A DNA stretch of 64,000 bases. Origin: Kordia sp. (GTDB lineage: Bacteria; Bacteroidota; Bacteroidia; Flavobacteriales; Flavobacteriaceae). The DNA lies in assembly GCA_002733415.1 (NCBI GenBank), contig NVVR01000008.1, positions 1-64,000 on the forward strand, given 5' to 3'. The notes beneath the pieces are model-generated. The model was given only the letters and a program-made list of their open reading frames with translations. It was not told where the DNA came from and did not search any database. The translations under genes were made by a program, and so were the position numbers. Numbering within the stretch: the first letter of the stretch is position 1; each line of letters begins with the position of its first letter. Positions 1 to 64,000 of the stretch are shown one piece after another.

Positions 1-59
1 ATCTCAAGTCTCTGAACCTATAACAACCTTACTCTATTCTTTTTGTTCTTGTATTTATT

Positions 60-300
60 AACACTAAAATAGAAATTGTAAACTTAGGACACCTATAAAA
101 TAATACGGGTTTAGTGCTTAATCCGAGCCGTAAGTGTATATTTACATAGTCGCCAAGCCTTTTAGTTTGGCTTTTACAAAACGACAAACTAAAATCAAAA
201 CAAAAAGCTCATGGCTTGTATCGACACGAAAATATGTGGATTTTCTGCCACGTATTATTCATGACCAAACGTTGGCATTCATTACCTATATGATTCAGTA
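60..300. repeat. Palindrome-rich gene-free block, cassette-boundary-like
   Basis: No gene is visible in positions 1-400 on either strand. The block holds several short inverted repeats: AAGCC/GGCTT (155-159 and 169-173), TTTTAGTTTG/CAAACTAAAA (160-169 and 185-194), and an AATATGTGG/CCACGTATT hairpin with one mismatch (231-239 and 248-256). It ends in AACGTTGGCATT near 268. From memory, similar blocks ending in an ACGTTGGC-type sequence recur between accessory genes in flavobacterial genomes; this recollection was not checked. It may be a repeated recombination or gene-boundary element. Positions 1-60 and 285-350 show nothing I can name. Confidence 0.4.
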
Positions 301-351
301 AATTCAAGTACCAACTTTAAAAGTAAAAAACAAATAGACCTATTTAAATCA

Positions 352-404
352 ATAAGCCAAAGTGTCGAATTATCTAAATTAAAATTTAAATGACTTTGGC
401 TTAT
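352..404 (-). terminator. Inverted repeat at the 3' end of the regulator gene
   Basis: Two perfect 12-base arms (ATAAGCCAAAGT at 352-363, ACTTTGGCTTAT at 393-404) flank a 29-base AT-rich loop. The right arm covers the stop codon of the regulator gene that ends at 401. The loop is long and no clear T-run follows on the minus strand, so the element could be a terminator, an mRNA-stabilising hairpin, or part of the repeat block to its left. Confidence 0.45.
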
Positions 405-694
405 AGTAGGCCCCTTACTATACGCTTCAATTCTTCTACATGCAATTCAAATGCCCTTCTACCTTTAGTGGTCAAATGAAACCATCTACGCTCTCTCCCA
501 TTTACCTTGCTTTTTTTTTGTTTTATGTAGCATACATCTTCTAGTTGTTTAATATGTTTAGATAGTACGGAATCACTAACACCCAACTCATCACGAATCA
601 CTCGAAATTCCACTTGTTCAAGTGATGAAAGCAATGCACAAATTTGGAGACGGTTAGGTGCATGTATTATATTGTCAAATTTTGAATTCTCCAT
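401..694 (-). CDS. Winged-helix transcriptional regulator (MarR/HTH_34-like)
   Basis: A 97-residue single-domain DNA-binding protein. Residues 31-52 form the helix-turn-helix, with a probable recognition helix around DSVLSKHIKQLE, followed by a basic beta wing at about residues 56-77. The size and layout match the short MarR-like, PadR-adjacent winged-helix regulators common in Bacteroidota, which have no ligand domain. Its ATG overlaps the TAA of the upstream membrane-protein gene by one base (TAATG), so the two are translationally coupled. The pair is probably autoregulated through the palindromes at 1184-1231; this is inferred from position. The ligand or signal is unknown. Confidence 0.8.
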   Translation of the reverse strand: MENSKFDNIIHAPNRLQICALLSSLEQVEFRVIRDELGVSDSVLSKHIKQLEDVCYIKQKKSKVNGRERRWFHLTTKGRRAFELHVEELKRIVRGLL

Positions 695-1164
695 TAGTTT
701 TTGTCTTCATTAAATCTGTTATTATATGTACGGTGCGCACTCACTACCAAACTCCAAATACTAATTGTAACAAGCCCACCTATAGCAAACGGAGCCAAAT
801 AATAATCAAAATGATTATTTAGATATTGACCACTAATTATTGCTAAAAAATAAAGTGGGATGACGCAAATGAGACAAATAATTATCGTTTGCTTTGGAAG
901 CAAGATTCTTTCCCTTACTCCTGCTGATTGGTTTTTATTAATTATTGCAATTGAGATAATTACAATTAACACGATTAAAATCGTATTGTAAGTCCTAATT
1001 TCAGCGCCTAACAATGCAATTTGAGTCCCTATTAGTGTACCCAAAATAACACCAAGCCATCTAGGTGATGGTAAGATTCGTTTTAAGCCAGCATATTCCA
1101 TTTCTTTAATTGAATCAAGTGCTTCTTGTGCTTCTTCTGTTTTAATGTGTTTATTTTTTTTCAT
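694..1164 (-). CDS. Four-helix membrane protein paired with a winged-helix regulator
   Basis: A 156-residue protein with a charged cytoplasmic N-terminus (residues 1-30) and four predicted membrane segments at about 36-54, 59-75, 92-111 and 122-142. I recognise no catalytic motif and cannot name the family. It is the first gene of a two-gene unit, with the regulator following through a TAATG overlap. Such membrane-protein/short-regulator pairs are common in Bacteroidota, and in this arrangement the membrane protein is often the main regulated target. The ATG at 1164 is 34 bases from a good -7 box (1199-1206). The function is unknown; the membrane location is well supported. Confidence 0.7.
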   Translation of the reverse strand: MKKNKHIKTEEAQEALDSIKEMEYAGLKRILPSPRWLGVILGTLIGTQIALLGAEIRTYNTILIVLIVIISIAIINKNQSAGVRERILLPKQTIIICLICVIPLYFLAIISGQYLNNHFDYYLAPFAIGGLVTISIWSLVVSAHRTYNNRFNEDKN

Positions 1165-1183
1165 CGTATAAATGTTATATTAC

Positions 1184-1231
1184 TTTCCATATTGGAAACA
1201 AATATACAATAACTTTCCATCTCGGAAAGTT
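1184..1231 (-). promoter_or_regulatory. Promoter bracketed by two matching operator palindromes
   Basis: Two inverted repeats with the same core lie upstream of the membrane-protein gene: TTTCC-N5-GGAAA at 1184-1198 and the longer AACTTTCC-N5-GGAAAGTT at 1211-1231. Their centres are exactly 30 bases apart, about three helical turns. Between them, on the minus strand, is TATATTTG (1199-1206), a perfect Bacteroidota -7 box (TAnnTTTG). The distal palindrome covers the place where a -33 element would be. This is the layout expected for repression by the winged-helix protein encoded at 401-694. Confidence 0.65.
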
Positions 1232-1286
1232 ATATAGTGTTTATTTTTATTTATTAAAAATTGAGAGAATAGTTAAAAACAAATAA

Positions 1287-1653
1287 CCATTTGAAAAACA
1301 AAATGCCAACAACACACTAACAGAGCATTTCAAAGCTGACGATACACAGTTTAAGAAGTATGTAAACCAGATGTTTAAAGAAAGTAAACTCTCAAGTTTT
1401 ATTAAATACATAGAAGACTTCTTCATAACAATTGGTATTGTTTAACAAATATACTTCCAATAGATACTAGAAAATTGATGTTCTATTATGAGTTGTCTGA
1501 AGTTAATATATTTTCTAAAAAAAGCTGATAGAACACTATCTAATGCACATCCTGTTTCTAGAAAAAGAAGCTGAAGATAAACTGACTAAAAATGTAATAG
1601 AGCTTTTATCTGTTGTAGATATGAGTGAAATCAATGAAAGAGTAAAGTTATAA
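1287..1653 (+). pseudogene. Frameshifted remnant of an unknown gene
   Basis: Between 1232 and 1690 no intact gene exists, but three consecutive plus-strand stretches read as ordinary protein: 1287-1445 (51 codons from FEKQNANN to FITIGIV, then a stop), about 1445-1525 (TNILPIDTRKL to NIFSK), and about 1519-1653 (KKLIEHYL to INERVKL, stop). The last two join by a one-base shift in a run of seven A residues at 1517-1523. No start codon is visible for the first piece, so the 5' end is also missing. I do not recognise the family. It lies beside an integrase gene, which fits decay of a mobile-element cargo gene. Confidence 0.5.
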
Positions 1654-1690
1654 ACTGAAACATTTAATTTTAATATTGTTTATTTTAGCT

Positions 1691-2968
1691 TTATAAATAG
1701 TTTAAGAAGCTTATTACTTTTTCATGCTCCCTGTCTTGAATCTCGTAAGAGATTTCGCCTTGATAGTTGAAACTTACCCCTTGCGATTTATGCCCTTGAA
1801 TTAGTTCCATAATATGTGTGTCAATTAATAATTGACCTGATCTTGTTCTAAATAAGTACCTGGGGGATTTTGTTTTAATCGTGTCCGTTAGTTCTAGCTT
1901 TTTAGAAATAAGCTTTAATCTTCTTGAAGCATTTTGCCTGAAGTATTCATATTCGGTTGTTTCCACTTCGGGTATAAAACCGAAAATTCGAACTTCTTTT
2001 TTTGTTCCGTACTTTTCTATAATATCCAAAGCTTTAGGAAACAATTTTACATCAACCGTTGCGCCACCGTTTCGTTTTCTTCTGTTTTTATGGCGTTTGA
2101 AAGTGATTCTATTGTTTTTTAACTTAGTCCAAGTAAGATTTGCAATATCGGCTAAATCATGGCCGCCAACAAAGAATTGGAATAACCATATGTTTACAAG
2201 TTCGTTTGTGCTTTTAATATAGGCTTTTGATGTTATGACACTATTCTCAATGTTAAGCAGTTTTTTAAAATCTTCATCTTCAAGGCTAACAATTTCAGAT
2301 TTTCTTGAAACTGTTTTAATAAGTCCTAAAAATGGGTTATCTGTTTTAATTCCTAAAGACTCCCTTCTTTGCGCTTCTTTGTAAATTATTCTTATATTTT
2401 TTAAGTAGTACATGATACCGGCTTCTCCAGTCCCTTCTCTTTTTTTATAAAGTATGAATTCGTTTAACCATTCATAAGTCACTTCATTAATTGCAATATC
2501 TTGAAGTGTGAAATCTTGTATTTGTTTTTTGGTTAACTCAAAAGGGCGAACATCTTCTTTAAAATCAATTTTTTCTTTTATTCTAACGTCATAAAAATCA
2601 ATCAGTTTTGCGCTATAATTCCCTTCTAATTCCTTCAGACGTTGCTTTAAAAAAAATATTTCAAGTTCCTTGTCTTCAAGTCCGGCTTCAATTAATTTTA
2701 AAGCGTTTGTTAGGTTTAATTTTTGTTTGTTGCAATATTCAATTTCTTCTTGAAGCGCAAAAGCTCGTTTATTTAATTTACCATTTAATCTTCTGAAATC
2801 AGGATGCGATTTCAATAAGCCATTCTCCCAATGGTGTATATCCGAGTACCAAAAAAGAGAAACATACTTATGTTTCTTTATGACTGAATCATACACACGA
2901 ATTTTTAAAGGATAGCCTTCTTCAGTTGCACGCCTTGTGTCTAGTATGATTTTTCCTTTAATACTCAC
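1691..2968 (-). CDS. Tyrosine recombinase/integrase with non-canonical active-site residues
   Basis: A 425-residue protein of the Bacteroidota phage-integrase family. It has an N-terminal arm-binding region (about 1-110, partly coiled coil), a SAM-like core-binding domain (about 115-215) and a catalytic domain (about 230-425). The catalytic landmarks can be placed: the first Arg box reads GGHDLADIANL, with His270 where Arg is expected; the HxxR box reads KSPR, with Lys367 for His and Arg370 kept; GH is present at 392-393 and the nucleophile is probably Tyr402. It could be a functional variant, since some Bacteroidota integrases depart from the RHR set, or a decaying enzyme. It sits at the edge of an accessory region and may have inserted it, but I could not identify attachment sites. 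Confidence 0.8.
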   Translation of the reverse strand: MSIKGKIILDTRRATEEGYPLKIRVYDSVIKKHKYVSLFWYSDIHHWENGLLKSHPDFRRLNGKLNKRAFALQEEIEYCNKQKLNLTNALKLIEAGLEDKELEIFFLKQRLKELEGNYSAKLIDFYDVRIKEKIDFKEDVRPFELTKKQIQDFTLQDIAINEVTYEWLNEFILYKKREGTGEAGIMYYLKNIRIIYKEAQRRESLGIKTDNPFLGLIKTVSRKSEIVSLEDEDFKKLLNIENSVITSKAYIKSTNELVNIWLFQFFVGGHDLADIANLTWTKLKNNRITFKRHKNRRKRNGGATVDVKLFPKALDIIEKYGTKKEVRIFGFIPEVETTEYEYFRQNASRRLKLISKKLELTDTIKTKSPRYLFRTRSGQLLIDTHIMELIQGHKSQGVSFNYQGEISYEIQDREHEKVISFLNYL

Positions 2969-3102
2969 TTAACCGTTTACAATAAATTTGCAATAAAAGT
3001 ACTAAAAAACAATGCGAAAAAGGGTTAAATCGTATTTTTAACAACATTCAAAGTGCCATTTATTCTTATTCTAAATAACCGCAACTACCAGTATTCATGG
3101 GT

Positions 3103-3123
3103 ATTGTGTTAATTTTTCACAAT
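3103..3123. promoter_or_regulatory. Short inverted repeat upstream of the lipoprotein gene
   Basis: ATTGTG and CACAAT arms are separated by nine bases in the 250-base gap between the integrase and the lipoprotein gene. It could be an operator. The arms are short in AT-rich DNA, so chance is possible. No clear -7 box was found nearby. Confidence 0.2.
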
Positions 3124-3218
3124 GTTTTTACCTTAGTTGATTATTTAACAGTGCATTAACAGCAATATCCCAACATAAAAATTAAATTTGTTATTATATA
3201 ATAGATTACTCTACTAGT

Positions 3219-4598
3219 ATGATTAAACTTTTACCTTTATCTTACCTCTTACTTTTCATGGCTTTTATTAGTTGTACAGAAAAGACAGAAACAGAAGATG
3301 CTACGTATTTTGGAGGGGAAATTATAAACCCTAAAGATGATTTTGTGCTTTTATATAAAGATGAGATACTTATTGATTCTATTAAATTAGATGATAAAAA
3401 TAGATTCTTACACAAGTTTAAGGATTTCATTCCTGGCTTATATCATTTTAATCATGAAGAATATCAGTATGTATACATTGAAGCTAAAGACAGTATTGTT
3501 TTTAGGTTAAACACAATAGATTTTGATGAATCATTAACCTTCTCAGGTAAAGGCGCACATAAAAACAACTTTATCATTAATACTTTTTTAGCCAATGAAA
3601 ATCATAGTGCCAAATCAGGTAGGTTATATAAATTTCCTCCAAAAAAATTCTCGACAATAATTTCAGGAGAATTAAGCCAGCGTATTAATATGCTTAAGCA
3701 ATACAAAGAACTTTATGACTTTTCTGATGATTTTATGTATGTTGCTAATGCACATATTGTATATCATTTTTATGCCACAAAAGAGCGCTACCCAATATAC
3801 AACAAACAACATGCAGACTCTATTGATGTAAACTTATTTTATGATTTCAGAAAAAACATTGATTTCAACACTAGTAATTTAGGGTCGTTTTATCCATATT
3901 ATGAGTATTTATATGCGCTAATTGATAATTTAAGTGTAGAACATTTAAAAAACTCTGGTATTAAAGAAGATCATATTGCGAACTATACTTCAAAAACAGA
4001 AGTTATTGATTCATTAATTCAAAATAAATCCTTAAAAAATCAATTGCTTAAAAATACAACACTACATTATTTAAAGACTGTGAAATGTGGGAATCAAGCA
4101 ACATTAATTTTAACAGGATTTGACAAATACAATAGTGATGATGTTAATAAAGAAAAAATAACTGGACTTGTTAACGCCATTAAACGCTTAGGCTATGGTA
4201 ATCCGTTACCTGATTTTAATGTTATCAGTACTAATAATCAAACTATTGCTTTTAAAAACACTTTACAAAACAAACCAACCGTACTATATTTCTGGTCAAG
4301 TAATAACCCTAGACATATTAAGAGTGTACACCGAAAAGTTACTCAATACGCAACTAATAGCAATTATAATTTTGTTGGCATATCTTTAGACAACAATAAA
4401 AAAGATTGGAAAGTATACGCACAAAAATTCAACTTGACAAACGTATTTTCATTAGAAACTCCAAAAGAAACTAGAGAAGAATTATTAATACAGAACATTA
4501 ACAAGGTTTATGTATTGGATAAAAACGCAAAAATTTTAAGCGCTGACTTAAATATATTTGACCCTCATTTCAATAAAAAATTAAAGTCTTTACACTAA
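3219..4598 (+). CDS. TlpA-like lipoprotein with a thioredoxin fold lacking the CXXC motif
   Basis: A 459-residue lipoprotein. The N-terminal hydrophobic segment ends in the lipobox FISC, with Cys19 as the lipidated residue. A middle region (about 30-320) resembles the helical and beta segments that precede TlpA/AhpC-type domains in Bacteroidota. The thioredoxin-like domain occupies about residues 325-459. Where a redox-active member would carry CXXC after the core strand, this protein has YFWSSNNPRH from Tyr357, so both cysteines are absent. Disulfide exchange is therefore unlikely, and a binding or chaperone-type role is more plausible. It lies 37 bases upstream of an ABC-type pair but need not be functionally linked. 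Confidence 0.7.
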   Translation: MIKLLPLSYLLLFMAFISCTEKTETEDATYFGGEIINPKDDFVLLYKDEILIDSIKLDDKNRFLHKFKDFIPGLYHFNHEEYQYVYIEAKDSIVFRLNTIDFDESLTFSGKGAHKNNFIINTFLANENHSAKSGRLYKFPPKKFSTIISGELSQRINMLKQYKELYDFSDDFMYVANAHIVYHFYATKERYPIYNKQHADSIDVNLFYDFRKNIDFNTSNLGSFYPYYEYLYALIDNLSVEHLKNSGIKEDHIANYTSKTEVIDSLIQNKSLKNQLLKNTTLHYLKTVKCGNQATLILTGFDKYNSDDVNKEKITGLVNAIKRLGYGNPLPDFNVISTNNQTIAFKNTLQNKPTVLYFWSSNNPRHIKSVHRKVTQYATNSNYNFVGISLDNNKKDWKVYAQKFNLTNVFSLETPKETREELLIQNINKVYVLDKNAKILSADLNIFDPHFNKKLKSLH

Positions 4599-4635
4599 CA
4601 CTTAGTGTTTAGTTAATCAATAAAACCTCTACCCT

Positions 4636-4911
4636 TTGAGACTTCTAAAAAACATCTTACTCTTTCAAAGAAAGTTGTTTTTCACCTCATATTTCCTTTC
4701 TAGTTTGATTGGATTAATATTCGGTAGAGATATAAAAACTATAGGTTTAGTCTTTCTATTCATTGCGCCACTTATGCACTATTTTATTTACGAAATAAAG
4801 AACAAACATGAATATTATTATTACTACAACTTAGGCTTAACTAATACTAAACTTTGGATTTCTACTTTTATAATTGGATTTATTAATTTTATACTATTGT
4901 CTGTTATATGA
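4636..4911 (+). CDS. Small membrane protein coupled to an ABC ATPase
   Basis: A 91-residue protein with about three hydrophobic segments (roughly 14-28, 34-52 and 72-91) and a basic N-terminus. The only plausible start is a TTG at 4636. The stop codon overlaps the ATG of the following ATPase gene (ATGA, 4908-4911), so the two are translationally coupled. It is much shorter than a normal ABC-2 permease. It could be a minimal membrane subunit, an accessory protein, or a truncated permease. I do not recognise a named family. Confidence 0.6.
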   Translation: MRLLKNILLFQRKLFFTSYFLSSLIGLIFGRDIKTIGLVFLFIAPLMHYFIYEIKNKHEYYYYYNLGLTNTKLWISTFIIGFINFILLSVI

Positions 4912-5585
4912 AAACACTACACGTAGATAGTATTAACAAAAGCTATGACAATAATAAAATATTAAGCGACATTTTTCTTACCTGTAAAAAAGGAGAAATA
5001 GTTGGTTTAATTGGACGTAATGGCTCTGGAAAATCTACACTATTAAAAATCATTTTCGGAATTGAAAAATGCGAAAATAAATTTATTCAAATTGGTGATA
5101 AAGTAATAAACAATATCGCAAGCGGGAGAACTCTAATTAATTACTTGCCTCAGGAAAATTTTTTACCTAATAACATTCAAATAAAATCGTTAATAAACTT
5201 ATTCCTACCCAAAGAAAATAGACATGAATTAGTAAATAACGATTACATCAAACCGCTACTTCATAAAAAGAATCAAGAATTATCTGGTGGCGAAAAAAGA
5301 GTTATAGAAATTTTATTAATTATTCACTCAAACGCTGAGATTATCCTTCTTGATGAACCTTTTAATGGTATTAGTCCAATTATAAGAACTTACATCATCA
5401 ATCATATTAGAAAAATGAAATCATCTAAAGGATACATTATTACTGACCATGATTATGAAAACGTAATTAATTTGGCTGACAAAATCATGTTTCTAAAAAA
5501 TGGTGTTTTAAAAGAAGTAATAAACCAAAAGCAATTGGTAGATTTAGGGTACTTACCTCAAACTAGTTACGACATGCTTAATTGA
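4908..5585 (+). CDS. ABC transporter ATP-binding protein
   Basis: A 225-residue nucleotide-binding subunit with a full motif set: Walker A GRNGSGKST (36-44), Q-loop around PQEN (81-84), signature LSGGE (125-129), Walker B IILLDEP (145-151) and H-loop His181. Its closest general resemblance is to stand-alone export-type ATPases such as LptB. The gene overlaps the 91-residue membrane-protein gene by four bases and ends 115 bases before hutI. With only one very small membrane partner beside it, the full transporter may use a permease encoded elsewhere. The substrate cannot be told from the sequence. Confidence 0.85.
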   Translation: MKTLHVDSINKSYDNNKILSDIFLTCKKGEIVGLIGRNGSGKSTLLKIIFGIEKCENKFIQIGDKVINNIASGRTLINYLPQENFLPNNIQIKSLINLFLPKENRHELVNNDYIKPLLHKKNQELSGGEKRVIEILLIIHSNAEIILLDEPFNGISPIIRTYIINHIRKMKSSKGYIITDHDYENVINLADKIMFLKNGVLKEVINQKQLVDLGYLPQTSYDMLN

Positions 5586-5666
5586 AGCCTCCTCGTAATA
5601 GATACCAAACTCGCAAATAAAGTTTTTCTAACATCGTATTTAACACGATAGTTTAAAAAAAATAAA

Positions 5667-5674
5667 GATATTTG
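5667..5674 (+). promoter_or_regulatory. Probable -7 box of hutI
   Basis: GATATTTG differs from the TAnnTTTG consensus only at its first base and lies 26 bases upstream of the hutI ATG. No convincing -33 element was seen. Confidence 0.35.
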
Positions 5675-5700
5675 CATTCCTAAATTTCAATACTTAAATT

Positions 5701-6942
5701 ATGAACCGCAAAGCGTTTATCAATATCAAGCAATTACTTCAAGTAGAAACCAATACATTAAAATTAAAAGTTTCTGGAGAAGAAATGAAAACCTTACCAT
5801 TGATTAACAATGCGTATCTAATTGTTGAAAATGATGAAATAGTTGACTTTGGAGAAATGAATAACTTTCAAAACAACAATACCTTAACCACCATTGATTG
5901 TACCGGACAAATCATATTACCTACTTGGTATGACAGTCATACACATATTGTTTACGCTGGAAATCGTGAGCAAGAATTTGTTGACAGAATTAACGGACTT
6001 ACTTACGAGGAAATTGCTAGTAACGGCGGTGGGATATTAAATTCTGCTAAAAAGTTACAAGAAATTTCTGAAGAAGAATTATACAAACAATCAGCGGAAC
6101 GATTAGACGAAGTTATTAAATTAGGAACTGGTGGTATCGAAATTAAATCTGGATACGGATTAACTGTAGCTGCGGAACTAAAAATGTTACGTACTATAAA
6201 GAAACTAAAAGAAAATTACAATATCCCAATAAAAGCTACATTCCTTGGTGCACATGCTGTTCCTGCTGAATACAAAGGAAATAAACAAGGGTATTTAGAT
6301 TTGATCATAAATGAAATGTTACCACTAATTTCTAAAGAAAACTTAGCGGAATATATCGATATTTTTTGTGAAACCGGATATTTCTCTGTAGATGATACAG
6401 AACAAATATTAGCCGCTGGAAAACAATACGGATTAATACCAAAAACACATGTAAACCAGTTTACATCTATAGGCGGAATACAAAAAAGCATCGAATACAA
6501 TGCGCTAACAGTAGATCATTTAGAATTAGTAAGTGATGAGGATTTAGCAGCTTTAAAAAATTCTGATACCATGCCTGTAGCCTTGCCTTCATGCTCGTAT
6601 TTTTTATCTATCCCTTATACTCCTGCACGGCAATTAATTGACAATGGTTTAGCTCTTGCTCTTGCTACGGATTACAACCCTGGTTCTACCCCTTCAGGAA
6701 ACATGAATTTTGTAGTAAGTACTGCCTGTATTAAAATGAAAATGACTCCTGAAGAAGCCATTAATGCAGCTACCATTAATGGTGCCTATGCAATGGGGAT
6801 TTCAGCTACGCACGGAAGTATTGCTAAAGGTAAAAAAGCAAATATTATTATCACAAAACCTATTAACTCATATAATGTTTTACCTTATTCCTTCGGAACT
6901 AACAATATTTCAACCGTTTTAATTAATGGAGAATTCATATAA
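5701..6942 (+). CDS. hutI: Imidazolonepropionase (histidine degradation)
   Basis: A 413-residue amidohydrolase that opens the ring of imidazolone-5-propionate to give N-formimidoyl-L-glutamate, the third step of histidine breakdown, in the cytoplasm. The metal ligands typical of the family are visible: HTH after DS (His80 and His82), a His in FLGAHAVP, a His in KTHVNQF and an Asp in LATDYNPGS. The length matches HutI from other bacteria. The other hut genes are not in this window, so the pathway is dispersed in this genome. It is a single-gene unit ending in a strong terminator at 6981-7012. Confidence 0.95.
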   Translation: MNRKAFINIKQLLQVETNTLKLKVSGEEMKTLPLINNAYLIVENDEIVDFGEMNNFQNNNTLTTIDCTGQIILPTWYDSHTHIVYAGNREQEFVDRINGLTYEEIASNGGGILNSAKKLQEISEEELYKQSAERLDEVIKLGTGGIEIKSGYGLTVAAELKMLRTIKKLKENYNIPIKATFLGAHAVPAEYKGNKQGYLDLIINEMLPLISKENLAEYIDIFCETGYFSVDDTEQILAAGKQYGLIPKTHVNQFTSIGGIQKSIEYNALTVDHLELVSDEDLAALKNSDTMPVALPSCSYFLSIPYTPARQLIDNGLALALATDYNPGSTPSGNMNFVVSTACIKMKMTPEEAINAATINGAYAMGISATHGSIAKGKKANIIITKPINSYNVLPYSFGTNNISTVLINGEFI

Positions 6943-6980
6943 TTATATTTAAAATAAAAAACCAAAATATCCGATATTAA

Positions 6981-7012
6981 AAAAGGCGTTTTTTATATAA
7001 AAAACGCCTTTT
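6981..7012. terminator. Bidirectional terminator between hutI and the ompA-like gene
   Basis: A perfect 14-bp inverted repeat (6981-6994 and 6999-7012) with core GGCG/CGCC and an ATAT loop. T-runs on both strands allow it to end hutI on the plus strand and the convergent OmpA-family gene on the minus strand. Confidence 0.9.
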
Positions 7013-7030
7013 TACTTATCTATAAAAGTT

Positions 7031-8098
7031 TTATTTTACCATATAAATATCCACTCTTCTATTCAGTACCATTTCTTTTGAAGAACAATTTTCACAATCA
7101 ACCTTTGGACTATCCTCTCCTTCTGATTGTATTTCTATTTCAACATTCGTAATTCCGTTAAGTTCAAAGAATGTTTTGATTGTATTTGCACGCTCCATTC
7201 CAAAACTGTAATTATAATCCGAGCTACCATAAAAATCAGTATGCCCAACTAACTTTAATTTAGCATTTTTGGGAATATTAAGAATTAAATGATTTAATAA
7301 ATTTGTAGAATACTCAGTTAAATCTTTATCATTAAAAGGAAAATGAATACTCTTTATATTACTAAATACTACAGCTTTTCCTATAACATTTGAAATAATT
7401 GACGTATCTGAAAGTGTTCCTACAGCTAGTGCACTATAATTTGATAAATCAATTTCTTCCACAGTAGTTATTGACCCTTTATCTATAGTACTTGACTCTT
7501 CTAAAAAAGAAAATTCAGACTTTCTTGTATTAAAGGTTAGACTATCAACCACACTAGAGACCCTAACCCAATTCCCGTTTTTAAAACCTAAAATTGTTAA
7601 CCCATCCTTATTTAGTATATTATCGCTAAAATATAAACTTATTTTTGATGTGTTATTACTAGCTATAGACCAATACCCATTTTTACTTATTACCTCGAAC
7701 TCTTGAGAGCCACTAGTAGGAAAATTCATTGGCGGTTCGTTGAAATAACATACCGTACTATTTTTCGAATTTGTAAGCACCAAAGGACAGTACTTTTCAT
7801 TGTTACCAACTGGGAAAACAAAATTTGTTTCAATATTAGAAGTTACCTTTCCATCAATATACCCAGCAAACATATTTTGCTTCCATGAACTCTGCTTATC
7901 AAAAATAAAAGTGCTTGAATTTTCTGCTCTATTTGTTTTTACCACACTATTTAATTCATAGGTATCATGAATCACAATTCCATTGCCCGTATTATTATTA
8001 TGAATAAAAAAATTGCTTTCGGCTGAAAAACCATTTTGAGCTTGGATGACATTACCTGTAAACAAACTTAGGAGTATTAAATAAAATATCTTCCTCAT
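7031..8098 (-). CDS. OmpA-family outer-membrane protein, partner of a collagen-like protein
   Basis: A 355-residue exported protein. A signal peptide (about 1-20) ends in IQAQ. The middle part is beta-rich and resembles the gene-product cores found next to surface repeat proteins. The C-terminal 100 residues form an OmpA-like peptidoglycan-binding domain: a conserved GHTDFYGSSDYN segment is followed by ERANTIKTFFELNGI and RRVDIYMVK. A CENC pair (DCENCSSK) lies near the end. It starts only three bases after the collagen-like gene, so the two form an operon. It may anchor the collagen-like fibre or the envelope to peptidoglycan; that link is inferred from gene order. Confidence 0.8.
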   Translation of the reverse strand: MRKIFYLILLSLFTGNVIQAQNGFSAESNFFIHNNNTGNGIVIHDTYELNSVVKTNRAENSSTFIFDKQSSWKQNMFAGYIDGKVTSNIETNFVFPVGNNEKYCPLVLTNSKNSTVCYFNEPPMNFPTSGSQEFEVISKNGYWSIASNNTSKISLYFSDNILNKDGLTILGFKNGNWVRVSSVVDSLTFNTRKSEFSFLEESSTIDKGSITTVEEIDLSNYSALAVGTLSDTSIISNVIGKAVVFSNIKSIHFPFNDKDLTEYSTNLLNHLILNIPKNAKLKLVGHTDFYGSSDYNYSFGMERANTIKTFFELNGITNVEIEIQSEGEDSPKVDCENCSSKEMVLNRRVDIYMVK

Positions 8099-8101
8099 AA
8101 T

Positions 8102-9226
8102 TTATTTATTTTCAACAGTTGAAGAATCATTTTTTTCTAATGAATCAATACGCTGCACAAGTTCATCAATTAATTCCTGCTGTTTTGCTATAGCCATCTC
8201 TTGTACTTCAATTTTAGAAGTTAATCCATCTATAACAGACTGGTCTGCTGAGTTCCCTCGATCTCCTTTCTGACCACGTTCACCCTGATCACCTTGATCA
8301 CCTTTCTCTCCGCGACCTCCTTTTTCACCATTTACTCCACCAGAACCATCTCTTCCATCATCTCCATCTTTGCCGTCAGCTCCGTCCTTTCCATCTGCAC
8401 CGTCAGCTCCATCACGTCCATTAGATCCGTCTGCTCCATCTCGGCCATCTTTTCCACGTTCTCCTCTATCACCTTCATCACCTTTTCTTCCTTGTTTCCC
8501 TTGCTTTCCGTCTTTTCCTTGCTTCCCTTCCTTTCCACGTTCACCTCTATCACCTTCTTTTCCTTTTTTCCCTTGCTTTCCTTCTTTACCATCATCGCCT
8601 TTATCTCCCTTTTTCCCTTCCTTTCCACGTTCCCCTCTGTCACCTTCATTTCCTTTTTTTCCTTGCTTCCCGTCTTTTCCATCATCGCCTTTATCTCCCT
8701 TTTTTCCTTCTTTTCCTCGCTCACCTTTATCACCTTCATTTCCTTGGTTTCCTACTTTACCGTCATCTCCTTTATCTCCCTGATTTCCTTCCTTTCCACG
8801 TTCTCCTTCACTCCCTTTTTCCCCAAGCTTTCCTTCTTCACCATCATCTCCTTTATCTCCCTGCTTTCCTTCTTCACCTTTCTCTCCTCTTTCTCCTTCT
8901 TTTCCATCACGGCCATCTGTACCTTTTTCACCAGTATCACCTTGATTTCCTTTCCCTCCAGAGTTAGACGATTGCCAACCATTGTTTGTAAATACTTGTA
9001 AGTTATTATCAGTTGTATTATATAATGTAGCACCAATTAAAGGTTCACCTAAAGCATCCCTTTCTGAGGTTGATAATCTTGGAAATACAAAAGTTCCAGA
9101 ATCAGTTTCTATTTCTAATACAGACGTTTTGTGAATTGATTCTAAATTTTTTCCGATTTTTAATTGTGCTTGAGAATTTAATGCGCACAACAGCATCATA
9201 ACAAATAAGTAGTTGTTAAATTTCAT
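8102..9226 (-). CDS. Collagen-like surface protein with uninterrupted Gly-X-Y repeats
   Basis: A 374-residue exported protein. It has a signal peptide (1-20, ending SQAQ), then a flavobacterial head motif (about 31-88, with FVFPRLSTSERDAL and LYNTT.NLQVF..NGW), then 79 consecutive Gly-X-Y triplets (residues 90-326), then a short C-terminal coiled coil (about 330-365) that could drive trimerisation. The triplets contain no proline and are very rich in Lys, Asp, Glu, Arg, Gln and Asn. KGD and KGE steps, which give the axial salt bridges known to stabilise collagen helices, are frequent. It is the first gene of an operon with the OmpA-family gene. Length may vary by repeat slippage. The role, perhaps adhesion or a surface stalk, is inferred. 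Confidence 0.85.
   Translation of the reverse strand: MKFNNYLFVMMLLCALNSQAQLKIGKNLESIHKTSVLEIETDSGTFVFPRLSTSERDALGEPLIGATLYNTTDNNLQVFTNNGWQSSNSGGKGNQGDTGEKGTDGRDGKEGERGEKGEEGKQGDKGDDGEEGKLGEKGSEGERGKEGNQGDKGDDGKVGNQGNEGDKGERGKEGKKGDKGDDGKDGKQGKKGNEGDRGERGKEGKKGDKGDDGKEGKQGKKGKEGDRGERGKEGKQGKDGKQGKQGRKGDEGDRGERGKDGRDGADGSNGRDGADGADGKDGADGKDGDDGRDGSGGVNGEKGGRGEKGDQGDQGERGQKGDRGNSADQSVIDGLTSKIEVQEMAIAKQQELIDELVQRIDSLEKNDSSTVENK
8465..8806 (-). repeat. Tandem 81-90 bp repeats inside the collagen-like gene
   Basis: Residues 141-254 of the collagen-like protein consist of four units, each opening GERGKE, of 9, 10, 10 and 9 triplets, and a fifth partial unit starts with GERGKD. The two central 30-residue units differ at only two positions (GKD versus GKE, and GNE versus GKE). 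This is a recent internal duplication in a region able to expand or contract. Confidence 0.8.
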
Positions 9227-9453
9227 ATTAAGTTTTATTTGAGGTTTAAACTTTAATTTGATGGAAAATAAATATCTCCAACATCGTAAATCTAGAAAAA
9301 AATTAAATAATTATTCTATCTGTTTTCATTAATTTTTTACGTATTTAACAATAATTCAGAGGAAACACCGTTGATTGTCTCATAAAAACTTAATATCACT
9401 TACGTATATAACTAACAATCAATTAATTTGATTCTCTGTTTATAAGTATAAAA

Positions 9454-9461
9454 TATTTTTG
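9454..9461 (+). promoter_or_regulatory. Probable promoter of rlmF
   Basis: TATTTTTG matches the -7 consensus TAnnTTTG. A TTTG at 9427-9430 lies 23 bases upstream, slightly further than usual for a -33 element. Transcription would begin near 9466, giving a leader of about 50 bases to the preferred start at 9518. Confidence 0.45.
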
Positions 9462-9517
9462 TCCAATAATTATTAATAATTCCCTAAAGGATGATTATTT
9501 TTACTTTTAAAAAAAAA

Positions 9518-10372
9518 ATGCATCCAAAAAACATTCATAACATTCCTTATAATTTTAAAGAATTAGCGGCTTCAAACCCTAAATTAATTCCTTTTGTAAC
9601 TATAAGCGCTCAGAAAGTAATAACTATCGATTTTGCAAATAATGAAGCAGTATTACAATTAAACAGAGCTATATTAATAAACCAATATGGATTATCCGAT
9701 TGGAGTATACCAAATGGCTATTTATGCCCTCCTATTCCTGGAAGAGCTGATTACATACATCATATTGCTGATTTTTTAAAAGATAATAGCGTAAAATCTA
9801 AAGTAAAAGGACTTGACATTGGTGTTGGTGCAAATTGTATCTATCCTATCCTAGGAAGCAGAATTTATAATTGGAAAATGGTTGGGGCTGATATAAACGA
9901 AATTGCAATAACATCTGCTACTAAAAATATTGAGCTTACTCCTGATTTAAAAGAACACATTGAAATTAGGCATCAAACAGATAATTCCAATATATTTAAA
10001 GGGATCATTAAAGAAGGGGAACACTACCAATTTAGTATGTGTAACCCTCCTTTTCACACCTCTGAAAAAGAAGCGAACAAAGGAACACAACGGAAACTAC
10101 TAAATTTAGGACTAGCAACTAATTCTAAATTGAACTTTGGAGGGCAAGCCAATGAATTATGGTGTAATGGTGGTGAAGCATTGTTTATTAAAAGAATGAT
10201 AAAGCAGAGTGTTGACTTCAAAAGTCAAGTAACCTGGTTTACTTGTTTAGTCTCTAAAAAAGATAATCTACGTAAAATATACAAACAATTGGACAAACTA
10301 AAAACTACTCATAAAACCATTGTTATGACCCAAGGAAATAAGCAAAGTAGATTTGTCGCTTGGAAGTTTTAA
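9518..10372 (+). CDS. rlmF: 23S rRNA (adenine1618-N6)-methyltransferase
   Basis: A SAM-dependent enzyme that methylates N6 of A1618 in 23S rRNA. With the start at 9518 it has 284 residues and begins MHPKNIHN, which matches the conserved HPRN/HPKN opening of RlmF. An in-frame ATG at 9491 would add nine residues (MIIFTFKKK) outside the family pattern. Diagnostic features are GYLCPPIPGRADYIHH, the SAM-binding stretch LDIGVGANCIYPI and the catalytic NPPF motif. It is a single gene between its own promoter and terminator. Confidence 0.93.
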   Translation: MHPKNIHNIPYNFKELAASNPKLIPFVTISAQKVITIDFANNEAVLQLNRAILINQYGLSDWSIPNGYLCPPIPGRADYIHHIADFLKDNSVKSKVKGLDIGVGANCIYPILGSRIYNWKMVGADINEIAITSATKNIELTPDLKEHIEIRHQTDNSNIFKGIIKEGEHYQFSMCNPPFHTSEKEANKGTQRKLLNLGLATNSKLNFGGQANELWCNGGEALFIKRMIKQSVDFKSQVTWFTCLVSKKDNLRKIYKQLDKLKTTHKTIVMTQGNKQSRFVAWKF

Positions 10373-10382
10373 CTCGCCAGCG

Positions 10383-10410
10383 AACTATAAATATTTAAGT
10401 ATAGTTTTTT
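10383..10410 (+). terminator. Terminator of rlmF
   Basis: AACTATA (10383-10389) pairs with TATAGTT (10400-10406) and runs into a T-run to 10410. It starts 11 bases after the rlmF stop codon. Confidence 0.6.
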
Positions 10411-10451
10411 AACCAAAAACTGCGGTGTAAGTATACTAGGTATGAAGTAAA

Positions 10452-10518
10452 ATACCCTTATCCGTTTGAAGGGTATCCAGATATCAGAACTCGAGGAAAT
10501 TAAACCCACTGGCGGGAT
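10452..10518 (+). promoter_or_regulatory. Structured leader before the TetM-like gene
   Basis: A hairpin with perfect 8-bp arms (ATACCCTT at 10452-10459, AAGGGTAT at 10469-10476) is followed by the 20-base element ATTAAACCCACTGGCGGGAT (10499-10518), which ends 10 bases before the ATG at 10529. An 18/20 match of the same element lies at 27165-27184, 12 bases before the yggS start. It may be a leader that controls translation or an intergenic repeat. Confidence 0.35.
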
Positions 10519-10528
10519 TATATATAGA

Positions 10529-12511
10529 ATGAAAAAACCGACTATAAATATTGGAATTTTAGCTCACGTAGATGCTGGCAAAACAACACTTACAGAGCAC
10601 TTTTTATACAACTCCGGTGTTATAAAAACTCTTGGTAGTGTAGATAAAGGTTCTGCAAGCACAGATAATTTGGATTTAGAAAAAGAACGTGGTATTTCCA
10701 TAAAAGCAGCTACTACATCTTTTGAATGGAAAGACACCAAAATCAATTTAATTGACACTCCTGGTCACGTTGATTTCTCTAGTGAAGTAGAACGTGCATT
10801 ATGCGTAGTTGATGCTGTTATATTAGTAGTTTCAGCGGTTGAAGGTGTACAAGCTCATACGTTGAATATTTGGGATTCTTTAAAAGAGTTGCAAATTCCG
10901 ACAATCATATTTATTAATAAAATTGACCGTCAAGGTGCAGATACAGAAACCACAATAGCACAATTAGAGCACGATTTAAAAGCGAAACCTGTAGTAATTT
11001 ATGCATCTGAAAATGATGGATTAACAAATGCTGCAATCACACCCGTTTTTAATACCACAACTGATGCTGTAATTAAAGAGAAAACAATAGAACATCTTTT
11101 AGATTGTGAAGAACATTTATTGGAACGATTTTTAAATTCTGAATCAATTACTGATGATGAATATTTAAAAAGCGTTCGTAAACTCACTATTGACAATAAA
11201 ATCACTCCTGTTTATACCGGAATTGCTAAAAACAACATTGGAGTAACCGAATTATTGGATGGAATAATTGACTATTTCCCTACTTCTAAAACAACTACCA
11301 TAAAAGAACTCTCAGCATATATTTTCAAGCTAGAACATCATAAAGTTTTTGGAACAATGGCGCATGTAAAAGTATTTTCTGGAGAATTATCTTCTAAATC
11401 TACAATTTACAATCATACACAACAATTAGAAACAAAAATAAATCAAACTAAACAATTACATAACACTAAATATATTGATAATGTAATTTTAACGGCTGGT
11501 GACATAGGCGTTATTACTGGTGTTTTAGGCACCAAATCTGGTGATATACTAGGGGATTCTGAAGGGATACCTAAATTACCTCAGCTACATATTCCTGTAC
11601 TAACTATTCAGGTAATTCCAGATAACAATGCTGATTATAATGCGTTAGCAGGAGCACTTCAGCAATTAGATAAAGAAGACCCTTCTTTGAACTTCAAATG
11701 GTTTAAGGCTGAAAAAGAGCTACAACTATTGCTAATGGGGCAAATGCAAATTGAAATATTAGAACATGTTTTAGCAGTACGTTTTTCAATAAAAGCAAGT
11801 TTTACAGATCCTCAGGTAGTTTACAAAGAAACCATCAATATGAAAGCAGAAGGATACATCAGGTACTGGATGCCTAAACCTTGTTGGGCTATTATGACTT
11901 TTTTAATTGAACCAGCCCCGTTAAATTCTGGAGTTTGCTACAGTTCCATCGTTTCACAAAATGATGTACATATTAAATATCAGAATGAAATTGAGCGCAC
12001 CATTCCAAAAGCTTTAGCCCAAGGGATTTTAGGCTGGGAAGTTACCGATGTAAAAATCACTTTAATAAAAGGAGAAGATCATAATGTACATTCCAGACCT
12101 GGAGATTTTAATTTAGCGACTCCTATGGGAATCATGCAAGGATTAAAAACCGGAGGAACACATTTATTAGAGCCTATACTAAGTTTTGAAATAAAAGCGA
12201 ACGAAGCCTTATTAGGAAAAATAGCCTCTGAACTAAGTACTCGTAGAGCTACTTTCGATACACCACAATTTATTAATGACACCTTTAGCTTAAAAGGAAC
12301 TATTCCTGTAGCTACCTCATTAGATTTTAGTATTAAACTAAATGCAATTACAAGTGGTAAACTGCGCCTTCGATTACAATTTAATGGGTATGACACTTGT
12401 CCTAAAGACGAAGGTACTATTCGTGAATATAAAGGCGTAAATCCGCTAGACGAAGCGCAATGGATATTACACAGGCGTGGCGCTTATAAAGCTGATGAAA
12501 GAGTGATTTAG
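10529..12511 (+). CDS. TetM-family translational GTPase (ribosomal-protection-like)
   Basis: A 660-residue GTPase of the TetM/TetO/TetQ branch of the EF-G superfamily. It begins MKKPTINIGILAHVDAGKTT, with G1 AHVDAGKT, G3 DTPGH and G4 NKID, and the length (about 640-660) fits ribosomal protection proteins. The later domains align with TetM through LLEPILSFEI and the P-DF segment. The domain IV loop that displaces tetracycline in TetM (YYSPVS) reads DHNVHS here, so the key Tyr, Ser and Pro are absent. Tetracycline resistance is therefore doubtful, and a housekeeping or stress role on the ribosome is possible. A TTG at 10466 would add 21 residues that overlap the leader repeat, so the ATG at 10529 is preferred. 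Confidence 0.8.
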   Translation: MKKPTINIGILAHVDAGKTTLTEHFLYNSGVIKTLGSVDKGSASTDNLDLEKERGISIKAATTSFEWKDTKINLIDTPGHVDFSSEVERALCVVDAVILVVSAVEGVQAHTLNIWDSLKELQIPTIIFINKIDRQGADTETTIAQLEHDLKAKPVVIYASENDGLTNAAITPVFNTTTDAVIKEKTIEHLLDCEEHLLERFLNSESITDDEYLKSVRKLTIDNKITPVYTGIAKNNIGVTELLDGIIDYFPTSKTTTIKELSAYIFKLEHHKVFGTMAHVKVFSGELSSKSTIYNHTQQLETKINQTKQLHNTKYIDNVILTAGDIGVITGVLGTKSGDILGDSEGIPKLPQLHIPVLTIQVIPDNNADYNALAGALQQLDKEDPSLNFKWFKAEKELQLLLMGQMQIEILEHVLAVRFSIKASFTDPQVVYKETINMKAEGYIRYWMPKPCWAIMTFLIEPAPLNSGVCYSSIVSQNDVHIKYQNEIERTIPKALAQGILGWEVTDVKITLIKGEDHNVHSRPGDFNLATPMGIMQGLKTGGTHLLEPILSFEIKANEALLGKIASELSTRRATFDTPQFINDTFSLKGTIPVATSLDFSIKLNAITSGKLRLRLQFNGYDTCPKDEGTIREYKGVNPLDEAQWILHRRGAYKADERVI

Positions 12512-12527
12512 CTGTATTCAGTATTCA

Positions 12528-12554
12528 AAAAAAATGAACTTCGCTCATTTTTTT
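12528..12554. terminator. Bidirectional terminator
   Basis: AAAAAAATGA (12528-12537) pairs with TCATTTTTTT (12545-12554) across a 7-base loop. It lies in the 66-base gap between two convergent genes, the TetM-like gene and the helicase gene. Confidence 0.7.
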
Positions 12555-12577
12555 AAAAATTCTAAACTAGTAATATG

Positions 12578-14128
12578 TTACTCTGCTGGCCTACCGTGAA
12601 TTTCTTCAAACATTCTATCGAAGTTCTCTCTTAAAAAAGCACGTAATTTTTTACGGTAATCATCTTTTAACCAATCCACAAAATTGTATGTACTTCTACT
12701 AATACATTTCGTATAACGGTCAATTCTATAATCAATATCTTCTCCTAACAATTTCATCAAATCCAGTGAATCATATACATCTTCACTGTTTTCAATACAA
12801 ATTTTAGCATGTTGCTCAATAGATCGTTCTAAAACAACTTTCGAAGACTCCCCTTTCTTTACAGAAATAGTATACGTTTTTTTAACATCGAAAGAAACCT
12901 TTTGAGAGTTCGAAAATTCTTTGCGAATATCTTCTGGCATTTCATATTTGAAAGTACTTTCTAAATCTTCGTCATTTAATAAATTCTCTAGGAAGAAATT
13001 AGGAGATTTAAATATTTTTTGCCAATCCAAATCTGCTCCCCAAGGTCCAAAACGATGCAAGTTATTCCCTAAATCAATAATAGAAAACTTCGATTTCCCT
13101 TTAATAATACGAGATCCCCTACCAATCATTTGGTAGTACAATGTCAATGATTTAGTTGCTCTATTTAAGACAATGGTATCTACTGTAGGTTCATCAAAAC
13201 CAGTTGTTAAAATACTTACGGAAGTTAATATCGCATTTGGAGTTTCCTTAAACCATTTTAATATGGCAGCACGTTCTTTTTTAGAATTAGTGTTATCTAA
13301 ATGCGCTACAGAATACCCAGCTGCTTTAAACGTATCATATACATGTAATGACGTATTAATACCGTTATTGAATATTAATGTTTTCTTTCCTTTAGAATGT
13401 GTTTCATAAGCGTATAACAACTTACTTAACATATCCTGGTTGGTATATAAATCTTCAGAAGATTTTACAGTATAATCACCATTTGCACCAACAATCAATG
13501 AGGTTAACCCTACATTATAACTATATGTTTCTGCACGTGATAAAAATTCATTCTCTATAAGTGACTCTATTGTTTCACCAACAATTAACTCTTGGTAATT
13601 ATCACTCATTGGAAGTTTTATATTAGAACTCAACGGTGTTGCCGTAACTCCTAATACAAATGCCTTATCAAAAAACTTAAATAATTTAGTAAATGAATTG
13701 TAGTGTGCCTCATCAATAATAACCAATCCAATATCCGAAATATCTAATTTACCATCATTTAACCGGTTGTTCAATGTTTCTACCATTGCCACAAAACATG
13801 AATAATCTTTCTGATCAGATAAATCTGCTTTACTATCAATAACTTTATTCTTAACAGCAAAACCAGTAAGCATTTTTGAGGTCTGTCTACACAACTCAAT
13901 ACGGTGTGTCATAACCAATACTTTCTTCTTATGATGTTTTAAAAACTGACGTACAATTTCAGAGAAAATAACAGTTTTCCCTCCACCTGTTGGCAGCTGA
14001 TATAACAAATGGTAATCTTCGGCAGATTCTTCAAAACTTTTAAAAATTTTGTTGATAGCTCCTTTCTGATAACTATAAAGTTCTTTCCCTGCTTTACTTT
14101 CCTCTAACTCTGAAGTTGTCCCTGACAT
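12578..14128 (-). CDS. DEAH-box superfamily 2 helicase (RadD/SSL2-like)
   Basis: A 516-residue SF2 ATPase. It has motif I LPTGGGKTV (about 46-54), motif II DEAH, motif III TATP, and helicase C-terminal motifs including TTGFDEP and QMIGRGSR. This is the two-RecA-domain core of SSL2/RadD/type III restriction-like helicases, with a C-terminal extension of about 130 residues of unknown fold. RadD-type proteins act in DNA repair and recombination, but I cannot assign this one to a specific pathway. No restriction or defence partner is adjacent. It has its own -7 box (14151-14158). Confidence 0.82.
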   Translation of the reverse strand: MSGTTSELEESKAGKELYSYQKGAINKIFKSFEESAEDYHLLYQLPTGGGKTVIFSEIVRQFLKHHKKKVLVMTHRIELCRQTSKMLTGFAVKNKVIDSKADLSDQKDYSCFVAMVETLNNRLNDGKLDISDIGLVIIDEAHYNSFTKLFKFFDKAFVLGVTATPLSSNIKLPMSDNYQELIVGETIESLIENEFLSRAETYSYNVGLTSLIVGANGDYTVKSSEDLYTNQDMLSKLLYAYETHSKGKKTLIFNNGINTSLHVYDTFKAAGYSVAHLDNTNSKKERAAILKWFKETPNAILTSVSILTTGFDEPTVDTIVLNRATKSLTLYYQMIGRGSRIIKGKSKFSIIDLGNNLHRFGPWGADLDWQKIFKSPNFFLENLLNDEDLESTFKYEMPEDIRKEFSNSQKVSFDVKKTYTISVKKGESSKVVLERSIEQHAKICIENSEDVYDSLDLMKLLGEDIDYRIDRYTKCISRSTYNFVDWLKDDYRKKLRAFLRENFDRMFEEIHGRPAE

Positions 14129-14150
14129 ATATTTGTAAAATTGTAGGCTA

Positions 14151-14158
14151 CAAAAATA
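14151..14158 (-). promoter_or_regulatory. Probable -7 box of the helicase gene
   Basis: The minus strand reads TATTTTTG, a full TAnnTTTG match, 22 bases upstream of the ATG at 14128. Confidence 0.45.
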
Positions 14159-14188
14159 CGTCGATTTTAGAGTGATTCACAAATAAAT

Positions 14189-15292
14189 TTAATATTTTAT
14201 TAGCTTTTTCATCGTATTCATTTTATTACAGGTTTCTACGTATTCTTTTTCTGCATCGGAACTGGCTGTAACTCCACCTCCTACATAAATATTCACGTTG
14301 CTTTTATGTAATTCCATACAACGCAAGTTTACATACAAATTTGACGATTCTGTAATAAATCTATAAGCACTATTTTCTGTATTACGCCTGTTATTTTTTC
14401 TTTTTGATTTAAAATTTAATTCTCCCAAAAATCCCGTATAAAAACGTCGAACATAGCCTTCATTATCAAGAATAAAGTTTTTGGCCTTCGTTTTTGGGTA
14501 CCCACAAACTGCAGGTGTTGGATGTAATAAATCTATTAATTTTTTCAAATCGGAAGCATCCGAAGCACCCTTAATTCTTCCTGTAAAATCAGAACGAATA
14601 TGAGCCAAATGCCCCGCCTTTATGGTATACGGATCGCCAACTATAAAGTTAAATCCCTTTGCAGATAAATTTTCAGCAATATAATCCGTTACTATCTGTT
14701 GTTCTTCTTGTTCTTTAAGCTCCCAAGTTACATCCTTAGTATACAATTGAGTACCAGCCAAAGACATTGTTTTAAACTGATTATTACGTGTTTGTAATAA
14801 CACTTCTGGTGTAGCTCCTATCCAACAACCTACTTCCGGATGGTACCACAAATACACAAATGCATTTGAATACTCCATCAAGGCATTTTTAAATAAGTCA
14901 ATTGGAGTGTTGTTTTCTATTGAACACGTTACTTTTCGTGACAATACAACTTTATTCAAATCGGTATTTTTTATTACTTCTATTCCTTTTTTAACCAGTT
15001 GAATATGCTGTTTTTTATCTTCTGAATTATATACAATATTTACAGCCCCCCCTTTTTTTTCACTTTCATTAAAAAGTGTTTCAATACAGTTTTCAAAAGG
15101 GATTAAAATAGTCCGTTGCCCAGTATTAAAAGGAGCAAAAACAAATCCCCTTTCCGAATAATCGGTAACGGTATGCACAACAGTATCCGATTGTAAAACA
15201 CCTTTTACCAATACTTCATTTGGTTTTCTGTACGCTACAAAAGGTAGCTTTTCTGTAAATTGATGTGACAGTGTTTTAAAGAAAGGATCCAT
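14189..15292 (-). CDS. menF: Isochorismate synthase
   Basis: A 367-residue chorismate-binding enzyme that converts chorismate to isochorismate, the first committed step of menaquinone (or siderophore) synthesis. Family landmarks are KVVLSRKV, GATPEVLL, SLAGTQ, HPTPAVCGYP and FYTGFLGE. It starts four bases after a hotdog thioesterase of the MenI/YdiI type, which supports a menaquinone role rather than a siderophore one. The N-terminus is short, as in EntC/MenF proteins of Bacteroidota. No other men genes are in the window. Confidence 0.9.
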   Translation of the reverse strand: MDPFFKTLSHQFTEKLPFVAYRKPNEVLVKGVLQSDTVVHTVTDYSERGFVFAPFNTGQRTILIPFENCIETLFNESEKKGGAVNIVYNSEDKKQHIQLVKKGIEVIKNTDLNKVVLSRKVTCSIENNTPIDLFKNALMEYSNAFVYLWYHPEVGCWIGATPEVLLQTRNNQFKTMSLAGTQLYTKDVTWELKEQEEQQIVTDYIAENLSAKGFNFIVGDPYTIKAGHLAHIRSDFTGRIKGASDASDLKKLIDLLHPTPAVCGYPKTKAKNFILDNEGYVRRFYTGFLGELNFKSKRKNNRRNTENSAYRFITESSNLYVNLRCMELHKSNVNIYVGGGVTASSDAEKEYVETCNKMNTMKKLIKY

Positions 15293-15296
15293 ATTT

Positions 15297-15716
15297 TTAC
15301 TTAGGTAACACGATATTAGTCATTTTACATAACGAAATTAAATTGTCGTCTTCATCAACTATTCTAATTTCCCATAAATGTGTTGTACGTCCTTTATGAA
15401 TAATACGAGCGGTAGCAAAAACCTCCCCTTCTCTTTTACTTTTTAAATGATTAGCAGAAATCTCCAATCCTTTAACTATAAATTTTTCGGTATCAATAAA
15501 AATATGAGAAGCAGCACTACCAACACTTTCAGCAAGCGCTACCGAGGCACCTCCATGTAAAATCCCCATTGGTTGATGAACACTTGGGTTTACAGGCATT
15601 TTTGCAGTAAGAAAATCTTCTCCTGCATCTACATATTCAATCTTCAAGGTTTCCATTAAGGTGTTTTTAGAAAATTTATTACATATTTCTAAAATAGCTT
15701 CTTTATCAAATTGCAT
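15297..15716 (-). CDS. menI: Hotdog thioesterase, probable DHNA-CoA hydrolase
   Basis: A 139-residue PaaI/YdiI-type thioesterase starting MQFDKEAI at 15716. An upstream extension to 15848 would overlap the divergent acetyltransferase gene and does not look like family sequence. The HGGASVALAESVGS segment and KGLEISANHLKSKREG closely match E. coli YdiI (MenI), which removes CoA from 1,4-dihydroxy-2-naphthoyl-CoA in menaquinone synthesis. The catalytic Glu is in the LAES helix. It is the first gene of an operon with menF, which supports this role. The symbol is given by analogy. Confidence 0.78.
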   Translation of the reverse strand: MQFDKEAILEICNKFSKNTLMETLKIEYVDAGEDFLTAKMPVNPSVHQPMGILHGGASVALAESVGSAASHIFIDTEKFIVKGLEISANHLKSKREGEVFATARIIHKGRTTHLWEIRIVDEDDNLISLCKMTNIVLPK

Positions 15717-15762
15717 TGTTCTATTTTTATATCGTAAAAATACTAAATCAACTTTTATTTTA

Positions 15763-16344
15763 ATGAGTAATAACCAATCAATTCTAGAAAACAATACTGT
15801 TAAATTAATTCCTTTACAAAAGAATGATGCTCTTTTACTTGAAAACATAGCTTTTGAAAAAGATTTGGTTTATTATTCTCCTACTGATATCTCAACAACA
15901 GGCACTCTTAAAAATTATATTAAACAAGCATTAATCAATAGAGAAAAAGGAGGTGAATTACCTTTTATAATTTTTGATAAAATAAACCAACAATATGTTG
16001 GAAGTACACGATTTGGATTTATTAATACTAAAAACAAAACGATACATATTGGTTGGACATGGATTGGTAAAGCGTTTCAAGGCACTGGATTAAATACACA
16101 TATAAAGTTTTTAATGTTGCAATATGCCTTTGAAACACTTGTTTTTGAAAAAGTTGAGTTTAGAATTGATGAACGAAACATACGCTCCAGAAAAGCTGTT
16201 GAGAAAATCGGAGGAACTTTAGAAGGTATTTTACGTAAGGATACACTGATGCAGGATGGGTTTAGAAGAAGTACTTGTTGTTATGGTATTTTAAAAGACG
16301 AATGGCCAAAAATTAAAGAAACCATATTTAAAGATTTTACATAA
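15763..16344 (+). CDS. GNAT N-acetyltransferase (RimJ/RimL type)
   Basis: A 193-residue protein starting MSNNQSIL at 15763, 46 bases from the divergent thioesterase gene. It has the RimJ/RimL-like GNAT fold: an N-terminal IKLIPLQKND-type strand pattern (here VKLIPLQKND), GSTRFGFIN and GWTWIGKAFQGTGLN in the acetyl-CoA-binding part, and VEFRIDERNIRSRKAVEKIGG near the end. Members acetylate ribosomal-protein N-termini, antibiotics or small amines; the substrate here is unknown. The next gene follows after two bases. Confidence 0.82.
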   Translation: MSNNQSILENNTVKLIPLQKNDALLLENIAFEKDLVYYSPTDISTTGTLKNYIKQALINREKGGELPFIIFDKINQQYVGSTRFGFINTKNKTIHIGWTWIGKAFQGTGLNTHIKFLMLQYAFETLVFEKVEFRIDERNIRSRKAVEKIGGTLEGILRKDTLMQDGFRRSTCCYGILKDEWPKIKETIFKDFT

Positions 16345-16346
16345 TT

Positions 16347-16976
16347 ATGAGTACTGAAAAAGAAGTTTCGTACACTATAAATAATTCCTACTCTACTTTA
16401 AATAAATTGACTTCTAAAACAAAAAATGTATGGTTTGTTTGTCATGGTTTAGGTTTTTTGAGCAGGTATTTTATTCAGTATTTTAATGAACTAAACCCAG
16501 AAGAAAATTATATTATTGCTCCTCAAGCACAATCAAAACATTATTTAAAAAACCAATACAAACATGTTGGTGCTACTTGGTTAACAAAAGAAAAAACACA
16601 AAAAAACATCCCAAATGTGTTAAACTATCTTGATAGTGTTTATAAAGCAGAAAACATACCAAGTGACCTCAACTTTATCATTTTAGGTTTTTCACAAGGA
16701 GTATCCGTAGCTACACGTTGGATTGCACATCGTACTATTAAATGTGATACACTTGTATTATATGCCGGAAAAGTACCCAGAGAATTTTCAGAGGACGATT
16801 TTAAACACATACCCAATATCAAATTTATAATTGGTGATAAAGATGAATACGTTACTCCTGGTGTTTTAGAAAATGAAAAAGAATATTCCGATGTACTATT
16901 TGGAAAGCGTATTGAATACATCTCTTTCGATGGGACACATGAAGTGAAAAGAGAATTGATTAATGACTTAGTATAA
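16347..16976 (+). CDS. Alpha/beta hydrolase (carboxylesterase/phospholipase-like)
   Basis: A 209-residue cytoplasmic hydrolase without a signal peptide. The catalytic triad can be placed: Ser in GFSQG, Asp in GDKDEYV and His in DGTHEV. CHGLGF near residue 32 would form the oxyanion hole. The size and motifs fit the small carboxylesterase/lysophospholipase (AB_hydrolase_6/2) group. It is co-transcribed with the GNAT gene, two bases downstream of it. The substrate is unknown. Confidence 0.82.
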   Translation: MSTEKEVSYTINNSYSTLNKLTSKTKNVWFVCHGLGFLSRYFIQYFNELNPEENYIIAPQAQSKHYLKNQYKHVGATWLTKEKTQKNIPNVLNYLDSVYKAENIPSDLNFIILGFSQGVSVATRWIAHRTIKCDTLVLYAGKVPREFSEDDFKHIPNIKFIIGDKDEYVTPGVLENEKEYSDVLFGKRIEYISFDGTHEVKRELINDLV

Positions 16977-17059
16977 TACTTGCTTTTTTTGCTTTTCAGG
17001 AGGGATTCTATAACGTTTTTTCAATTGAAAGTCACTCAATATAGTAGAATTCAAAAAAG

Positions 17060-17087
17060 AAAAGACCAGCACCTCTGCTGATCTTTT
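17060..17087. terminator. Bidirectional terminator
   Basis: Twelve-base arms AAAAGACCAGCA (17060-17071) and TGCTGATCTTTT (17076-17087), with one mismatch, flank a CCTC loop. It lies between the convergent hydrolase and surface-protein genes. Confidence 0.8.
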
Positions 17088-17244
17088 CACCCGAATTATC
17101 GTGTTTAATTTACCCGAAAAAAACACGCTCTTACTTTTGTATCTAATACCCTATGTAAAAAAAGGCTTGCCTATCAATATTTTTCAACAAACCTTTTAAC
17201 TTACATATCATAATTAAAAGGGTATTATATTTTTATATAGATTA

Positions 17245-19107
17245 TTATTTACCAAAATTAGCTTTTACTTGAGTACCCTTATACTTAGCTCTTTTTGTTG
17301 CTCTCCATTGCTCTCTTTTTGCTTTAACAACATTCGGATCTCTTGAAGGAGGCGTCATGTCTTTTACTTTAATTAAATTATTTTCTAATGGTTGTTGACC
17401 ATCTACACCAAACCTATATTCTTGAAAAAACCTACGTTTTGCGGTAATTCTATAAGAAAAAGAAAAATTTGAGTTACCTCCATTTTTCTCTTTTACAGTA
17501 AACCCTTTTCCGTCTGTATCAGGTAGAAAAAACACTCCATTACTATTTCCTTGTTCCTGAATAAAAACATGCATAGGGTGTTTATCATTTATAATAATTG
17601 TTTCATGAAATAATTCATCTAAATTAATATGTACTTGTCCATTAATTAGTTTACCAGTTCCAAAATCTTCAAACCAAATTTCTGGGCTCTCCATACTATA
17701 AACTAACTGATTTCCTTTTGACGTTGGTACAGAACCTGATTTAGTTCCGTTTACAACGGCAAAATTACCATCTACATAAGCTCCGTAAGCAGTACCGGCA
17801 GTAAGATCCTTGTTCAAAGCATAAATTCCAACACCATCAGAGTAATCTATAGCTCCCCAAACACCATAATCCTGTAGTGAAGCCATATCATCATCAATTA
17901 TATTATACCCAATACCTGCAACTGCAGCACCCCATAATCTATAAGCTCCTTTTACTCCCATTTCATGATCTGAATATGCTCTACTTAAACCATAAATACC
18001 TGCTGATCCCTTTTTAGTGCCGTTTGTAATTCCATGAATTCCATAAGACTTTCCATTTTGACTATTGGTGTTCTCAACGTGTAAAACGGAGTTGTTTAAT
18101 CTGTCATCCTTAATTTGTAATTTTCTTGTTGGGATTGTAACCCCTATTCCTATATTACCAGAGTTAGTATTATACATATCTGAACCACTTATTGTCCAAT
18201 CACCATCAGGAGCTAAAGTGGGGTCTGTCCATGTAGCATTACCATAATCATCTGATACTAATATTTTACCATCACCTTGGTTCCCATCTACAATTCGAAT
18301 AACACCAATATCCATACCTGTAATAGAGATATCATCTATAGCAACACTATCAAGTCCATCTTGTGCAGAAAAATCTTTTTCATAAGTCCAAATTAAGGTA
18401 TGAGCACCAGGAGTTAACAAATAAGATACTGTCGTATATGCAGTATCCCCGGACCAAGAACCTTTTGCCACCCCATCAATATAGAAAGTTAACTCATCAT
18501 AAATAGCTTCAGTACTTGTTGTTACAGCAAATGATAAGGTTTGAGAGGATGTTACTACGGCATTATATTGTAGACTACTAGTCTCATCATCAATTAGAGA
18601 ACTTCTTGTTCTTGCTGAGAAGGTTCCAGTATTAACTAGAGCTGCTAAAGCAGTAGTTCTCCAAGTTACATCTCCGAAGGTTGTAAATGGTGCTAATGAA
18701 TTGTCCTCAAAGCCATCAATTAATGTCGCATTAGAGACCGCTGTACCCTCTACATGTAATTTATTGGTTGGTATAGCTGTTCCTACTCCTACATTCCCTG
18801 AATTGGCATTATACATATCAGTACCGGAAATTGTCCAATCAAGATCAACTCCTCCAAAGGTTGTCCATACTGTTCCATTATAGTACCAAAAACCCGGAGC
18901 AATATCAGTCTCATAAACTAATAGTCCTGTTGCAGGAGATACAATTGCTAATTTTTGAGCTTCTGACATCCTAGGGATTAATATTCCTCCTATATTTGAT
19001 TGAATATCTAATATTGAACTTACATCTGGAGTAGTTGTTCCTATACCCACTTGTGCATTAGCTTTAATAGATAAAATTAGAAAAACCATTAACACTACTT
19101 TTCTCAT
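17245..19107 (-). CDS. Large exported surface protein with head repeats and a lectin-like domain
   Basis: A 620-residue exported protein. A signal peptide (1-19, ending NAQ) is followed by a flavobacterial head module (about 20-86: VGIGTTTP, LIPRMSEAQ, LLVYETD, WYYNGT.W). Two copies of a WTISG.DMYN.NSGN.G.G module follow (91-117 and 304-330). Between them, residues about 131-264 resemble a MAM/ConA-like jelly roll (DGFED, FYIDGVAKG, AHTLIWTYEKD, AIDDI). The C-terminal part (about 440-570) resembles the tail domains of Bacteroidota surface and tail-fibre-like proteins. No type IX sorting domain is seen. It is probably an adhesin or surface fibre. It is transcribed divergently from the AraC-type regulator. 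Confidence 0.75.
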   Translation of the reverse strand: MRKVVLMVFLILSIKANAQVGIGTTTPDVSSILDIQSNIGGILIPRMSEAQKLAIVSPATGLLVYETDIAPGFWYYNGTVWTTFGGVDLDWTISGTDMYNANSGNVGVGTAIPTNKLHVEGTAVSNATLIDGFEDNSLAPFTTFGDVTWRTTALAALVNTGTFSARTRSSLIDDETSSLQYNAVVTSSQTLSFAVTTSTEAIYDELTFYIDGVAKGSWSGDTAYTTVSYLLTPGAHTLIWTYEKDFSAQDGLDSVAIDDISITGMDIGVIRIVDGNQGDGKILVSDDYGNATWTDPTLAPDGDWTISGSDMYNTNSGNIGIGVTIPTRKLQIKDDRLNNSVLHVENTNSQNGKSYGIHGITNGTKKGSAGIYGLSRAYSDHEMGVKGAYRLWGAAVAGIGYNIIDDDMASLQDYGVWGAIDYSDGVGIYALNKDLTAGTAYGAYVDGNFAVVNGTKSGSVPTSKGNQLVYSMESPEIWFEDFGTGKLINGQVHINLDELFHETIIINDKHPMHVFIQEQGNSNGVFFLPDTDGKGFTVKEKNGGNSNFSFSYRITAKRRFFQEYRFGVDGQQPLENNLIKVKDMTPPSRDPNVVKAKREQWRATKRAKYKGTQVKANFGK

Positions 19108-19126
19108 AACTTGATAAATTTTTTAG

Positions 19127-19134
19127 CAAAAATA
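19127..19134 (-). promoter_or_regulatory. Probable -7 box of the surface-protein gene
   Basis: The minus strand reads TATTTTTG, a full TAnnTTTG match, 19 bases upstream of the ATG at 19107. Confidence 0.5.
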
Positions 19135-19187
19135 TATTTGATGATCTTACCAATAGCTTCATATTATAAAAAAGCCCTTGTTTTTTT

Positions 19188-19220
19188 TGTCATTTATAGT
19201 GTCATGTTATAATATGACAC
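19188..19220. promoter_or_regulatory. Operator-like TGTCAT repeats between divergent genes
   Basis: TGTCAT occurs at 19188-19193 and 19200-19205 (12 bases apart), and its complement ATGACA at 19214-19219. The last two belong to a 22-base palindrome (19199-19220, GTGTCATGTTA with TAATATGACAC) that has a single G-T imperfection. It lies between the surface-protein gene and the AraC-type regulator gene, 32 bases before the latter's -7 box. A regulator-binding site is likely. Confidence 0.5.
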
Positions 19221-19252
19221 CTTAAAAAAAAGCGCTAATTGTTTAAAAGTGT

Positions 19253-19260
19253 TATTTTTG
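19253..19260 (+). promoter_or_regulatory. Probable -7 box of the AraC-type regulator gene
   Basis: TATTTTTG fits TAnnTTTG and is 29 bases upstream of the ATG at 19290. The -33 region falls next to the palindrome at 19199-19220. Confidence 0.5.
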
Positions 19261-19289
19261 ACGCTCAATAATTTTTAAATAAAGTAAGA

Positions 19290-20441
19290 ATGTCATTCAT
19301 TTTATTTGCGCAAATCATCATTAGTGTTTTTATAATCTTTGCATTATATACTAATAAGGATGATATAAAATTTAATTCTGATAAGATTTTACTATTCTAT
19401 ATCATTCTATTAATGATTCGTTCTTCTGTAATATATATTACGACAAATCTAGATCTGTTTCTAAAATTTCCCTATACCATGTTTGTTGTTCAATCATCCT
19501 TTTTTTTGGATGCGGTATTCATATATTTCTATGTTAAAGTTTTAAAAGGCGAACGTATAATTTCCTGGAAATCATTTTTTCTATTGATTCCTTTTATTGT
19601 ATTCACAGCTATGTCAATCTATGTAGCAATGATAATTGATAATGATGTTCTTACTCAAGCAATTATAGGTTTGCATGATACTACCATTGTTCAGGAATGG
19701 AATTTGACTGAAAAAATATACATTGGATTAGTTATTCTTTTTAATGCATCTCTGTATTTATATTCATTATATATTTTTAAATATGATGTAAAACTTTACA
19801 ATCAAAAAATAGAATTTAAAAGTGACTTAACCTACCAATGGCAAAACCGTTTTATCCATGCATGGTTTTATTTGTTCTTGTTGCCTCTCATTTTTGAAAG
19901 AGTTAGTTTGATAATGAATTTGCCTTACAAGTATTTATCAGAAACTATATTTTTATCCTCTACCTTGTTACTCACTTTTATTTTCGGTTTAAAAAAAATA
20001 AAGATAAAATATGAACAAGTTAAATATTCAAATGAAGATTTTACTATAAAAACATTGATTAAAAAACAAGAAAAATACGGAGCTTTAAAAATAGATGATA
20101 AGACCATCCAAAACTATAAAAGTGAAATTGAAAATTTAATTCGAGATGAGAACCTTATATTAAATTCGGAATTAAATTTGCAACTATTTTCAGAAAAATT
20201 ACTTAAAAAACCATACATCATCTCACAAGTAATTAACACTATTTATAATAAGAGTTTTAATGACTTTATAAACGAACATAGAATTAAATACGCGAAACAA
20301 CTTTTAACAAATAATCCCGATTATAAAATTATCCATATTGCTTTAGACTGTGGGTTTAATTCAAAAACTACGTTTAATAGACAATTCAAAAAGCTTGTTG
20401 GAATGACTCCGACAGAGTATAAAGAAAGCCACAATTTATAG
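19290..20441 (+). CDS. Membrane-bound AraC-family regulator (7TM plus HTH)
   Basis: A 383-residue protein with about seven membrane segments in residues 1-235 (for example MSFILFAQIIISVFIIF and IYIGLVILFNASLYLY), then a cytoplasmic linker and a C-terminal AraC DNA-binding domain (about 280-383). The second helix-turn-helix carries the usual IALDCGFNSKTTFNRQFKKLVG..PTEY signature (here IALDCGF and KLVGMTPTEY). Bacteroidota use this architecture to sense an unknown membrane or extracellular signal and act directly on DNA. The divergent surface-protein gene and the palindrome between the two suggest a local target. Confidence 0.87.
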   Translation: MSFILFAQIIISVFIIFALYTNKDDIKFNSDKILLFYIILLMIRSSVIYITTNLDLFLKFPYTMFVVQSSFFLDAVFIYFYVKVLKGERIISWKSFFLLIPFIVFTAMSIYVAMIIDNDVLTQAIIGLHDTTIVQEWNLTEKIYIGLVILFNASLYLYSLYIFKYDVKLYNQKIEFKSDLTYQWQNRFIHAWFYLFLLPLIFERVSLIMNLPYKYLSETIFLSSTLLLTFIFGLKKIKIKYEQVKYSNEDFTIKTLIKKQEKYGALKIDDKTIQNYKSEIENLIRDENLILNSELNLQLFSEKLLKKPYIISQVINTIYNKSFNDFINEHRIKYAKQLLTNNPDYKIIHIALDCGFNSKTTFNRQFKKLVGMTPTEYKESHNL

Positions 20442-20530
20442 CTGGAATTCCATTAAGAAAGGAAATCTATTAGAATAGTATTTTAAAAGTTCTAAGCAGC
20501 CAAAAATGGTATTGAATGCTCGTCATCTTA

Positions 20531-22099
20531 TTAACTCACACCTATTTTATCAAAAGTAAGTTTAAAAACGGCTCCAGGCATATCCAATTGCTCTAGGGTT
20601 CCGTTTAATTGCTTAGTAAATGTTTTAATTAATTTAACACCTATACCTGTTGACTTATGCCCTTCTTTTATACCGTTTCCGTTATCCCCAATAATCATCT
20701 CATAACGCACACCTTCAAGATGTTTAATCCTAACAGAAATTTCTCCTTTAGTTCTATTTTTAAACCCATGTTTCAACGAGTTTGTAATCATTTCATTAAT
20801 GATCAATCCTAGTGGTACTAAGGTCCGCATCATTAAATTTACTGGCGCTATTTTTATGCTTATTTTTATTTGTTTGTCAACTGTATAACTTTTTACTAAA
20901 TCTTCAACTAATAATGAAATATAATCTTGCACATCTATTTGATTAATATCATCAGAACGATACATTTTTTCATGAAGCATAGCCATCGAAAGCACCCTAT
21001 TACGTGTTTCCTTAAACATCGTTACAGCTTCCTCACTTTTTAACTTTCTTGATTGAAACTTTAGCAAGCTATTAACCACTTGAAGATTATTTTTAACGCG
21101 ATGATGAATTTCTTTAAGCATTGCCCTTTTCTCATCATTCTTTTTTTCTAATTCTGAAAGTGAGTTTTCTAGTTTCTTTTCTATTATATTTCTTTTTACA
21201 ATTTCTCTTTGAAGACTTCTATTCCATAGTAAAATAATCACAATTACTAATAACACTATTAAAAGTAAAATTCCAGTTATGTATACTATTTTTCCGACAT
21301 TTACACCATACTCATACCTTACTTGTATCCAATCAAGCTTTATTTTATTATGCTCTTCTGGAGGAATCGCTTCAAAAACTTTATCAACAATACTAACTAA
21401 TTCTGGCCAATCCTTCCTTACGCCAAAAGACAAATCTGAATTTTTATAACGTGTTGGAGCAGCTATTTTTATATTAGTAAAACCTTCTTTATTTATGTAA
21501 TAACTTACGACAGCAAGGTTACCCACAAAGGCATCTGCTGTTCCGAAACTAACACTTTTTAGCGCTTCTTTTACTCCGTCAGCATGTATAATTTGTATTT
21601 TAGGGAAATCTCGGGATATCATTTCAGAAGTATAAAAACCTGTTGGAAGAGCAACTTCTTTTCCATTTAAATCCTTTAAATCTCCAATAAAGTCATAATC
21701 TTTTCTAGTTACTATTACTAATGGGAAAGATATATAAGGTTTGGTAAAATTTAAAAATCCTTTCCTCCTTTCATTAGAACTAATTCCTGTAGCTAAATCT
21801 ACTTCACCTGTTTCCAATTTTTTAATGGTCTCTTTCCAAGTAATATTAGGAATTGGTCGTAAATCTATTCCTGTTTTATCTTCTACTATTTTTATATAAT
21901 CGGCAATAATTCCATAATATAAAGTGTCCTTTTCATTATAAAATTCAAAAGGAGCCCAGGTAGGGTCATAACCATGATAAATTACTGGATGTTCCTTAAT
22001 CCATGCTTTTTCCGCTTCCGTAAAATCAATTTCCTGAGCATTAACATTACCTATAAAAGTAATGATAGAAAGTAATAGTATAAGAAAACTTTTATTCAT
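20531..22099 (-). CDS. Sensor histidine kinase with a periplasmic amino-acid-binding domain
   Basis: A 522-residue membrane kinase with the preferred start MNKSFLIL at 22099; an ATG eight codons upstream (22123) is less likely. A signal peptide ends at about residue 21 (VNAQ). An SBP_bac_3 solute-binding domain (about 25-260: WAPFEFYNEK, GEVDLATGISSNERR) is followed by one membrane segment (about 273-295) and a short coiled coil. A HisKA_2 dimerisation domain carries the phospho-acceptor His in EIHHRVKNNLQ, and an HATPase domain has NEMITNSLKHG and GDNGNGI. The layout indicates direct sensing of a small molecule in the periplasm. No response regulator is adjacent, so the kinase is an orphan. 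Confidence 0.87.
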   Translation of the reverse strand: MNKSFLILLLSIITFIGNVNAQEIDFTEAEKAWIKEHPVIYHGYDPTWAPFEFYNEKDTLYYGIIADYIKIVEDKTGIDLRPIPNITWKETIKKLETGEVDLATGISSNERRKGFLNFTKPYISFPLVIVTRKDYDFIGDLKDLNGKEVALPTGFYTSEMISRDFPKIQIIHADGVKEALKSVSFGTADAFVGNLAVVSYYINKEGFTNIKIAAPTRYKNSDLSFGVRKDWPELVSIVDKVFEAIPPEEHNKIKLDWIQVRYEYGVNVGKIVYITGILLLIVLLVIVIILLWNRSLQREIVKRNIIEKKLENSLSELEKKNDEKRAMLKEIHHRVKNNLQVVNSLLKFQSRKLKSEEAVTMFKETRNRVLSMAMLHEKMYRSDDINQIDVQDYISLLVEDLVKSYTVDKQIKISIKIAPVNLMMRTLVPLGLIINEMITNSLKHGFKNRTKGEISVRIKHLEGVRYEMIIGDNGNGIKEGHKSTGIGVKLIKTFTKQLNGTLEQLDMPGAVFKLTFDKIGVS

Positions 22100-22312
22100 T
22101 TTAAAAAAGGATAGCATAAACACTATTTTTAAAATGATTGAATAATTATAACTTAAACATCACAATCATTCAAAAATTATATAAAATAGTATTCGTTGAA
22201 TATCTACTAAAGTTAATGATATATATATTAATAACGAAATATTATATTTAAACACAAACCAGATAACTTAAAGAAAGTCAATAAACTATCTATCGATTTA
22301 AAAGAAAATTAA

Positions 22313-22954
22313 TTAATTTTTATCTTCTAACATAGGTACAAACCTGAACTCTCCAAAAGTTTCTTTTTTAAACTCCGTAACTGAAGTCCGAACATATAAA
22401 TGCATTATTTGAGGGTCATTTCCTATTGGTATAACCAATCTTCCTCCTATTTTTAATTGTGCTAATAATGGCTTAGGAACATACGGAGCCCCAGCAGTTA
22501 CAACAATACTGTCATATGGTGCATACTCAGGCAATCCTTTATACCCGTCACCAAAAATAAGCTGCTTTGCTCTATAGCCTAATTTCGGGAGAAATAATTT
22601 TGTTTTTTTAAATAATTCTTGTTGGCGTTCAATTGAATATACTTTTACTCCCATTTCTAACAAAACAGCTGTTTGATATCCGCAACCTGTACCTATTTCA
22701 AGTACTACATGATTCTCTTTTAACCGTAATAATTCAGTTTGAAAAGCTACTGTAAATGGATGTGAAATAGTTTGATCAGCACCTATAGGAAATGCTTTGT
22801 TTTGATAGGAATGCGCTTCAAAGCTTGAATCTAAAAACAAATGACGAGGAACTCTATTCATTGCCTCCAATACTTTAAAATCAAGAATACCTTTATCCTT
22901 AAGTAGTAAAATTAATTGTTTTCGTAAGCCTTGATGTTTAAACGTATCCTTCAA
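22313..22954 (-). CDS. pcm: Protein-L-isoaspartate O-methyltransferase
   Basis: A 213-residue SAM-dependent repair enzyme that methylates L-isoaspartyl residues in damaged proteins. Landmarks are VPRHLFLD, the conserved ISHPFTVAFQTELL segment, SAM motif LEIGTGCGYQTAVL, YDSIVVTAGAP and GGRLVIPIG. The length is normal for Pcm. It is a single minus-strand gene with a 186-base AT-rich gap to the sensor-kinase gene downstream, and it is divergent from the Gfo/Idh gene. Confidence 0.93.
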   Translation of the reverse strand: MKDTFKHQGLRKQLILLLKDKGILDFKVLEAMNRVPRHLFLDSSFEAHSYQNKAFPIGADQTISHPFTVAFQTELLRLKENHVVLEIGTGCGYQTAVLLEMGVKVYSIERQQELFKKTKLFLPKLGYRAKQLIFGDGYKGLPEYAPYDSIVVTAGAPYVPKPLLAQLKIGGRLVIPIGNDPQIMHLYVRTSVTEFKKETFGEFRFVPMLEDKN

Positions 22955-23112
22955 ATTAAAAATGTTTTTTTTGCGTGTAGAGGCTAGCCCCCTAATATAT
23001 CTATTAATATATTCTCTAAAGTGTTAATTCATCCTTTATGAGTTTCCTCAGTGCAAATTATTTCTCTGACCGTAAAAATATTTAATTTAAGCCATTTTTC
23101 AACAAATAATCT

Positions 23113-23120
23113 TATTTTTG
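23113..23120 (+). promoter_or_regulatory. Probable -7 box of the Gfo/Idh gene
   Basis: TATTTTTG fits TAnnTTTG and is 26 bases upstream of the ATG at 23147. This supports the internal start over the upstream ATG at 23051. Confidence 0.45.
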
Positions 23121-23146
23121 TTTGCGTTATAGAAAACGAAAACAAT

Positions 23147-24133
23147 ATGTTAAAAGCTGGAGTATTAGGTGCAGGTCATTTAGGAAAAATACATTTACGT
23201 TTATTAAACGAATCTAATAAATATAAACTCGTTGGTTTCTACGACCCTAACAAAGAAAATGCTCAAAAAGTAGCTGCCGAATTCGGTTATAAAGCTTTTG
23301 ATACCATACAAGAATTAATCGATGCTGTTGATGTAGTTGACATTGTTACTCCTACACTGTCACATCATGATTGCGCGGTACAAGTAATCAAATCGAAAAA
23401 ACATGTTTTTATTGAAAAACCAATTTCAAACACGGTTTTAGAAGCTGAAGAAATTGTAACACTTGCAAAGGAAAATAATGTAAAAGGGCAAGTTGGACAT
23501 GTGGAGCGTTTTAACCCTGCTTTTATAGCAGTAAAAGACAAAATCAAGAGTCCGATGTTTATTGAAACACATCGCTTGGCTGAATTTAATCCTCGTGGAA
23601 CAGATGTTCCTGTAGTATTGGATTTAATGATACATGATATAGACGCTATTTTAAGTGTGGTAAAATCTAAAGTAATCAATATTTCTGCTAGTGGTGTTTC
23701 AGTAATTAGCGAAACTCCTGATATTGCCAATGCTCGTTTAGAGTTTGAAAACGGATGTGTTGCCAACTTAACTTCTAGTAGAATATCGTTAAAAAACATG
23801 CGTAAATCACGTTTCTTTCAAAAAGATGCTTACATATCTGTCGATTTTTTAGACAAGAAATGTGAAGTTGTAAAAATGAAAGACGCCCCTGAAACCCCAG
23901 GTGATTTCGATATGATTTTACAAAATGCTGAAGGGGTAAAAAAACAAATCTATTTTGACAATCCAAATATCGATACTAATAATGCAATACTGGATGAATT
24001 GGAAACATTTGCTGATGCTATCAATAACAACACTACACCAATTGTTACTTTAGAGGATGGTACAGAAGCATTACGTATTGCACACAAAATAATTAACTGT
24101 TTTAAACCCAACAGTGGGAATAACAAAAAATAA
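23147..24133 (+). CDS. Gfo/Idh/MocA-family oxidoreductase
   Basis: A 328-residue NAD(P)-dependent dehydrogenase starting MLKAGVLGAGHLG at 23147. The upstream 32 codons do not look like coding sequence and contain the promoter. The Rossmann motif GAGHLG (8-13) is followed by the family hallmark EKPIS with its catalytic Lys, and by the C-terminal substrate-binding domain with GHVERFNPAF. Members oxidise or reduce sugars and inositols. In Bacteroidota this gene commonly sits before a 3-hydroxybutyryl-CoA dehydrogenase gene, as here, but the substrate is not known. Confidence 0.85.
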   Translation: MLKAGVLGAGHLGKIHLRLLNESNKYKLVGFYDPNKENAQKVAAEFGYKAFDTIQELIDAVDVVDIVTPTLSHHDCAVQVIKSKKHVFIEKPISNTVLEAEEIVTLAKENNVKGQVGHVERFNPAFIAVKDKIKSPMFIETHRLAEFNPRGTDVPVVLDLMIHDIDAILSVVKSKVINISASGVSVISETPDIANARLEFENGCVANLTSSRISLKNMRKSRFFQKDAYISVDFLDKKCEVVKMKDAPETPGDFDMILQNAEGVKKQIYFDNPNIDTNNAILDELETFADAINNNTTPIVTLEDGTEALRIAHKIINCFKPNSGNNKK

Positions 24134-24185
24134 TAAAATATTAGTTTTTAGCTTAGTTGGTTAAAAGTATTTAAATTAATAACAG

Positions 24186-24205
24186 ATTCCCTTTTTCAAG
24201 GGAAT
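24186..24205. repeat. Short intergenic hairpin repeat
   Basis: ATTCCCTT (24186-24193) and AAGGGAAT (24198-24205) form a perfect 8-bp hairpin with a 4-base loop, 21 bases before hbd. The flanking sequence (GATTCC...GGAATGAC) is of the kind scattered between genes in many flavobacteria, so it may be an intergenic repeat rather than a dedicated regulatory site. Confidence 0.4.
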
Positions 24206-24225
24206 GACAAAAATAAATTTTTGAC

Positions 24226-25113
24226 ATGAAAAACGTAGCAGTAATTGGATCAGGAACTATGGGTAATGGTATTGCACATACTTTTGCACAAAGTGGTTAT
24301 AAAGTTCAATTAATCGACATCTCTCAAGATGCTTTAGATAGAGGAATGGCAACGATAGCCAAAAACTTAGACCGTATGGTTGCTAAAGAGAAAATTAGTG
24401 AAGCTGATAAAGAGAATACCTTAAGTAACATTACTACGTACACGTCTATTAAAGAAGGTGTTGCAAATGCAGGATTAGTTGTTGAAGCCGCTACCGAAAA
24501 CTTATCTTTAAAGTTAAAAATATTCAAAGATTTAGATGAATTATCTCCTAAGGATGCTATCCTTGCAACAAATACCTCTTCTATTTCAATTACAAAAATA
24601 GCAGCAGTTACTAAAAGGCCGGAAATGGTTATCGGAATGCATTTTATGAATCCTGTGCCAATTATGAAACTGGTAGAGATTATCCGTGGATACAATACTT
24701 CTGATGAAGTTACCAATGCCATTATGGATTTATCTAAAAAATTAGGTAAAATCCCTACAGAAGTAAATGATTACCCTGGTTTCGTTGCCAACAGAATTTT
24801 AATGCCAATGATCAACGAAGCAATTGAAACCTTATACAATGGAGTTGCTGGAGTTGAAGAAATTGACTCCGTAATGAAATTAGGTATGGGACACCCTATG
24901 GGACCATTACAATTAGCAGATTTTATTGGTTTAGACGTGTGTTTATCAATTTTAAATGTGATGCATGATGGATTTAAAAATCCTAAATATGCTCCTTGTC
25001 CGCTATTAGTAAATATGGTAATGGCAGGGAAGTTAGGTGTGAAATCTAAAGAAGGTTTTTACGACTATGCTGAAAGCAGAAAAGCCGAGAAAGTGGCAAA
25101 AATGTTTGCTTAA
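24226..25113 (+). CDS. hbd: 3-hydroxybutyryl-CoA dehydrogenase
   Basis: A 295-residue NAD(P)-dependent dehydrogenase acting on 3-hydroxyacyl-CoA in butyrate or fatty-acid metabolism. The Rossmann motif GSGTMGNGIA begins at residue 8. EAATENLSLK, the catalytic His in MHFMNPVPIMKLVE, NDYPGFVANRIL and GHPMGPLQLADFIGLD are all characteristic. The length is standard for Hbd. It lies 92 bases downstream of the Gfo/Idh gene and ends in its own terminator. Confidence 0.93.
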   Translation: MKNVAVIGSGTMGNGIAHTFAQSGYKVQLIDISQDALDRGMATIAKNLDRMVAKEKISEADKENTLSNITTYTSIKEGVANAGLVVEAATENLSLKLKIFKDLDELSPKDAILATNTSSISITKIAAVTKRPEMVIGMHFMNPVPIMKLVEIIRGYNTSDEVTNAIMDLSKKLGKIPTEVNDYPGFVANRILMPMINEAIETLYNGVAGVEEIDSVMKLGMGHPMGPLQLADFIGLDVCLSILNVMHDGFKNPKYAPCPLLVNMVMAGKLGVKSKEGFYDYAESRKAEKVAKMFA

Positions 25114-25135
25114 CAATATTGAATACTCAATTGGG

Positions 25136-25170
25136 CCTCACATATTTTCAAAAATTTGTGAGGTCTTTTT
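25136..25170 (+). terminator. Terminator of hbd
   Basis: CCTCACA (25136-25142) pairs with TGTGAGG (25157-25163), further stacked by inner A/T pairs, and is followed by a run of six T. Confidence 0.8.
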
Positions 25171-25240
25171 TCGAATAAGCTTTTTGATTAGATAAAAAAT
25201 CATACATTTAATTATTCATTGTTAACCATTACTAGTCAAT

Positions 25241-26458
25241 ATGGCATCAGTACAACCGTTTAAAGCGGTAAGACCCACAAGAGATAAAGCTAATTTGGTC
25301 GTTTCACGTTCCTATCATATCTACGATAAAGAAGGTTTAGAATTTCGATTAAAGAATAACCCGTATTCTTTTTTACAAATTTTAAATCCAGGGTATAAGT
25401 TTGCTCAAGAAATTACTACAAAAAAGGAATTTAACTTGGTTCGTAATAGATACCTAGAATTTAAAGACGAACAATTTTTCGTACAAGATGAAACTCCTAA
25501 GTTTTACTTATATAAAATGGTGACTCGTACCGATACTTTTATAGGTATTATTGGAGCTACTTCAGTGGAAGATTATGAGAATAATGTGATTAAAATTCAT
25601 GAAAAAACCTTAGAAAAACGCGAACAACTTTTTAAAGAATATATTGACACTGTTGGCTTTAATGCAGAACCTGTCCTACTTACTTATCCTAAAAACGAAA
25701 CATTAGATGATTTATTTAATGTTATTATGGAGGATCGTCCTGAATATGAATTTTCTACTACGGACAGAATATCACATTTTTTGTGGTTAATAGATGACGC
25801 TATACAAATAGCAACTATTCAATCAGAATTTAAAAATATTGACAGTTTGTATATTGCTGACGGACATCATAGAAGTGCCTCTTCTGCCCTATTAGCAAAA
25901 GATTACACCACCGAAAACGCTACTCAGAAATATTTTATGAGCTGTTTGATTCCTGAAACAGATTTAAAAATTTACGAATTTTACAGACTTATAAAAGATT
26001 TAAACGGACTCTCTAAAAAAGAGTTTTTAATTCAATTAGATACTGTATTTACTATAGAAAATTGTGGTTTACAGCCACAACAACTTATTAATCAACATCA
26101 TTTTAGCATGTACTTAGATGGAGAGTTTTACACCTTACATTTACGTTCACCATTTCTAAAATTTGAAAACACGTTAGAAGCTTTGGACACACAAATACTA
26201 TACAAATTAGTATTGAACCCTATATTAGGTGTTACCGATTTGCGTAACGAAAAACGATTGGATTATTTCCCAGGCACTAAAGATTTAGTGGAGTTAAAAC
26301 AACAAATTGATTCTAACAAATTTCAAGTAGCCTTTGGAATGCTGCCTATTAATGTAGGTCAGATGAAACAAATAGCCGATGAAGGGTTAACAATGCCCCC
26401 AAAGAGCACTTATATTGAACCTAAGTTAAGAAGCGGGTTAACTATTTATGAGTTTTAA
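25241..26458 (+). CDS. DUF1015 family protein
   Basis: A 405-residue cytoplasmic protein of the DUF1015 family. The opening PFKAVRPTRDKANLV and the central ADGHHRSASS motif are diagnostic. The family has no established biochemical function; the conserved DGHHR suggests metal or nucleotide chemistry. The C-terminus also fits, with AFGMLPINVGQMKQIADEG and MPPKSTYIEPKLRSGL. The gene follows hbd by 127 bases and precedes a LysE exporter gene by 13. Confidence 0.85.
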   Translation: MASVQPFKAVRPTRDKANLVVSRSYHIYDKEGLEFRLKNNPYSFLQILNPGYKFAQEITTKKEFNLVRNRYLEFKDEQFFVQDETPKFYLYKMVTRTDTFIGIIGATSVEDYENNVIKIHEKTLEKREQLFKEYIDTVGFNAEPVLLTYPKNETLDDLFNVIMEDRPEYEFSTTDRISHFLWLIDDAIQIATIQSEFKNIDSLYIADGHHRSASSALLAKDYTTENATQKYFMSCLIPETDLKIYEFYRLIKDLNGLSKKEFLIQLDTVFTIENCGLQPQQLINQHHFSMYLDGEFYTLHLRSPFLKFENTLEALDTQILYKLVLNPILGVTDLRNEKRLDYFPGTKDLVELKQQIDSNKFQVAFGMLPINVGQMKQIADEGLTMPPKSTYIEPKLRSGLTIYEF

Positions 26459-26471
26459 AAACAACTACTAA

Positions 26472-27107
26472 ATGAACGGAATTGAAAACTATATTGGTTT
26501 TATAATTGCAGCTATTGTAATGAATCTTACACCGGGAGCTGATACCATATACATTATAACACGAAGTGTGGCACAAGGTAGAAAAGCGGGAGTTTATTCA
26601 GTTTTAGGCATAGGGACTGGTGCACTTGTACATATTGCCCTTGCTGCTTTTGGTTTATCTGTAATCTTAATGAAATCAATTCTTTTATTTACTATTATAA
26701 AATGGGCAGGGGCAGCTTACCTGATCTATTTAGGGATTAAAATATTTCTCGACAAAGCTGATTTATTCAATAACGAAGATAATTCATTTGAAAAAGTAAA
26801 CTTATTAAAAATTTATCGTCAAGGTTTTTTTACAAATTTACTCAACCCTAAAGTTGCTATTTTCTTTATATCATTATTACCCCAATTTATAGCGCTTGAA
26901 TATGTAAACAACGCCACTCCATTCTTAATCCTTGGTGGAACCTTTTTACTTACCGGGACAATATGGTGTCTATTTTTAGCTTATTCTGCTTCATACATGA
27001 CAAAAACATTGAGGAACAATCCTAAAATCGGAAAAATAATGCAGAAAATTAGCGGATTCGTTTTTGTTAGTTTAGGATTGCAATTGTTAATAAACAATCC
27101 TCGATAA
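26472..27107 (+). CDS. LysE/RhtB-family amino-acid exporter
   Basis: A 211-residue inner-membrane protein with six predicted membrane segments. The N-terminal NLTPGADTIYI motif, the GRKAGVYSVLGIGTGALVH loop and the GAAYLIYLGIK helix are typical of LysE/RhtB exporters. FFTNLLNPKVAIFF in the middle is also a family signature. It starts 13 bases after DUF1015 and may be co-transcribed. The exported amino acid cannot be predicted. Confidence 0.88.
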   Translation: MNGIENYIGFIIAAIVMNLTPGADTIYIITRSVAQGRKAGVYSVLGIGTGALVHIALAAFGLSVILMKSILLFTIIKWAGAAYLIYLGIKIFLDKADLFNNEDNSFEKVNLLKIYRQGFFTNLLNPKVAIFFISLLPQFIALEYVNNATPFLILGGTFLLTGTIWCLFLAYSASYMTKTLRNNPKIGKIMQKISGFVFVSLGLQLLINNPR

Positions 27108-27164
27108 AAGTACACAAAGCATAAATTAATAATAACAATTTTCTCCCAAGGAAAACATCGAAAA

Positions 27165-27184
27165 ATTAAACCCCCTGGTGGGAT
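27165..27184 (+). repeat. Second copy of the 20-base leader element
   Basis: ATTAAACCCCCTGGTGGGAT matches 18 of 20 bases with 10499-10518. It lies 12 bases before the yggS ATG, while the first copy lies 10 bases before the TetM-like ATG. The sequence further upstream (CTCCCAAGGA at 27144) resembles an intergenic repeat also present near 32930. Confidence 0.45.
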
Positions 27185-27196
27185 AAAAGATAAATA

Positions 27197-27868
27197 ATGT
27201 CCATAAAACAACAGCTACACCTCATAAAAAACAACATACCTGAACACGTTACGCTTGTTGCTGTTTCAAAAACGAAACCATTAGCAGCTTTACAGGAAGC
27301 CTATGATGCTGGTCAACGAATTTTTGGAGAAAACAAAATTCAAGAAATGACTGAGAAATGGGAAGTACTACCAAAGGATATTCAATGGCATATGATTGGT
27401 AACCTACAACGCAATAAAGTAAAATATATGGCTGAATACGTCAGCTTAATACATGGTGTTGATAGTTTAAAATTATTGCAAGAGATTAACAAACAAGCAA
27501 AAAAACACAGCCGAATCATTAATTGTTTACTCCAAGTAAAAATTGCTAAAGAGGACACCAAAGCAGGCATGTCTGCTGAAGAAGCAAAAGTTATACTCGA
27601 TTCTGGAGATTTTACGAACTTAAATAACATAAAAATAGTTGGACTTATGGGAATGGCTACTTTTACAGAAAATAAAGAACAAATAGCTACAGAGTTTCAA
27701 TCTTTAAAACATTTTTTTAATAACTTAAAGCAACTGAATACTGATAACTGCTCATTGACTACTGTTTCAATGGGAATGAGTGGAGATTACGAATTGGCAA
27801 TTGAGTCAGGAAGTACTATGATTAGAGTAGGAAGTAGTATATTTGGAAGTAGAAATTATAAGAATTAA
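27197..27868 (+). CDS. YggS-family pyridoxal-phosphate homeostasis protein
   Basis: A 223-residue PLP-binding protein of the YggS/PLPBP family, which maintains free pyridoxal phosphate and amino-acid balance and has no known catalytic activity. AVSKTKP near residue 22 holds the PLP Lys, and FGENKIQE, WHMIGNLQRNKVKY and SMGMSGDYELAIESG are conserved. The length is normal. It sits 89 bases after the LysE gene, behind the 20-base repeat element. Confidence 0.92.
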   Translation: MSIKQQLHLIKNNIPEHVTLVAVSKTKPLAALQEAYDAGQRIFGENKIQEMTEKWEVLPKDIQWHMIGNLQRNKVKYMAEYVSLIHGVDSLKLLQEINKQAKKHSRIINCLLQVKIAKEDTKAGMSAEEAKVILDSGDFTNLNNIKIVGLMGMATFTENKEQIATEFQSLKHFFNNLKQLNTDNCSLTTVSMGMSGDYELAIESGSTMIRVGSSIFGSRNYKN

Positions 27869-27978
27869 GAAAATTGAGGTTTTGAAATATCTCACACAAA
27901 CTTTTAACGTTAAATTTCAACAATAACAAAGTCTAATCTATTTTCTTTATTCTCAAACTAATAACTAATAATAAGTAC

Positions 27979-29379
27979 TTGTACGCAATAGTAGACATAG
28001 AAACCACCGGAGGTAAATTCAATCAAGAAGGAATTACCGAAATTGCTATATATAAATATGACGGTCATGAAATTGTTGATCAGTTTATATCTTTAGTAAA
28101 TCCAGAAAAAGAAATTCAACCCTTTGTTGTTAACCTAACTGGTATTAATAATAAAATGTTACGCAATGCTCCTAAATTTCACGAGGTTGCAAAACGCATA
28201 GTAGAAATAACTCAAGATTGTATTCTTGTTGCTCACAACACTTCTTTTGATTATAGAATTCTACGCACTGAATTCAGACGATTAGGATATGATTTTACAC
28301 GCAAAACACTTTGCACTGTTGAACTTAGTAAAAAACTAATCCCAGGACAGAAAAAATATAAATTAGGTACTTTAGTAAAAGCCCTAGGAATACCGATGAC
28401 TGACAGGCATAGAGCTTCTGGTGATGCTTTAGCTACAGTGCATTTGTTTAAATTATTATTAGACAAAGACACTGAAAAGACAATTGTAAACGCAAGTATT
28501 AAGGAGTTGACAGAGAAGAAAACTCCTGCGAAATTAGCGCATATTATTGAAGATTTACCTTCAAAAACTGGAGTATACTATATACATGAAGCTGACGGAA
28601 CAATTATTTATATTGGCAAAAGCAAGAATATTAAAAAAAGAGTTAATCAGCATTTTTTAGGAACTAGCAAAAAAGCTAAAAACATTCAACGTTTAGTAAG
28701 TGCTGTTACGTATGAAGAAACAGGAAATGAATTAATTGCATTATTAAAAGAATGTCAGGAAATAAAAGCTAATCAACCCATATATAATCGTTCAAAAAGA
28801 AAAACTAGTTTTCAATTTGGCTTATATCAAAAGAAAAATAGTAAAGGCTATATCGGCTTGACTTTTGACAAAATTGATCTTAGAAAAAAAGCCCTCACCT
28901 CTTTTTCTTCAGCTAATGAAGCTAAAAAATTCTTACTTAAAATAACTGACAAATATGAATTATGTCAGGCTATTAACAACTTATCTATAACAAACGGGAC
29001 TTGTTTTCCATACAAAACAGAGGCCTGTAAAGGCGCCTGTTGTAATGAAGAGCCACAAGCTGAATACAACAAACGTGTAGCTTCATTTATTGAAGAGTAT
29101 TCCTATAAAAACGCCAATAAAATTATTATTGACAACGGTAGAACTCATAACGAACGCAGTGCTATTTTAATTGAAAATGGCGAATATAAAGGCTATGGTT
29201 TTTATCAATTAAATCATCAAATTAACAATATAGAAATCTTACGTGACATCATTACCCCAATGGAGGACAACAGCGATACGCAGCATTTGATTCAAAGTTT
29301 TCTGAGAACTAAAAAAGTAAAAAAAATAATTCCATTGCCCATAAAAAAAATAAACGACAGTACCATTGCAAAACAATAA
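27979..29379 (+). CDS. DnaQ-type exonuclease fused to a GIY-YIG nuclease domain
   Basis: A 466-residue two-nuclease fusion that starts at a TTG (27979). Residues 1-165 are a DEDDh 3'-5' exonuclease (DIETTGG, HNTSFDYR, HRASGDA). Residues about 190-280 are a GIY-YIG domain like the UvrC N-terminus (TGVYYIHEADG, IIYIGKSKNIKKR, ALLKECQEIKANQPIYN). A cysteine cluster follows (C.FPYKTEACKGACC). The architecture resembles UvrC/Cho-type incision nucleases joined to a proofreading-type exonuclease, pointing to DNA repair. The next gene overlaps by 14 bases. Confidence 0.87.
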   Translation: MYAIVDIETTGGKFNQEGITEIAIYKYDGHEIVDQFISLVNPEKEIQPFVVNLTGINNKMLRNAPKFHEVAKRIVEITQDCILVAHNTSFDYRILRTEFRRLGYDFTRKTLCTVELSKKLIPGQKKYKLGTLVKALGIPMTDRHRASGDALATVHLFKLLLDKDTEKTIVNASIKELTEKKTPAKLAHIIEDLPSKTGVYYIHEADGTIIYIGKSKNIKKRVNQHFLGTSKKAKNIQRLVSAVTYEETGNELIALLKECQEIKANQPIYNRSKRKTSFQFGLYQKKNSKGYIGLTFDKIDLRKKALTSFSSANEAKKFLLKITDKYELCQAINNLSITNGTCFPYKTEACKGACCNEEPQAEYNKRVASFIEEYSYKNANKIIIDNGRTHNERSAILIENGEYKGYGFYQLNHQINNIEILRDIITPMEDNSDTQHLIQSFLRTKKVKKIIPLPIKKINDSTIAKQ

Positions 29380-30196
29380 AGAACATAGTACCTGGAAAAG
29401 AAAACTTCATGAAATAATTTATGAAGCAGATACTCCTGCTGGTAAATGGTTTGATATCATCCTACTATTCTTAATTTTAACAAGTATAGCAGTTGTTATG
29501 CTAGAAAGTATTGAAGAAATTGGTAATAATTATACTTATGAATTAAATCTAGTAGAATGGATTATTACGATACTATTCACTTTAGAATATATTGCTCGAA
29601 TTGTAGTTATTAAAAAACCGAAGGAATACATCTTCAGTTTTTATGGAATTATCGATTTCTTTTCTACCATACCAAAATACTTATCCTTAATATTTGTAGA
29701 GGCTACCGGAGGGCTAGTTGCCTTAAGAGCTTTACGCTTATTGCGGGTATTTAGGATTTTAAAACTAGCACGTTTTATTGGAGAAGGGAATGAATTAATG
29801 AGTGCATTAAAAGCAAGCAAAGCAAAGATATCGGTGTTTTTACTAGCTATTTTTATGCTTTGCATTATACTTGGCACACTAATGTACATGGTAGAAGAAG
29901 GTTCTGGTGGAGGGTTTACAAGTATTCCTCATAGTGTATATTGGGCTATTGTAACCCTAACAACTGTAGGTTATGGTGACATTGCTCCAGTGACTCCTTT
30001 AGGACAATTTATAGCCTCTATCATTATGATTTTAGGCTACGCCGTAATTGCGGTACCAACCGGAATTGTTTCTTCTGAAATGACAAAAAACGATAAAAAA
30101 ATACATCTTAACACACAAAGTTGTACTCATTGTACAGCTAATAACCATCGAGATGATGCTGATTTTTGTTATGAATGTGGTAATAAAATAAATTAA
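29366..30196 (+). CDS. Voltage-gated-type potassium channel with a C-terminal zinc ribbon
   Basis: A 276-residue six-helix channel. The S4-like helix (LRALRLLRVFRILKLARF) carries regularly spaced Arg residues and the pore loop holds the K+ filter TTVGYGD. The C-terminus has four cysteines in CTHC and CYEC, which fits a zinc ribbon of unknown role. The start is a TTG at 29366, inside the end of the exonuclease gene (14-base overlap); no ATG lies nearby. It probably conducts potassium across the inner membrane. Confidence 0.88.
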   Translation: MQNNKEHSTWKRKLHEIIYEADTPAGKWFDIILLFLILTSIAVVMLESIEEIGNNYTYELNLVEWIITILFTLEYIARIVVIKKPKEYIFSFYGIIDFFSTIPKYLSLIFVEATGGLVALRALRLLRVFRILKLARFIGEGNELMSALKASKAKISVFLLAIFMLCIILGTLMYMVEEGSGGGFTSIPHSVYWAIVTLTTVGYGDIAPVTPLGQFIASIIMILGYAVIAVPTGIVSSEMTKNDKKIHLNTQSCTHCTANNHRDDADFCYECGNKIN

Positions 30197-30208
30197 TAAC
30201 TGTTGTTC

Positions 30209-30889
30209 CTACTTAAGATTCAACATCTCAATTTTATTTCCAATTGTTACCAATTTCATTTCTTTTTCTAACTCGTCAAAATCTTTCTTCAACACTCTTT
30301 TTACTAGCTCTCCTTTGTCCAGCATGTATATCTCATCACAAGTATCCGATAATGTTGAAAAAATATGTGATGACATAATCACAGTTTTGCCCAATTCTTT
30401 AAGTTTATGAATAATTTCTGTAACAATAATATTACTCTGAATATCCACCCCATTAAAAGGTTCGTCAAAAATATAACAATCATTTTCTTGTAAAAGCACA
30501 GCCAATAAACCTAATTTTTTTTTCATTCCAGTGGAGTAACTGGATGCATACTCATTTAACGGCAAATCAAATATGTTCTTCTCTTCAATATTAGCTAGTT
30601 TTACCCCTCTAGCATTTGATAATAACTGAATATATTCCTTACCAGTGATTTTAGAAAAGAAATATGGTTCGGTAAACAAAAGACCTAAACTGTTTTTTAG
30701 CTTTTCTATATCTGAAGAAATTTCCCCTTTATGTTTTTCCAAACCAGCAATACACCTAAAAAGAGTAGTTTTTCCTGAGCCGTTTTCTCCTACAACACCA
30801 TATATTTTTCCTTTCTCAAAAGAAATATTGATATCTTTAAGAACCTCCTTTTTCCCATAGTATTTATATAAGTTTTCAATTTTAATCAT
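30209..30889 (-). CDS. ABC transporter ATP-binding protein
   Basis: A 226-residue ATPase with Walker A GENGSGKTT (about 34-42), a signature region YSTGMKKKL in place of the canonical LSGGQ (normal in ABC-2 exporters), Walker B YIFDEPF and an H-loop in SSHIFS. It overlaps the upstream permease gene by eight bases, so the two form one exporter. It converges on the K+ channel gene with only 12 bases between them. The substrate is unknown. Confidence 0.87.
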   Translation of the reverse strand: MIKIENLYKYYGKKEVLKDINISFEKGKIYGVVGENGSGKTTLFRCIAGLEKHKGEISSDIEKLKNSLGLLFTEPYFFSKITGKEYIQLLSNARGVKLANIEEKNIFDLPLNEYASSYSTGMKKKLGLLAVLLQENDCYIFDEPFNGVDIQSNIIVTEIIHKLKELGKTVIMSSHIFSTLSDTCDEIYMLDKGELVKRVLKKDFDELEKEMKLVTIGNKIEMLNLK

Positions 30890-31799
30890 GCAAAATATTT
30901 TTAAGGCGCTTAATGGATTCTAAATAAAAATAAGGTATTATCCCTATAAATATTGGAGGAACTAATACCCCTAATGCTATTAATACTCCTTGTGATAAAT
31001 TCATTTTATTAGGATAAGCTGAGTACTTAGCTAAAATGATTGTTACAAGAAAACAAATACTAATCAATAAAAAAGATAAAATCAATTCTAATTCCTTATA
31101 AAATGACACTCCTAAAGCAAAAACTACTGGAGCACTTAATAATACTGAATAATAAACTCCGGTTTTTATTTTTCGAATTAAAAAATCCTTTGCAGAAAGC
31201 TTATAGGACCAAACATAATATTCATTTTCTACATATGAATAATATGATAACATAACTGCATAAATTAACAATATTGAAAAGAGGCCCAAATTAAAATTTC
31301 CTACAATAATTGATTCATAAGCAACATAATAGGCTATTGGAAAAATATAAAATGTTTTTCGAAAACCGACAGAAAATTCAAATGGGTATTTACTGAAAGG
31401 TGTTGGAATAGTATAATTAAAGGCTCTATTAAATTTCACTAAAGTCATTAATATGGCCAGAATTATTATAACAGGAATAAACAGAAGTATTCCTTTGTAA
31501 AGAAAATAAGCTACAAAAGGAAAAATAACGATACAGTTTTCAATTATCCTTAGTTTATTATACTCTTTAAAATATGACTTCAAAAAATCATTCCTTCCTC
31601 TATTACTTAATTTAGAAACTGAAAACAAACCTAACAAAAGGTATAGGTATTTAGCTAAGACTGTAGTTTTTGAAAACAAGTATTCTGATGCCCATATAAA
31701 ACCAAATAGTAACAAAATATAACCAATTACGATAGGTATACCAAATTTCACAAACTTCCTATTTGTCATTTTATACTGTAAAAGAAAATATTCTTTCAT
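30882..31799 (-). CDS. ABC-2-type permease
   Basis: A 305-residue membrane protein with about seven hydrophobic segments (for example IPIVIGYILLLFGFIWA and FVTIILAK-like C-terminal helices). It is cotranscribed with the ATPase gene, which it overlaps by eight bases, and it is probably the transmembrane half of that exporter. The family is poorly conserved at the sequence level, so the call rests on topology and pairing. It is transcribed divergently from miaA. Confidence 0.7.
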   Translation of the reverse strand: MKEYFLLQYKMTNRKFVKFGIPIVIGYILLLFGFIWASEYLFSKTTVLAKYLYLLLGLFSVSKLSNRGRNDFLKSYFKEYNKLRIIENCIVIFPFVAYFLYKGILLFIPVIIILAILMTLVKFNRAFNYTIPTPFSKYPFEFSVGFRKTFYIFPIAYYVAYESIIVGNFNLGLFSILLIYAVMLSYYSYVENEYYVWSYKLSAKDFLIRKIKTGVYYSVLLSAPVVFALGVSFYKELELILSFLLISICFLVTIILAKYSAYPNKMNLSQGVLIALGVLVPPIFIGIIPYFYLESIKRLKNILHD

Positions 31800-31822
31800 A
31801 AATAATCAATCTACTTTTTAAC

Positions 31823-31830
31823 CAAAAATA
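31823..31830 (-). promoter_or_regulatory. Probable -7 box of the ABC exporter genes
   Basis: The minus strand reads TATTTTTG, a full TAnnTTTG match, 23 bases upstream of the ATG at 31799. Confidence 0.4.
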
Positions 31831-31888
31831 CACTAAAAACATATTATTTAGTCTTACTTTAACTAATCTTTATATAGCTTCTAAAATT

Positions 31889-31933
31889 ACTTTAGCAAGT
31901 AAATTATTTGTTAAATAATTTACTTGCTAAAGT
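31889..31933. repeat. 21-bp perfect inverted repeat between divergent genes
   Basis: Arms of 21 bases (31889-31909 and 31913-31933) pair perfectly around a GTT loop; the outer part is ACTTTAGCAAGTAAATTATTT. It lies in the 203-base gap between the divergent ABC exporter genes and miaA, about 44 bases before the miaA -7 box. No long T-run follows either arm, so it is not a standard terminator of a known gene. Options are an operator, the terminator of a small RNA, or a mobile-element remnant. Confidence 0.6.
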
Positions 31934-31976
31934 CTATCAAAAACAGTTCCCAATAGCTATCCCCACAAATCTTTTA

Positions 31977-31984
31977 TATCTTTG
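31977..31984 (+). promoter_or_regulatory. Probable -7 box of miaA
   Basis: TATCTTTG fits TAnnTTTG and is 18 bases upstream of the TTG start at 32003. No clear -33 element was seen. Confidence 0.45.
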
Positions 31985-32002
31985 ATTTTTAAAACTTAAC
32001 TA

Positions 32003-32911
32003 TTGAAAAACAAGTACCTCATTAGTATTGTAGGACCCACAGCTATTGGTAAAACCGCATTAAGCATAAAACTTGCTCAATATTACAATACTGAGATTAT
32101 TTCATGCGACTCTCGTCAGTTTTTTAAAGAAATGACAATCGGGACAGCTGTTCCTGAACCAGAAGAACAAGCAGCAGCTCCACATCATTTCATTCAAAAT
32201 AAATCTATTTTAGAAGAATATAATGTAGGTGCGTTTGAGTTAGAAGCCATTTCAAAATTGGAGGAACTTTATAAAGAACATGATGTTGTTATTATGGTTG
32301 GTGGTTCTGGCTTATACGTAAATGCTGTAATTAATGGTTTAGATGATTTTCCTAAAGTAGATCCAGCAATTCGAGAAGAACTTACACAACGATTAGAATT
32401 AGAAGGAATTGAGTCTTTACAAAATCAATTGAAAGTACTAGACCCGATTACTTATGAAAAAATAGCGCTTGATAATCCGCAACGCCTATCAAGAGCACTA
32501 GAGATATGTATCGGCTCAGGTAAACCATATTCTTCATTTTTAAATGTAAAAAAAAATAGCAGAATTTTTAAAACTATTTCAATAGGGGTAACAGCAAATA
32601 GGGAATTGATGTACGAAAGAATCAACAACAGAGTTGATATTATGATGGGAAACGGCCTACTAGAAGAAGTGAAAACCCTTTACCTTCATAAAGGATTAAA
32701 TGCATTAAATACTGTTGGGTATAAAGAATTATTCAACTATTTAGACCAAGAATGGGAGCTTGATTTTGCAGTGTCTGAAATTAAAAAGAATACTAGGCGA
32801 TTTGCAAAACGACAAGTTACCTGGTTTAAAAGGAACAAAGAAACGACTTGGTTTGATTTTCAGTACAAATTAGATGATGTCACCAGTTATTTGCAACAAC
32901 TCATAAAATAA
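32003..32911 (+). CDS. miaA: tRNA dimethylallyltransferase
   Basis: A 302-residue enzyme that transfers a dimethylallyl group to N6 of A37 in tRNAs reading UNN codons. The P-loop GPTAIGKTA (residues 11-19), SCDSRQFF, HHFI and the C-terminal RRFAKRQVTWFKRN stretch are diagnostic. The start is a TTG at 32003, behind a -7 box at 31977; no in-frame ATG precedes the conserved core. It is a single gene ending before a 44-bp perfect palindromic terminator. Confidence 0.94.
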   Translation: MKNKYLISIVGPTAIGKTALSIKLAQYYNTEIISCDSRQFFKEMTIGTAVPEPEEQAAAPHHFIQNKSILEEYNVGAFELEAISKLEELYKEHDVVIMVGGSGLYVNAVINGLDDFPKVDPAIREELTQRLELEGIESLQNQLKVLDPITYEKIALDNPQRLSRALEICIGSGKPYSSFLNVKKNSRIFKTISIGVTANRELMYERINNRVDIMMGNGLLEEVKTLYLHKGLNALNTVGYKELFNYLDQEWELDFAVSEIKKNTRRFAKRQVTWFKRNKETTWFDFQYKLDDVTSYLQQLIK

Positions 32912-32956
32912 ACCCCTCTCCTTAATCCTCTCCCAAGGAGAGCATACACAAGATTT

Positions 32957-33000
32957 TTAACTAAAAAACCTTCAATTTAAATTGAAGGTTTTTTAGTTAA
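32957..33000. terminator. 44-bp perfect palindromic bidirectional terminator
   Basis: Two 22-base arms (32957-32978 and 32979-33000) are perfect reverse complements and carry T-runs on both strands. It separates miaA from the convergent response-regulator gene. A short CTCTCC/GGAGAG intergenic repeat (about 32912-32944) lies just before it. Confidence 0.88.
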
Positions 33001-33015
33001 AATGAATTCAAAAAA

Positions 33016-33720
33016 TTACTTATTCACTACAAGCCTAAAGCCTTCTCCGTGAATGTTTAAAATTTCTACATTTTCATCTTTCTTTAAGTACTTACGCAAC
33101 TTAGCAATGTATACATCCATAGAGCGGGAAGTAAAATAATTATCATCACGCCATATTTTAGTCAATGCTAATTCTCTTGACATTAAATCATTCTCATGTA
33201 ATGCTAACAAACGCAATAACTCATTTTCTTTCGGAGATAACTTTATAGGATCTTCCGTTCCAATAGTTAAAAAACGAAGTTTTGAATTTAAGTCAAATGC
33301 TCCTATTTTAAATTTAAAAGTTGCACTATCAGCTATAGAATCTTTAACCTTCCTTAGCATAATTGCTTTAATCTTCATCAATAAAACCTCTGAATCAAAA
33401 GGTTTGTTTAAGTAATCATCAGCGCCAACTTTATACCCGTTTAACACATCTTCTTTCATAGCTTTTGCTGTTAAAAAGATAATTGGAACTTCTTTGTTAC
33501 GCTCTCTAATCTCCTTCGCTAATGTAAACCCATCTTTATAAGGCATCATTACATCTAAAATACACAAATGGTAATTGTCCTTTTTAAATTTTTCAAACCC
33601 TTCCATTCCGTTTTTAGCCAAAGTGACATCGTAGTCATTAAGAGATAAATAATCTTTTAATACTGCTCCAAAATTTGGATCATCCTCAACCAATAAAATT
33701 TTCTTTTGTGCTTTTTCCAT
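33016..33720 (-). CDS. OmpR-family response regulator (RprY-like)
   Basis: A 234-residue regulator with a receiver domain (1-120: EDDPNF acidic pocket, phospho-acceptor Asp in LDVMMPYKDG, conserved Lys in LNKPF) and an OmpR-type winged-helix domain (about 130-232). It starts three bases after the sensor-kinase gene, its cognate partner. The combination, order and size match the RprX/RprY pair known from Porphyromonas and Bacteroides. The signal and target genes are not known here. Confidence 0.88.
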   Translation of the reverse strand: MEKAQKKILLVEDDPNFGAVLKDYLSLNDYDVTLAKNGMEGFEKFKKDNYHLCILDVMMPYKDGFTLAKEIRERNKEVPIIFLTAKAMKEDVLNGYKVGADDYLNKPFDSEVLLMKIKAIMLRKVKDSIADSATFKFKIGAFDLNSKLRFLTIGTEDPIKLSPKENELLRLLALHENDLMSRELALTKIWRDDNYFTSRSMDVYIAKLRKYLKKDENVEILNIHGEGFRLVVNK

Positions 33721-33723
33721 AAG

Positions 33724-35298
33724 TTATGAAATTAATGGTAATTTAATAATAAAAGTTGTCCCCTTGCCTTTCTCGCTTTCTACAAAAATTTCTCCTTGAT
33801 GGTCATCAATAATTTGTTTTACGTAAGCCAATCCAAGACCATGCCCTTTTACATTGTGTATATTACCGGTGTGTTCTCTATAAAATTTTTCAAATATTTT
33901 TTTCTGTACAGACTTAGACATTCCATTCCCTTTATCTGAAATTTTCAATACAATAGAATTCCTTACTGTTTCTGTAAATACAGTTATCTCCGGAGCCTCT
34001 GGAGAATATTTAATTGCATTATCTAATATATTTACAATAACGTTTGTAAAGTGCGATTCATTTACTAGAACAGTTGATGCTTTTGCTTCAAAATTTGTTT
34101 TTATTTCTCCCCTTCTATCTTCAACCATCAATTCAACATGCGGAATAGCATCTTCTATTAAGTCGTGTAATTCAAATCTTTCTTTCTTTATATCTAATTG
34201 TTTCTTTTCTAACCTTGAAATACGCAATACGTTTTCTACCTGTGCATGCATACGCTTATTTTCTTCACCAATCATTCTCAAGTAACGTTTTACTTTACTA
34301 TCGTCACCCATTACTTTTGGATTCCGAATAGCGTCAAGGGCTAAATTTATGGTTGCAATTGGCGTTTTAAACTCATGCGTCATATTATTAATAAAGTCTG
34401 TTTTTATTTGTGAAATCTGACGCTGTCTAAGTAACTGGTACAGTGCAAAAGCAAAAACTAAAATTATTACTATTATAAAAGCAACTGAAAGTATTACCAT
34501 TGATAACATTGAAGATAACAAAAATTTTTTCTTATTTGGAAAGGTTAATCTTAAATTAAAGTTCCCGATTAAATTATCTTTAAAAAGTGTTGTTGAATAT
34601 TCAATTTTTTTCAATAATTCATATTCTTCTGAATGAACAGATGTTGCCAAATCATTACTATATACTGCAAACTCATAGTCTATATTTAACCCCTTATCAA
34701 ACAACTCTTGAGCTAAAATTAAATTTATTTGATTATTGGTCAATCGTTTATGTATCGGCCTTTTATTAGCTAAGGTTTTATAAATTTCTTCCAATTGAAG
34801 AATACTATATTCAGGCAACTGATTTACACGATCAATACGTTTTTGAAGTGTAACTTTAGATTGGTCAATACCCAGTTCATCGAAAAAAGTAGTTTCGCTT
34901 TTTCCATAAACCTTTTTTATCGTAATGGTATCGGTATCATGGCCTTCAAAATATTCACTTGTGGAAACTTTATAATTTTCCTCTATAATCCCGCTTCTGT
35001 GCAGAAAAACTTCATTAGTTCTATTATCCTTTTGGATGACATTTAATTCCGATATTACTGTTTGACTTGGTAACTGACCTAAACTATCAATTAACTTCCC
35101 TAATCGATTAAAGTAATAATTACGTTCTTGTTTTTCTATTTTCTTAGATGTTGATTCTAAAATTTGAATCACTGTTGTAGCAAATTGATCTTCTCTATTC
35201 GCTATAGAAGTATTTATCCAATAACTTTGAACAAATATTATTCCTATAAGAGAGAGACTCATTAAAGCGACTAATGAAACAAATGTTTTTTTACCCAT
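33724..35298 (-). CDS. Sensor histidine kinase (RprX-like)
   Basis: A 524-residue kinase with two membrane segments (about 7-27 and 265-290) enclosing a periplasmic domain of about 230 residues. HisKA carries the phospho-acceptor in NNMTHEFKTPIA, and the HATPase shows VNILDNAIKYSPE, DKGNGM and GHGLGLAYV. Its stop lies three bases before the response-regulator gene. A -7 box (35303-35310) ends only four bases before the ATG, so the transcript may be leaderless. Confidence 0.9.
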   Translation of the reverse strand: MGKKTFVSLVALMSLSLIGIIFVQSYWINTSIANREDQFATTVIQILESTSKKIEKQERNYYFNRLGKLIDSLGQLPSQTVISELNVIQKDNRTNEVFLHRSGIIEENYKVSTSEYFEGHDTDTITIKKVYGKSETTFFDELGIDQSKVTLQKRIDRVNQLPEYSILQLEEIYKTLANKRPIHKRLTNNQINLILAQELFDKGLNIDYEFAVYSNDLATSVHSEEYELLKKIEYSTTLFKDNLIGNFNLRLTFPNKKKFLLSSMLSMVILSVAFIIVIILVFAFALYQLLRQRQISQIKTDFINNMTHEFKTPIATINLALDAIRNPKVMGDDSKVKRYLRMIGEENKRMHAQVENVLRISRLEKKQLDIKKERFELHDLIEDAIPHVELMVEDRRGEIKTNFEAKASTVLVNESHFTNVIVNILDNAIKYSPEAPEITVFTETVRNSIVLKISDKGNGMSKSVQKKIFEKFYREHTGNIHNVKGHGLGLAYVKQIIDDHQGEIFVESEKGKGTTFIIKLPLIS

Positions 35299-35302
35299 TG
35301 TT

Positions 35303-35310
35303 CAAAAATA
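35303..35310 (-). promoter_or_regulatory. -7 box abutting the kinase start codon
   Basis: The minus strand reads TATTTTTG followed by AACA and the ATG at 35298. With the usual spacing, transcription would begin at or within a base or two of the start codon, predicting a leaderless mRNA. Confidence 0.4.
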
Positions 35311-35360
35311 GTTTTTTCACATGAGTATTAATTAATTTTAACCAAAACTTAACAGAAATG

Positions 35361-35963
35361 TTAAAATTTAGTCTTGTTTTGTATTACATTAATAATTTGA
35401 GTGTTAATTTTTTCAACTTGACTCTCTGTCTTATCAAGTGTTTTATTAATGATTATAAAGTCAGAACGGTCAATTTTATCTTCATCACTTAATTGGTTCA
35501 TTACTCTATGTAACACTTGTTTTCTAGTTATATTATCACGTGAAACCACTCTATTTATTCGCTCTTCTAATGATGCGGTAACCGTAATTATCAAATCACA
35601 ATTTTCAAAGCTTCCAGATTCAAATAAAATTGCTGATTCTTTAATTACATAATCTGTTTTCTGGACTGCATACCAGTTCAAAAAATCTTCAGCAACTGCT
35701 GGATGTACGATTGAATTTAATTCATTTAATAATGACTTATTCTTAAATACTTTATCAGAAATATGGCTTCTATTCAATTCTCCATCATCATCATAAGCAT
35801 CATTTCCTAGCAACTTTTTTATTGCAACAACTACCTTATCACTAGTAATCATTATTTTTTTTGCTTCGATATCTGAAACATAAATTGGAACTCCCAATTT
35901 ATAAAACAATTTCGCAACTGTTGTTTTTCCGCTTCCGATACCCCCTGTTAGTCCTACAATCAT
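35361..35963 (-). CDS. coaE: Dephospho-CoA kinase
   Basis: A 200-residue P-loop kinase that phosphorylates dephospho-CoA in the last step of coenzyme A synthesis. GLTGGIGSGKTTVAKLF opens the protein, and HPAV, SAILFESG and DNITRKQV are conserved CoaE features. It overlaps the upstream ybbR-like gene by four bases (ATGA type). The ybbR-coaE-kinase-regulator order is one I associate with flavobacteria. Confidence 0.94.
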   Translation of the reverse strand: MIVGLTGGIGSGKTTVAKLFYKLGVPIYVSDIEAKKIMITSDKVVVAIKKLLGNDAYDDDGELNRSHISDKVFKNKSLLNELNSIVHPAVAEDFLNWYAVQKTDYVIKESAILFESGSFENCDLIITVTASLEERINRVVSRDNITRKQVLHRVMNQLSDEDKIDRSDFIIINKTLDKTESQVEKINTQIINVIQNKTKF

Positions 35964-36886
35964 TTTTCTATAAGTAAATACGTTACTGATTTTTTTAATG
36001 TTTTTACATTTCTCACTCCTTCTGGTATATTCTCTATGTGGATTGGTAAAATATTAGAATTATTTATATCGTTACAATCAACATATACCCCAAAACCTTC
36101 ACTTCTATAACTGCTAAATAACGATAATGGAGCCTGAAACTGTACATTAACTTGTTTTGGAAATATGGTGATATTTTTCCCTTTATGTACATTTTTAACT
36201 TGAATAGTTAACTGAAAATTTCCTTGTGTAAAGCGTTCAATAACATATTCATATTTTGCCTTTTCTGATTCCAATTTAACGTCTATGTTATTATTTATTA
36301 ATGCCACTTCACCTGATATACTTTCAAAAATATTATCAAAACTCAAACTATCTGTTTTAATTTCTGATACTTTATTTATAACTGATGATTCCCCATAAAT
36401 CAGTATTGAATCAAGACTCATAGTTGAGTTTGTGGTGCCATACCCCAATTTTGTATGCACTTTTATTTGATATTTTATTGGCACTTTCTTTTTCGCAAGT
36501 GTAATTACTTCAAAATTTAACTGTTTAGGATTAACATCAAGTACAGTTAAACTTTTGGGTAATAATTTTTTAAACTGATAGTCGTTTACATTCCAATTCC
36601 ACTGGCTACTATATTTTTGAGTATCTATTGAATACTTTAATTTTTCTAGCTTATTATTTAATAATGAAAAACCAGATCCTTGAATTTTTATATGTAATAC
36701 TGAATCGGCGCTTTTTACTAAATTACCTTCATTAACATTTTCGTACAAAACCGTGATTCCTATTGTTTTTTCATAGGTTTTAGACAAGTTAATTAATACC
36801 CATATAAAAAAGGAAGCCAATAAAGCTATGATAAAAGCTCTAGAACTCTTCTTCTGAATATATGTAAACCCTTTTTTATATTTCAT
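35960..36886 (-). CDS. YbbR-domain envelope protein
   Basis: A 308-residue protein with one N-terminal membrane segment (about 17-32) and an extracytoplasmic region holding YbbR-type beta modules (VPIKYQIKVHTKLGYG, followed by DSILIYGESSVINKVSEIKTDSL-type sequence). In Gram-positive bacteria YbbR (CdaR) regulates cyclic-di-AMP synthase, but the role in Bacteroidota is unclear. It is the first gene of the unit with coaE. The gap upstream (36887-37019) shows no strong promoter. Confidence 0.8.
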   Translation of the reverse strand: MKYKKGFTYIQKKSSRAFIIALLASFFIWVLINLSKTYEKTIGITVLYENVNEGNLVKSADSVLHIKIQGSGFSLLNNKLEKLKYSIDTQKYSSQWNWNVNDYQFKKLLPKSLTVLDVNPKQLNFEVITLAKKKVPIKYQIKVHTKLGYGTTNSTMSLDSILIYGESSVINKVSEIKTDSLSFDNIFESISGEVALINNNIDVKLESEKAKYEYVIERFTQGNFQLTIQVKNVHKGKNITIFPKQVNVQFQAPLSLFSSYRSEGFGVYVDCNDINNSNILPIHIENIPEGVRNVKTLKKSVTYLLIEK

Positions 36887-37019
36887 AAAGGCAATGTTAT
36901 ATAAATAAATACTTTAGTAGCAAGCCCACAGAAGTATGGATCAATATTATAATTTACAGAACGACACATCCTTATTATTACAAAGGATTAACCCCTCTTA
37001 CGGGTAAAAATAGTCTTTT

Positions 37020-38021
37020 CTATTTAAAAAATAAGTATGGAAATGCCTCTTGTGGCTTTTGTTTTAAAACACCAACTTTAATTGTAGACTCTAAAAAACC
37101 TAATCCGTAACCAAAAAACTGGATAAACAGTGCGAATACTGACAACGCTCCAATTTTAAAGCTTTTGTTTTTTATAGTAGAATCAACAAAAATTAAAAAC
37201 ACATAAACCCCCATTAGTGCAACAAAAAGGTAATGCGATAATAACAATGTAACCGCAGTAAAAATAACTCCCGCAACGAATAGTGTAGGAAACCAATATG
37301 TAATTTTTTTTGTTTCTGGATGCCAATGATTTAATATCGGTCGGCATTTTCCAAATTTTTGCACTTGGGTATGAAACTTACTCCACGAAATTCTACGTTT
37401 ATGATACACAAAAGCCTCAGAGATAAGTTTTGTTTTATATCCTTTTTTCCATAATCGGATAGTTAAATCAGGGTCTTCGCCTGGGTGAATTTTACCAAAA
37501 CCTCCTGTGGTAACAAATGCTTTGCGAGATAAACCCATATTAAAACTCCTTGGCTGAAACTTATCCACCTGCTGTTTTCCTCCACGTATACCACCTGTTG
37601 TATAGAAAGAGGTCATAACATAATTGATTGCTTTTTGGATGTCAGAAAATGACTCATGTGCCGCATCTGGACCTCCAAAACAATCTACATAATTTTCGCT
37701 TAACGATTTATCAGCTTCTGATAAATAGTTTTCTGGCAGAATACAATCAGAATCTAATATTAAAAAGTAATTTCCTTTTGCTTTTTGCATTCCGTAGTTC
37801 CTAGAATCACCCGGCCCGGAATTTTCTTTTTTATAATAACTAATATTCAGCCTGTCCGAAAACTTAGCTATTACATGTTCTGAAGATAAAGTAGAACCAT
37901 CTTCTATAATAACTATTTCAAATGATTTAGTGAATTGAAGTGTTGTCATACTAACTAACAACTCTTCGATTTCATCTGGTCTATTATAAACCGGTATAAT
38001 AAATGAATACTTAATTTCCAT
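37020..38021 (-). CDS. Family 2 glycosyltransferase
   Basis: A 333-residue membrane-associated glycosyltransferase starting MEIKYSFIIPVYN at 38021; an ATG 12 codons upstream overlaps the promoter and a terminator. The GT-A core has VIIEDGS, ILDSDCIL (the DXD-type metal site) and a GEDPDLTIRLWKKGY acceptor motif. About three C-terminal membrane helices follow (around 236-300), as in processive or lipid-acceptor enzymes. It is outside the main polysaccharide locus. Donor and acceptor are unknown. Confidence 0.83.
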   Translation of the reverse strand: MEIKYSFIIPVYNRPDEIEELLVSMTTLQFTKSFEIVIIEDGSTLSSEHVIAKFSDRLNISYYKKENSGPGDSRNYGMQKAKGNYFLILDSDCILPENYLSEADKSLSENYVDCFGGPDAAHESFSDIQKAINYVMTSFYTTGGIRGGKQQVDKFQPRSFNMGLSRKAFVTTGGFGKIHPGEDPDLTIRLWKKGYKTKLISEAFVYHKRRISWSKFHTQVQKFGKCRPILNHWHPETKKITYWFPTLFVAGVIFTAVTLLLSHYLFVALMGVYVFLIFVDSTIKNKSFKIGALSVFALFIQFFGYGLGFLESTIKVGVLKQKPQEAFPYLFFK

Positions 38022-38026
38022 ATATA

Positions 38027-38034
38027 CAAAAATA
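38027..38034 (-). promoter_or_regulatory. -7 box abutting the glycosyltransferase start
   Basis: The minus strand reads TATTTTTG followed by TATAT and the ATG at 38021. Transcription would start next to the start codon, as with the kinase gene at 35298. Confidence 0.4.
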
Positions 38035-38035
38035 A

Positions 38036-38065
38036 AAAAGCTCATGTAATAAAACACGAGCTTTT
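38036..38065 (-). terminator. Terminator of the type IX secretion cargo gene
   Basis: AAAAGCTCATGT (38036-38047) and ACACGAGCTTTT (38054-38065) pair with one mismatch around a 6-base loop. A T-run follows on the minus strand. It lies 20 bases after the cargo gene's stop and immediately before the next promoter. Confidence 0.75.
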
Positions 38066-38084
38066 AAAAAAATATGCGATAAAC

Positions 38085-39152
38085 TTATTTTTTCACAATT
38101 CTAATAGTACCTTCTGTATTGTTAACTGAAGCTTTTACAAAATAAATCCCTGGGCTTAAATCAGCAAAATCTAATTTATAATTTCTACTGTTTGGAGTTA
38201 CAATTCTTACTGTTTGCCCTAACATATTAACAATTGACAATGACATAATTTCATTTTTAGCAGAAATTGTTAACTCATCAATTACAGGGTTAGGATATGC
38301 TTTAAACCATTCAGATAGTTTTAGGTCTTCAATACTTAAAGTAGCATTATAAGCAGACACTTGGAATGTATCCTCAGTTCCTCCTGCATATTCCCATATT
38401 CTTACTAATAATACTTCACCAGGTGTTCTACCAGTTAAGCTAACTAATGAAAAATTCCCATCAGTACTACCATCATCATCACACCCTACAGAGGTTAGTG
38501 TTCCACATGTTCCGCTATAAACTTCCATAGCAGTATCTGTTAGTGTAGACGAATTATTATTAGTTTCAATATCAATGTTTCCGTCTGCAGGCACAATAAC
38601 ACTATACCATACATCTCCACCACCATATGAACTACATGTAGTAGCTAATTCTCCAGAATCAGTAGAGTTTACAATCGTTCCGACAACTGAATTAGTTCCG
38701 AATACCCCGCCTGGAGTTAATACAATAGGATTTGCACAGTCGTTATTAGCTGGTGGCGGTGGTGGGACACAAGTGTTACATTGAATTGTTGTTGTGTGAC
38801 AACTTGATGTTATTGCACAAGCTGCATCATCAGTAACGTGTAATCTTACATCAGAGGCTGTGATTGCCAATACGGATAATGGTGAAGGTCCAAAAGCAAT
38901 TACTACGTCAGCAGCATCGGTAATTGTAATATACTTAGGAGTACCAGTTGCCTCAGCAGTAAAAGTATAATCATAAGTAATGGTAAGGTTTGATAATTCA
39001 TTGTACTCGCCACCATACGTACAAGTATTCACTGTTTCCGAATTTCCAGAATTTACTGCAGCATATGTACCATAAGCAGTACCATTAATACATTGAGATA
39101 ATCCTACAATACTAAACAATAGCATTGCAAATAATAACGTAATTTTTTTCAT
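38085..39152 (-). CDS. Secreted protein with a type IX secretion sorting domain
   Basis: A 355-residue exported protein. A signal peptide (1-20) precedes a Cys-containing N-terminal domain (21-130). A short CVPPPPP linker leads to a beta-rich pre-peptidase-like domain (about 137-272: DCANPI, DVWYSVIVPADGNIDI, DTAMEVYSGTCG). The last 75 residues are a type A sorting domain (AYPNPVIDELTISA, NMLGQTV, DLSPGIYFVKA, IVKK). It is exported by the type IX system and attached to the cell surface. No enzymatic motif is seen. Confidence 0.87.
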   Translation of the reverse strand: MKKITLLFAMLLFSIVGLSQCINGTAYGTYAAVNSGNSETVNTCTYGGEYNELSNLTITYDYTFTAEATGTPKYITITDAADVVIAFGPSPLSVLAITASDVRLHVTDDAACAITSSCHTTTIQCNTCVPPPPPANNDCANPIVLTPGGVFGTNSVVGTIVNSTDSGELATTCSSYGGGDVWYSVIVPADGNIDIETNNNSSTLTDTAMEVYSGTCGTLTSVGCDDDGSTDGNFSLVSLTGRTPGEVLLVRIWEYAGGTEDTFQVSAYNATLSIEDLKLSEWFKAYPNPVIDELTISAKNEIMSLSIVNMLGQTVRIVTPNSRNYKLDFADLSPGIYFVKASVNNTEGTIRIVKK

Positions 39153-39393
39153 AAAAATAAAATCTAATAAAAGGTTAAAAATAATTAATGTAGGGTAAGA
39201 TTAATTTAGGTATGGCAAGAATAGTATTAACATCTTCTAGTTCAAAATTATTACGTTAAGTAGCCGATATATTCGTTTAAAGCATCATTATTTAAGCAAT
39301 AATATTTTATAATCGGAGTTATATCTATTCTACTTAAACAATGTTAATAGATTTTAATTAGCGCCCTAATTTTTAATTAGGCTATGAAAGCCC

Positions 39394-39401
39394 TATTTTT
39401 G
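39394..39401 (+). promoter_or_regulatory. Promoter of the PorV/PorQ-like gene
   Basis: TATTTTTG fits TAnnTTTG, 19 bases before the ATG at 39421. Just upstream, CCTAATT/AATTAGG arms (39365-39371 and 39375-39381) form a small palindrome in the -33 region and could be an operator. Confidence 0.45.
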
Positions 39402-39420
39402 TTTCCTATTTTATAAAAAA

Positions 39421-40503
39421 ATGAAGAAAATATTATTTTTAATAACAGTCCTTTTTTGTTTTTGTACAAATGCACAAATAACTAGGAAGTATTCCAATGA
39501 GTTTTTAAACATTGGTGTAGATGCAGCTGCTTTTGGTATGTCAAACGCGGTAGTCGCAAGTAGTTCAGATATAAATTCTGGGTATTGGAATCCTGCCGGT
39601 TTATTAAAACTAAAAGGAAAACAAGTTTCCTTAATGCATGCCAACTATTTTGCAAATATTGCGAGTTATGATTACGGAGCATTTGCTATGCCTATAGATG
39701 AAAAAAGTGCTTTCGCACTATCATTGATTCGTTTTGGTGTAGATGATATACTTGACACAACTAAATTAATTGATGATCAAGGAATTGATTACAGTAGAAT
39801 AAATTTATTTTCAGCTGCTGATTATGCCGTTACTTTTTCTTATGCAAGAAACTTAGGGATTGAAAATTTACGCTTTGGTGCTAACATTAAAATTTTAAGA
39901 AGAATTATTGGTGATTTTGCAAATTCATGGGGCTTTGGTTTTGATGCTGGTTTACAATATGATTATAGAAAATGGACTCTTGGAGTAATGGCTCGTGATA
40001 TAACAACTACATTTAACACTTGGGATATTGATGCTGATAAATTAAATGACATTCAAGCTACCTCAGCATACACCAACACAGGACAAAGCCAAGAAGTACC
40101 CGAAGATACAGAAATTACTTTACCTAAATTACAATTAGGAATTGCACGATCTTTTGAATTTAAACACAACCTTTCCTTATTAACTGAATTGGATTTTGAC
40201 ATACGTTTTACTGAAACAAATGATATTATATCCTCTTCATTTGCTAGTATTACTCCTGCATTAGGACTACAATTGGACTATAACAACTTAGTGTTTTTAA
40301 GAAGTGGTGTTGGTAAATTTCAAAATATAGCACAACTTGAAGGTGGTGAAAAACTAAACATGCAACCAAACATAGGATTAGGTTTTCATTACAAAGGAAT
40401 ATATGTTGACTACTCTTTAACCAATATTGGTAAAACAGATGAAACATTTTATTCTAATATATTTTCTTTGAAGTTAGATTGGAGTATTTTTAGTAAAAAG
40501 TAA
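39421..40503 (+). CDS. PorV/PorQ-like outer-membrane beta-barrel protein
   Basis: A 360-residue exported protein with a signal peptide (1-19, ending NAQ) and a predicted outer-membrane beta barrel. The N-terminal part resembles the PorV/PorQ group of type IX secretion proteins (FLNIGVDAAAFGMSNAVVA, then SGYWNPAGL). Whether it is a component of the type IX machinery or a separate transport barrel is unclear; the standard porV gene is longer. The adjacent type IX cargo gene fits but does not prove a link. Confidence 0.75.
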   Translation: MKKILFLITVLFCFCTNAQITRKYSNEFLNIGVDAAAFGMSNAVVASSSDINSGYWNPAGLLKLKGKQVSLMHANYFANIASYDYGAFAMPIDEKSAFALSLIRFGVDDILDTTKLIDDQGIDYSRINLFSAADYAVTFSYARNLGIENLRFGANIKILRRIIGDFANSWGFGFDAGLQYDYRKWTLGVMARDITTTFNTWDIDADKLNDIQATSAYTNTGQSQEVPEDTEITLPKLQLGIARSFEFKHNLSLLTELDFDIRFTETNDIISSSFASITPALGLQLDYNNLVFLRSGVGKFQNIAQLEGGEKLNMQPNIGLGFHYKGIYVDYSLTNIGKTDETFYSNIFSLKLDWSIFSKK

Positions 40504-40518
40504 TTTTATCTTTAAAAG

Positions 40519-41871
40519 ATGTTATACCAAATGCAATTCAAAAAAAATGATGTTAATAGTTTATTTTTCGCCTTCTCATCGTTAAAAAAGTATACCATAA
40601 CTAGAGCTATGCTATATTTTCCCGCCTTGATAAATCAAAAAATAATTAAATTTACAGCCAGTCATTTCAAAATTCATTTAGTATTTAAAAAAATCAGTTG
40701 TTACTTATTCTTTTTAATAAGTTTCTTAACATTCTCGCAAAGCATACCATATTCTGATAATACAGTTATCTCTGTACTTACTTGTGGCCCTGGTGATGAT
40801 TTATATAGTAAATTTGGTCATAGCGCCTTTAGAATTCAAGATTTCAATAAACATTACGATGTAGTGTACAACTACGGAGTTTTTGATTTTACTAAACCTA
40901 ATTTCTATACCAATTTCGTTAAAGGAAAGTTATATTATAGACTAGATAAAGCCCCCTTTAATTACTTTTACCAACTATATCAAAATGAAAACAGAGCCGT
41001 TAAAAAACAGGTTTTAAACTTATCACTTGAACAAAGAAAAAAACTAATTGCTTTTTTAGAAAATAACGCCAAGCCAGAAAACGCTACTTATCAATATGAT
41101 TTTTTCTACAACAATTGCGCAACAAAGATGAGAGCTGTTTTAGACGAAGTTTTTCCCAATGAAATTGTAATTAAAGATAGCCACATAACTACATCATTCA
41201 CTATGCGTGATTTGATTAATAATAATGTTCCGCACAATACATGGGCAAATGTGGGGATAAATATTGCACTGGGTTCAGTGATTGATGTAAAAGCTACTAC
41301 AGATGAATATCAGTTTTTACCCAAGTATATTTTTGAGGCCTTTAACAATGCTTCAATAAAAAACACTCCCTTAATAAAAGAAACCTCAACAATTTTAGCT
41401 ATAAATAATTCTAATTTAGACAAACAAAGGTTCTCCATTTTAAGTCCCTATTGTTTACTTTCTATTTTATCATTATTGATAATATGGATTACTTATGCTG
41501 ATTTCAAAAAGAAGAAAAGAAATAAAACCTTAGATTTTATTCTTTTATTTATTACAGGTTTAACTGGTATGTTCTCTTTATTATTGTGGTTTGCAACTAA
41601 TCATACTACTACGGCAAATAATTTAAATATTCTATGGGCCTTTGCTCCAAACTTAATTATAGCATTTATTACTTTAAGTAAAAAAACACAAAAGTGGATT
41701 AGTAATTATTTTAAACTACTAATAGCATTACTTATTTCTCTAATGTTAGCGTGGGTATTTAAAATTGAGGCCTTTGCTTATGGAATGACACCAATATTCC
41801 TAGCATTAGGAGTTAGATATGTATATTTAAGCAAATACTTTAAATCTATTAATGTCCAGCTAAAAGAATAA
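40519..41871 (+). CDS. DUF4105 membrane protein
   Basis: A 450-residue protein with a DUF4105 (Lnb N-terminal-type) domain at about 75-250: LTCGPGDDLYSKFGHSAFRI, YGVFDF and FFYNNCATKMR. The conserved His and Cys suggest a cysteine-peptidase-like active site. About five to six C-terminal membrane helices follow (about 315-440). The N-terminus is odd: about 55 hydrophilic residues precede the apparent signal sequence (KKISCYLFFLISFLTFSQS), so the true start may lie further downstream, perhaps at a non-ATG codon. It starts 15 bases after the PorV-like gene. Confidence 0.75.
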   Translation: MLYQMQFKKNDVNSLFFAFSSLKKYTITRAMLYFPALINQKIIKFTASHFKIHLVFKKISCYLFFLISFLTFSQSIPYSDNTVISVLTCGPGDDLYSKFGHSAFRIQDFNKHYDVVYNYGVFDFTKPNFYTNFVKGKLYYRLDKAPFNYFYQLYQNENRAVKKQVLNLSLEQRKKLIAFLENNAKPENATYQYDFFYNNCATKMRAVLDEVFPNEIVIKDSHITTSFTMRDLINNNVPHNTWANVGINIALGSVIDVKATTDEYQFLPKYIFEAFNNASIKNTPLIKETSTILAINNSNLDKQRFSILSPYCLLSILSLLIIWITYADFKKKKRNKTLDFILLFITGLTGMFSLLLWFATNHTTTANNLNILWAFAPNLIIAFITLSKKTQKWISNYFKLLIALLISLMLAWVFKIEAFAYGMTPIFLALGVRYVYLSKYFKSINVQLKE

Positions 41872-42049
41872 AGACTTATTAGCAAATAACTAATAAACAG
41901 CAGGCTAAAATGATCTTATTAATTTAATTGTATTTAATATTTTTCTCTTTTACAGATGTAGGTACAGTTTTTTAAATAAGCCTAGTAAACATCCAGTACT
42001 GTGGGATGGTATCTGTAATTTAATCAGACAATAGTAACTTTACTAGAGA

Positions 42050-43429
42050 TTACTGCCCTCTAAAAAACAATACTGTACTCAAAGTTTTAATCACAATATT
42101 TAAGTCTAAAAATACATTTCTGTGCTTAATATAATATAAATCATATTGTAGTTTTAATAAGCTTTCATCTACAGATGCACCATAACTTGTATTCACTTGT
42201 GCCCACCCTGTTAATCCTGGTTTTACAATATGTCTTGTTGGATAAAAAGGAATTTCTTTCGCCAATTGATTTACAAAAATAGGACGCTCTGGTCTTGGAC
42301 CAATAACACTCATTTCTCCTTTTAATATATTAATAAACTGTGGAAATTCATCTAAACGTGTTTTTCTTAAAAACTTTCCAAATGCCGTAACTCTAGAATC
42401 ATTTTTATTGGCCCAAACAGCCCCATACTTTTCTGCATCGACAACCATACTACGAAGTTTAAATATTTTAAACAACTTCCCTTTTTTCCCCACACGCTCC
42501 TGAGTATAAAACAAAGGACCTCTGTTAGCTATCATATTTACTATAAATAAAAACGGAATCATCAATAATAGACTTAATAATCCAACAACACTGATTAACA
42601 CATCAAATAATCGATGTACAAGCCTATATAATGGCTTTACTTTATGTTGACTAAATGGAAATTGTTTATAGAATTCTTTGTCTTTAAAGCTTATATACAC
42701 ACGTCCTGAAAGATCTTCATAAACATCCGAATATTCTTTTATTACATTTCCTTCATTAAACAAATCTAATAAGTCACTATATAATGACGAAGATGAAAAT
42801 TTTGAACTACGGGTAACCACTATTTCATGTATACCAGTACTTGCAAATTCTTTTAACTTTGATGCAGGAATTTCTTTTTCGCTTAAAGGTTTGGAAGTAT
42901 CAGCCGAAGTATTTATAAAATATTTTATTTTATAATTTGCATCTGCAATTGCTAAATCCTTTTCTATATCTTCTAATAATTCACCATCAGCAATTAACAA
43001 AATACTCTTTTTAAATATTGGTGAATTGATAAATAAAATATAAGCTAATCGACCAATTGACATCGAAATTATTATAGATAGATAAAAATAGACTATTTGT
43101 ATTCTACTCTCAGGTAACTCTGGTGTAAAAAAGGGAGTTAATAAATAAACTAATATCGTTACAGAACTTGTAGCTACAATTCCTTTTAGAATTATAAAAA
43201 ATTTACTAGAGCGTTTTAAATGATATATTTCAAATACTGAGCCAAAAAAAAGAATGTAAAATCCAAGTAATAATGACCAAATCCACTTATCTTCTCTAAT
43301 GGTAAAATAATCGAATTCAAAAACGCTACCTACAAAATGTAGCCCTAACAAAACCAAGCTGACATCAAGAAAACGCAATAATAATTTACGTTCGGATAAT
43401 TCAAAGTGAATATTAGTTTTTTCGGACAT
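42050..43429 (-). CDS. Polyprenyl-phosphate sugar-1-phosphate transferase (WbaP/WcaJ type)
   Basis: A 459-residue membrane enzyme that transfers the first sugar-phosphate to undecaprenyl phosphate and so starts synthesis of a surface polysaccharide repeat unit. Four N-terminal membrane segments, a CoA-binding-like cytoplasmic domain (about 140-245) and a fifth segment (about 275-300) precede the catalytic bacterial sugar transferase domain (KIFKLRSM, RKTRLDEFPQFINILKGEMS, GPRPERP, KPGLTGWAQVN). Glucose or galactose phosphate are possible donors. It is the last gene of the minus-strand locus but has its own promoter box. Confidence 0.93.
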   Translation of the reverse strand: MSEKTNIHFELSERKLLLRFLDVSLVLLGLHFVGSVFEFDYFTIREDKWIWSLLLGFYILFFGSVFEIYHLKRSSKFFIILKGIVATSSVTILVYLLTPFFTPELPESRIQIVYFYLSIIISMSIGRLAYILFINSPIFKKSILLIADGELLEDIEKDLAIADANYKIKYFINTSADTSKPLSEKEIPASKLKEFASTGIHEIVVTRSSKFSSSSLYSDLLDLFNEGNVIKEYSDVYEDLSGRVYISFKDKEFYKQFPFSQHKVKPLYRLVHRLFDVLISVVGLLSLLLMIPFLFIVNMIANRGPLFYTQERVGKKGKLFKIFKLRSMVVDAEKYGAVWANKNDSRVTAFGKFLRKTRLDEFPQFINILKGEMSVIGPRPERPIFVNQLAKEIPFYPTRHIVKPGLTGWAQVNTSYGASVDESLLKLQYDLYYIKHRNVFLDLNIVIKTLSTVLFFRGQ

Positions 43430-43456
43430 TTATTGGGTTTACTAATTTATTGCCCT

Positions 43457-43464
43457 CAAATATA
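43457..43464 (-). promoter_or_regulatory. Promoter box of the initiating transferase
   Basis: The minus strand reads TATATTTG, a full TAnnTTTG match, 27 bases upstream of the ATG at 43429, in the 57-base gap after the GT4 gene. The transferase can thus be expressed apart from the long upstream operon. Confidence 0.5.
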
Positions 43465-43486
43465 GTATTTCTATCCTAAATTAACT

Positions 43487-44494
43487 CTATCTCAGAATTG
43501 CTTTCCATTGAATCTTAACAATACTCCAGTCAAATTTTTCAATCTTAACCCTAGCATTTTTCGCAATATACTCAAGGTTTCTTTGAGCATCAAGATACTT
43601 CACTATTATATTAACCATTCCTTGCACATCATTTTTCGGTACTAATATTCCAGTTTTATTATCTTCAATTAAATATGGTATCCCACCAACATCAGTAGAT
43701 ACAACTGGTAAGCCCAAAGCCATTGCCTCCAAAATACTCACAGGTGTATTGTCAATATTTGTGGTATTTATAAATAAATCAAATTCTTCTGACAATTTAT
43801 GCCATTCAGTTTTTGATAATAACCCTTTAAAATCGATAGATTTACTAATACCTAACGATAAAGCTAAATTTTTACATTCTTGCAGAGATCCATCTTTATC
43901 TGGTCCAATCATGCATAATTTTGCAGATGGGTAGTATTTCAATAATTCTGATAATACGGACACTGCCATTTGAGGATTGTATATTTTATCAAATGCGCGA
44001 ACATATAGCAACTTAGGAGTGAACCCCTTTCTTTTTTTAAACTTATAAATATTTACTTCTAACACATTAGGAATGAATATAGTTTCATACCCCTCATTTT
44101 CAAAAGCTTCTTTTAAATAATTAGATGGAGCTATATTTTTATACGAATTATTAAAAATCAAATTACATAGCTTAGGATTATGTTGTAATCTACTCGGCAA
44201 ATTACCTCCATGTAAAATTGGAATGTATTTTAAATTGAACAATCGTGACAATTGGCTACACGCTAGAGCGTAATAAAAATTACGGGTACTATAGGTATCT
44301 ATAAGAATATAACTAATTCTTTTTCTATGTTTTAATACACTTAAAAGCATATATAGCATTCTTAATAACTGGTTTTTTTTTGAAGAGGTTAATAATAGTT
44401 CAAAACCTTCTTCTTTTAACAAGTTACTTAAAGTTACCATATAGGTAACATTATTCGTTTTTGAGTGTATGTTATTACCTATGTATAAAATCAT
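43487..44494 (-). CDS. GT4-family glycosyltransferase
   Basis: A 335-residue GT-B enzyme. The N-terminal acceptor domain opens MILYIGNNIHSKTNNV, and the C-terminal donor domain shows LLYVRAFDKIYNPQMA and the E-x7-E region SILEAMALGLPVVSTDVGG, then TGILVP. It uses a nucleotide-sugar donor to extend a polysaccharide repeat unit. Its start overlaps the end of the O-antigen polymerase-like gene by four bases. Sugar specificity cannot be read from sequence. Confidence 0.87.
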   Translation of the reverse strand: MILYIGNNIHSKTNNVTYMVTLSNLLKEEGFELLLTSSKKNQLLRMLYMLLSVLKHRKRISYILIDTYSTRNFYYALACSQLSRLFNLKYIPILHGGNLPSRLQHNPKLCNLIFNNSYKNIAPSNYLKEAFENEGYETIFIPNVLEVNIYKFKKRKGFTPKLLYVRAFDKIYNPQMAVSVLSELLKYYPSAKLCMIGPDKDGSLQECKNLALSLGISKSIDFKGLLSKTEWHKLSEEFDLFINTTNIDNTPVSILEAMALGLPVVSTDVGGIPYLIEDNKTGILVPKNDVQGMVNIIVKYLDAQRNLEYIAKNARVKIEKFDWSIVKIQWKAILR

Positions 44495-45840
44495 TTAGAA
44501 ACAGAAATTTTATTTTTTTTATTTTCATAAGTAACATCCAACAATGCTAAACCATATATAAAAGAAGGAAATGCAATACGCATCGCGGAATGGTTAATGG
44601 TTAAAAGCCATAGCAGGAAAAAAGAATAAAAATAAATATTATTCCTAACTTGGAGTCTTAGTAGTAATGGTGTTAGAAATAATATTAGAAATGATACAAT
44701 CCCAAAAACTCCATGCTCTGAGACCAACCTACTCATTTCATTATGAGAAGCTGCTAAAGTTCCTGTACGATCTAGTCTGTATTGTTTACTTTTCCCTACT
44801 CCAATTCCAAAAATAGGATTCTCAAAAAATGCTTGTAGCTCAATTGCTATCAAATCTCCACGACCAGTAGTTATATCAGCCTTTTCTACTCCAGCAGCAT
44901 TTTTATTCAAATACCTATTTTCTATCATACCTGAAGTTTGACTAACAGTATAAAACCACACTCCAACACCAGCAATAACAAAAAAGAAAATCATTTTAAA
45001 AATTTTTCTAACTACATGTATATTCCCTCTAAAATAAATAAGTAGCATAAAAACTATAGTCGCAACAAATGCTGCAATAATCCCACCTCTCGAAAAGGTT
45101 GCCAAGCCTCGAAATGTAACCAATGCTAATAATGAAAACTCAACTATCAATTGTGTTTTTTTAAATTTATGCAATAATAACCGTGTCATTAAAATGAAAA
45201 CACCAAATCCTAATATTGTTGCCACCTGATTAGGTCCAAAACCACCTGAGGCTTTATGATTAGAAGCGGTACCTGTAATTACTGATTTTAAATCTGGTGT
45301 GTATAAAAACATATACACCAACATTGCTACAATTGGTAATAAAGCATAAAACAATACTTTATTTAACTGTTGCAAACTAATTTGTTTTTTAAAGCAAAAA
45401 AAAGCAAAAAAACATAATGAAATTGCACCACTTAAATTAAACATAATCATTTTACGAGCACTCTCCGTTACATTATATTCTGTAAACACAACCCCTACAA
45501 GCAACAATGCAGCGCATACTAAATAAATAAATCCTTTGCTCGAATCTAGACTATAAATAGTACCTATAACAGCAAAAATAATTAGTAAATATTTGTGTAA
45601 TTCATAAAACACCAACCCTCCTGTCATACGTAAAAACACATCACTTGCTGCTAAATAAGCAGCAGACACCAAAATTGCATAGGTTTTATCTTTAGCAGAA
45701 AAAATAAAATAAAAAGTAACTATTACAATAACTAAACTATACAGCATTGCGCTAAAAGGGACCGTAAATAGTACACCCCCTATAATTGCATGTAGTAAAA
45801 GCAACGTTACCTCACTTTTATTTCTTGTTATTACACTCAT
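44491..45840 (-). CDS. O-antigen polymerase/ligase-family membrane protein
   Basis: A 449-residue protein with about twelve membrane helices and a large periplasmic loop (about 285-380). The loop carries ATFSRGG before it and GIGVGKSKQYRL and SHNEMSRLVSEHGVFG within it, typical of Wzy_C/WaaL proteins. It either polymerises repeat units (Wzy) or ligates them to lipid A core (WaaL); sequence does not decide. It overlaps neighbouring glycosyltransferase genes by 4 and 23 bases. No flippase is seen in the window. Confidence 0.85.
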   Translation of the reverse strand: MSVITRNKSEVTLLLLHAIIGGVLFTVPFSAMLYSLVIVIVTFYFIFSAKDKTYAILVSAAYLAASDVFLRMTGGLVFYELHKYLLIIFAVIGTIYSLDSSKGFIYLVCAALLLVGVVFTEYNVTESARKMIMFNLSGAISLCFFAFFCFKKQISLQQLNKVLFYALLPIVAMLVYMFLYTPDLKSVITGTASNHKASGGFGPNQVATILGFGVFILMTRLLLHKFKKTQLIVEFSLLALVTFRGLATFSRGGIIAAFVATIVFMLLIYFRGNIHVVRKIFKMIFFFVIAGVGVWFYTVSQTSGMIENRYLNKNAAGVEKADITTGRGDLIAIELQAFFENPIFGIGVGKSKQYRLDRTGTLAASHNEMSRLVSEHGVFGIVSFLILFLTPLLLRLQVRNNIYFYSFFLLWLLTINHSAMRIAFPSFIYGLALLDVTYENKKNKISVSK

Positions 45841-46918
45841 TTATACTTTTATATAATGTTCTTAAAAAGTCAACATAAGCACTTGAACTATAATTTTCAG
45901 TAACTAAAATCTTTAAATTTTGCCCCATTAATTTTGCTTTTGTTTTTCCCTCTAATAATTGTAAAACCCCTTCAAATAAAGCTTCATTATTTTCTTTTTC
46001 AACAACAATTCCTGTTACGCTGTTTTTTACCACTTTTGTACAATCACCAACTTCTGTTACCACTACGGGCAACCCTAACATACCATACTCTAATAATGAA
46101 ATAGGCAATCCTTCAGATTTAGATGATAAAACTCCAATGCTTGCTTGGCTTAATATATATTTTATATCCGTACAGTTGTCATACAAAAATACGTTCGTAG
46201 ATAATTGATGTTTGTAAATATACTCTTCAATTGCAGATGAATACTTGTTTTTATAATTTTTCCCAATTATATGCAAGGACACATCATTAAAACCATCTAA
46301 TATTTTTGAAAAAGCGGCTAATAGATTAAGATGGTCTTTTTCTGGTCGTAAACCAGCTACACACACAATGTTTTCTGTTGAATTTCCTTTTAATTTTGTG
46401 ACCCTACTGTTATTTGTTAACTCCGAAAAATTATTAAGAACAACTGTACTACTAGCATTTAATTTATTTTTAGACCAACTATTTAATTCCTCATTTACAT
46501 TAATTACGGTGTGGAAAATATTGGAGCATAGTTTTAAAAAAAGAAGTCTCCATCCGGATAAATTAATATTTGCGCCAGTATGATTATGCCAAACAACTTT
46601 TGTATTTAAAAATTTTAATTTAATAAAAACAGTTATAAAAAAAGAAGTTGTGTGCGCGTGTATAATTTTAATGTCATTTCTTTTTATAAAAGAATAAAGT
46701 CGTGTCAAAGCCCTTATATCAATACTATACTTTTTTCTTAAAAAAATATAGTTACTCCTCTTTTCAATATTCTCTTTTAAAGGCCCCTCAATACGTGTCG
46801 CACATAAATACGCTTCAACATCTTGTTGCCTATTTAGTGCATTAAATGTATTGACAGCAATGGTTTCTGCACCACCTGTTAATAATGAATCTATTATATG
46901 TAATACTTTAATACTCAA
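45818..46918 (-). CDS. GT4-family glycosyltransferase
   Basis: A 366-residue GT-B glycosyltransferase: HIIDSLLTGGAETIAVNTF at the N-terminus, VAGLRPEKDHLNLL at the donor-domain start and KSEGLPISLLEYGMLGLPVV at the nucleotide-sugar site. It overlaps the polymerase-like gene by 23 bases and the next glycosyltransferase gene by 11. It adds one sugar to the locus product; donor unknown. Confidence 0.88.
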   Translation of the reverse strand: MSIKVLHIIDSLLTGGAETIAVNTFNALNRQQDVEAYLCATRIEGPLKENIEKRSNYIFLRKKYSIDIRALTRLYSFIKRNDIKIIHAHTTSFFITVFIKLKFLNTKVVWHNHTGANINLSGWRLLFLKLCSNIFHTVINVNEELNSWSKNKLNASSTVVLNNFSELTNNSRVTKLKGNSTENIVCVAGLRPEKDHLNLLAAFSKILDGFNDVSLHIIGKNYKNKYSSAIEEYIYKHQLSTNVFLYDNCTDIKYILSQASIGVLSSKSEGLPISLLEYGMLGLPVVVTEVGDCTKVVKNSVTGIVVEKENNEALFEGVLQLLEGKTKAKLMGQNLKILVTENYSSSAYVDFLRTLYKSINECNNKK

Positions 46919-48023
46919 CTAAAATATCTTTAATGTTTTCTTCAAACTTTTCTAAAGTATATGTTCTAGACCAAGTTAAAGCTTTATTAATTTTAGTCCT
47001 ATATACCGTAGGATGTTTTTTATAATACGCTATTTCTGCAATTACTTCTGTTACATCAGGATTAACTAAACTTCCTCTATTTCCATTATCAAGCATATCA
47101 GACACACAAGATACTGAAGTACTGATAGGCAAACATTTCCAAAACATTGCTTCTGCGACCACTTTTGGCCAGCCTTCAGATTTGGAAATAAACACTAAGA
47201 AATGTGCCTTTTTATAAGCTGCTTTAATTTCATTTTTATCTTTATTACCATGCAACTTTATAACATTTGATAAATTGTGTTTTTTAATATATAGCTCTAA
47301 ATTACGTCGTTCAACTCCGTCACCATAAATATCTAAACATACTTTATGCCCTTTTAACACAAATTCATGTGCAACTTTAACACTCAACAAAGGTTGTTTT
47401 CCCTCACTTAGTGTTCCTACAAATAATAAGTTTATTTCTTGATCTAAACATTTATCAGCTATGGGTTGTTTTTCTTTTTCTGAATATGAAGCGGTAAAAA
47501 AGGGCACTATATTTTTAGAAGTATCATTCCAATTACCATATACCAATACTTTTGCATTCTTAGTTAAAAAAGTATTTTTCAATAACCATTGCTGTAATTT
47601 ATATGATCTAGGTTGTTTTGAATTAGGATCCCAATTACCAGCGTATTTAATGGTTTTTTTCTTTTTAGGAAATAAAACCTGAACCATACACCCTAACAAC
47701 CCAATATTACCCGGACACCGTAAATGAATGTGATCTGCCCATTTCATGGCTTTATAAATTCTATAAAGTATTCCTGGAATATTGAGTATGCTTTTAAGAA
47801 TTTCAGAAATTGACATAAACGAAAAAGATGCAATAGGGAAAACTTTAGGTTGGTTTTCAAAACGGGATACTAATAATTTTTTATTATAAGATATTGGAGA
47901 AACAATTGCCAACTCATCCACATGTTTGTTCCATAAATTCATTTCATACACATAAGGAGCATATGAATAATATCCGTCACTTTTTTTAAGTGTTGGCGCT
48001 AAAGTAACTATTAAAAACTTCAT
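46908..48023 (-). CDS. GT4-family glycosyltransferase
   Basis: A 371-residue GT-B protein. The donor domain shows LLFVGTLSEGKQPLLSVK, GDGVERRNLE and SKSEGWPKVVAEAMFWKCLP. The N-terminal domain (IVTLAPTLKKSDG) is divergent, so the acceptor may differ from that of its neighbours. Its ATG overlaps the stop of the upstream acetyltransferase gene by one base (TAATG). Confidence 0.86.
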   Translation of the reverse strand: MKFLIVTLAPTLKKSDGYYSYAPYVYEMNLWNKHVDELAIVSPISYNKKLLVSRFENQPKVFPIASFSFMSISEILKSILNIPGILYRIYKAMKWADHIHLRCPGNIGLLGCMVQVLFPKKKKTIKYAGNWDPNSKQPRSYKLQQWLLKNTFLTKNAKVLVYGNWNDTSKNIVPFFTASYSEKEKQPIADKCLDQEINLLFVGTLSEGKQPLLSVKVAHEFVLKGHKVCLDIYGDGVERRNLELYIKKHNLSNVIKLHGNKDKNEIKAAYKKAHFLVFISKSEGWPKVVAEAMFWKCLPISTSVSCVSDMLDNGNRGSLVNPDVTEVIAEIAYYKKHPTVYRTKINKALTWSRTYTLEKFEENIKDILVEY

Positions 48024-48580
48024 TAAATATATGCTTCTGAGTTGTTATCACTAACTTTAACGGCAGGAACACCTACAACAGTTATACTTTGGGCAACATT
48101 CTTTACCACTAAAGAATTAGCACCTATAACACTATTATCTCCTACAACTATTTTTCCTGCAATAATTGCATTGGCTGCCATAAACACATTATTTCCTATT
48201 ACTGGCACACCTCTCTTATTTCCTCTACCACTTACACCTATTGTTACCCCTTGCGCAATATTACAATTATCCCCTATAACTGTGTTTGGGTGTACAATTA
48301 TATGACCATGATGTGCTATATAAAATCGCGCACCTATTGTTGCAGCATATGGCAAAGAAATACCTGTTAAAACTTCAATAATTTTCTGATTTATAACAGC
48401 ACCTAAAAGCAATGGTTTTTTTATAAAAAAAGGGAGCTTACTAGTGTAAATACTATTAGATAGCCTATACACAAACAAAGCCCATAGCCCCTGTGTAGTG
48501 ATAAACAATAATATTGCAGATTTACCTCCACCATATTTTTTATACTTTTTAAAATCTAATAAAAACTTATTCATTAACAT
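48023..48580 (-). CDS. Serine acetyltransferase-like hexapeptide O-acetyltransferase
   Basis: A 185-residue left-handed beta-helix acyltransferase of the CysE/WcaB type. The N-terminal helices (about 1-75) precede hexapeptide repeats (about 80-175: IVHPNTVIGDNCNIAQGVTIG, VPVIGNNVFMAANAIIAG). The catalytic His is probably in AHHGHI. It transfers acetyl from acetyl-CoA to a sugar hydroxyl, most likely decorating the polysaccharide. It sits between two glycosyltransferase genes. Confidence 0.85.
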   Translation of the reverse strand: MLMNKFLLDFKKYKKYGGGKSAILLFITTQGLWALFVYRLSNSIYTSKLPFFIKKPLLLGAVINQKIIEVLTGISLPYAATIGARFYIAHHGHIIVHPNTVIGDNCNIAQGVTIGVSGRGNKRGVPVIGNNVFMAANAIIAGKIVVGDNSVIGANSLVVKNVAQSITVVGVPAVKVSDNNSEAYI

Positions 48581-48611
48581 CTCTAAATAAAACTCATTTT
48601 TTTATAAAAGT

Positions 48612-49748
48612 TTAAATTAAACTTTTATAAAATGTTATATTTTTACTGTAAATAGATTTCGGCGAAAATTTCTCTCTTACTTTTTCTCTTGCCCTTTTAC
48701 CAATTTCTTCATGCTTATTTCTTAATTTAAAAACTTTTACAACAGTTTCTGCTATACTATCTACTTCTAATGGTTTACACAGAAACCCATTAATACCATC
48801 ATCTATTGTTTCCGGACCTGGTCCATACTGGGTAAATATAACTGTTTTTCTCATGCTCATTGCTTCAGGAGCAACTAAACCTTGAACTTCCATATGTGAA
48901 GGAAAAACACAAATTTCTGCAAACTCATATACCATTGGCAACTTATCATATGAAACAGGTGCTCTAAAAGTTATATGTGATTTAATTTCATCTGATAATT
49001 GGGATAACATCCAATCTTTATATTGTCTACCATCAGGAAAATTCCACTCCCGACCATAAGCATATAAATGAAACTCAGGGAATTCCTTAACTATTTGGGG
49101 TATGGCCAAACAAAGTTGTCTTATTCCTTTTTTTTCACAAATAGTTCCAGCAAAAACTACTGCTCCTTTTTTAACTTTATTAGTATCAGCAGGATAAAAC
49201 ATATCCATTAAAATAGGATTATTTATTGTTGCTTGTCTTTTATCATTAAAATTAATATATTTTGAGGTTACCTTCTTTACAAAATCAGATGTAGCAATTA
49301 TTGCATCTGATTTTGTAAAAGAAAGCTTCTCTAATAATGCTTTTTTCTTGTTTAATTTTTTGTTCTCAAATTTATGGAAAAAATGATGCCCACCATGCAT
49401 ACGAATTACCTTCTTAATATCCCTGGCTATTTTCACAAAAGCAAACCCCCCTTCTTGTGCTTCTATAATATCTATTTTATTATTTCGATGAACCTCAGCA
49501 ATAGATTTACTTATGTTTCTAGAGTTAAAAAACCATGAAAATCCTTTTACATTAGATCGTTTTTTATAATATACCAATACGTCATTAATAGGCTTTTTTA
49601 TTTCCTTATCCTCTTCACACAAACCTATAATAGTAACACGATGTCCTTTTTCTATTAAAATTTTAGAATAGGACAATAAAAAAGTACCTATACCCCCAAA
49701 AGAGGCTCCAGGCAATGGAAATTCACTAGATATAAAACAAATATGCAT
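48612..49748 (-). CDS. GT4-family glycosyltransferase
   Basis: A 378-residue GT-B enzyme. SSEFPLPGASFGGIGTF at the N-terminus and EVQGLVAPEAMSMRKTV, GPGPETIDDGINGFLCKP in the donor site are typical. The start lies four bases after the upstream gene and the stop lies 31 before the next. The donor and linkage are unknown. Confidence 0.88.
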   Translation of the reverse strand: MHICFISSEFPLPGASFGGIGTFLLSYSKILIEKGHRVTIIGLCEEDKEIKKPINDVLVYYKKRSNVKGFSWFFNSRNISKSIAEVHRNNKIDIIEAQEGGFAFVKIARDIKKVIRMHGGHHFFHKFENKKLNKKKALLEKLSFTKSDAIIATSDFVKKVTSKYINFNDKRQATINNPILMDMFYPADTNKVKKGAVVFAGTICEKKGIRQLCLAIPQIVKEFPEFHLYAYGREWNFPDGRQYKDWMLSQLSDEIKSHITFRAPVSYDKLPMVYEFAEICVFPSHMEVQGLVAPEAMSMRKTVIFTQYGPGPETIDDGINGFLCKPLEVDSIAETVVKVFKLRNKHEEIGKRAREKVREKFSPKSIYSKNITFYKSLI

Positions 49749-49752
49749 AATT

Positions 49753-51126
49753 TTATTTTAATAAATATTCTACAATATTTTTAGAAGCATCGTTTCTGTG
49801 GGCTGCTATTTTATTTAACCAAGTAGCAGACTCTTCATTAACTCCCACAAATCCTTTTTCAACAGTAGCTAATATTTCATCTTTACTATTAATCCAATAT
49901 ACAGCTTTCTTATTAGTCATCGATCTAAAATGCTGAAATTGATATATTGTTTTAACCGACCAATCTGTTCCTTTTACAGCATCATAATTTATATAAGCAG
50001 ATGGTTTACCTAAACAAGTAAAATCATGTGCCATTGTAGATCCAATATTTATTACTAAATCTGAATGCTTACATATATTAGTTAATAATTTAATATCTGC
50101 TACAAGTGGATATATTTGAGTCCAACTTTCCTCATTGTTACTCCATAACGGGATAATTGGTTTAATCAATTTTTTATATTTTTCTAAAACAAAGTCATAT
50201 CGATCAGACAAGTCTACAGGACACCTTCTAAAAATTATTTGATAATAATTCTCTTCATCATTAGCACAAATAACTGAAGCTAAGTCCTCTAAATACTTAG
50301 GATCAAACGGAGAGGTTTTTTCATCATCCCCTGAAAAGCAAATAGTTTTTTTCTTTAAATCTAAATTATATTCTTTAAAAAATGCTGCTTTACTTTTACT
50401 ATTTTTCTCATTGCTATAAAATTCAAACTGAGGCGTTCCAGTAACATGTATTGATGTGTTTTTAAGCTCAGGATAATATAATTTCATTTCGCTTTTCATA
50501 TATTCTGACCAAACTACATATTCATCCGTTTGCACTGTTAATCTTGCCTTAGGTAAATTATCCCAAGAATAAATTGCCCCAATAGTTTTTATATTTAATT
50601 TTTTTGCTGCGGCAATTATAGGCAATGCTTTTAAAGACCTTTGATGTGTACAAAATACCACATCTGGTTTTATTTCATTTAAAAGTTCTATTTCTTTTGA
50701 CAAATTTTTCTGCAATAATTTTCTATAGTATTCTTCTGCTTTTAAAATATTTTTATAGTTCTTACTTAATTGTTTTCCATAAAACGATATAAGTTTATAA
50801 AATACTTTTTTGGCACCTTTATGATTTGTATTCCAATTCGTCAAAATTGTTTCGTTATTAACTAGTCTAGTATTATAATGTAATCTAGCATAACTAATTG
50901 CTTCACGATAAAATTTTAGGCTTTTGGGTTCTTTATATACAGATAAATTGAGTTGATTTAATTTAATGCCATGCAGCTTTTCTATTTCTAATATGGCATT
51001 ATTAGGTAAAGAATGGCAAATTGTTAATTCTGTATTTTTATCTATTAAAAATTGAATAATATCTGAGAATAAATAATTTTTAATTCCCGTACCGTCTGGA
51101 ACAACAAACAACACTTTTTTACTCAT
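49753..51126 (-). CDS. GT-B-fold glycosyltransferase-like protein
   Basis: A 457-residue protein, longer than its GT4 neighbours. Rossmann-like halves are suggested by KVLFVVPDGTGIKNYL at the N-terminus and by DLVINIGSTMAHDFTCLGKPSAYINYD, which resembles the donor site of CDP-glycerol/UDP-GlcNAc-type GT-B enzymes. I cannot assign a CAZy family. It is the first gene after a 173-base gap that contains a terminator-like hairpin and a promoter-like motif, so it may start a separate transcript. Confidence 0.62.
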   Translation of the reverse strand: MSKKVLFVVPDGTGIKNYLFSDIIQFLIDKNTELTICHSLPNNAILEIEKLHGIKLNQLNLSVYKEPKSLKFYREAISYARLHYNTRLVNNETILTNWNTNHKGAKKVFYKLISFYGKQLSKNYKNILKAEEYYRKLLQKNLSKEIELLNEIKPDVVFCTHQRSLKALPIIAAAKKLNIKTIGAIYSWDNLPKARLTVQTDEYVVWSEYMKSEMKLYYPELKNTSIHVTGTPQFEFYSNEKNSKSKAAFFKEYNLDLKKKTICFSGDDEKTSPFDPKYLEDLASVICANDEENYYQIIFRRCPVDLSDRYDFVLEKYKKLIKPIIPLWSNNEESWTQIYPLVADIKLLTNICKHSDLVINIGSTMAHDFTCLGKPSAYINYDAVKGTDWSVKTIYQFQHFRSMTNKKAVYWINSKDEILATVEKGFVGVNEESATWLNKIAAHRNDASKNIVEYLLK

Positions 51127-51235
51127 ATCTTAATTATTTGTTTTTTTTAATATACATATTAAAATCTTTCAATAGATTCATAAAAAATAACTCTAATCGT
51201 ATAAAATAATTAACTGCAATATATTTTCTATATCG

Positions 51236-51243
51236 CTAAAATA
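51236..51243 (-). promoter_or_regulatory. Promoter-like box inside the polysaccharide locus
   Basis: The minus strand reads TATTTTAGCGAT over 51232-51243. The first eight bases are one mismatch from TAnnTTTG. An identical 12-mer lies at 61702-61713 upstream of the epimerase gene. It is 106 bases before the ATG at 51126. Confidence 0.3.
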
Positions 51244-51260
51244 AACAATTGCTAACACAA

Positions 51261-51281
51261 AAAAAGGAGTATCTCTTCTTT
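51261..51281 (-). terminator. Terminator-like hairpin after the SGNH gene
   Basis: On the minus strand AAAGAAGAG and CTCCTTTTT pair (one mismatch, one G-T) around ATA and run into seven T. It follows the SGNH-protein stop by 18 bases and could end or attenuate the transcript coming from the sialic-acid genes. Confidence 0.45.
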
Positions 51282-51299
51282 ATTCTACAAGGACTATTA

Positions 51300-52262
51300 T
51301 TACTTAAAAACATGATATTTTGCAATAGTATCAGCTATTTTTTCAGAAAAAATAGCTGCTCCAGTACCATTTAAATGATATGAATTATAAAAATATTTTT
51401 TATGGTAACTTAAAGAATCTTTTGTAAAGTCAATAAAGTAGGTGTTTTTATACTTATCTGCAGCTTCACTATACTTATTTTTAATATTACTCAGTACTGC
51501 TGCTTCTAATTCTTGGCGTTCATAATATTCTGGAGCCCAAACCAGTAATACAGTATTACTATGTGCATTTAAATTTGCTAACATTTCATCAAAAACTAAA
51601 AGCCTTTCTTTAAAATTTACATGTGAAAAATTAAGTTTTTCACCGTTTAACTGTTGCTTTTGTTGTTCAAATTTACCATCCCAACTTGAGTTGTTAACAC
51701 TAAATCCCTTATGATTTTTATTTTCCGTTTTTGTTGACAAATATCCTTGTAATGTTAACTCAAATACGTTTAAATACCCTCTGTACTTATACATTGGTAT
51801 TATGTATTCTATAAAAATAGCGTCATCTACAGCATTCAAAATTTCAAAATTACGTATAGTATATCTTGGGAAATATTGATTCTTTTTATATAGTTTTTCA
51901 GTCGGAAACAATGACGTTATGTCAACATTTTGTACAATTACCTGTGGTGTTTTATTATTGGCAAAATAAGCCTTATTTCTTATCCTTTGTATATCTATGG
52001 CCGTACCATCGTTCCCTAAATTATAGGAGTTTAAATGTAGCTTTTTATCTATAATTTCGGGATTATAGTGTTTATATGTTCTAGAAGAACCAAAAAATAC
52101 TACCTCAGCATTTATAGCTCCCTTATCAATCATATTCCATTCATAAAAAGGGTTGTTTTGATTTAACTTCAATCCTGCATCAATAACTAATTGTAAACAC
52201 CAAAGTATTAGATAGATTAAAAGTCCTAAGTGGAACATTTTTATTAAAAATTGTTTCATCAT
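51300..52262 (-). CDS. SGNH-type partner of the MBOAT acyltransferase
   Basis: A 320-residue protein with one N-terminal membrane anchor (about 8-27) and an extracytoplasmic SGNH-like domain. The nucleophile block is FFGSSRTYKHYNP (Ser59/Ser60). The C-terminal block reads FYNSYHLNGTGA, so the catalytic His296 is present but the usual Asp three residues before it is Asn293. Its ATG overlaps the stop of the MBOAT gene by one base. Such pairs (AlgI with AlgJ/AlgX, DltB with DltD) move acyl groups across the membrane onto a polysaccharide. Confidence 0.72.
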   Translation of the reverse strand: MMKQFLIKMFHLGLLIYLILWCLQLVIDAGLKLNQNNPFYEWNMIDKGAINAEVVFFGSSRTYKHYNPEIIDKKLHLNSYNLGNDGTAIDIQRIRNKAYFANNKTPQVIVQNVDITSLFPTEKLYKKNQYFPRYTIRNFEILNAVDDAIFIEYIIPMYKYRGYLNVFELTLQGYLSTKTENKNHKGFSVNNSSWDGKFEQQKQQLNGEKLNFSHVNFKERLLVFDEMLANLNAHSNTVLLVWAPEYYERQELEAAVLSNIKNKYSEAADKYKNTYFIDFTKDSLSYHKKYFYNSYHLNGTGAAIFSEKIADTIAKYHVFK

Positions 52263-53713
52263 TAAAATTGAAAATAAATAAAACCTGAGGCTTCGTTTTG
52301 AATATTTAAAATAATTACCAAGGTAATTATAACATACATTGCATAGCGCAAATATGTGTTCCGTTCAAAAAACGTATTTACAAATTGCTCTCTATCCCTA
52401 CTAAACCATTCCAATAAAATAAAAAAGACTAGGTATACAGCTAATGGCCTTATGTTATGATTGTATGTATATGCAGATGATATTTTTAAATAATTAGAGT
52501 TTACAAAAATATGCTTAATAAAGTCTATTGCAACAGTAATATTATCACTTCTAAAGAAAATCCAAGCAAAGGTAATTAAGATAAATGTTGTGCACATTTG
52601 CACAAAAACCTTAACGGTAGGAAAGAGTGTTTTTGAATCAAAATCATCTAAATGAGTTCTATTTTTATTTAACAACAATAAAGGCAAAAAATACAGTGCA
52701 TTTAATGCTCCCCACACTATAAAGGTCCAATTTGCTCCATGCCAAAAACCACTCACAATAAATATTACAAATACATTTCTAACTTGGGAATACTTTCCTC
52801 CTTTGCTTCCTCCTATTGGGATGTATAAATAATCACGAAACCAAGTAGAGAGGGATATATGCCAGCGACGCCAAAACTCCGCGATATCTCTTGAAAAGTA
52901 TGGGTACTTAAAATTACGCATCAAATCAAAACCAAACAATCTACTCACGCCAATAGCTATATTAGAATATCCTGCAAAATCACCATAAATTTGAAAGGAG
53001 AATAAAACACTTCCAAATATCAAAGTAATGCTAGAATAATTCATATAATTTTCAAAAATATCATTCACATATGGAGCGCACCCATCAGCGATTACAATTT
53101 TCTGAAAAAAACCCCATAAAATTAACCGCATCCCAATTACTGCATTTCTATAATCAAAAACCCTTTTTTTATAAAACTGTGGTAATAAATGAGCAGCTCT
53201 TTCAATTGGTCCCGCAACTAATTGTGGAAAAAAAGTCACAAAAGCAGCAAAGGCAATAAAGTTATTTGTGGGTATTACTTTTTTTCTATAAACATCTATT
53301 GTATAACTCAATGTTTGAAAGGTATAAAAACTAATTCCTACAGGAAGTATTATATTGAGTGTACTTTCACTTATTTCTACCCCAAAAGCATCAAAGGCAG
53401 TTATAAAATTATTGATGAAAAAATTATAATATTTTAAATACCCTAACAAGCCTAAATTTACGAATATACTTGTCCAAAGTAATATTTTTCGTTTCCTAAT
53501 TACTTTTTCATTATGCAATAACAACCCAATGCTATAATCAACTAGTGTGCTAAAAATAATTAAAAATAAAAAACGCCAATCCCACCACCCATAAAAAAAG
53601 TAGCTAGCACAAAGTATTAATATATTCTGATGTATTGGTTTTTTAAAAACAAACCAATACATCGCAAAAACGACAGGTAAAAATAATAAAAACTCAACCG
53701 AATTAAATAACAT
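52262..53713 (-). CDS. MBOAT-family O-acyltransferase (AlgI-like)
   Basis: A 483-residue polytopic membrane protein of the AlgI/DltB group, with about eleven membrane helices. The signature WRRWHISLSTWFRDYLYIP and the catalytic-His motif SGFWHGANWTF are intact. It probably takes an acyl group from a cytoplasmic donor and passes it outward for O-acylation of the locus polysaccharide. It lies three bases downstream of neuC and overlaps the SGNH gene by one base, so acylation is tied in expression to sialic-acid synthesis. Confidence 0.92.
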   Translation of the reverse strand: MLFNSVEFLLFLPVVFAMYWFVFKKPIHQNILILCASYFFYGWWDWRFLFLIIFSTLVDYSIGLLLHNEKVIRKRKILLWTSIFVNLGLLGYLKYYNFFINNFITAFDAFGVEISESTLNIILPVGISFYTFQTLSYTIDVYRKKVIPTNNFIAFAAFVTFFPQLVAGPIERAAHLLPQFYKKRVFDYRNAVIGMRLILWGFFQKIVIADGCAPYVNDIFENYMNYSSITLIFGSVLFSFQIYGDFAGYSNIAIGVSRLFGFDLMRNFKYPYFSRDIAEFWRRWHISLSTWFRDYLYIPIGGSKGGKYSQVRNVFVIFIVSGFWHGANWTFIVWGALNALYFLPLLLLNKNRTHLDDFDSKTLFPTVKVFVQMCTTFILITFAWIFFRSDNITVAIDFIKHIFVNSNYLKISSAYTYNHNIRPLAVYLVFFILLEWFSRDREQFVNTFFERNTYLRYAMYVIITLVIILNIQNEASGFIYFQF

Positions 53714-53716
53714 AAA

Positions 53717-54847
53717 TTAGATATCTATAAACTGTTTTTGTTTATGTAACACCCATAAAGAATTGTCAAATAGGGACTCTAAAAACAGCTTGGCACTGTT
53801 CCCGTTTCCAAAAGCAACCACATCCTTTTCTATATACTCAAATTCCGTTTGCAATGCCTTTAAAATAGCCTCTTTTAAATACGATGTATTGATAATATGC
53901 GAATGAACAGCCCTATTTTCTTGTCGTGTACCGATATTAATAGTAGGGATACCATAATACGGAGCTTCCCGTATTCCTGCACTTGAATTTCCTATAATAA
54001 ATTCACTTTTTTTAAGCAGGGTTAAAAAATATTCAAAACGAATGGAAGGAAATACTCTAAACCGAGCATTATTTTCTAATCGTTTATACTGTTGTAGTAT
54101 TGCCTCTGACCCTAAGTCATTATTAGGATAGATGACTACATATTTTTTATCATCAGCCAACAATGCATCTACAAATTCAGCTGCATAGCTTTCCATATAT
54201 TTAAACTCCGTGGTTACGGGATGAAACATTGCTACCCCATAGCTTTTAAAAGGAATTTCATAATATTTTTTAACCATCGCTATGCTTGGTAAATTTGAAG
54301 AGAACATGATATCAACATCTGGAGAGCCAATCACTTTTATTGCTTCTGGTATTTCACCCATTTGCACCAAGCGTTTTTTCGCTTTTGTATTGGATACATA
54401 ATGTATATGACTCATTTTACTAACCGAATGACGGATCAATTCGTCAATAGTTCCTGAAACTTCCCCTCCTTCAATATGGGCTACTAAAATATTATTTAAA
54501 GAGCCTACTATTGCTCCTGCAAGTGCTTCTACCCGATCACCATGCACTACAATCAAATCAGGTTGTATTTCTTTTACATACGCCGAAAACCCTTCTATAG
54601 TTTTGGCTAAAGTTAAATCCATAGTGGTTTCACAAGTATGGTTTGAAAATGTATGGATATTAGAAAAATTACACTTTTCAATTTCCAATACTGTAAACCC
54701 ATAAGTATGCATTAAGTGCATTCCGGTAACAAATACAAAAGGCTCATAATCATTATGCACTTCTACAATTTGTATCAAGGATTTTATTTTACCAAAATCT
54801 GCTCGTGTACCAGATAAAAAAACTATTTTCTTTTTACTTGCTAACAT
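53717..54847 (-). CDS. neuC: Hydrolysing UDP-GlcNAc 2-epimerase
   Basis: A 376-residue epimerase that converts UDP-GlcNAc to ManNAc and UDP, the first step of bacterial sialic-acid synthesis (the LegG type acts on a modified sugar). SGTRADFGK at residues 12-20, [33 protein letters not shown] and [11 protein letters not shown] are family landmarks. It overlaps neuB by 14 bases. The absence of legB/legC/legH homologues in the window favours neuraminic over legionaminic acid, although those genes could lie elsewhere. Confidence 0.9.
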
Positions 54848-55883
54848 CTTTCCAAGTTAATTGTTGGTCATTTTCAATATTTTGGGCAGCTTTTTTCCCT
54901 AAAACATCTTCAAATTTATCCGCTAAAATATCACCTGTACCGGGGCGTTTTACCCAAATATTATCTTTTGTGAAAACGGCTCCTGCTTTAATATTTTCAA
55001 TAGCACACACCGTTGCAAAAGCAAAATCGATAGTCACCTGTTCTTCTTTTGCAGGTTCTTTTGTCCCACCACGCATTTGCGCCATTTCCGCTGAAGCTAC
55101 AATTAAATCTTTACAGGCTTGTTCATCCATACTACACACAATATCTGGTCCTGTACGTTCCATATAATCTGTAAAATGGCGTTCTAAAATAGAGGCTCCT
55201 AATGCTACTGCTCCTAAACATGCATTGTTGTTTACTGTATGGTCACTCAATCCAAATACTTTATCAGGAAAAGCTTCATGCATTTGAGTCATCGCACCTA
55301 AACGAACTAAATGTGTTGGTGTAGGATATAAATTAGTGGTATGCAATAACGCTAAGGGCACTCTATATTTATCAAAAATAGCTACTGCCTTAGTAATACT
55401 CGCTATGGTGTTCATACCAGTACTCAATATTACAGGTCTACCAAATTGCGCAATGTGTTCTAACAACGGATAATTGTTACATTCCCCAGAACCTATTTTA
55501 TAAGCAGAAACATCCATACGCTCCAAACGTTCAGCTGCAGCTCTAGAAAATGGTGTAGAAATAAAAATCATTCCTTTGCTTTCTACATAGTTTTTCAATT
55601 CAATTTCTTCAGCTTCATTCAAAGAGCATCTATCCATAATTTCATAAATAGAGACATCAGCATTTCCTGGTATTACTTTTTTTGCTGCGCCACTCATTTC
55701 ATCTGCTACAATATGAGTCTGATGCTTTACTACCTCAACACCTGCACTATGTGCTGCATCAACCATTTCTAAGGCTACTTTTAAAGAGCCTTCATGATTA
55801 ATTCCTATTTCAGCTATTACTAAAGGAGGATAGTCTGCTCCTACTTTTCTTCCTGCAATTTCTATGTATGGGTTTTTATTCAT
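54834..55883 (-). CDS. neuB: N-acetylneuraminate (nonulosonic acid) synthase
   Basis: A 349-residue enzyme that condenses ManNAc with phosphoenolpyruvate to the nine-carbon acid. The TIM-barrel domain shows [35 protein letters not shown] and the metal-binding His residues in GLSDHT and LERHFT. A C-terminal SAF (antifreeze-like) domain covers about 290-349. The [10 protein letters not shown] segment is closer, from memory, to Neu5Ac-type NeuB than to legionaminate synthases. It overlaps neuA by eight bases and neuC by 14. Confidence 0.92.
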
Positions 55884-56556
55884 CAGTATAATTTTCTAAT
55901 ATAAATGCTGCATATTTAAAGTCTTCCTTAGTGTCAATATCTACCTTTGCATAAGGGTGATTAACTACATATGGTAAATTTTTGTTTCCTAAAATTTCAC
56001 CTTCTAGAATCAAACTTGTTTTTGTAATATACAACAAACCATTTTCACTATATAAGGGGTCTAAATCTTGACTTCTTTGTCCTATTTTATAATTAAAAGG
56101 CACAAAAGTATCGTTGACTATTTTCCCAAGTTTATCTTCATTTCTACTTACTGTCATTAAGCTATCATAATTTCCCTCCTCAAACTTCATATATGCCTCT
56201 TTTAATAAATCCTTAGGGCGCAAAGGGTTTGTTGCTTGTAATAAAATTACATTGTCATACGCTTCTTTTAAGTTTTCTACAACATGTTTTAATGCAGAAA
56301 CTGTTGTTGCAAAATCTCCTGCCAATTCTTCTGGCCTATCAATTACTTCAATATTATTACTAAGCGCTAAGGATTTTATTGCGGCATCATCTGTTGATAT
56401 TACTATTTTATCTACAATATCTAAATGTTGTTGTGCATAAGTAATACTATGCACCAACAAAGGTTCTCCAGCAAATGGAAGTATGTTTTTACCAGGTAAT
56501 CTTTTTGATCCTCCACGAACTGGAATAATTACTATGTTACGTTTTTTAAATGTCAT
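55876..56556 (-). CDS. neuA: CMP-sialic acid (acylneuraminate) cytidylyltransferase
   Basis: A 226-residue enzyme that activates the nonulosonic acid with CTP to CMP-sialic acid. The N-terminal nucleotide site [17 protein letters not shown] and [16 protein letters not shown]-like loop and DIDTKEDF near the end match NeuA. The C-terminal hydrolase domain found in some NeuA proteins is absent. It overlaps the upstream GT4 gene by four bases and neuB by eight. Confidence 0.92.
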
Positions 56557-57758
56557 CCTTCATTTTTATACTTACATAAAAGTGTTTGGGTTATTTTTTT
56601 TATATCATAAAAATTTAATACATTTTTTCTGTTCCCTTCCCCTATTACTCTCCATGAATCTCTTTTGGCAACTAATTCTTCTAATCCGTTTTTAAGAGCT
56701 TCTACACTATTTGGTCTTACTACTTGAGCTTCATCTGTAAGCATTTGCTTTACAGCACCTACATGTGTTGCCAAAATAGGCATGGAACTAGCTTGAGCTT
56801 CAAGTAATACTGTTGGTAATACTTCCGTTAAACTAGACAACACAAATATATCTGAATTTGTCATTAAATGTCTTACTTCTTCTGAGTTTTTACTCCCTAA
56901 CAATTTCACATACGTTCCCATTTTATGGGTTTTAATAAAACGTTCTAACTGTTCTCTTAAAGGTCCTTCTCCTATAACTGAGTACATCAAGTCTATTTTA
57001 ACATGTTTTTCCTTAAATAGTTTTAAGGCTTTAAGAAAAAGTAGCACTCCCTTTTCAGGAGCCAGCCTTGCAACACTCAATATTGTTATTTTTCCTTCTA
57101 AACTAACTGGAGTTCTTCTGTTAAAAAAAGCCACATCAACCCCATTGGGCAAGTCAATTAACACTGATTTTGGAGCTCCAAAATTCATTAGTTTTTCTTT
57201 GTTGTATGGAGCAATTGCTATTATTCCATCTGCATTTTTAAATAATGAGTTGTAAACACCTCCTCCTTTTTCAATTCCCAACCTGATATCATAACCATGA
57301 AAAGTTGTATATAACTTAATTGGCACTCCTAATTCTTTAAAAACGGAAGCTTTATTCCCATTAGGACCAAAATGGGCATGTATAATTTCTATTTTATTCT
57401 TAATTAAAAACTTAACAATAAAGAATAATACTAAATTTAAACTTTCTTTTCCGTACTTAAAAAAATTTAAACTTTTAATGTAAATTAAAAAATTAGCAGA
57501 AAACAACGAGTTGCATAAAATAGACAATACGGTAAGAATCCTAATGAATTTATTCTTTGGGATAATCTCATCCAAACACACCCGATCATTTATCAACGCA
57601 TACTTTTCATAGGTACACAATGCACCTAATTCACTATCGTTCCGGTAATTACAGAATATTTTTATTTCTAGATTATTCTTTTTTAAATTAATAATCTGAT
57701 CTCTAATAAATGTTTCAGAAAAAGTAGGAAATTGATTTACCCAAATTAATACATTCAT
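56553..57758 (-). CDS. GT4-family glycosyltransferase
   Basis: A 401-residue GT-B enzyme. WVNQFPTFSETFIRDQI at the N-terminus, HGYDIRLG, VARLAPEKGVLLFLKAL and LTEVLPTVLLEAQASSMPIL are typical of colanic-acid/exopolysaccharide GT4 proteins (WcaL/AmsK-like). Its stop overlaps the neuA start by four bases, but this does not make it the sialyltransferase. No GT38, GT52 or GT80 signature was seen in the window. Confidence 0.88.
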   Translation of the reverse strand: MNVLIWVNQFPTFSETFIRDQIINLKKNNLEIKIFCNYRNDSELGALCTYEKYALINDRVCLDEIIPKNKFIRILTVLSILCNSLFSANFLIYIKSLNFFKYGKESLNLVLFFIVKFLIKNKIEIIHAHFGPNGNKASVFKELGVPIKLYTTFHGYDIRLGIEKGGGVYNSLFKNADGIIAIAPYNKEKLMNFGAPKSVLIDLPNGVDVAFFNRRTPVSLEGKITILSVARLAPEKGVLLFLKALKLFKEKHVKIDLMYSVIGEGPLREQLERFIKTHKMGTYVKLLGSKNSEEVRHLMTNSDIFVLSSLTEVLPTVLLEAQASSMPILATHVGAVKQMLTDEAQVVRPNSVEALKNGLEELVAKRDSWRVIGEGNRKNVLNFYDIKKITQTLLCKYKNEG

Positions 57759-57777
57759 AAATTAGTTGGATTAGCTT

Positions 57778-58725
57778 TTACCTTAATTTTTGATATACAA
57801 AGGTCATGTTTTCACCAATTATATCTTCATTTCGATAACGTTTATATAACTTTAGTATACTATTTAATTTATAGATTATTCTCCTAACTCTTTTTACTTT
57901 AGTTTTGTCTAACAACAATTGTTGTTTAGGGTACAATACTTTCAATACTTTATGAGTTAATAACTCTCCTATATATTCTTTTTTATGTAATACTTCACTT
58001 GGACTACTTATCTCTTGACCAAGCAATTTAATATTAAATATTTTCTCTAAATTTTTCATCGTACCTATTTGCCAACGACCTATATGGTGTGGTGGTAAAT
58101 TTAAAACATGGTTTACATTACTCGTATAGATAGAATCATTACACGGTACTGCTATAATCAACTTTCCTCCTATTTTCAAAGTAGCTAGAGCAGCTTCTAT
58201 AAACTCAAAAGGCTCTTTTACATGTTCTAATACATGAAATGTACACACAACATCAAATTCATTTTTTGTTCCTGTAGCATATTCTTCAATACTCTGTTTT
58301 AAAAGTGTTATTTGATTAGCTTTTGCATCTGAAATTGCTTTATCATTAAATTCTAATCCTATATAATTATCTTTTACTAAACGCTGCGCAAACAACCCAC
58401 TACCAGAACCTATTTCAAGAATTTTATCTGAAGTTGTTATATACTTTTGAGCAAAAGAAAACTCTTTTCTATCTGGACTATAATAGGTTTGCCTTTTTAA
58501 CTGCAATTGCTCATAAAAAGAACCATCACCCGCAGTGTTATTGTCAAAAGACTCTAAATTACAGTTACTACATTTGTAATAATCAATTTCCGCTACACCT
58601 GTCAGTTGACCTTCTATAGCAATACCATACGTTTCCTGATACAATTCAATTAAGTCTTGTTTAGGTATCGATTGAATTTTGGTTAATTCATTATGGTTAC
58701 ACAATTTACATTTAGAATTTTCCAC
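57778..58725 (-). CDS. Class I SAM-dependent methyltransferase with a zinc-binding N-terminus
   Basis: A 315-residue protein. The N-terminus holds two CxxC pairs (CKLC and CSNC) of the methyltransferase-13-like zinc finger type. SAM motif I is ILEIGSGSGLFAQRL, followed by CTFHVLEHVKEPFEF. The layout resembles sugar C-methyltransferases and the methyltransferases placed in O-antigen loci. It probably methylates a sugar of the repeat unit or a nucleotide sugar. Confidence 0.82.
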   Translation of the reverse strand: MENSKCKLCNHNELTKIQSIPKQDLIELYQETYGIAIEGQLTGVAEIDYYKCSNCNLESFDNNTAGDGSFYEQLQLKRQTYYSPDRKEFSFAQKYITTSDKILEIGSGSGLFAQRLVKDNYIGLEFNDKAISDAKANQITLLKQSIEEYATGTKNEFDVVCTFHVLEHVKEPFEFIEAALATLKIGGKLIIAVPCNDSIYTSNVNHVLNLPPHHIGRWQIGTMKNLEKIFNIKLLGQEISSPSEVLHKKEYIGELLTHKVLKVLYPKQQLLLDKTKVKRVRRIIYKLNSILKLYKRYRNEDIIGENMTFVYQKLR

Positions 58726-58753
58726 TTTTTGTTTTATTTATTTAGTTATTGAA

Positions 58754-59713
58754 CTATAATTTTAAAATAGCATATCCTTTGCCTATTATTTTATAAACTA
58801 ATAATGCAAAATAGAACTTTACTCCGTTTTTAATTGTTGGGGTATTAAAAACAAATAACTTAGTTAGGTATTTGATTAACTCTTTATTAATACTGTTGTT
58901 ATGGGTATATGGCAAATACATAATGCCCGCCTTATACATAACTGTTTTTACAGCGGAACTCAACAGTTCCTTTTTTTTCAAAAAAACAATCAAACTCATA
59001 GATGCTCTCAAATGACTTATCGTTTTATCAATATACTTTTCAGAAAAATACGTTGCTGATATTGAATTTTGATGTTTTCTATAAAAGGTAAGGTACTCAT
59101 CTAGAAGTACCAAATTTGGTCCGCCGGCTAACATTTTAATATGAAAAATTCGATCTTGCCCCATGAGTAATTCTTCATCAAACAAGTCTTTCCCTATTAA
59201 AAATGTTTTTTTCCATAATACATCAGGTAAATACCAACTTACTTTTAATGCAATAAAATCCTCTAACAAAGTACCTGTCAATATTGTTCTTTTTTCCTTA
59301 TCAAATAGCTCTCTATAATCGTCTTTAAAAAATGCTGTTTTAGAAACCACACCATCAATAGTTTCTGAACTTAATAATTTCTGTACTTTAAATAACAAAA
59401 AATCCTGATGCATAATATCATCACTATCAAACCAGTTGATATAATCTCCATTAGAAAGTTTATAACCATAATTTCGACAAGAACATGCTCCTTTAATCTT
59501 ATTTTCAGGTCTTTTTACTAAACTAAATCTTTTTTCTTCTTTAATATAATCACTAATAACAATATATGTTCCATCTGTAGAGTGGTCATCAACAATGATA
59601 CACTCCCAATTTTGGTAGGATTGCTCAAGAATTGATTTGAGAGTTTCTAGTATTAACCCCTCTCTATTAAAAACCGGAATAATTATCGACACCAATGGCA
59701 TGTTATTACTCAT
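58754..59713 (-). CDS. Family 2 glycosyltransferase
   Basis: A 319-residue GT-A enzyme. VSIIIPVFNREGLI, IVDDHSTDGT and the metal-binding FDSDDIMH (DXD-type) are clear, with MGQDRIFHIKMLAGG further on. It ends in a hydrophobic helix (FYFALLVYKIIGKGY). It transfers a sugar during repeat-unit assembly; donor unknown. Confidence 0.88.
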   Translation of the reverse strand: MSNNMPLVSIIIPVFNREGLILETLKSILEQSYQNWECIIVDDHSTDGTYIVISDYIKEEKRFSLVKRPENKIKGACSCRNYGYKLSNGDYINWFDSDDIMHQDFLLFKVQKLLSSETIDGVVSKTAFFKDDYRELFDKEKRTILTGTLLEDFIALKVSWYLPDVLWKKTFLIGKDLFDEELLMGQDRIFHIKMLAGGPNLVLLDEYLTFYRKHQNSISATYFSEKYIDKTISHLRASMSLIVFLKKKELLSSAVKTVMYKAGIMYLPYTHNNSINKELIKYLTKLFVFNTPTIKNGVKFYFALLVYKIIGKGYAILKL

Positions 59714-59716
59714 TCC

Positions 59717-60745
59717 TTATAAATTAAGATATTGTTTGACCTCGTTCTTAGTCAGACCAATTCTAGTTAAATACCACCCAAAAAGCTTATTGCTAAAAAA
59801 GTATCTATTAAATAAATTATTTTTCAACGCAAATAAAAACTTAGCTTCTTTCTTTACAACAGGTAAGTTACTCATGTCTTTCGGTGTATCATTATTATTG
59901 TTAGACACAATATCTAAATACATTGGAGTTACCGTATTTCCCATATGATATACAAAATTATAATTTGTTGACAAACGCCATAACCCTGACTGAACTGGGG
60001 GAGAATCTATATATAGTCCTTCCCCACTAGCAAGTCGTTGTAAATTTGATTTAAACTCATACGCAGGGAAAACTGCTCTCTTAAATGTTGCTACAAAATG
60101 TCCAGCACCAATTAAAGCTCTCGATTTTCCTTTTTCCTGATACGTAATTCCATATTTTTTATGAATGTCTTTATAAAAACCTTCGTTACCTATACTCTTA
60201 GCAAAATGCTCTAATCCTTCGGGACTTTTAATTTCTGTTACTTTAATGTTTTTATTAAACAGGTTATCAAAATAGATATTTGCCGTTAACTCTCTAAAGC
60301 CTTTGGAATAGGAAAATGGACATACCATTCCAGCTTTAGGGTAATCAATAAATATTTTTTCTACAGCATCTTGCCAACCCGAAGTAAACAACACATCTGC
60401 ATCTGAGATGGTTATCAAGGGTTCTTTTACCGAATTGATAATTTTATATAATGAATTTATTTTCCCTATGCCGGATTTTATTTGATATAATTCATCTATT
60501 CTATTCGCTTCAAATTCTACTGCTAAATAATCATTCACTTCTTTACAGCAACCATTACTTGCAATACTTATTCTGGTATTAGAGTGAACCGTTGTATATA
60601 AAGATTCTAAACAAAGTTTTAAGACCTCTAACGACTCTTTAAAAAAATCATTTAAGTTAGGAATATATACAGGTATTACTATTCTATGATATGTATTATC
60701 AATCTCTACCTTATCTTTTTTAGCTGGATTACTACCAATTCTCAT
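59717..60745 (-). CDS. GT2-like (GT-A fold) glycosyltransferase
   Basis: A 342-residue protein of the GT-A type. RIVIPVYIPN near residue 21, ISIASNGC, and TISDADVLFTSGWQ, which holds the DXD-like DAD metal site. The first 20 residues are a charged extension (MRIGSNPAKKDKVEIDN). It lies three bases upstream of the GT2 gene at 58754 and nine after the epimerase gene. Confidence 0.78.
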   Translation of the reverse strand: MRIGSNPAKKDKVEIDNTYHRIVIPVYIPNLNDFFKESLEVLKLCLESLYTTVHSNTRISIASNGCCKEVNDYLAVEFEANRIDELYQIKSGIGKINSLYKIINSVKEPLITISDADVLFTSGWQDAVEKIFIDYPKAGMVCPFSYSKGFRELTANIYFDNLFNKNIKVTEIKSPEGLEHFAKSIGNEGFYKDIHKKYGITYQEKGKSRALIGAGHFVATFKRAVFPAYEFKSNLQRLASGEGLYIDSPPVQSGLWRLSTNYNFVYHMGNTVTPMYLDIVSNNNNDTPKDMSNLPVVKKEAKFLFALKNNLFNRYFFSNKLFGWYLTRIGLTKNEVKQYLNL

Positions 60746-60754
60746 AGCTCTAGT

Positions 60755-61675
60755 TTAATTTGATAAATACTTTACATATTTTTTAATTCCTTCCTCTGCC
60801 GAAAGTAATTCTCTTCCTAGTACAGATTTCATTATAGTAACATCTGGACACCTACGCATCATATCGCCTTCTTTTAATGCTGGTAAATGAATTATTTTTG
60901 AGGAACTATTCGTTATTTTTATAATTAAATTTACCAACTCTACTATGGTGAATTCTATATCACTTCCAATATTTATTACATCATTGTTTAACAAACCGTC
61001 ATTGTGAATTTTTACTATTGTATCAATATTGTCATCAATATAACAAAATGTTCTGGTCTGCAATCCATCACCATAGATAGAGATATCTTTATTTTGCAAT
61101 GCTAAATCAACAAATTTTGGTATTACAAAATCAGCACTCTGGTTAGGTCCGTAGGTATTAAAAAACCTAAAAACAGTATAATCTAAATCAAATTCTTGTT
61201 GGTACGATTTTAAAAATGCTTCTCCAACATTTTTAACTATAGCGTACGGCAATTTAGAATTCAAAGGTGTTGTATGTTCATTTTGAGGTATTTCAAAAGG
61301 TTCTCCATAGACTTCAGAAGATGATGAGAAATATATTTTTTTTACATTGGTATTTTTTGACAGGTTTAAAACATTCTCGAATCCCTTAATATCTTCTAAA
61401 ACCCACAACGGATTATTCAGTGTTCTTTGTACACCAACTACCGCTGCTAAGTGAAATACATAATCAAAATGAAATGTGTGGAAAATAGCTGAAATATCAT
61501 TATAATTATTCACATTGCATTTTATAAAAATGACATTTTCCTTATTAGGAATTTTATCTTTACTACCCGTTAATAAATTATCGGCAATAATGATTTTATT
61601 TGACGCATCTTCTGAAAGTTTATCTACTAATGAACTTCCTATATTTCCTGCTCCTCCTGTTACTAATATATTCAT
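60755..61675 (-). CDS. NAD-dependent sugar-nucleotide epimerase/dehydratase
   Basis: A 306-residue extended SDR enzyme. GGAGNIGSSLVDKL (6-19) is the NAD motif, and SSSSEVYGEP with YAIVKNVGEAF give the catalytic Ser, Tyr and Lys. It resembles GalE/RmlB-like UDP-sugar 4-epimerases and dehydratases; the exact substrate is unclear. It supplies a sugar nucleotide to the locus. A promoter-like box lies 31 bases upstream of its ATG. Confidence 0.87.
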   Translation of the reverse strand: MNILVTGGAGNIGSSLVDKLSEDASNKIIIADNLLTGSKDKIPNKENVIFIKCNVNNYNDISAIFHTFHFDYVFHLAAVVGVQRTLNNPLWVLEDIKGFENVLNLSKNTNVKKIYFSSSSEVYGEPFEIPQNEHTTPLNSKLPYAIVKNVGEAFLKSYQQEFDLDYTVFRFFNTYGPNQSADFVIPKFVDLALQNKDISIYGDGLQTRTFCYIDDNIDTIVKIHNDGLLNNDVINIGSDIEFTIVELVNLIIKITNSSSKIIHLPALKEGDMMRRCPDVTIMKSVLGRELLSAEEGIKKYVKYLSN

Positions 61676-61703
61676 TCAAACATGTTTAAAAGTGGGGACA
61701 CAT

Positions 61704-61716
61704 CGCTAAAATAGCG
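61704..61716 (-). promoter_or_regulatory. Promoter-like box with a small palindrome
   Basis: CGCTA/TAGCG arms flank AAA. The minus strand reads TATTTTAGCGAT over 61702-61713, identical to 51232-51243. It lies in the 125-base gap after the GT4 gene, just upstream of the epimerase ATG at 61675. Confidence 0.35.
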
Positions 61717-61800
61717 CATGCTTATTAATTTAAATTATTATATGTCATCAAAAATATGTAAAATTATTGAATATTTATAGTGTTTTTTTATTCTAAAAAA

Positions 61801-62979
61801 TCACAATGAAGATAATGTCTCATTTACGACATTTCGATACTTCTTTTTAATAGATGCTATTGAATATCCCTTTAAATATTCTTCTCTAATCTCACTTGAA
61901 TAAGTAAAACATTCATTTTTAGTCAACTTTTTAACACTATTCATTTGTTCTACGAGTAATTCTACTGAATTATCATACCAAAACTTATTAAAAGGAATTC
62001 TTTCTTCCATAGCTCCAGTTTTTGAAGATATTATAATTCTTGCTGCTGACATAGCTTCAATTCCAGTTAAAGGCCCTGTTTCAAATTCATAATAAGAAAT
62101 TATTACGCATTGAGCAATTTTAAAATATTTTACCAACTTAATATTATCAACAAAACCAGTAAATACAATATCTTCATCTCCATCAGCAATTGCAATTAAG
62201 TTTTTCAAATCTGAGCCATTACCAACAACATAAAGTTTATCTCCATCTTTTTTTATTTTTTTAAAAGCTTTAATTACAATATCAATGTTTTTTTCTTTAA
62301 CTAATCTAGAAATTGTAAGAAAAATATTTACTTTCTCTTCCAATAACGGTATCTCAAATAACCTTTTCTCATTAAATGCACATTGATCGATAATCTTCGT
62401 ATTGTAATTATTCAAAAAAACTAATCTATTTGTATTATTAACAGAATGATGTAAATATAAACTCACTTTCTCTAACCACTCTATTTTTTCATTAGTTGAA
62501 AAATTTTCTTTAATTACGGCGCCTGTTGTTCGAAAAACTACAGGAATATTTTTATCAAAGGAATAAGATACTATTTCTTTCATATATGCAGACGATAACT
62601 GAGCGCATATAATAATCATATCGTTTTCTACAATAAGGTCTTCTATAACCTGATGAGTTTTACGAACAACTGAAGCATATTTTTTATTTATTTTATTATT
62701 GAAAAAACATGAAACTGAGTATTTAAACCCAAAGCGTATATAAGCTATAAATGCAAATAACTTAATAATCATATGTTTTTCAACAACTTTACCTGCTAAT
62801 GAAAACATGTGTTCTTCAGCTACAAAATCAAAAACCTGTGATTGTTTTGTATAATAAACAGTAGAACAAATTTTAACATCGCATTCTTCATTTAATGCAT
62901 TAGCTATAAAACCTACTTCTAACTCTCTACCCCCAAAGTCACCTATTGGACCAATTAGTAATATTTTTTTTTTTTTCAA
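61801..62979 (-). CDS. GT4-family glycosyltransferase
   Basis: A 392-residue GT-B enzyme. LLIGPIGDFGGRELEVGFIA at the N-terminus, TISRLVKEKNIDIVIKAFKKI and ETGPLTGIEAMSAARIIISS in the donor domain fit GT4. It sits between a CatB-like acetyltransferase gene (36 bases upstream) and a 125-base gap, so it ends the upstream block of genes. Confidence 0.86.
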   Translation of the reverse strand: MKKKKILLIGPIGDFGGRELEVGFIANALNEECDVKICSTVYYTKQSQVFDFVAEEHMFSLAGKVVEKHMIIKLFAFIAYIRFGFKYSVSCFFNNKINKKYASVVRKTHQVIEDLIVENDMIIICAQLSSAYMKEIVSYSFDKNIPVVFRTTGAVIKENFSTNEKIEWLEKVSLYLHHSVNNTNRLVFLNNYNTKIIDQCAFNEKRLFEIPLLEEKVNIFLTISRLVKEKNIDIVIKAFKKIKKDGDKLYVVGNGSDLKNLIAIADGDEDIVFTGFVDNIKLVKYFKIAQCVIISYYEFETGPLTGIEAMSAARIIISSKTGAMEERIPFNKFWYDNSVELLVEQMNSVKKLTKNECFTYSSEIREEYLKGYSIASIKKKYRNVVNETLSSL

Positions 62980-63015
62980 TTTGTAATATTAATTATTTAC
63001 TTGTACCATATCAAA

Positions 63016-63678
63016 CTATAAGTCTTTATCATATTCCTTAATAAAAGCATCTACCTCAAAAAACAACCTGTTGATTTCATTCAAACTAAAATCATTTAAA
63101 TCCCACCATTTAATTTTCAATAGCTTCTTAATTTTTATGTTATCAAATCTATATTTTTTAATTTCTATAGGAGAGCCTACTGCTATAGCATAAGCCGGTA
63201 TATTTTTAGACACTACGGCTCCTGCACCAATAACCGCACCGTCAGCTATACAAACACCATCTAAAATGGTAACATTAGCACCAATAAACACATCGTTTCC
63301 TATATAAATCTGCCTACGCTCTTCTATTAAATTTTTATCGGCTATTGTTGCGCCATTTTGTTTCGAAACACTGTAAAAATAAGGGCTTGTTGAGATACCG
63401 TTAATTGGATGAATCCCCCAACCACACACTAAGTTTGGTCCTATAGAACAAAACTTCCCTATAGTTGTGTACGATATTTTGGAATTTGCAGAAATATACG
63501 TCCCTTTTCCTATTTTAACTTTTACAAGCGAATGGGGAGAATATATTTTAGTTAGCTTTTCTGTTGTAACATTTACTTTTGCATTTGTGATCCATTCATA
63601 AGCAATGTCAGTATAAAGAACAGATTTTAGTTCTGGTAGAAACCAACAAATTATTTTTTTAAATAGAGACTTTACCAT
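63016..63678 (-). CDS. CatB-related hexapeptide O-acetyltransferase
   Basis: A 220-residue xenobiotic/chloramphenicol acetyltransferase-like protein with hexapeptide repeats (about 55-160). [18 protein letters not shown] followed by [10 protein letters not shown], and [17 protein letters not shown], are characteristic; the catalytic His is in GIHP. In surface-polysaccharide loci these enzymes acetylate sugars. It lies nine bases downstream of the fucose-synthase gene. Confidence 0.85.
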
Positions 63679-63687
63679 AAACTATCT

Positions 63688-64000
63688 TTAGTTGTTCAAA
63701 TACCAATTATACAGTTTAGAAATTCCTTCTTTAAGATCTATTGTATGTTCCCATCCTAACCCATTTAGCTTAGAGACTTCAGTCAATTTTTTTAATGTCC
63801 CATCAGGTTTAGAACTATCAAACTCCAAACTCCCATTAAAACCAAGTTGTTTTTTAATAAGTTCCGCTAATTCTTTAATGGTGACATCACTTCCTGTACC
63901 AATGTTGATATGTGTATTTCTAATTTCAGCTGCTCCTGGTGTTATACAATCAATAAAGTTTACTTGCTCCATAATATATACACTTGCAGCAGCCATATCC
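63688..64000 (-). CDS. GDP-L-fucose synthase, C-terminal part (cut by window edge)
   Basis: The C-terminal 104 or so codons of an extended SDR gene whose start lies beyond position 64000. DMAAASVYIMEQV at the window edge, INIGTGSDVTIKELAELI and the closing KPDGTLKKL.DVSKL-type stretch (here KPDGTLKKLTEVSKL) match GDP-L-fucose synthase (Fcl/WcaG), which makes GDP-L-fucose from GDP-4-keto-6-deoxymannose. This indicates that the locus continues to the right and that fucose is a likely component. Confidence 0.85.
   Translation of the reverse strand, partial: DMAAASVYIMEQVNFIDCITPGAAEIRNTHINIGTGSDVTIKELAELIKKQLGFNGSLEFDSSKPDGTLKKLTEVSKLNGLGWEHTIDLKEGISKLYNWYLNN

Follow-up and report, generated by a model that had tools for sequence, protein, structure and literature searches.

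The locus raises the question of whether a Gly-X-Y tract without a single proline can serve as the rod of a collagen-like fibre, and of what an OmpA-family gene next to it would contribute. The window is the whole 64,000-nucleotide stretch of Kordia sp. that was analysed (contig NVVR01000008.1, positions 1 to 64,000, assembly GCA_002733415.1). The collagen-like gene is called gene A and its neighbour gene B, and their parts are listed in Table 1. The 79 uninterrupted proline-free triplets claimed by a sequence-only reading of this DNA were recovered with exact coordinates and count (residues 90-326, 0 Pro). The only prolines in the whole gene A protein are residues 49 and 62, both within the N-terminal head. 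Gene A matches the Pfam family Collagen (PF01391) at 130 bits (E=2.7e-38, cut-off 27.2), which is far beyond chance and places the protein in that family. Collagen was the sole Pfam domain found in gene A, and no YadA-type barrel was found. The open reading frames antisense to the tract (8294-9001, + strand) were rejected as mirror artefacts of the GGX codons.

Table 1 Features of the gene A/gene B pair in the window.
Feature	Position	Strand	Evidence
Gene A, collagen-like protein, 374 aa	8102..9226	-	ORF; PF01391 E=2.7e-38; L096 homologue with matching ends
Gene A signal peptide, aa ~1-21, cleavage near ...NSQA-Q	9164..9226	-	Inspection
Gene A head module, aa ~22-86, ~65 aa, candidate trimerisation domain	8969..9163	-	HMM, AF2, Foldseek
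Gene A Gly-X-Y tract, 79 uninterrupted triplets, aa 90-326, 0 Pro	8249..8959	-	Sequence count
Gene A C-terminal coiled coil, aa ~331-366, five heptads	8129..8236	-	Heptad analysis; L096 counterpart
Gene B (355 aa), partner protein that begins 3 nt past the A stop codon	7031..8098	-	ORF + Pfam
Gene B central domain (aa ~50-234) with homology to CHU_C-type partners	7397..7951	-	HMM E=1.7e-15
Gene B OmpA-like peptidoglycan-binding domain, aa ~248-354, GHTD + RAN motifs	7037..7357	-	PF00691
Symmetric terminator-like hairpin between B and convergent gene 5701-6942	6980..7013	.	Consensus match

The two ends of gene A were compared with related proteins. The AQ junction at the signal-peptide cleavage site is kept across 12 aligned heads, and inspection of the signal peptide gave no convincing lipobox. 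No T9SS tail was found on gene A, which ends in a bare coiled coil with no large tip domain. This coil, also part of the sequence-only reading, is supported: in its 36 residues every 'a' position is Ile, and 'd' is filled by L, Q, Q, L and L. The heptad signal of the coil alone is marginal, as 5% of shuffles equal it; the same pattern, minus exactly one heptad, is kept in the homologue L096. Coils with Ile at 'a' and Leu at 'd' often dimerise, which counts against a trimer. The neighbours of the pair encode an ABC ATPase and an amidohydrolase and, by inspection, methyltransferase-like and elongation-factor-like proteins. The Bacteroidetes-type promoter pattern gave fewer matches than chance expects, and none was suitably positioned.

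Gene B is indeed the OmpA-family operon partner that had been proposed. It lies on the same strand, 3 nt from gene A, and its OmpA domain matches PF00691 at 34.5 bits (E=2.7e-8, cut-off 27.2), which assigns it to that family. A terminator-like hairpin follows downstream, a consensus match of which 0.6 would be expected by chance. D288 and R303, which we take to be the conserved Asp and Arg of the OmpA-family ligand site, are invariant across all three partners of the OmpA type. Gene B bears a plain signal peptide, and neither a barrel, nor a lipobox, nor a T9SS tail was found in it (it falls outside CHU_C as defined by PF13585/TIGR04131). An AF2 model of gene B from three sequences reached pLDDT 39 and was left out of the fold search; among PDB sequences, the B profile hit nothing but the CHU_C tail of Aureispira GhpA.

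The pair was found to belong to a two-gene module. An HMM of the head built without the window and L096 matches the gene A head (E=2.6e-20), and an HMM of the B core built without the three OmpA-type partners matches the gene B core (E=1.7e-15); with their 3 nt spacing on one strand, genes A and B are thus members of the module. Homologues of the first 239 residues of B occur in 30 of 299 family genomes. Most of them are ~380 aa long, carry a C-terminal CHU_C domain (the T9SS type-B sorting domain) and adjoin genes with the A head. The usual order is A, then B directly downstream with a gap of 0-20 nt. In the common module, the signal peptide of A is followed by a head of ~65 aa, then by a stalk, collagen or otherwise, and finally by a tip or a coil; B is usually a CHU_C-tailed partner. 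Among Flavobacteriaceae loci chosen for collagen alone, with B counted within 250 nt on the same strand, 15 of the 27 genes with long collagen tracts have a B homologue, against 0 of 15 with short tracts (Fisher p=1.9e-4); 15/27 is probably a lower bound, because contig ends cut some of the 12 negatives. The pairing is therefore conserved across the module, and the collagen/OmpA pair itself, for which the sequence-only reading had suggested a search in other flavobacteria, was found again in an independent MAG.

The aligned B partners carry CHU_C in 15 of 19 cases and OmpA in exactly 3, and a few have type A T9SS tails. The three OmpA-type partners are those of the window, of G079 (JABSPN010000137.1, Flavobacteriaceae MAG DT_35) and of L096 (JAHDBM010000075.1, Flavobacteriales MAG-110). 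A search of 396 order-level genomes and of 299 genomes related to that of L096 gave none beyond these three, and none was found in viral contigs. In L096, a collagen A homologue at 5166-5961 lies 18 nt from the OmpA-type B. Its mature head is 59% identical to that of gene A, and both ends of the protein are conserved while the tract diverges; this tract contains a 100-N scaffold gap and ends in a run of GEK triplets next to the coil. The G079 contig ends 58 nt upstream of B, before any readable A. Translated in one frame, these 58 nt (L060 7598-7655, - strand) give GTPSATPGGGK-stop, which may be the tail of a collagen-like gene now lost. Between OmpA-type and CHU_C-type partners the core aligns and the tails diverge completely; the difference is therefore a C-terminal domain swap. 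In a tree of the B core, the OmpA partners group with short CHU_C-type partners of G020, and because support is modest, a single origin of the swap is not established. Judged by these alignments, the usual partner tail is the T9SS CHU_C domain rather than OmpA, a point absent from the sequence-only reading, and the OmpA form is a rare variant of a common flavobacterial module. In three genomes (L063, L065 and L077), a B with a type-A-like T9SS tail is followed 13-14 nt downstream by a head-module gene of ~290-360 aa, and these pairs sit near leuS or trp-type genes.

The reading that we lean towards, with somewhat better than even confidence, is that A forms a trimeric, charge-stabilised rod that is held at the cell envelope by B via peptidoglycan. 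What was computed directly comprises the tract and the modules, the head fold, the conservation of the pairing and the C-terminal swap; this reading would add trimerisation, a triple helix, A-B binding and peptidoglycan binding. The head and the C-terminal coil would gather three A chains in register into a homotrimeric rod, and the proline-free, 77%-charged tract between these ends would wind into a triple helix. In place of imino acids, charge pairs (axial Lys/Arg-Gly-Asp/Glu among others), hydration and a clamp at each end would hold the rod together. B would bind the rod through its N-terminal and central region, the part common to partners of the common form, and its OmpA domain would grip peptidoglycan so that the rod is held at the envelope. 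In the common form, the CHU_C tail would deliver the same B core to the surface; the OmpA form would swap this delivery for wall attachment.

Exposure outside the outer membrane would be the weakest step of this envelope-fibre model. No recognised outer-membrane exit signal was found in gene A or gene B, and because A has no barrel, the outer-membrane step is missing from the model. The sequence-only reading had suggested a peptidoglycan-anchored surface fibre: the OmpA domain agrees with the anchoring, and the surface location fits poorly with the plain signal peptide and the lack of a barrel and a lipobox, features that together with the OmpA domain lead us to expect B in the periplasm. A rod that is periplasmic altogether is the alternative with the strongest case, although we consider it unlikely. 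Here A and B would stop in the periplasm after Sec export, and the trimer would lie along the peptidoglycan as a spacer or stiffener held by B. Such retention suits a partner B made of a plain signal peptide and an OmpA domain and an A that likewise lacks a T9SS tail, and the exchange of CHU_C for OmpA would make a surface protein periplasmic; the common form of the module, however, has a T9SS type-B partner, so that the core was built for the outside. The tail-less A does not imply retention either, because A proteins whose C-terminus bears no recognised sorting signal also pair with CHU_C surface partners. The presence of SprA, the T9SS channel, in the host genome also argues against a purely periplasmic rod.

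The charges of the tract bear on whether it would be a rod at all. K, R, D and E fill 77% of its X and Y positions, and they are spread evenly, with 32 negative and 29 positive residues at each; Lys or Arg stands at 37% of X, as commonly as at Y. The sequence-only reading stressed frequent KGD and KGE steps (n=9 and n=2 here). The frequency is real, as [KR]G[DE] occurs 16 times against 11.6 expected (X/Y shuffling, p about 0.03), but it is only mildly special, because the reverse step [DE]G[KR] (17) is enriched just as highly. KGD/KGE as a design rule of this tract was thus rejected as stated, with DGK/EGK equally enriched. The related idea that axial salt bridges replace proline suits the relatives better than gene A, in which Gly-Asp/Glu follows only 16 of the 29 cationic Y residues and 37% of X is cationic; in the relatives without the window, the count is 751 of 853. 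This residue count is inflated by internal repeats, and the safer count is by gene: the rule of Y-Lys/Arg followed by Gly-Asp/Glu holds at 90% or more in 13 of 16 genes (those with five or more cationic Y, window left out). The gene A tract is among the least ordered examples, and its stabilisation would be less regular than in relatives; the missing Gly-Asp/Glu neighbours and the cationic X residues could weaken the helix. A triple helix rises 0.286 nm per residue, and the tract would be about 68 nm long if triple-helical.

Proline-free tracts are not unique to gene A. That notion was rejected, since such tracts recur in Flavobacteriaceae with up to 407 triplets; the long proline-free runs are of 407 (L138), 306 (L151), 153 (L139), 129 (L079) and 79 (L158) triplets. 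Because the loci were picked by PF01391 score, which probably favours Pro, such tracts may be under-sampled. Charge rises as proline falls (Spearman -0.79, p=1e-7, 31 tracts of at least 30 triplets each), and the collagen with the highest charge in the set is that of the window. Related genes with the gene A-type head and partner bear tracts that obey the Y-Lys-Gly-Asp/Glu rule. The geometry of this rule is the KGE/KGD geometry that stabilises peptides, with host-guest Tm raised by about 15-17 C (PMC7824840). For Scl2.28, a charged bacterial collagen with little proline, the melting temperature is 35.6 C at neutral pH and drops to 24.2 C under acid conditions (PMC8968730). Probably the strongest candidate for a proline-free triple helix is L138, where a collagen-like A gene (1-4302, + strand) carries its 407 proline-free triplets on a GDKGDKGDTGAAGADGINGTNGTDGAK-type repeat, with a CHU_C partner directly downstream.

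Against this background, we regard it as improbable that the gene A tract is an unfolded, glycine-rich polyampholyte linker, a flexible tether between head and coil. Its lack of proline, its 37% of Lys/Arg at X and its charges without position preference would suit such a linker, yet Gly is perfect at every third residue through 79 triplets, which would be pointless in a disordered chain. The candidate trimerisers at both ends, the conservation in L096 with its GEK repeats beside the coil, and the adherence to the charge rule in relatives with the same head and partner likewise speak for a rod.

Further observations were made on the collagen stalks. C-terminal tip families recur on them (L076 6815-10321, L138 5909-9607, L145, L158 and L167), for example '...GRYDIRANLSLVGINSGNNRQRTNVNARIAVNG...' and '...FEVIIGDNDNGGTDRSRFNSEFMFTILDL', and the tips are common to different species while the stalks vary, as in phage fibres. 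The putative C1q-like tip of L145 gave no match among PDB sequences, and the stalk protein of L146 ends in a Peptidase_S74 intramolecular chaperone. The host genome itself carries three consecutive proline-rich collagen-like genes of 210, 227 and 260 aa (contig C41, L009, 6730-8832), in contrast to the proline-free gene A. Next to this trio lie an open frame of 1958 aa and a small amidase-like gene, and the whole has the look of a prophage or defective phage. Two host contigs end within a surface protein (C12, L010 1-1220; C16, L011 7773-8807) in which short collagen stretches alternate with a 'VGITSTVDNGNGTFTLNYSDxTTFTTTDLTG' repeat; the two are probably one gene split by assembly.

The head module is a second candidate trimeriser, which the sequence-only reading had missed. 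An AF2 model from a 39-row alignment (pLDDT 90) shows an alpha/beta fold with one short helix. All Foldseek matches of this model to the PDB are weak, with TM about 0.45-0.57: the best are the phage CBA120 tailspikes (prob 0.97, E 0.06), and next come collagen XV/XVIII trimerisation domains in several crystal forms (prob 0.2-0.63, E 1.3-3, TM about 0.45/0.54). Against viral models, E values fall to 4e-5, and one match is to a phage protein that bears the name collagen triple helix repeat. The head profile found nothing meaningful among PDB sequences. The collagen XVIII trimerisation fold has been described in the N-domain of a phage tailspike (PMC8822698), and we infer from the modelled fold that the head is a trimeriser because the leading PDB matches are trimeric and this link between tailspike and collagen XVIII is published. 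Any resemblance of the head to the collagen XV/XVIII domain and the phage tailspike N-domains would lie in the fold only, and it is not strong; the head differs from the collagen XV/XVIII domain in its N-terminal position and in having no sequence match to the multiplexin Collagen_trimer family PF20010 (searched at gene A in its own genome, E<=10). The module, which flavobacterial surface proteins also carry, occurs in 16 copies in the host genome, several of them clustered on contig C78. It was further found at 156 or more IMG/VR loci, where it mostly sits close to the C-terminal end of large phage proteins of the fibre type. A second protein with this head lies within the window (17245-19107, - strand, 620 aa, 'QVGIGTTTPDVSSILDIQS...') and has a different body. 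A derivation of gene A from a phage tail-fibre gene, domesticated or degenerate and lacking a dedicated partner, so that the OmpA gene would be a chance neighbour, is already disfavoured and seems very improbable: fibre-type phage proteins commonly carry the head and phage tail-fibre proteins are known to contain collagen domains (PMC3368898), but A has a signal peptide, its neighbours described above are not phage genes, the A-B pairing is conserved, and the host genome has A-like heads at 16 sites.

Collagens of bacteria are already known, as are charged collagens with little proline and OmpA anchors. The flavobacterial pairs of stalk and CHU_C partner (PF13585/TIGR04131) share with A/B the order of parts in A, the B core, the gene order and the spacing; A/B differ from them in OmpA for CHU_C, a bare coil for a large tip, and a far more charged tract. 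The nearest functional parallel is AtaA-TpgA of Acinetobacter, in which a trimeric autotransporter is joined by a periplasmic peptidoglycan-binding partner (PMC13082670); A/B would share the long homotrimeric fibre and the peptidoglycan-binding partner. A has no autotransporter barrel, however, and B scores 29.2 bits against the TpgA cut-off of 350 bits, with only the OmpA domain in common. The Scl1/Scl2 adhesins of streptococci and the Lcl adhesin of Legionella are likewise bacterial collagens without hydroxyproline, Scl2.28 being low in proline and rich in charge, with a lollipop architecture (PMC8968730). Scl proteins retain proline, gene A has no LPXTG, and gene A stays below the NCBIfam cut-offs for Scl/Lcl (132.8/400 bits for Scl1, 131.2/325, and 96.7/500 for Lcl). 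EPcl of E. coli prophages also combines a collagen domain with a trimeric coiled coil and charged residues; about half of its X positions are Pro, it occurs with phage tail-fibre domains, and an OmpA partner is not described there (PMC3368898). No description of natural proline-free tracts of this length, of the A/B module or of the CHU_C/OmpA exchange was found in the open-licence papers that were searched.

These natural proline-free collagens test how far charge pairs alone hold a triple helix, which is now mostly a question for designed peptides. In the relatives, head and partner stay the same as the tracts run from proline-rich to proline-free, a ready series with a near-strict charge rule to which the window is the exception. 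The conserved A/B pair raises the question of how a collagen trimer without a sorting tail leaves the cell, and one partner core is found joined to two different envelope-attachment domains, CHU_C and OmpA. Somewhat short of an even chance, in our judgement, the Flavobacteriaceae may possess a widespread, undescribed fibre system of trimeric, often proline-poor or proline-free rods, each with a dedicated envelope partner that could be switched between T9SS display and peptidoglycan anchoring through exchange of its C-terminal domain, and the window would be its wall-anchored form.
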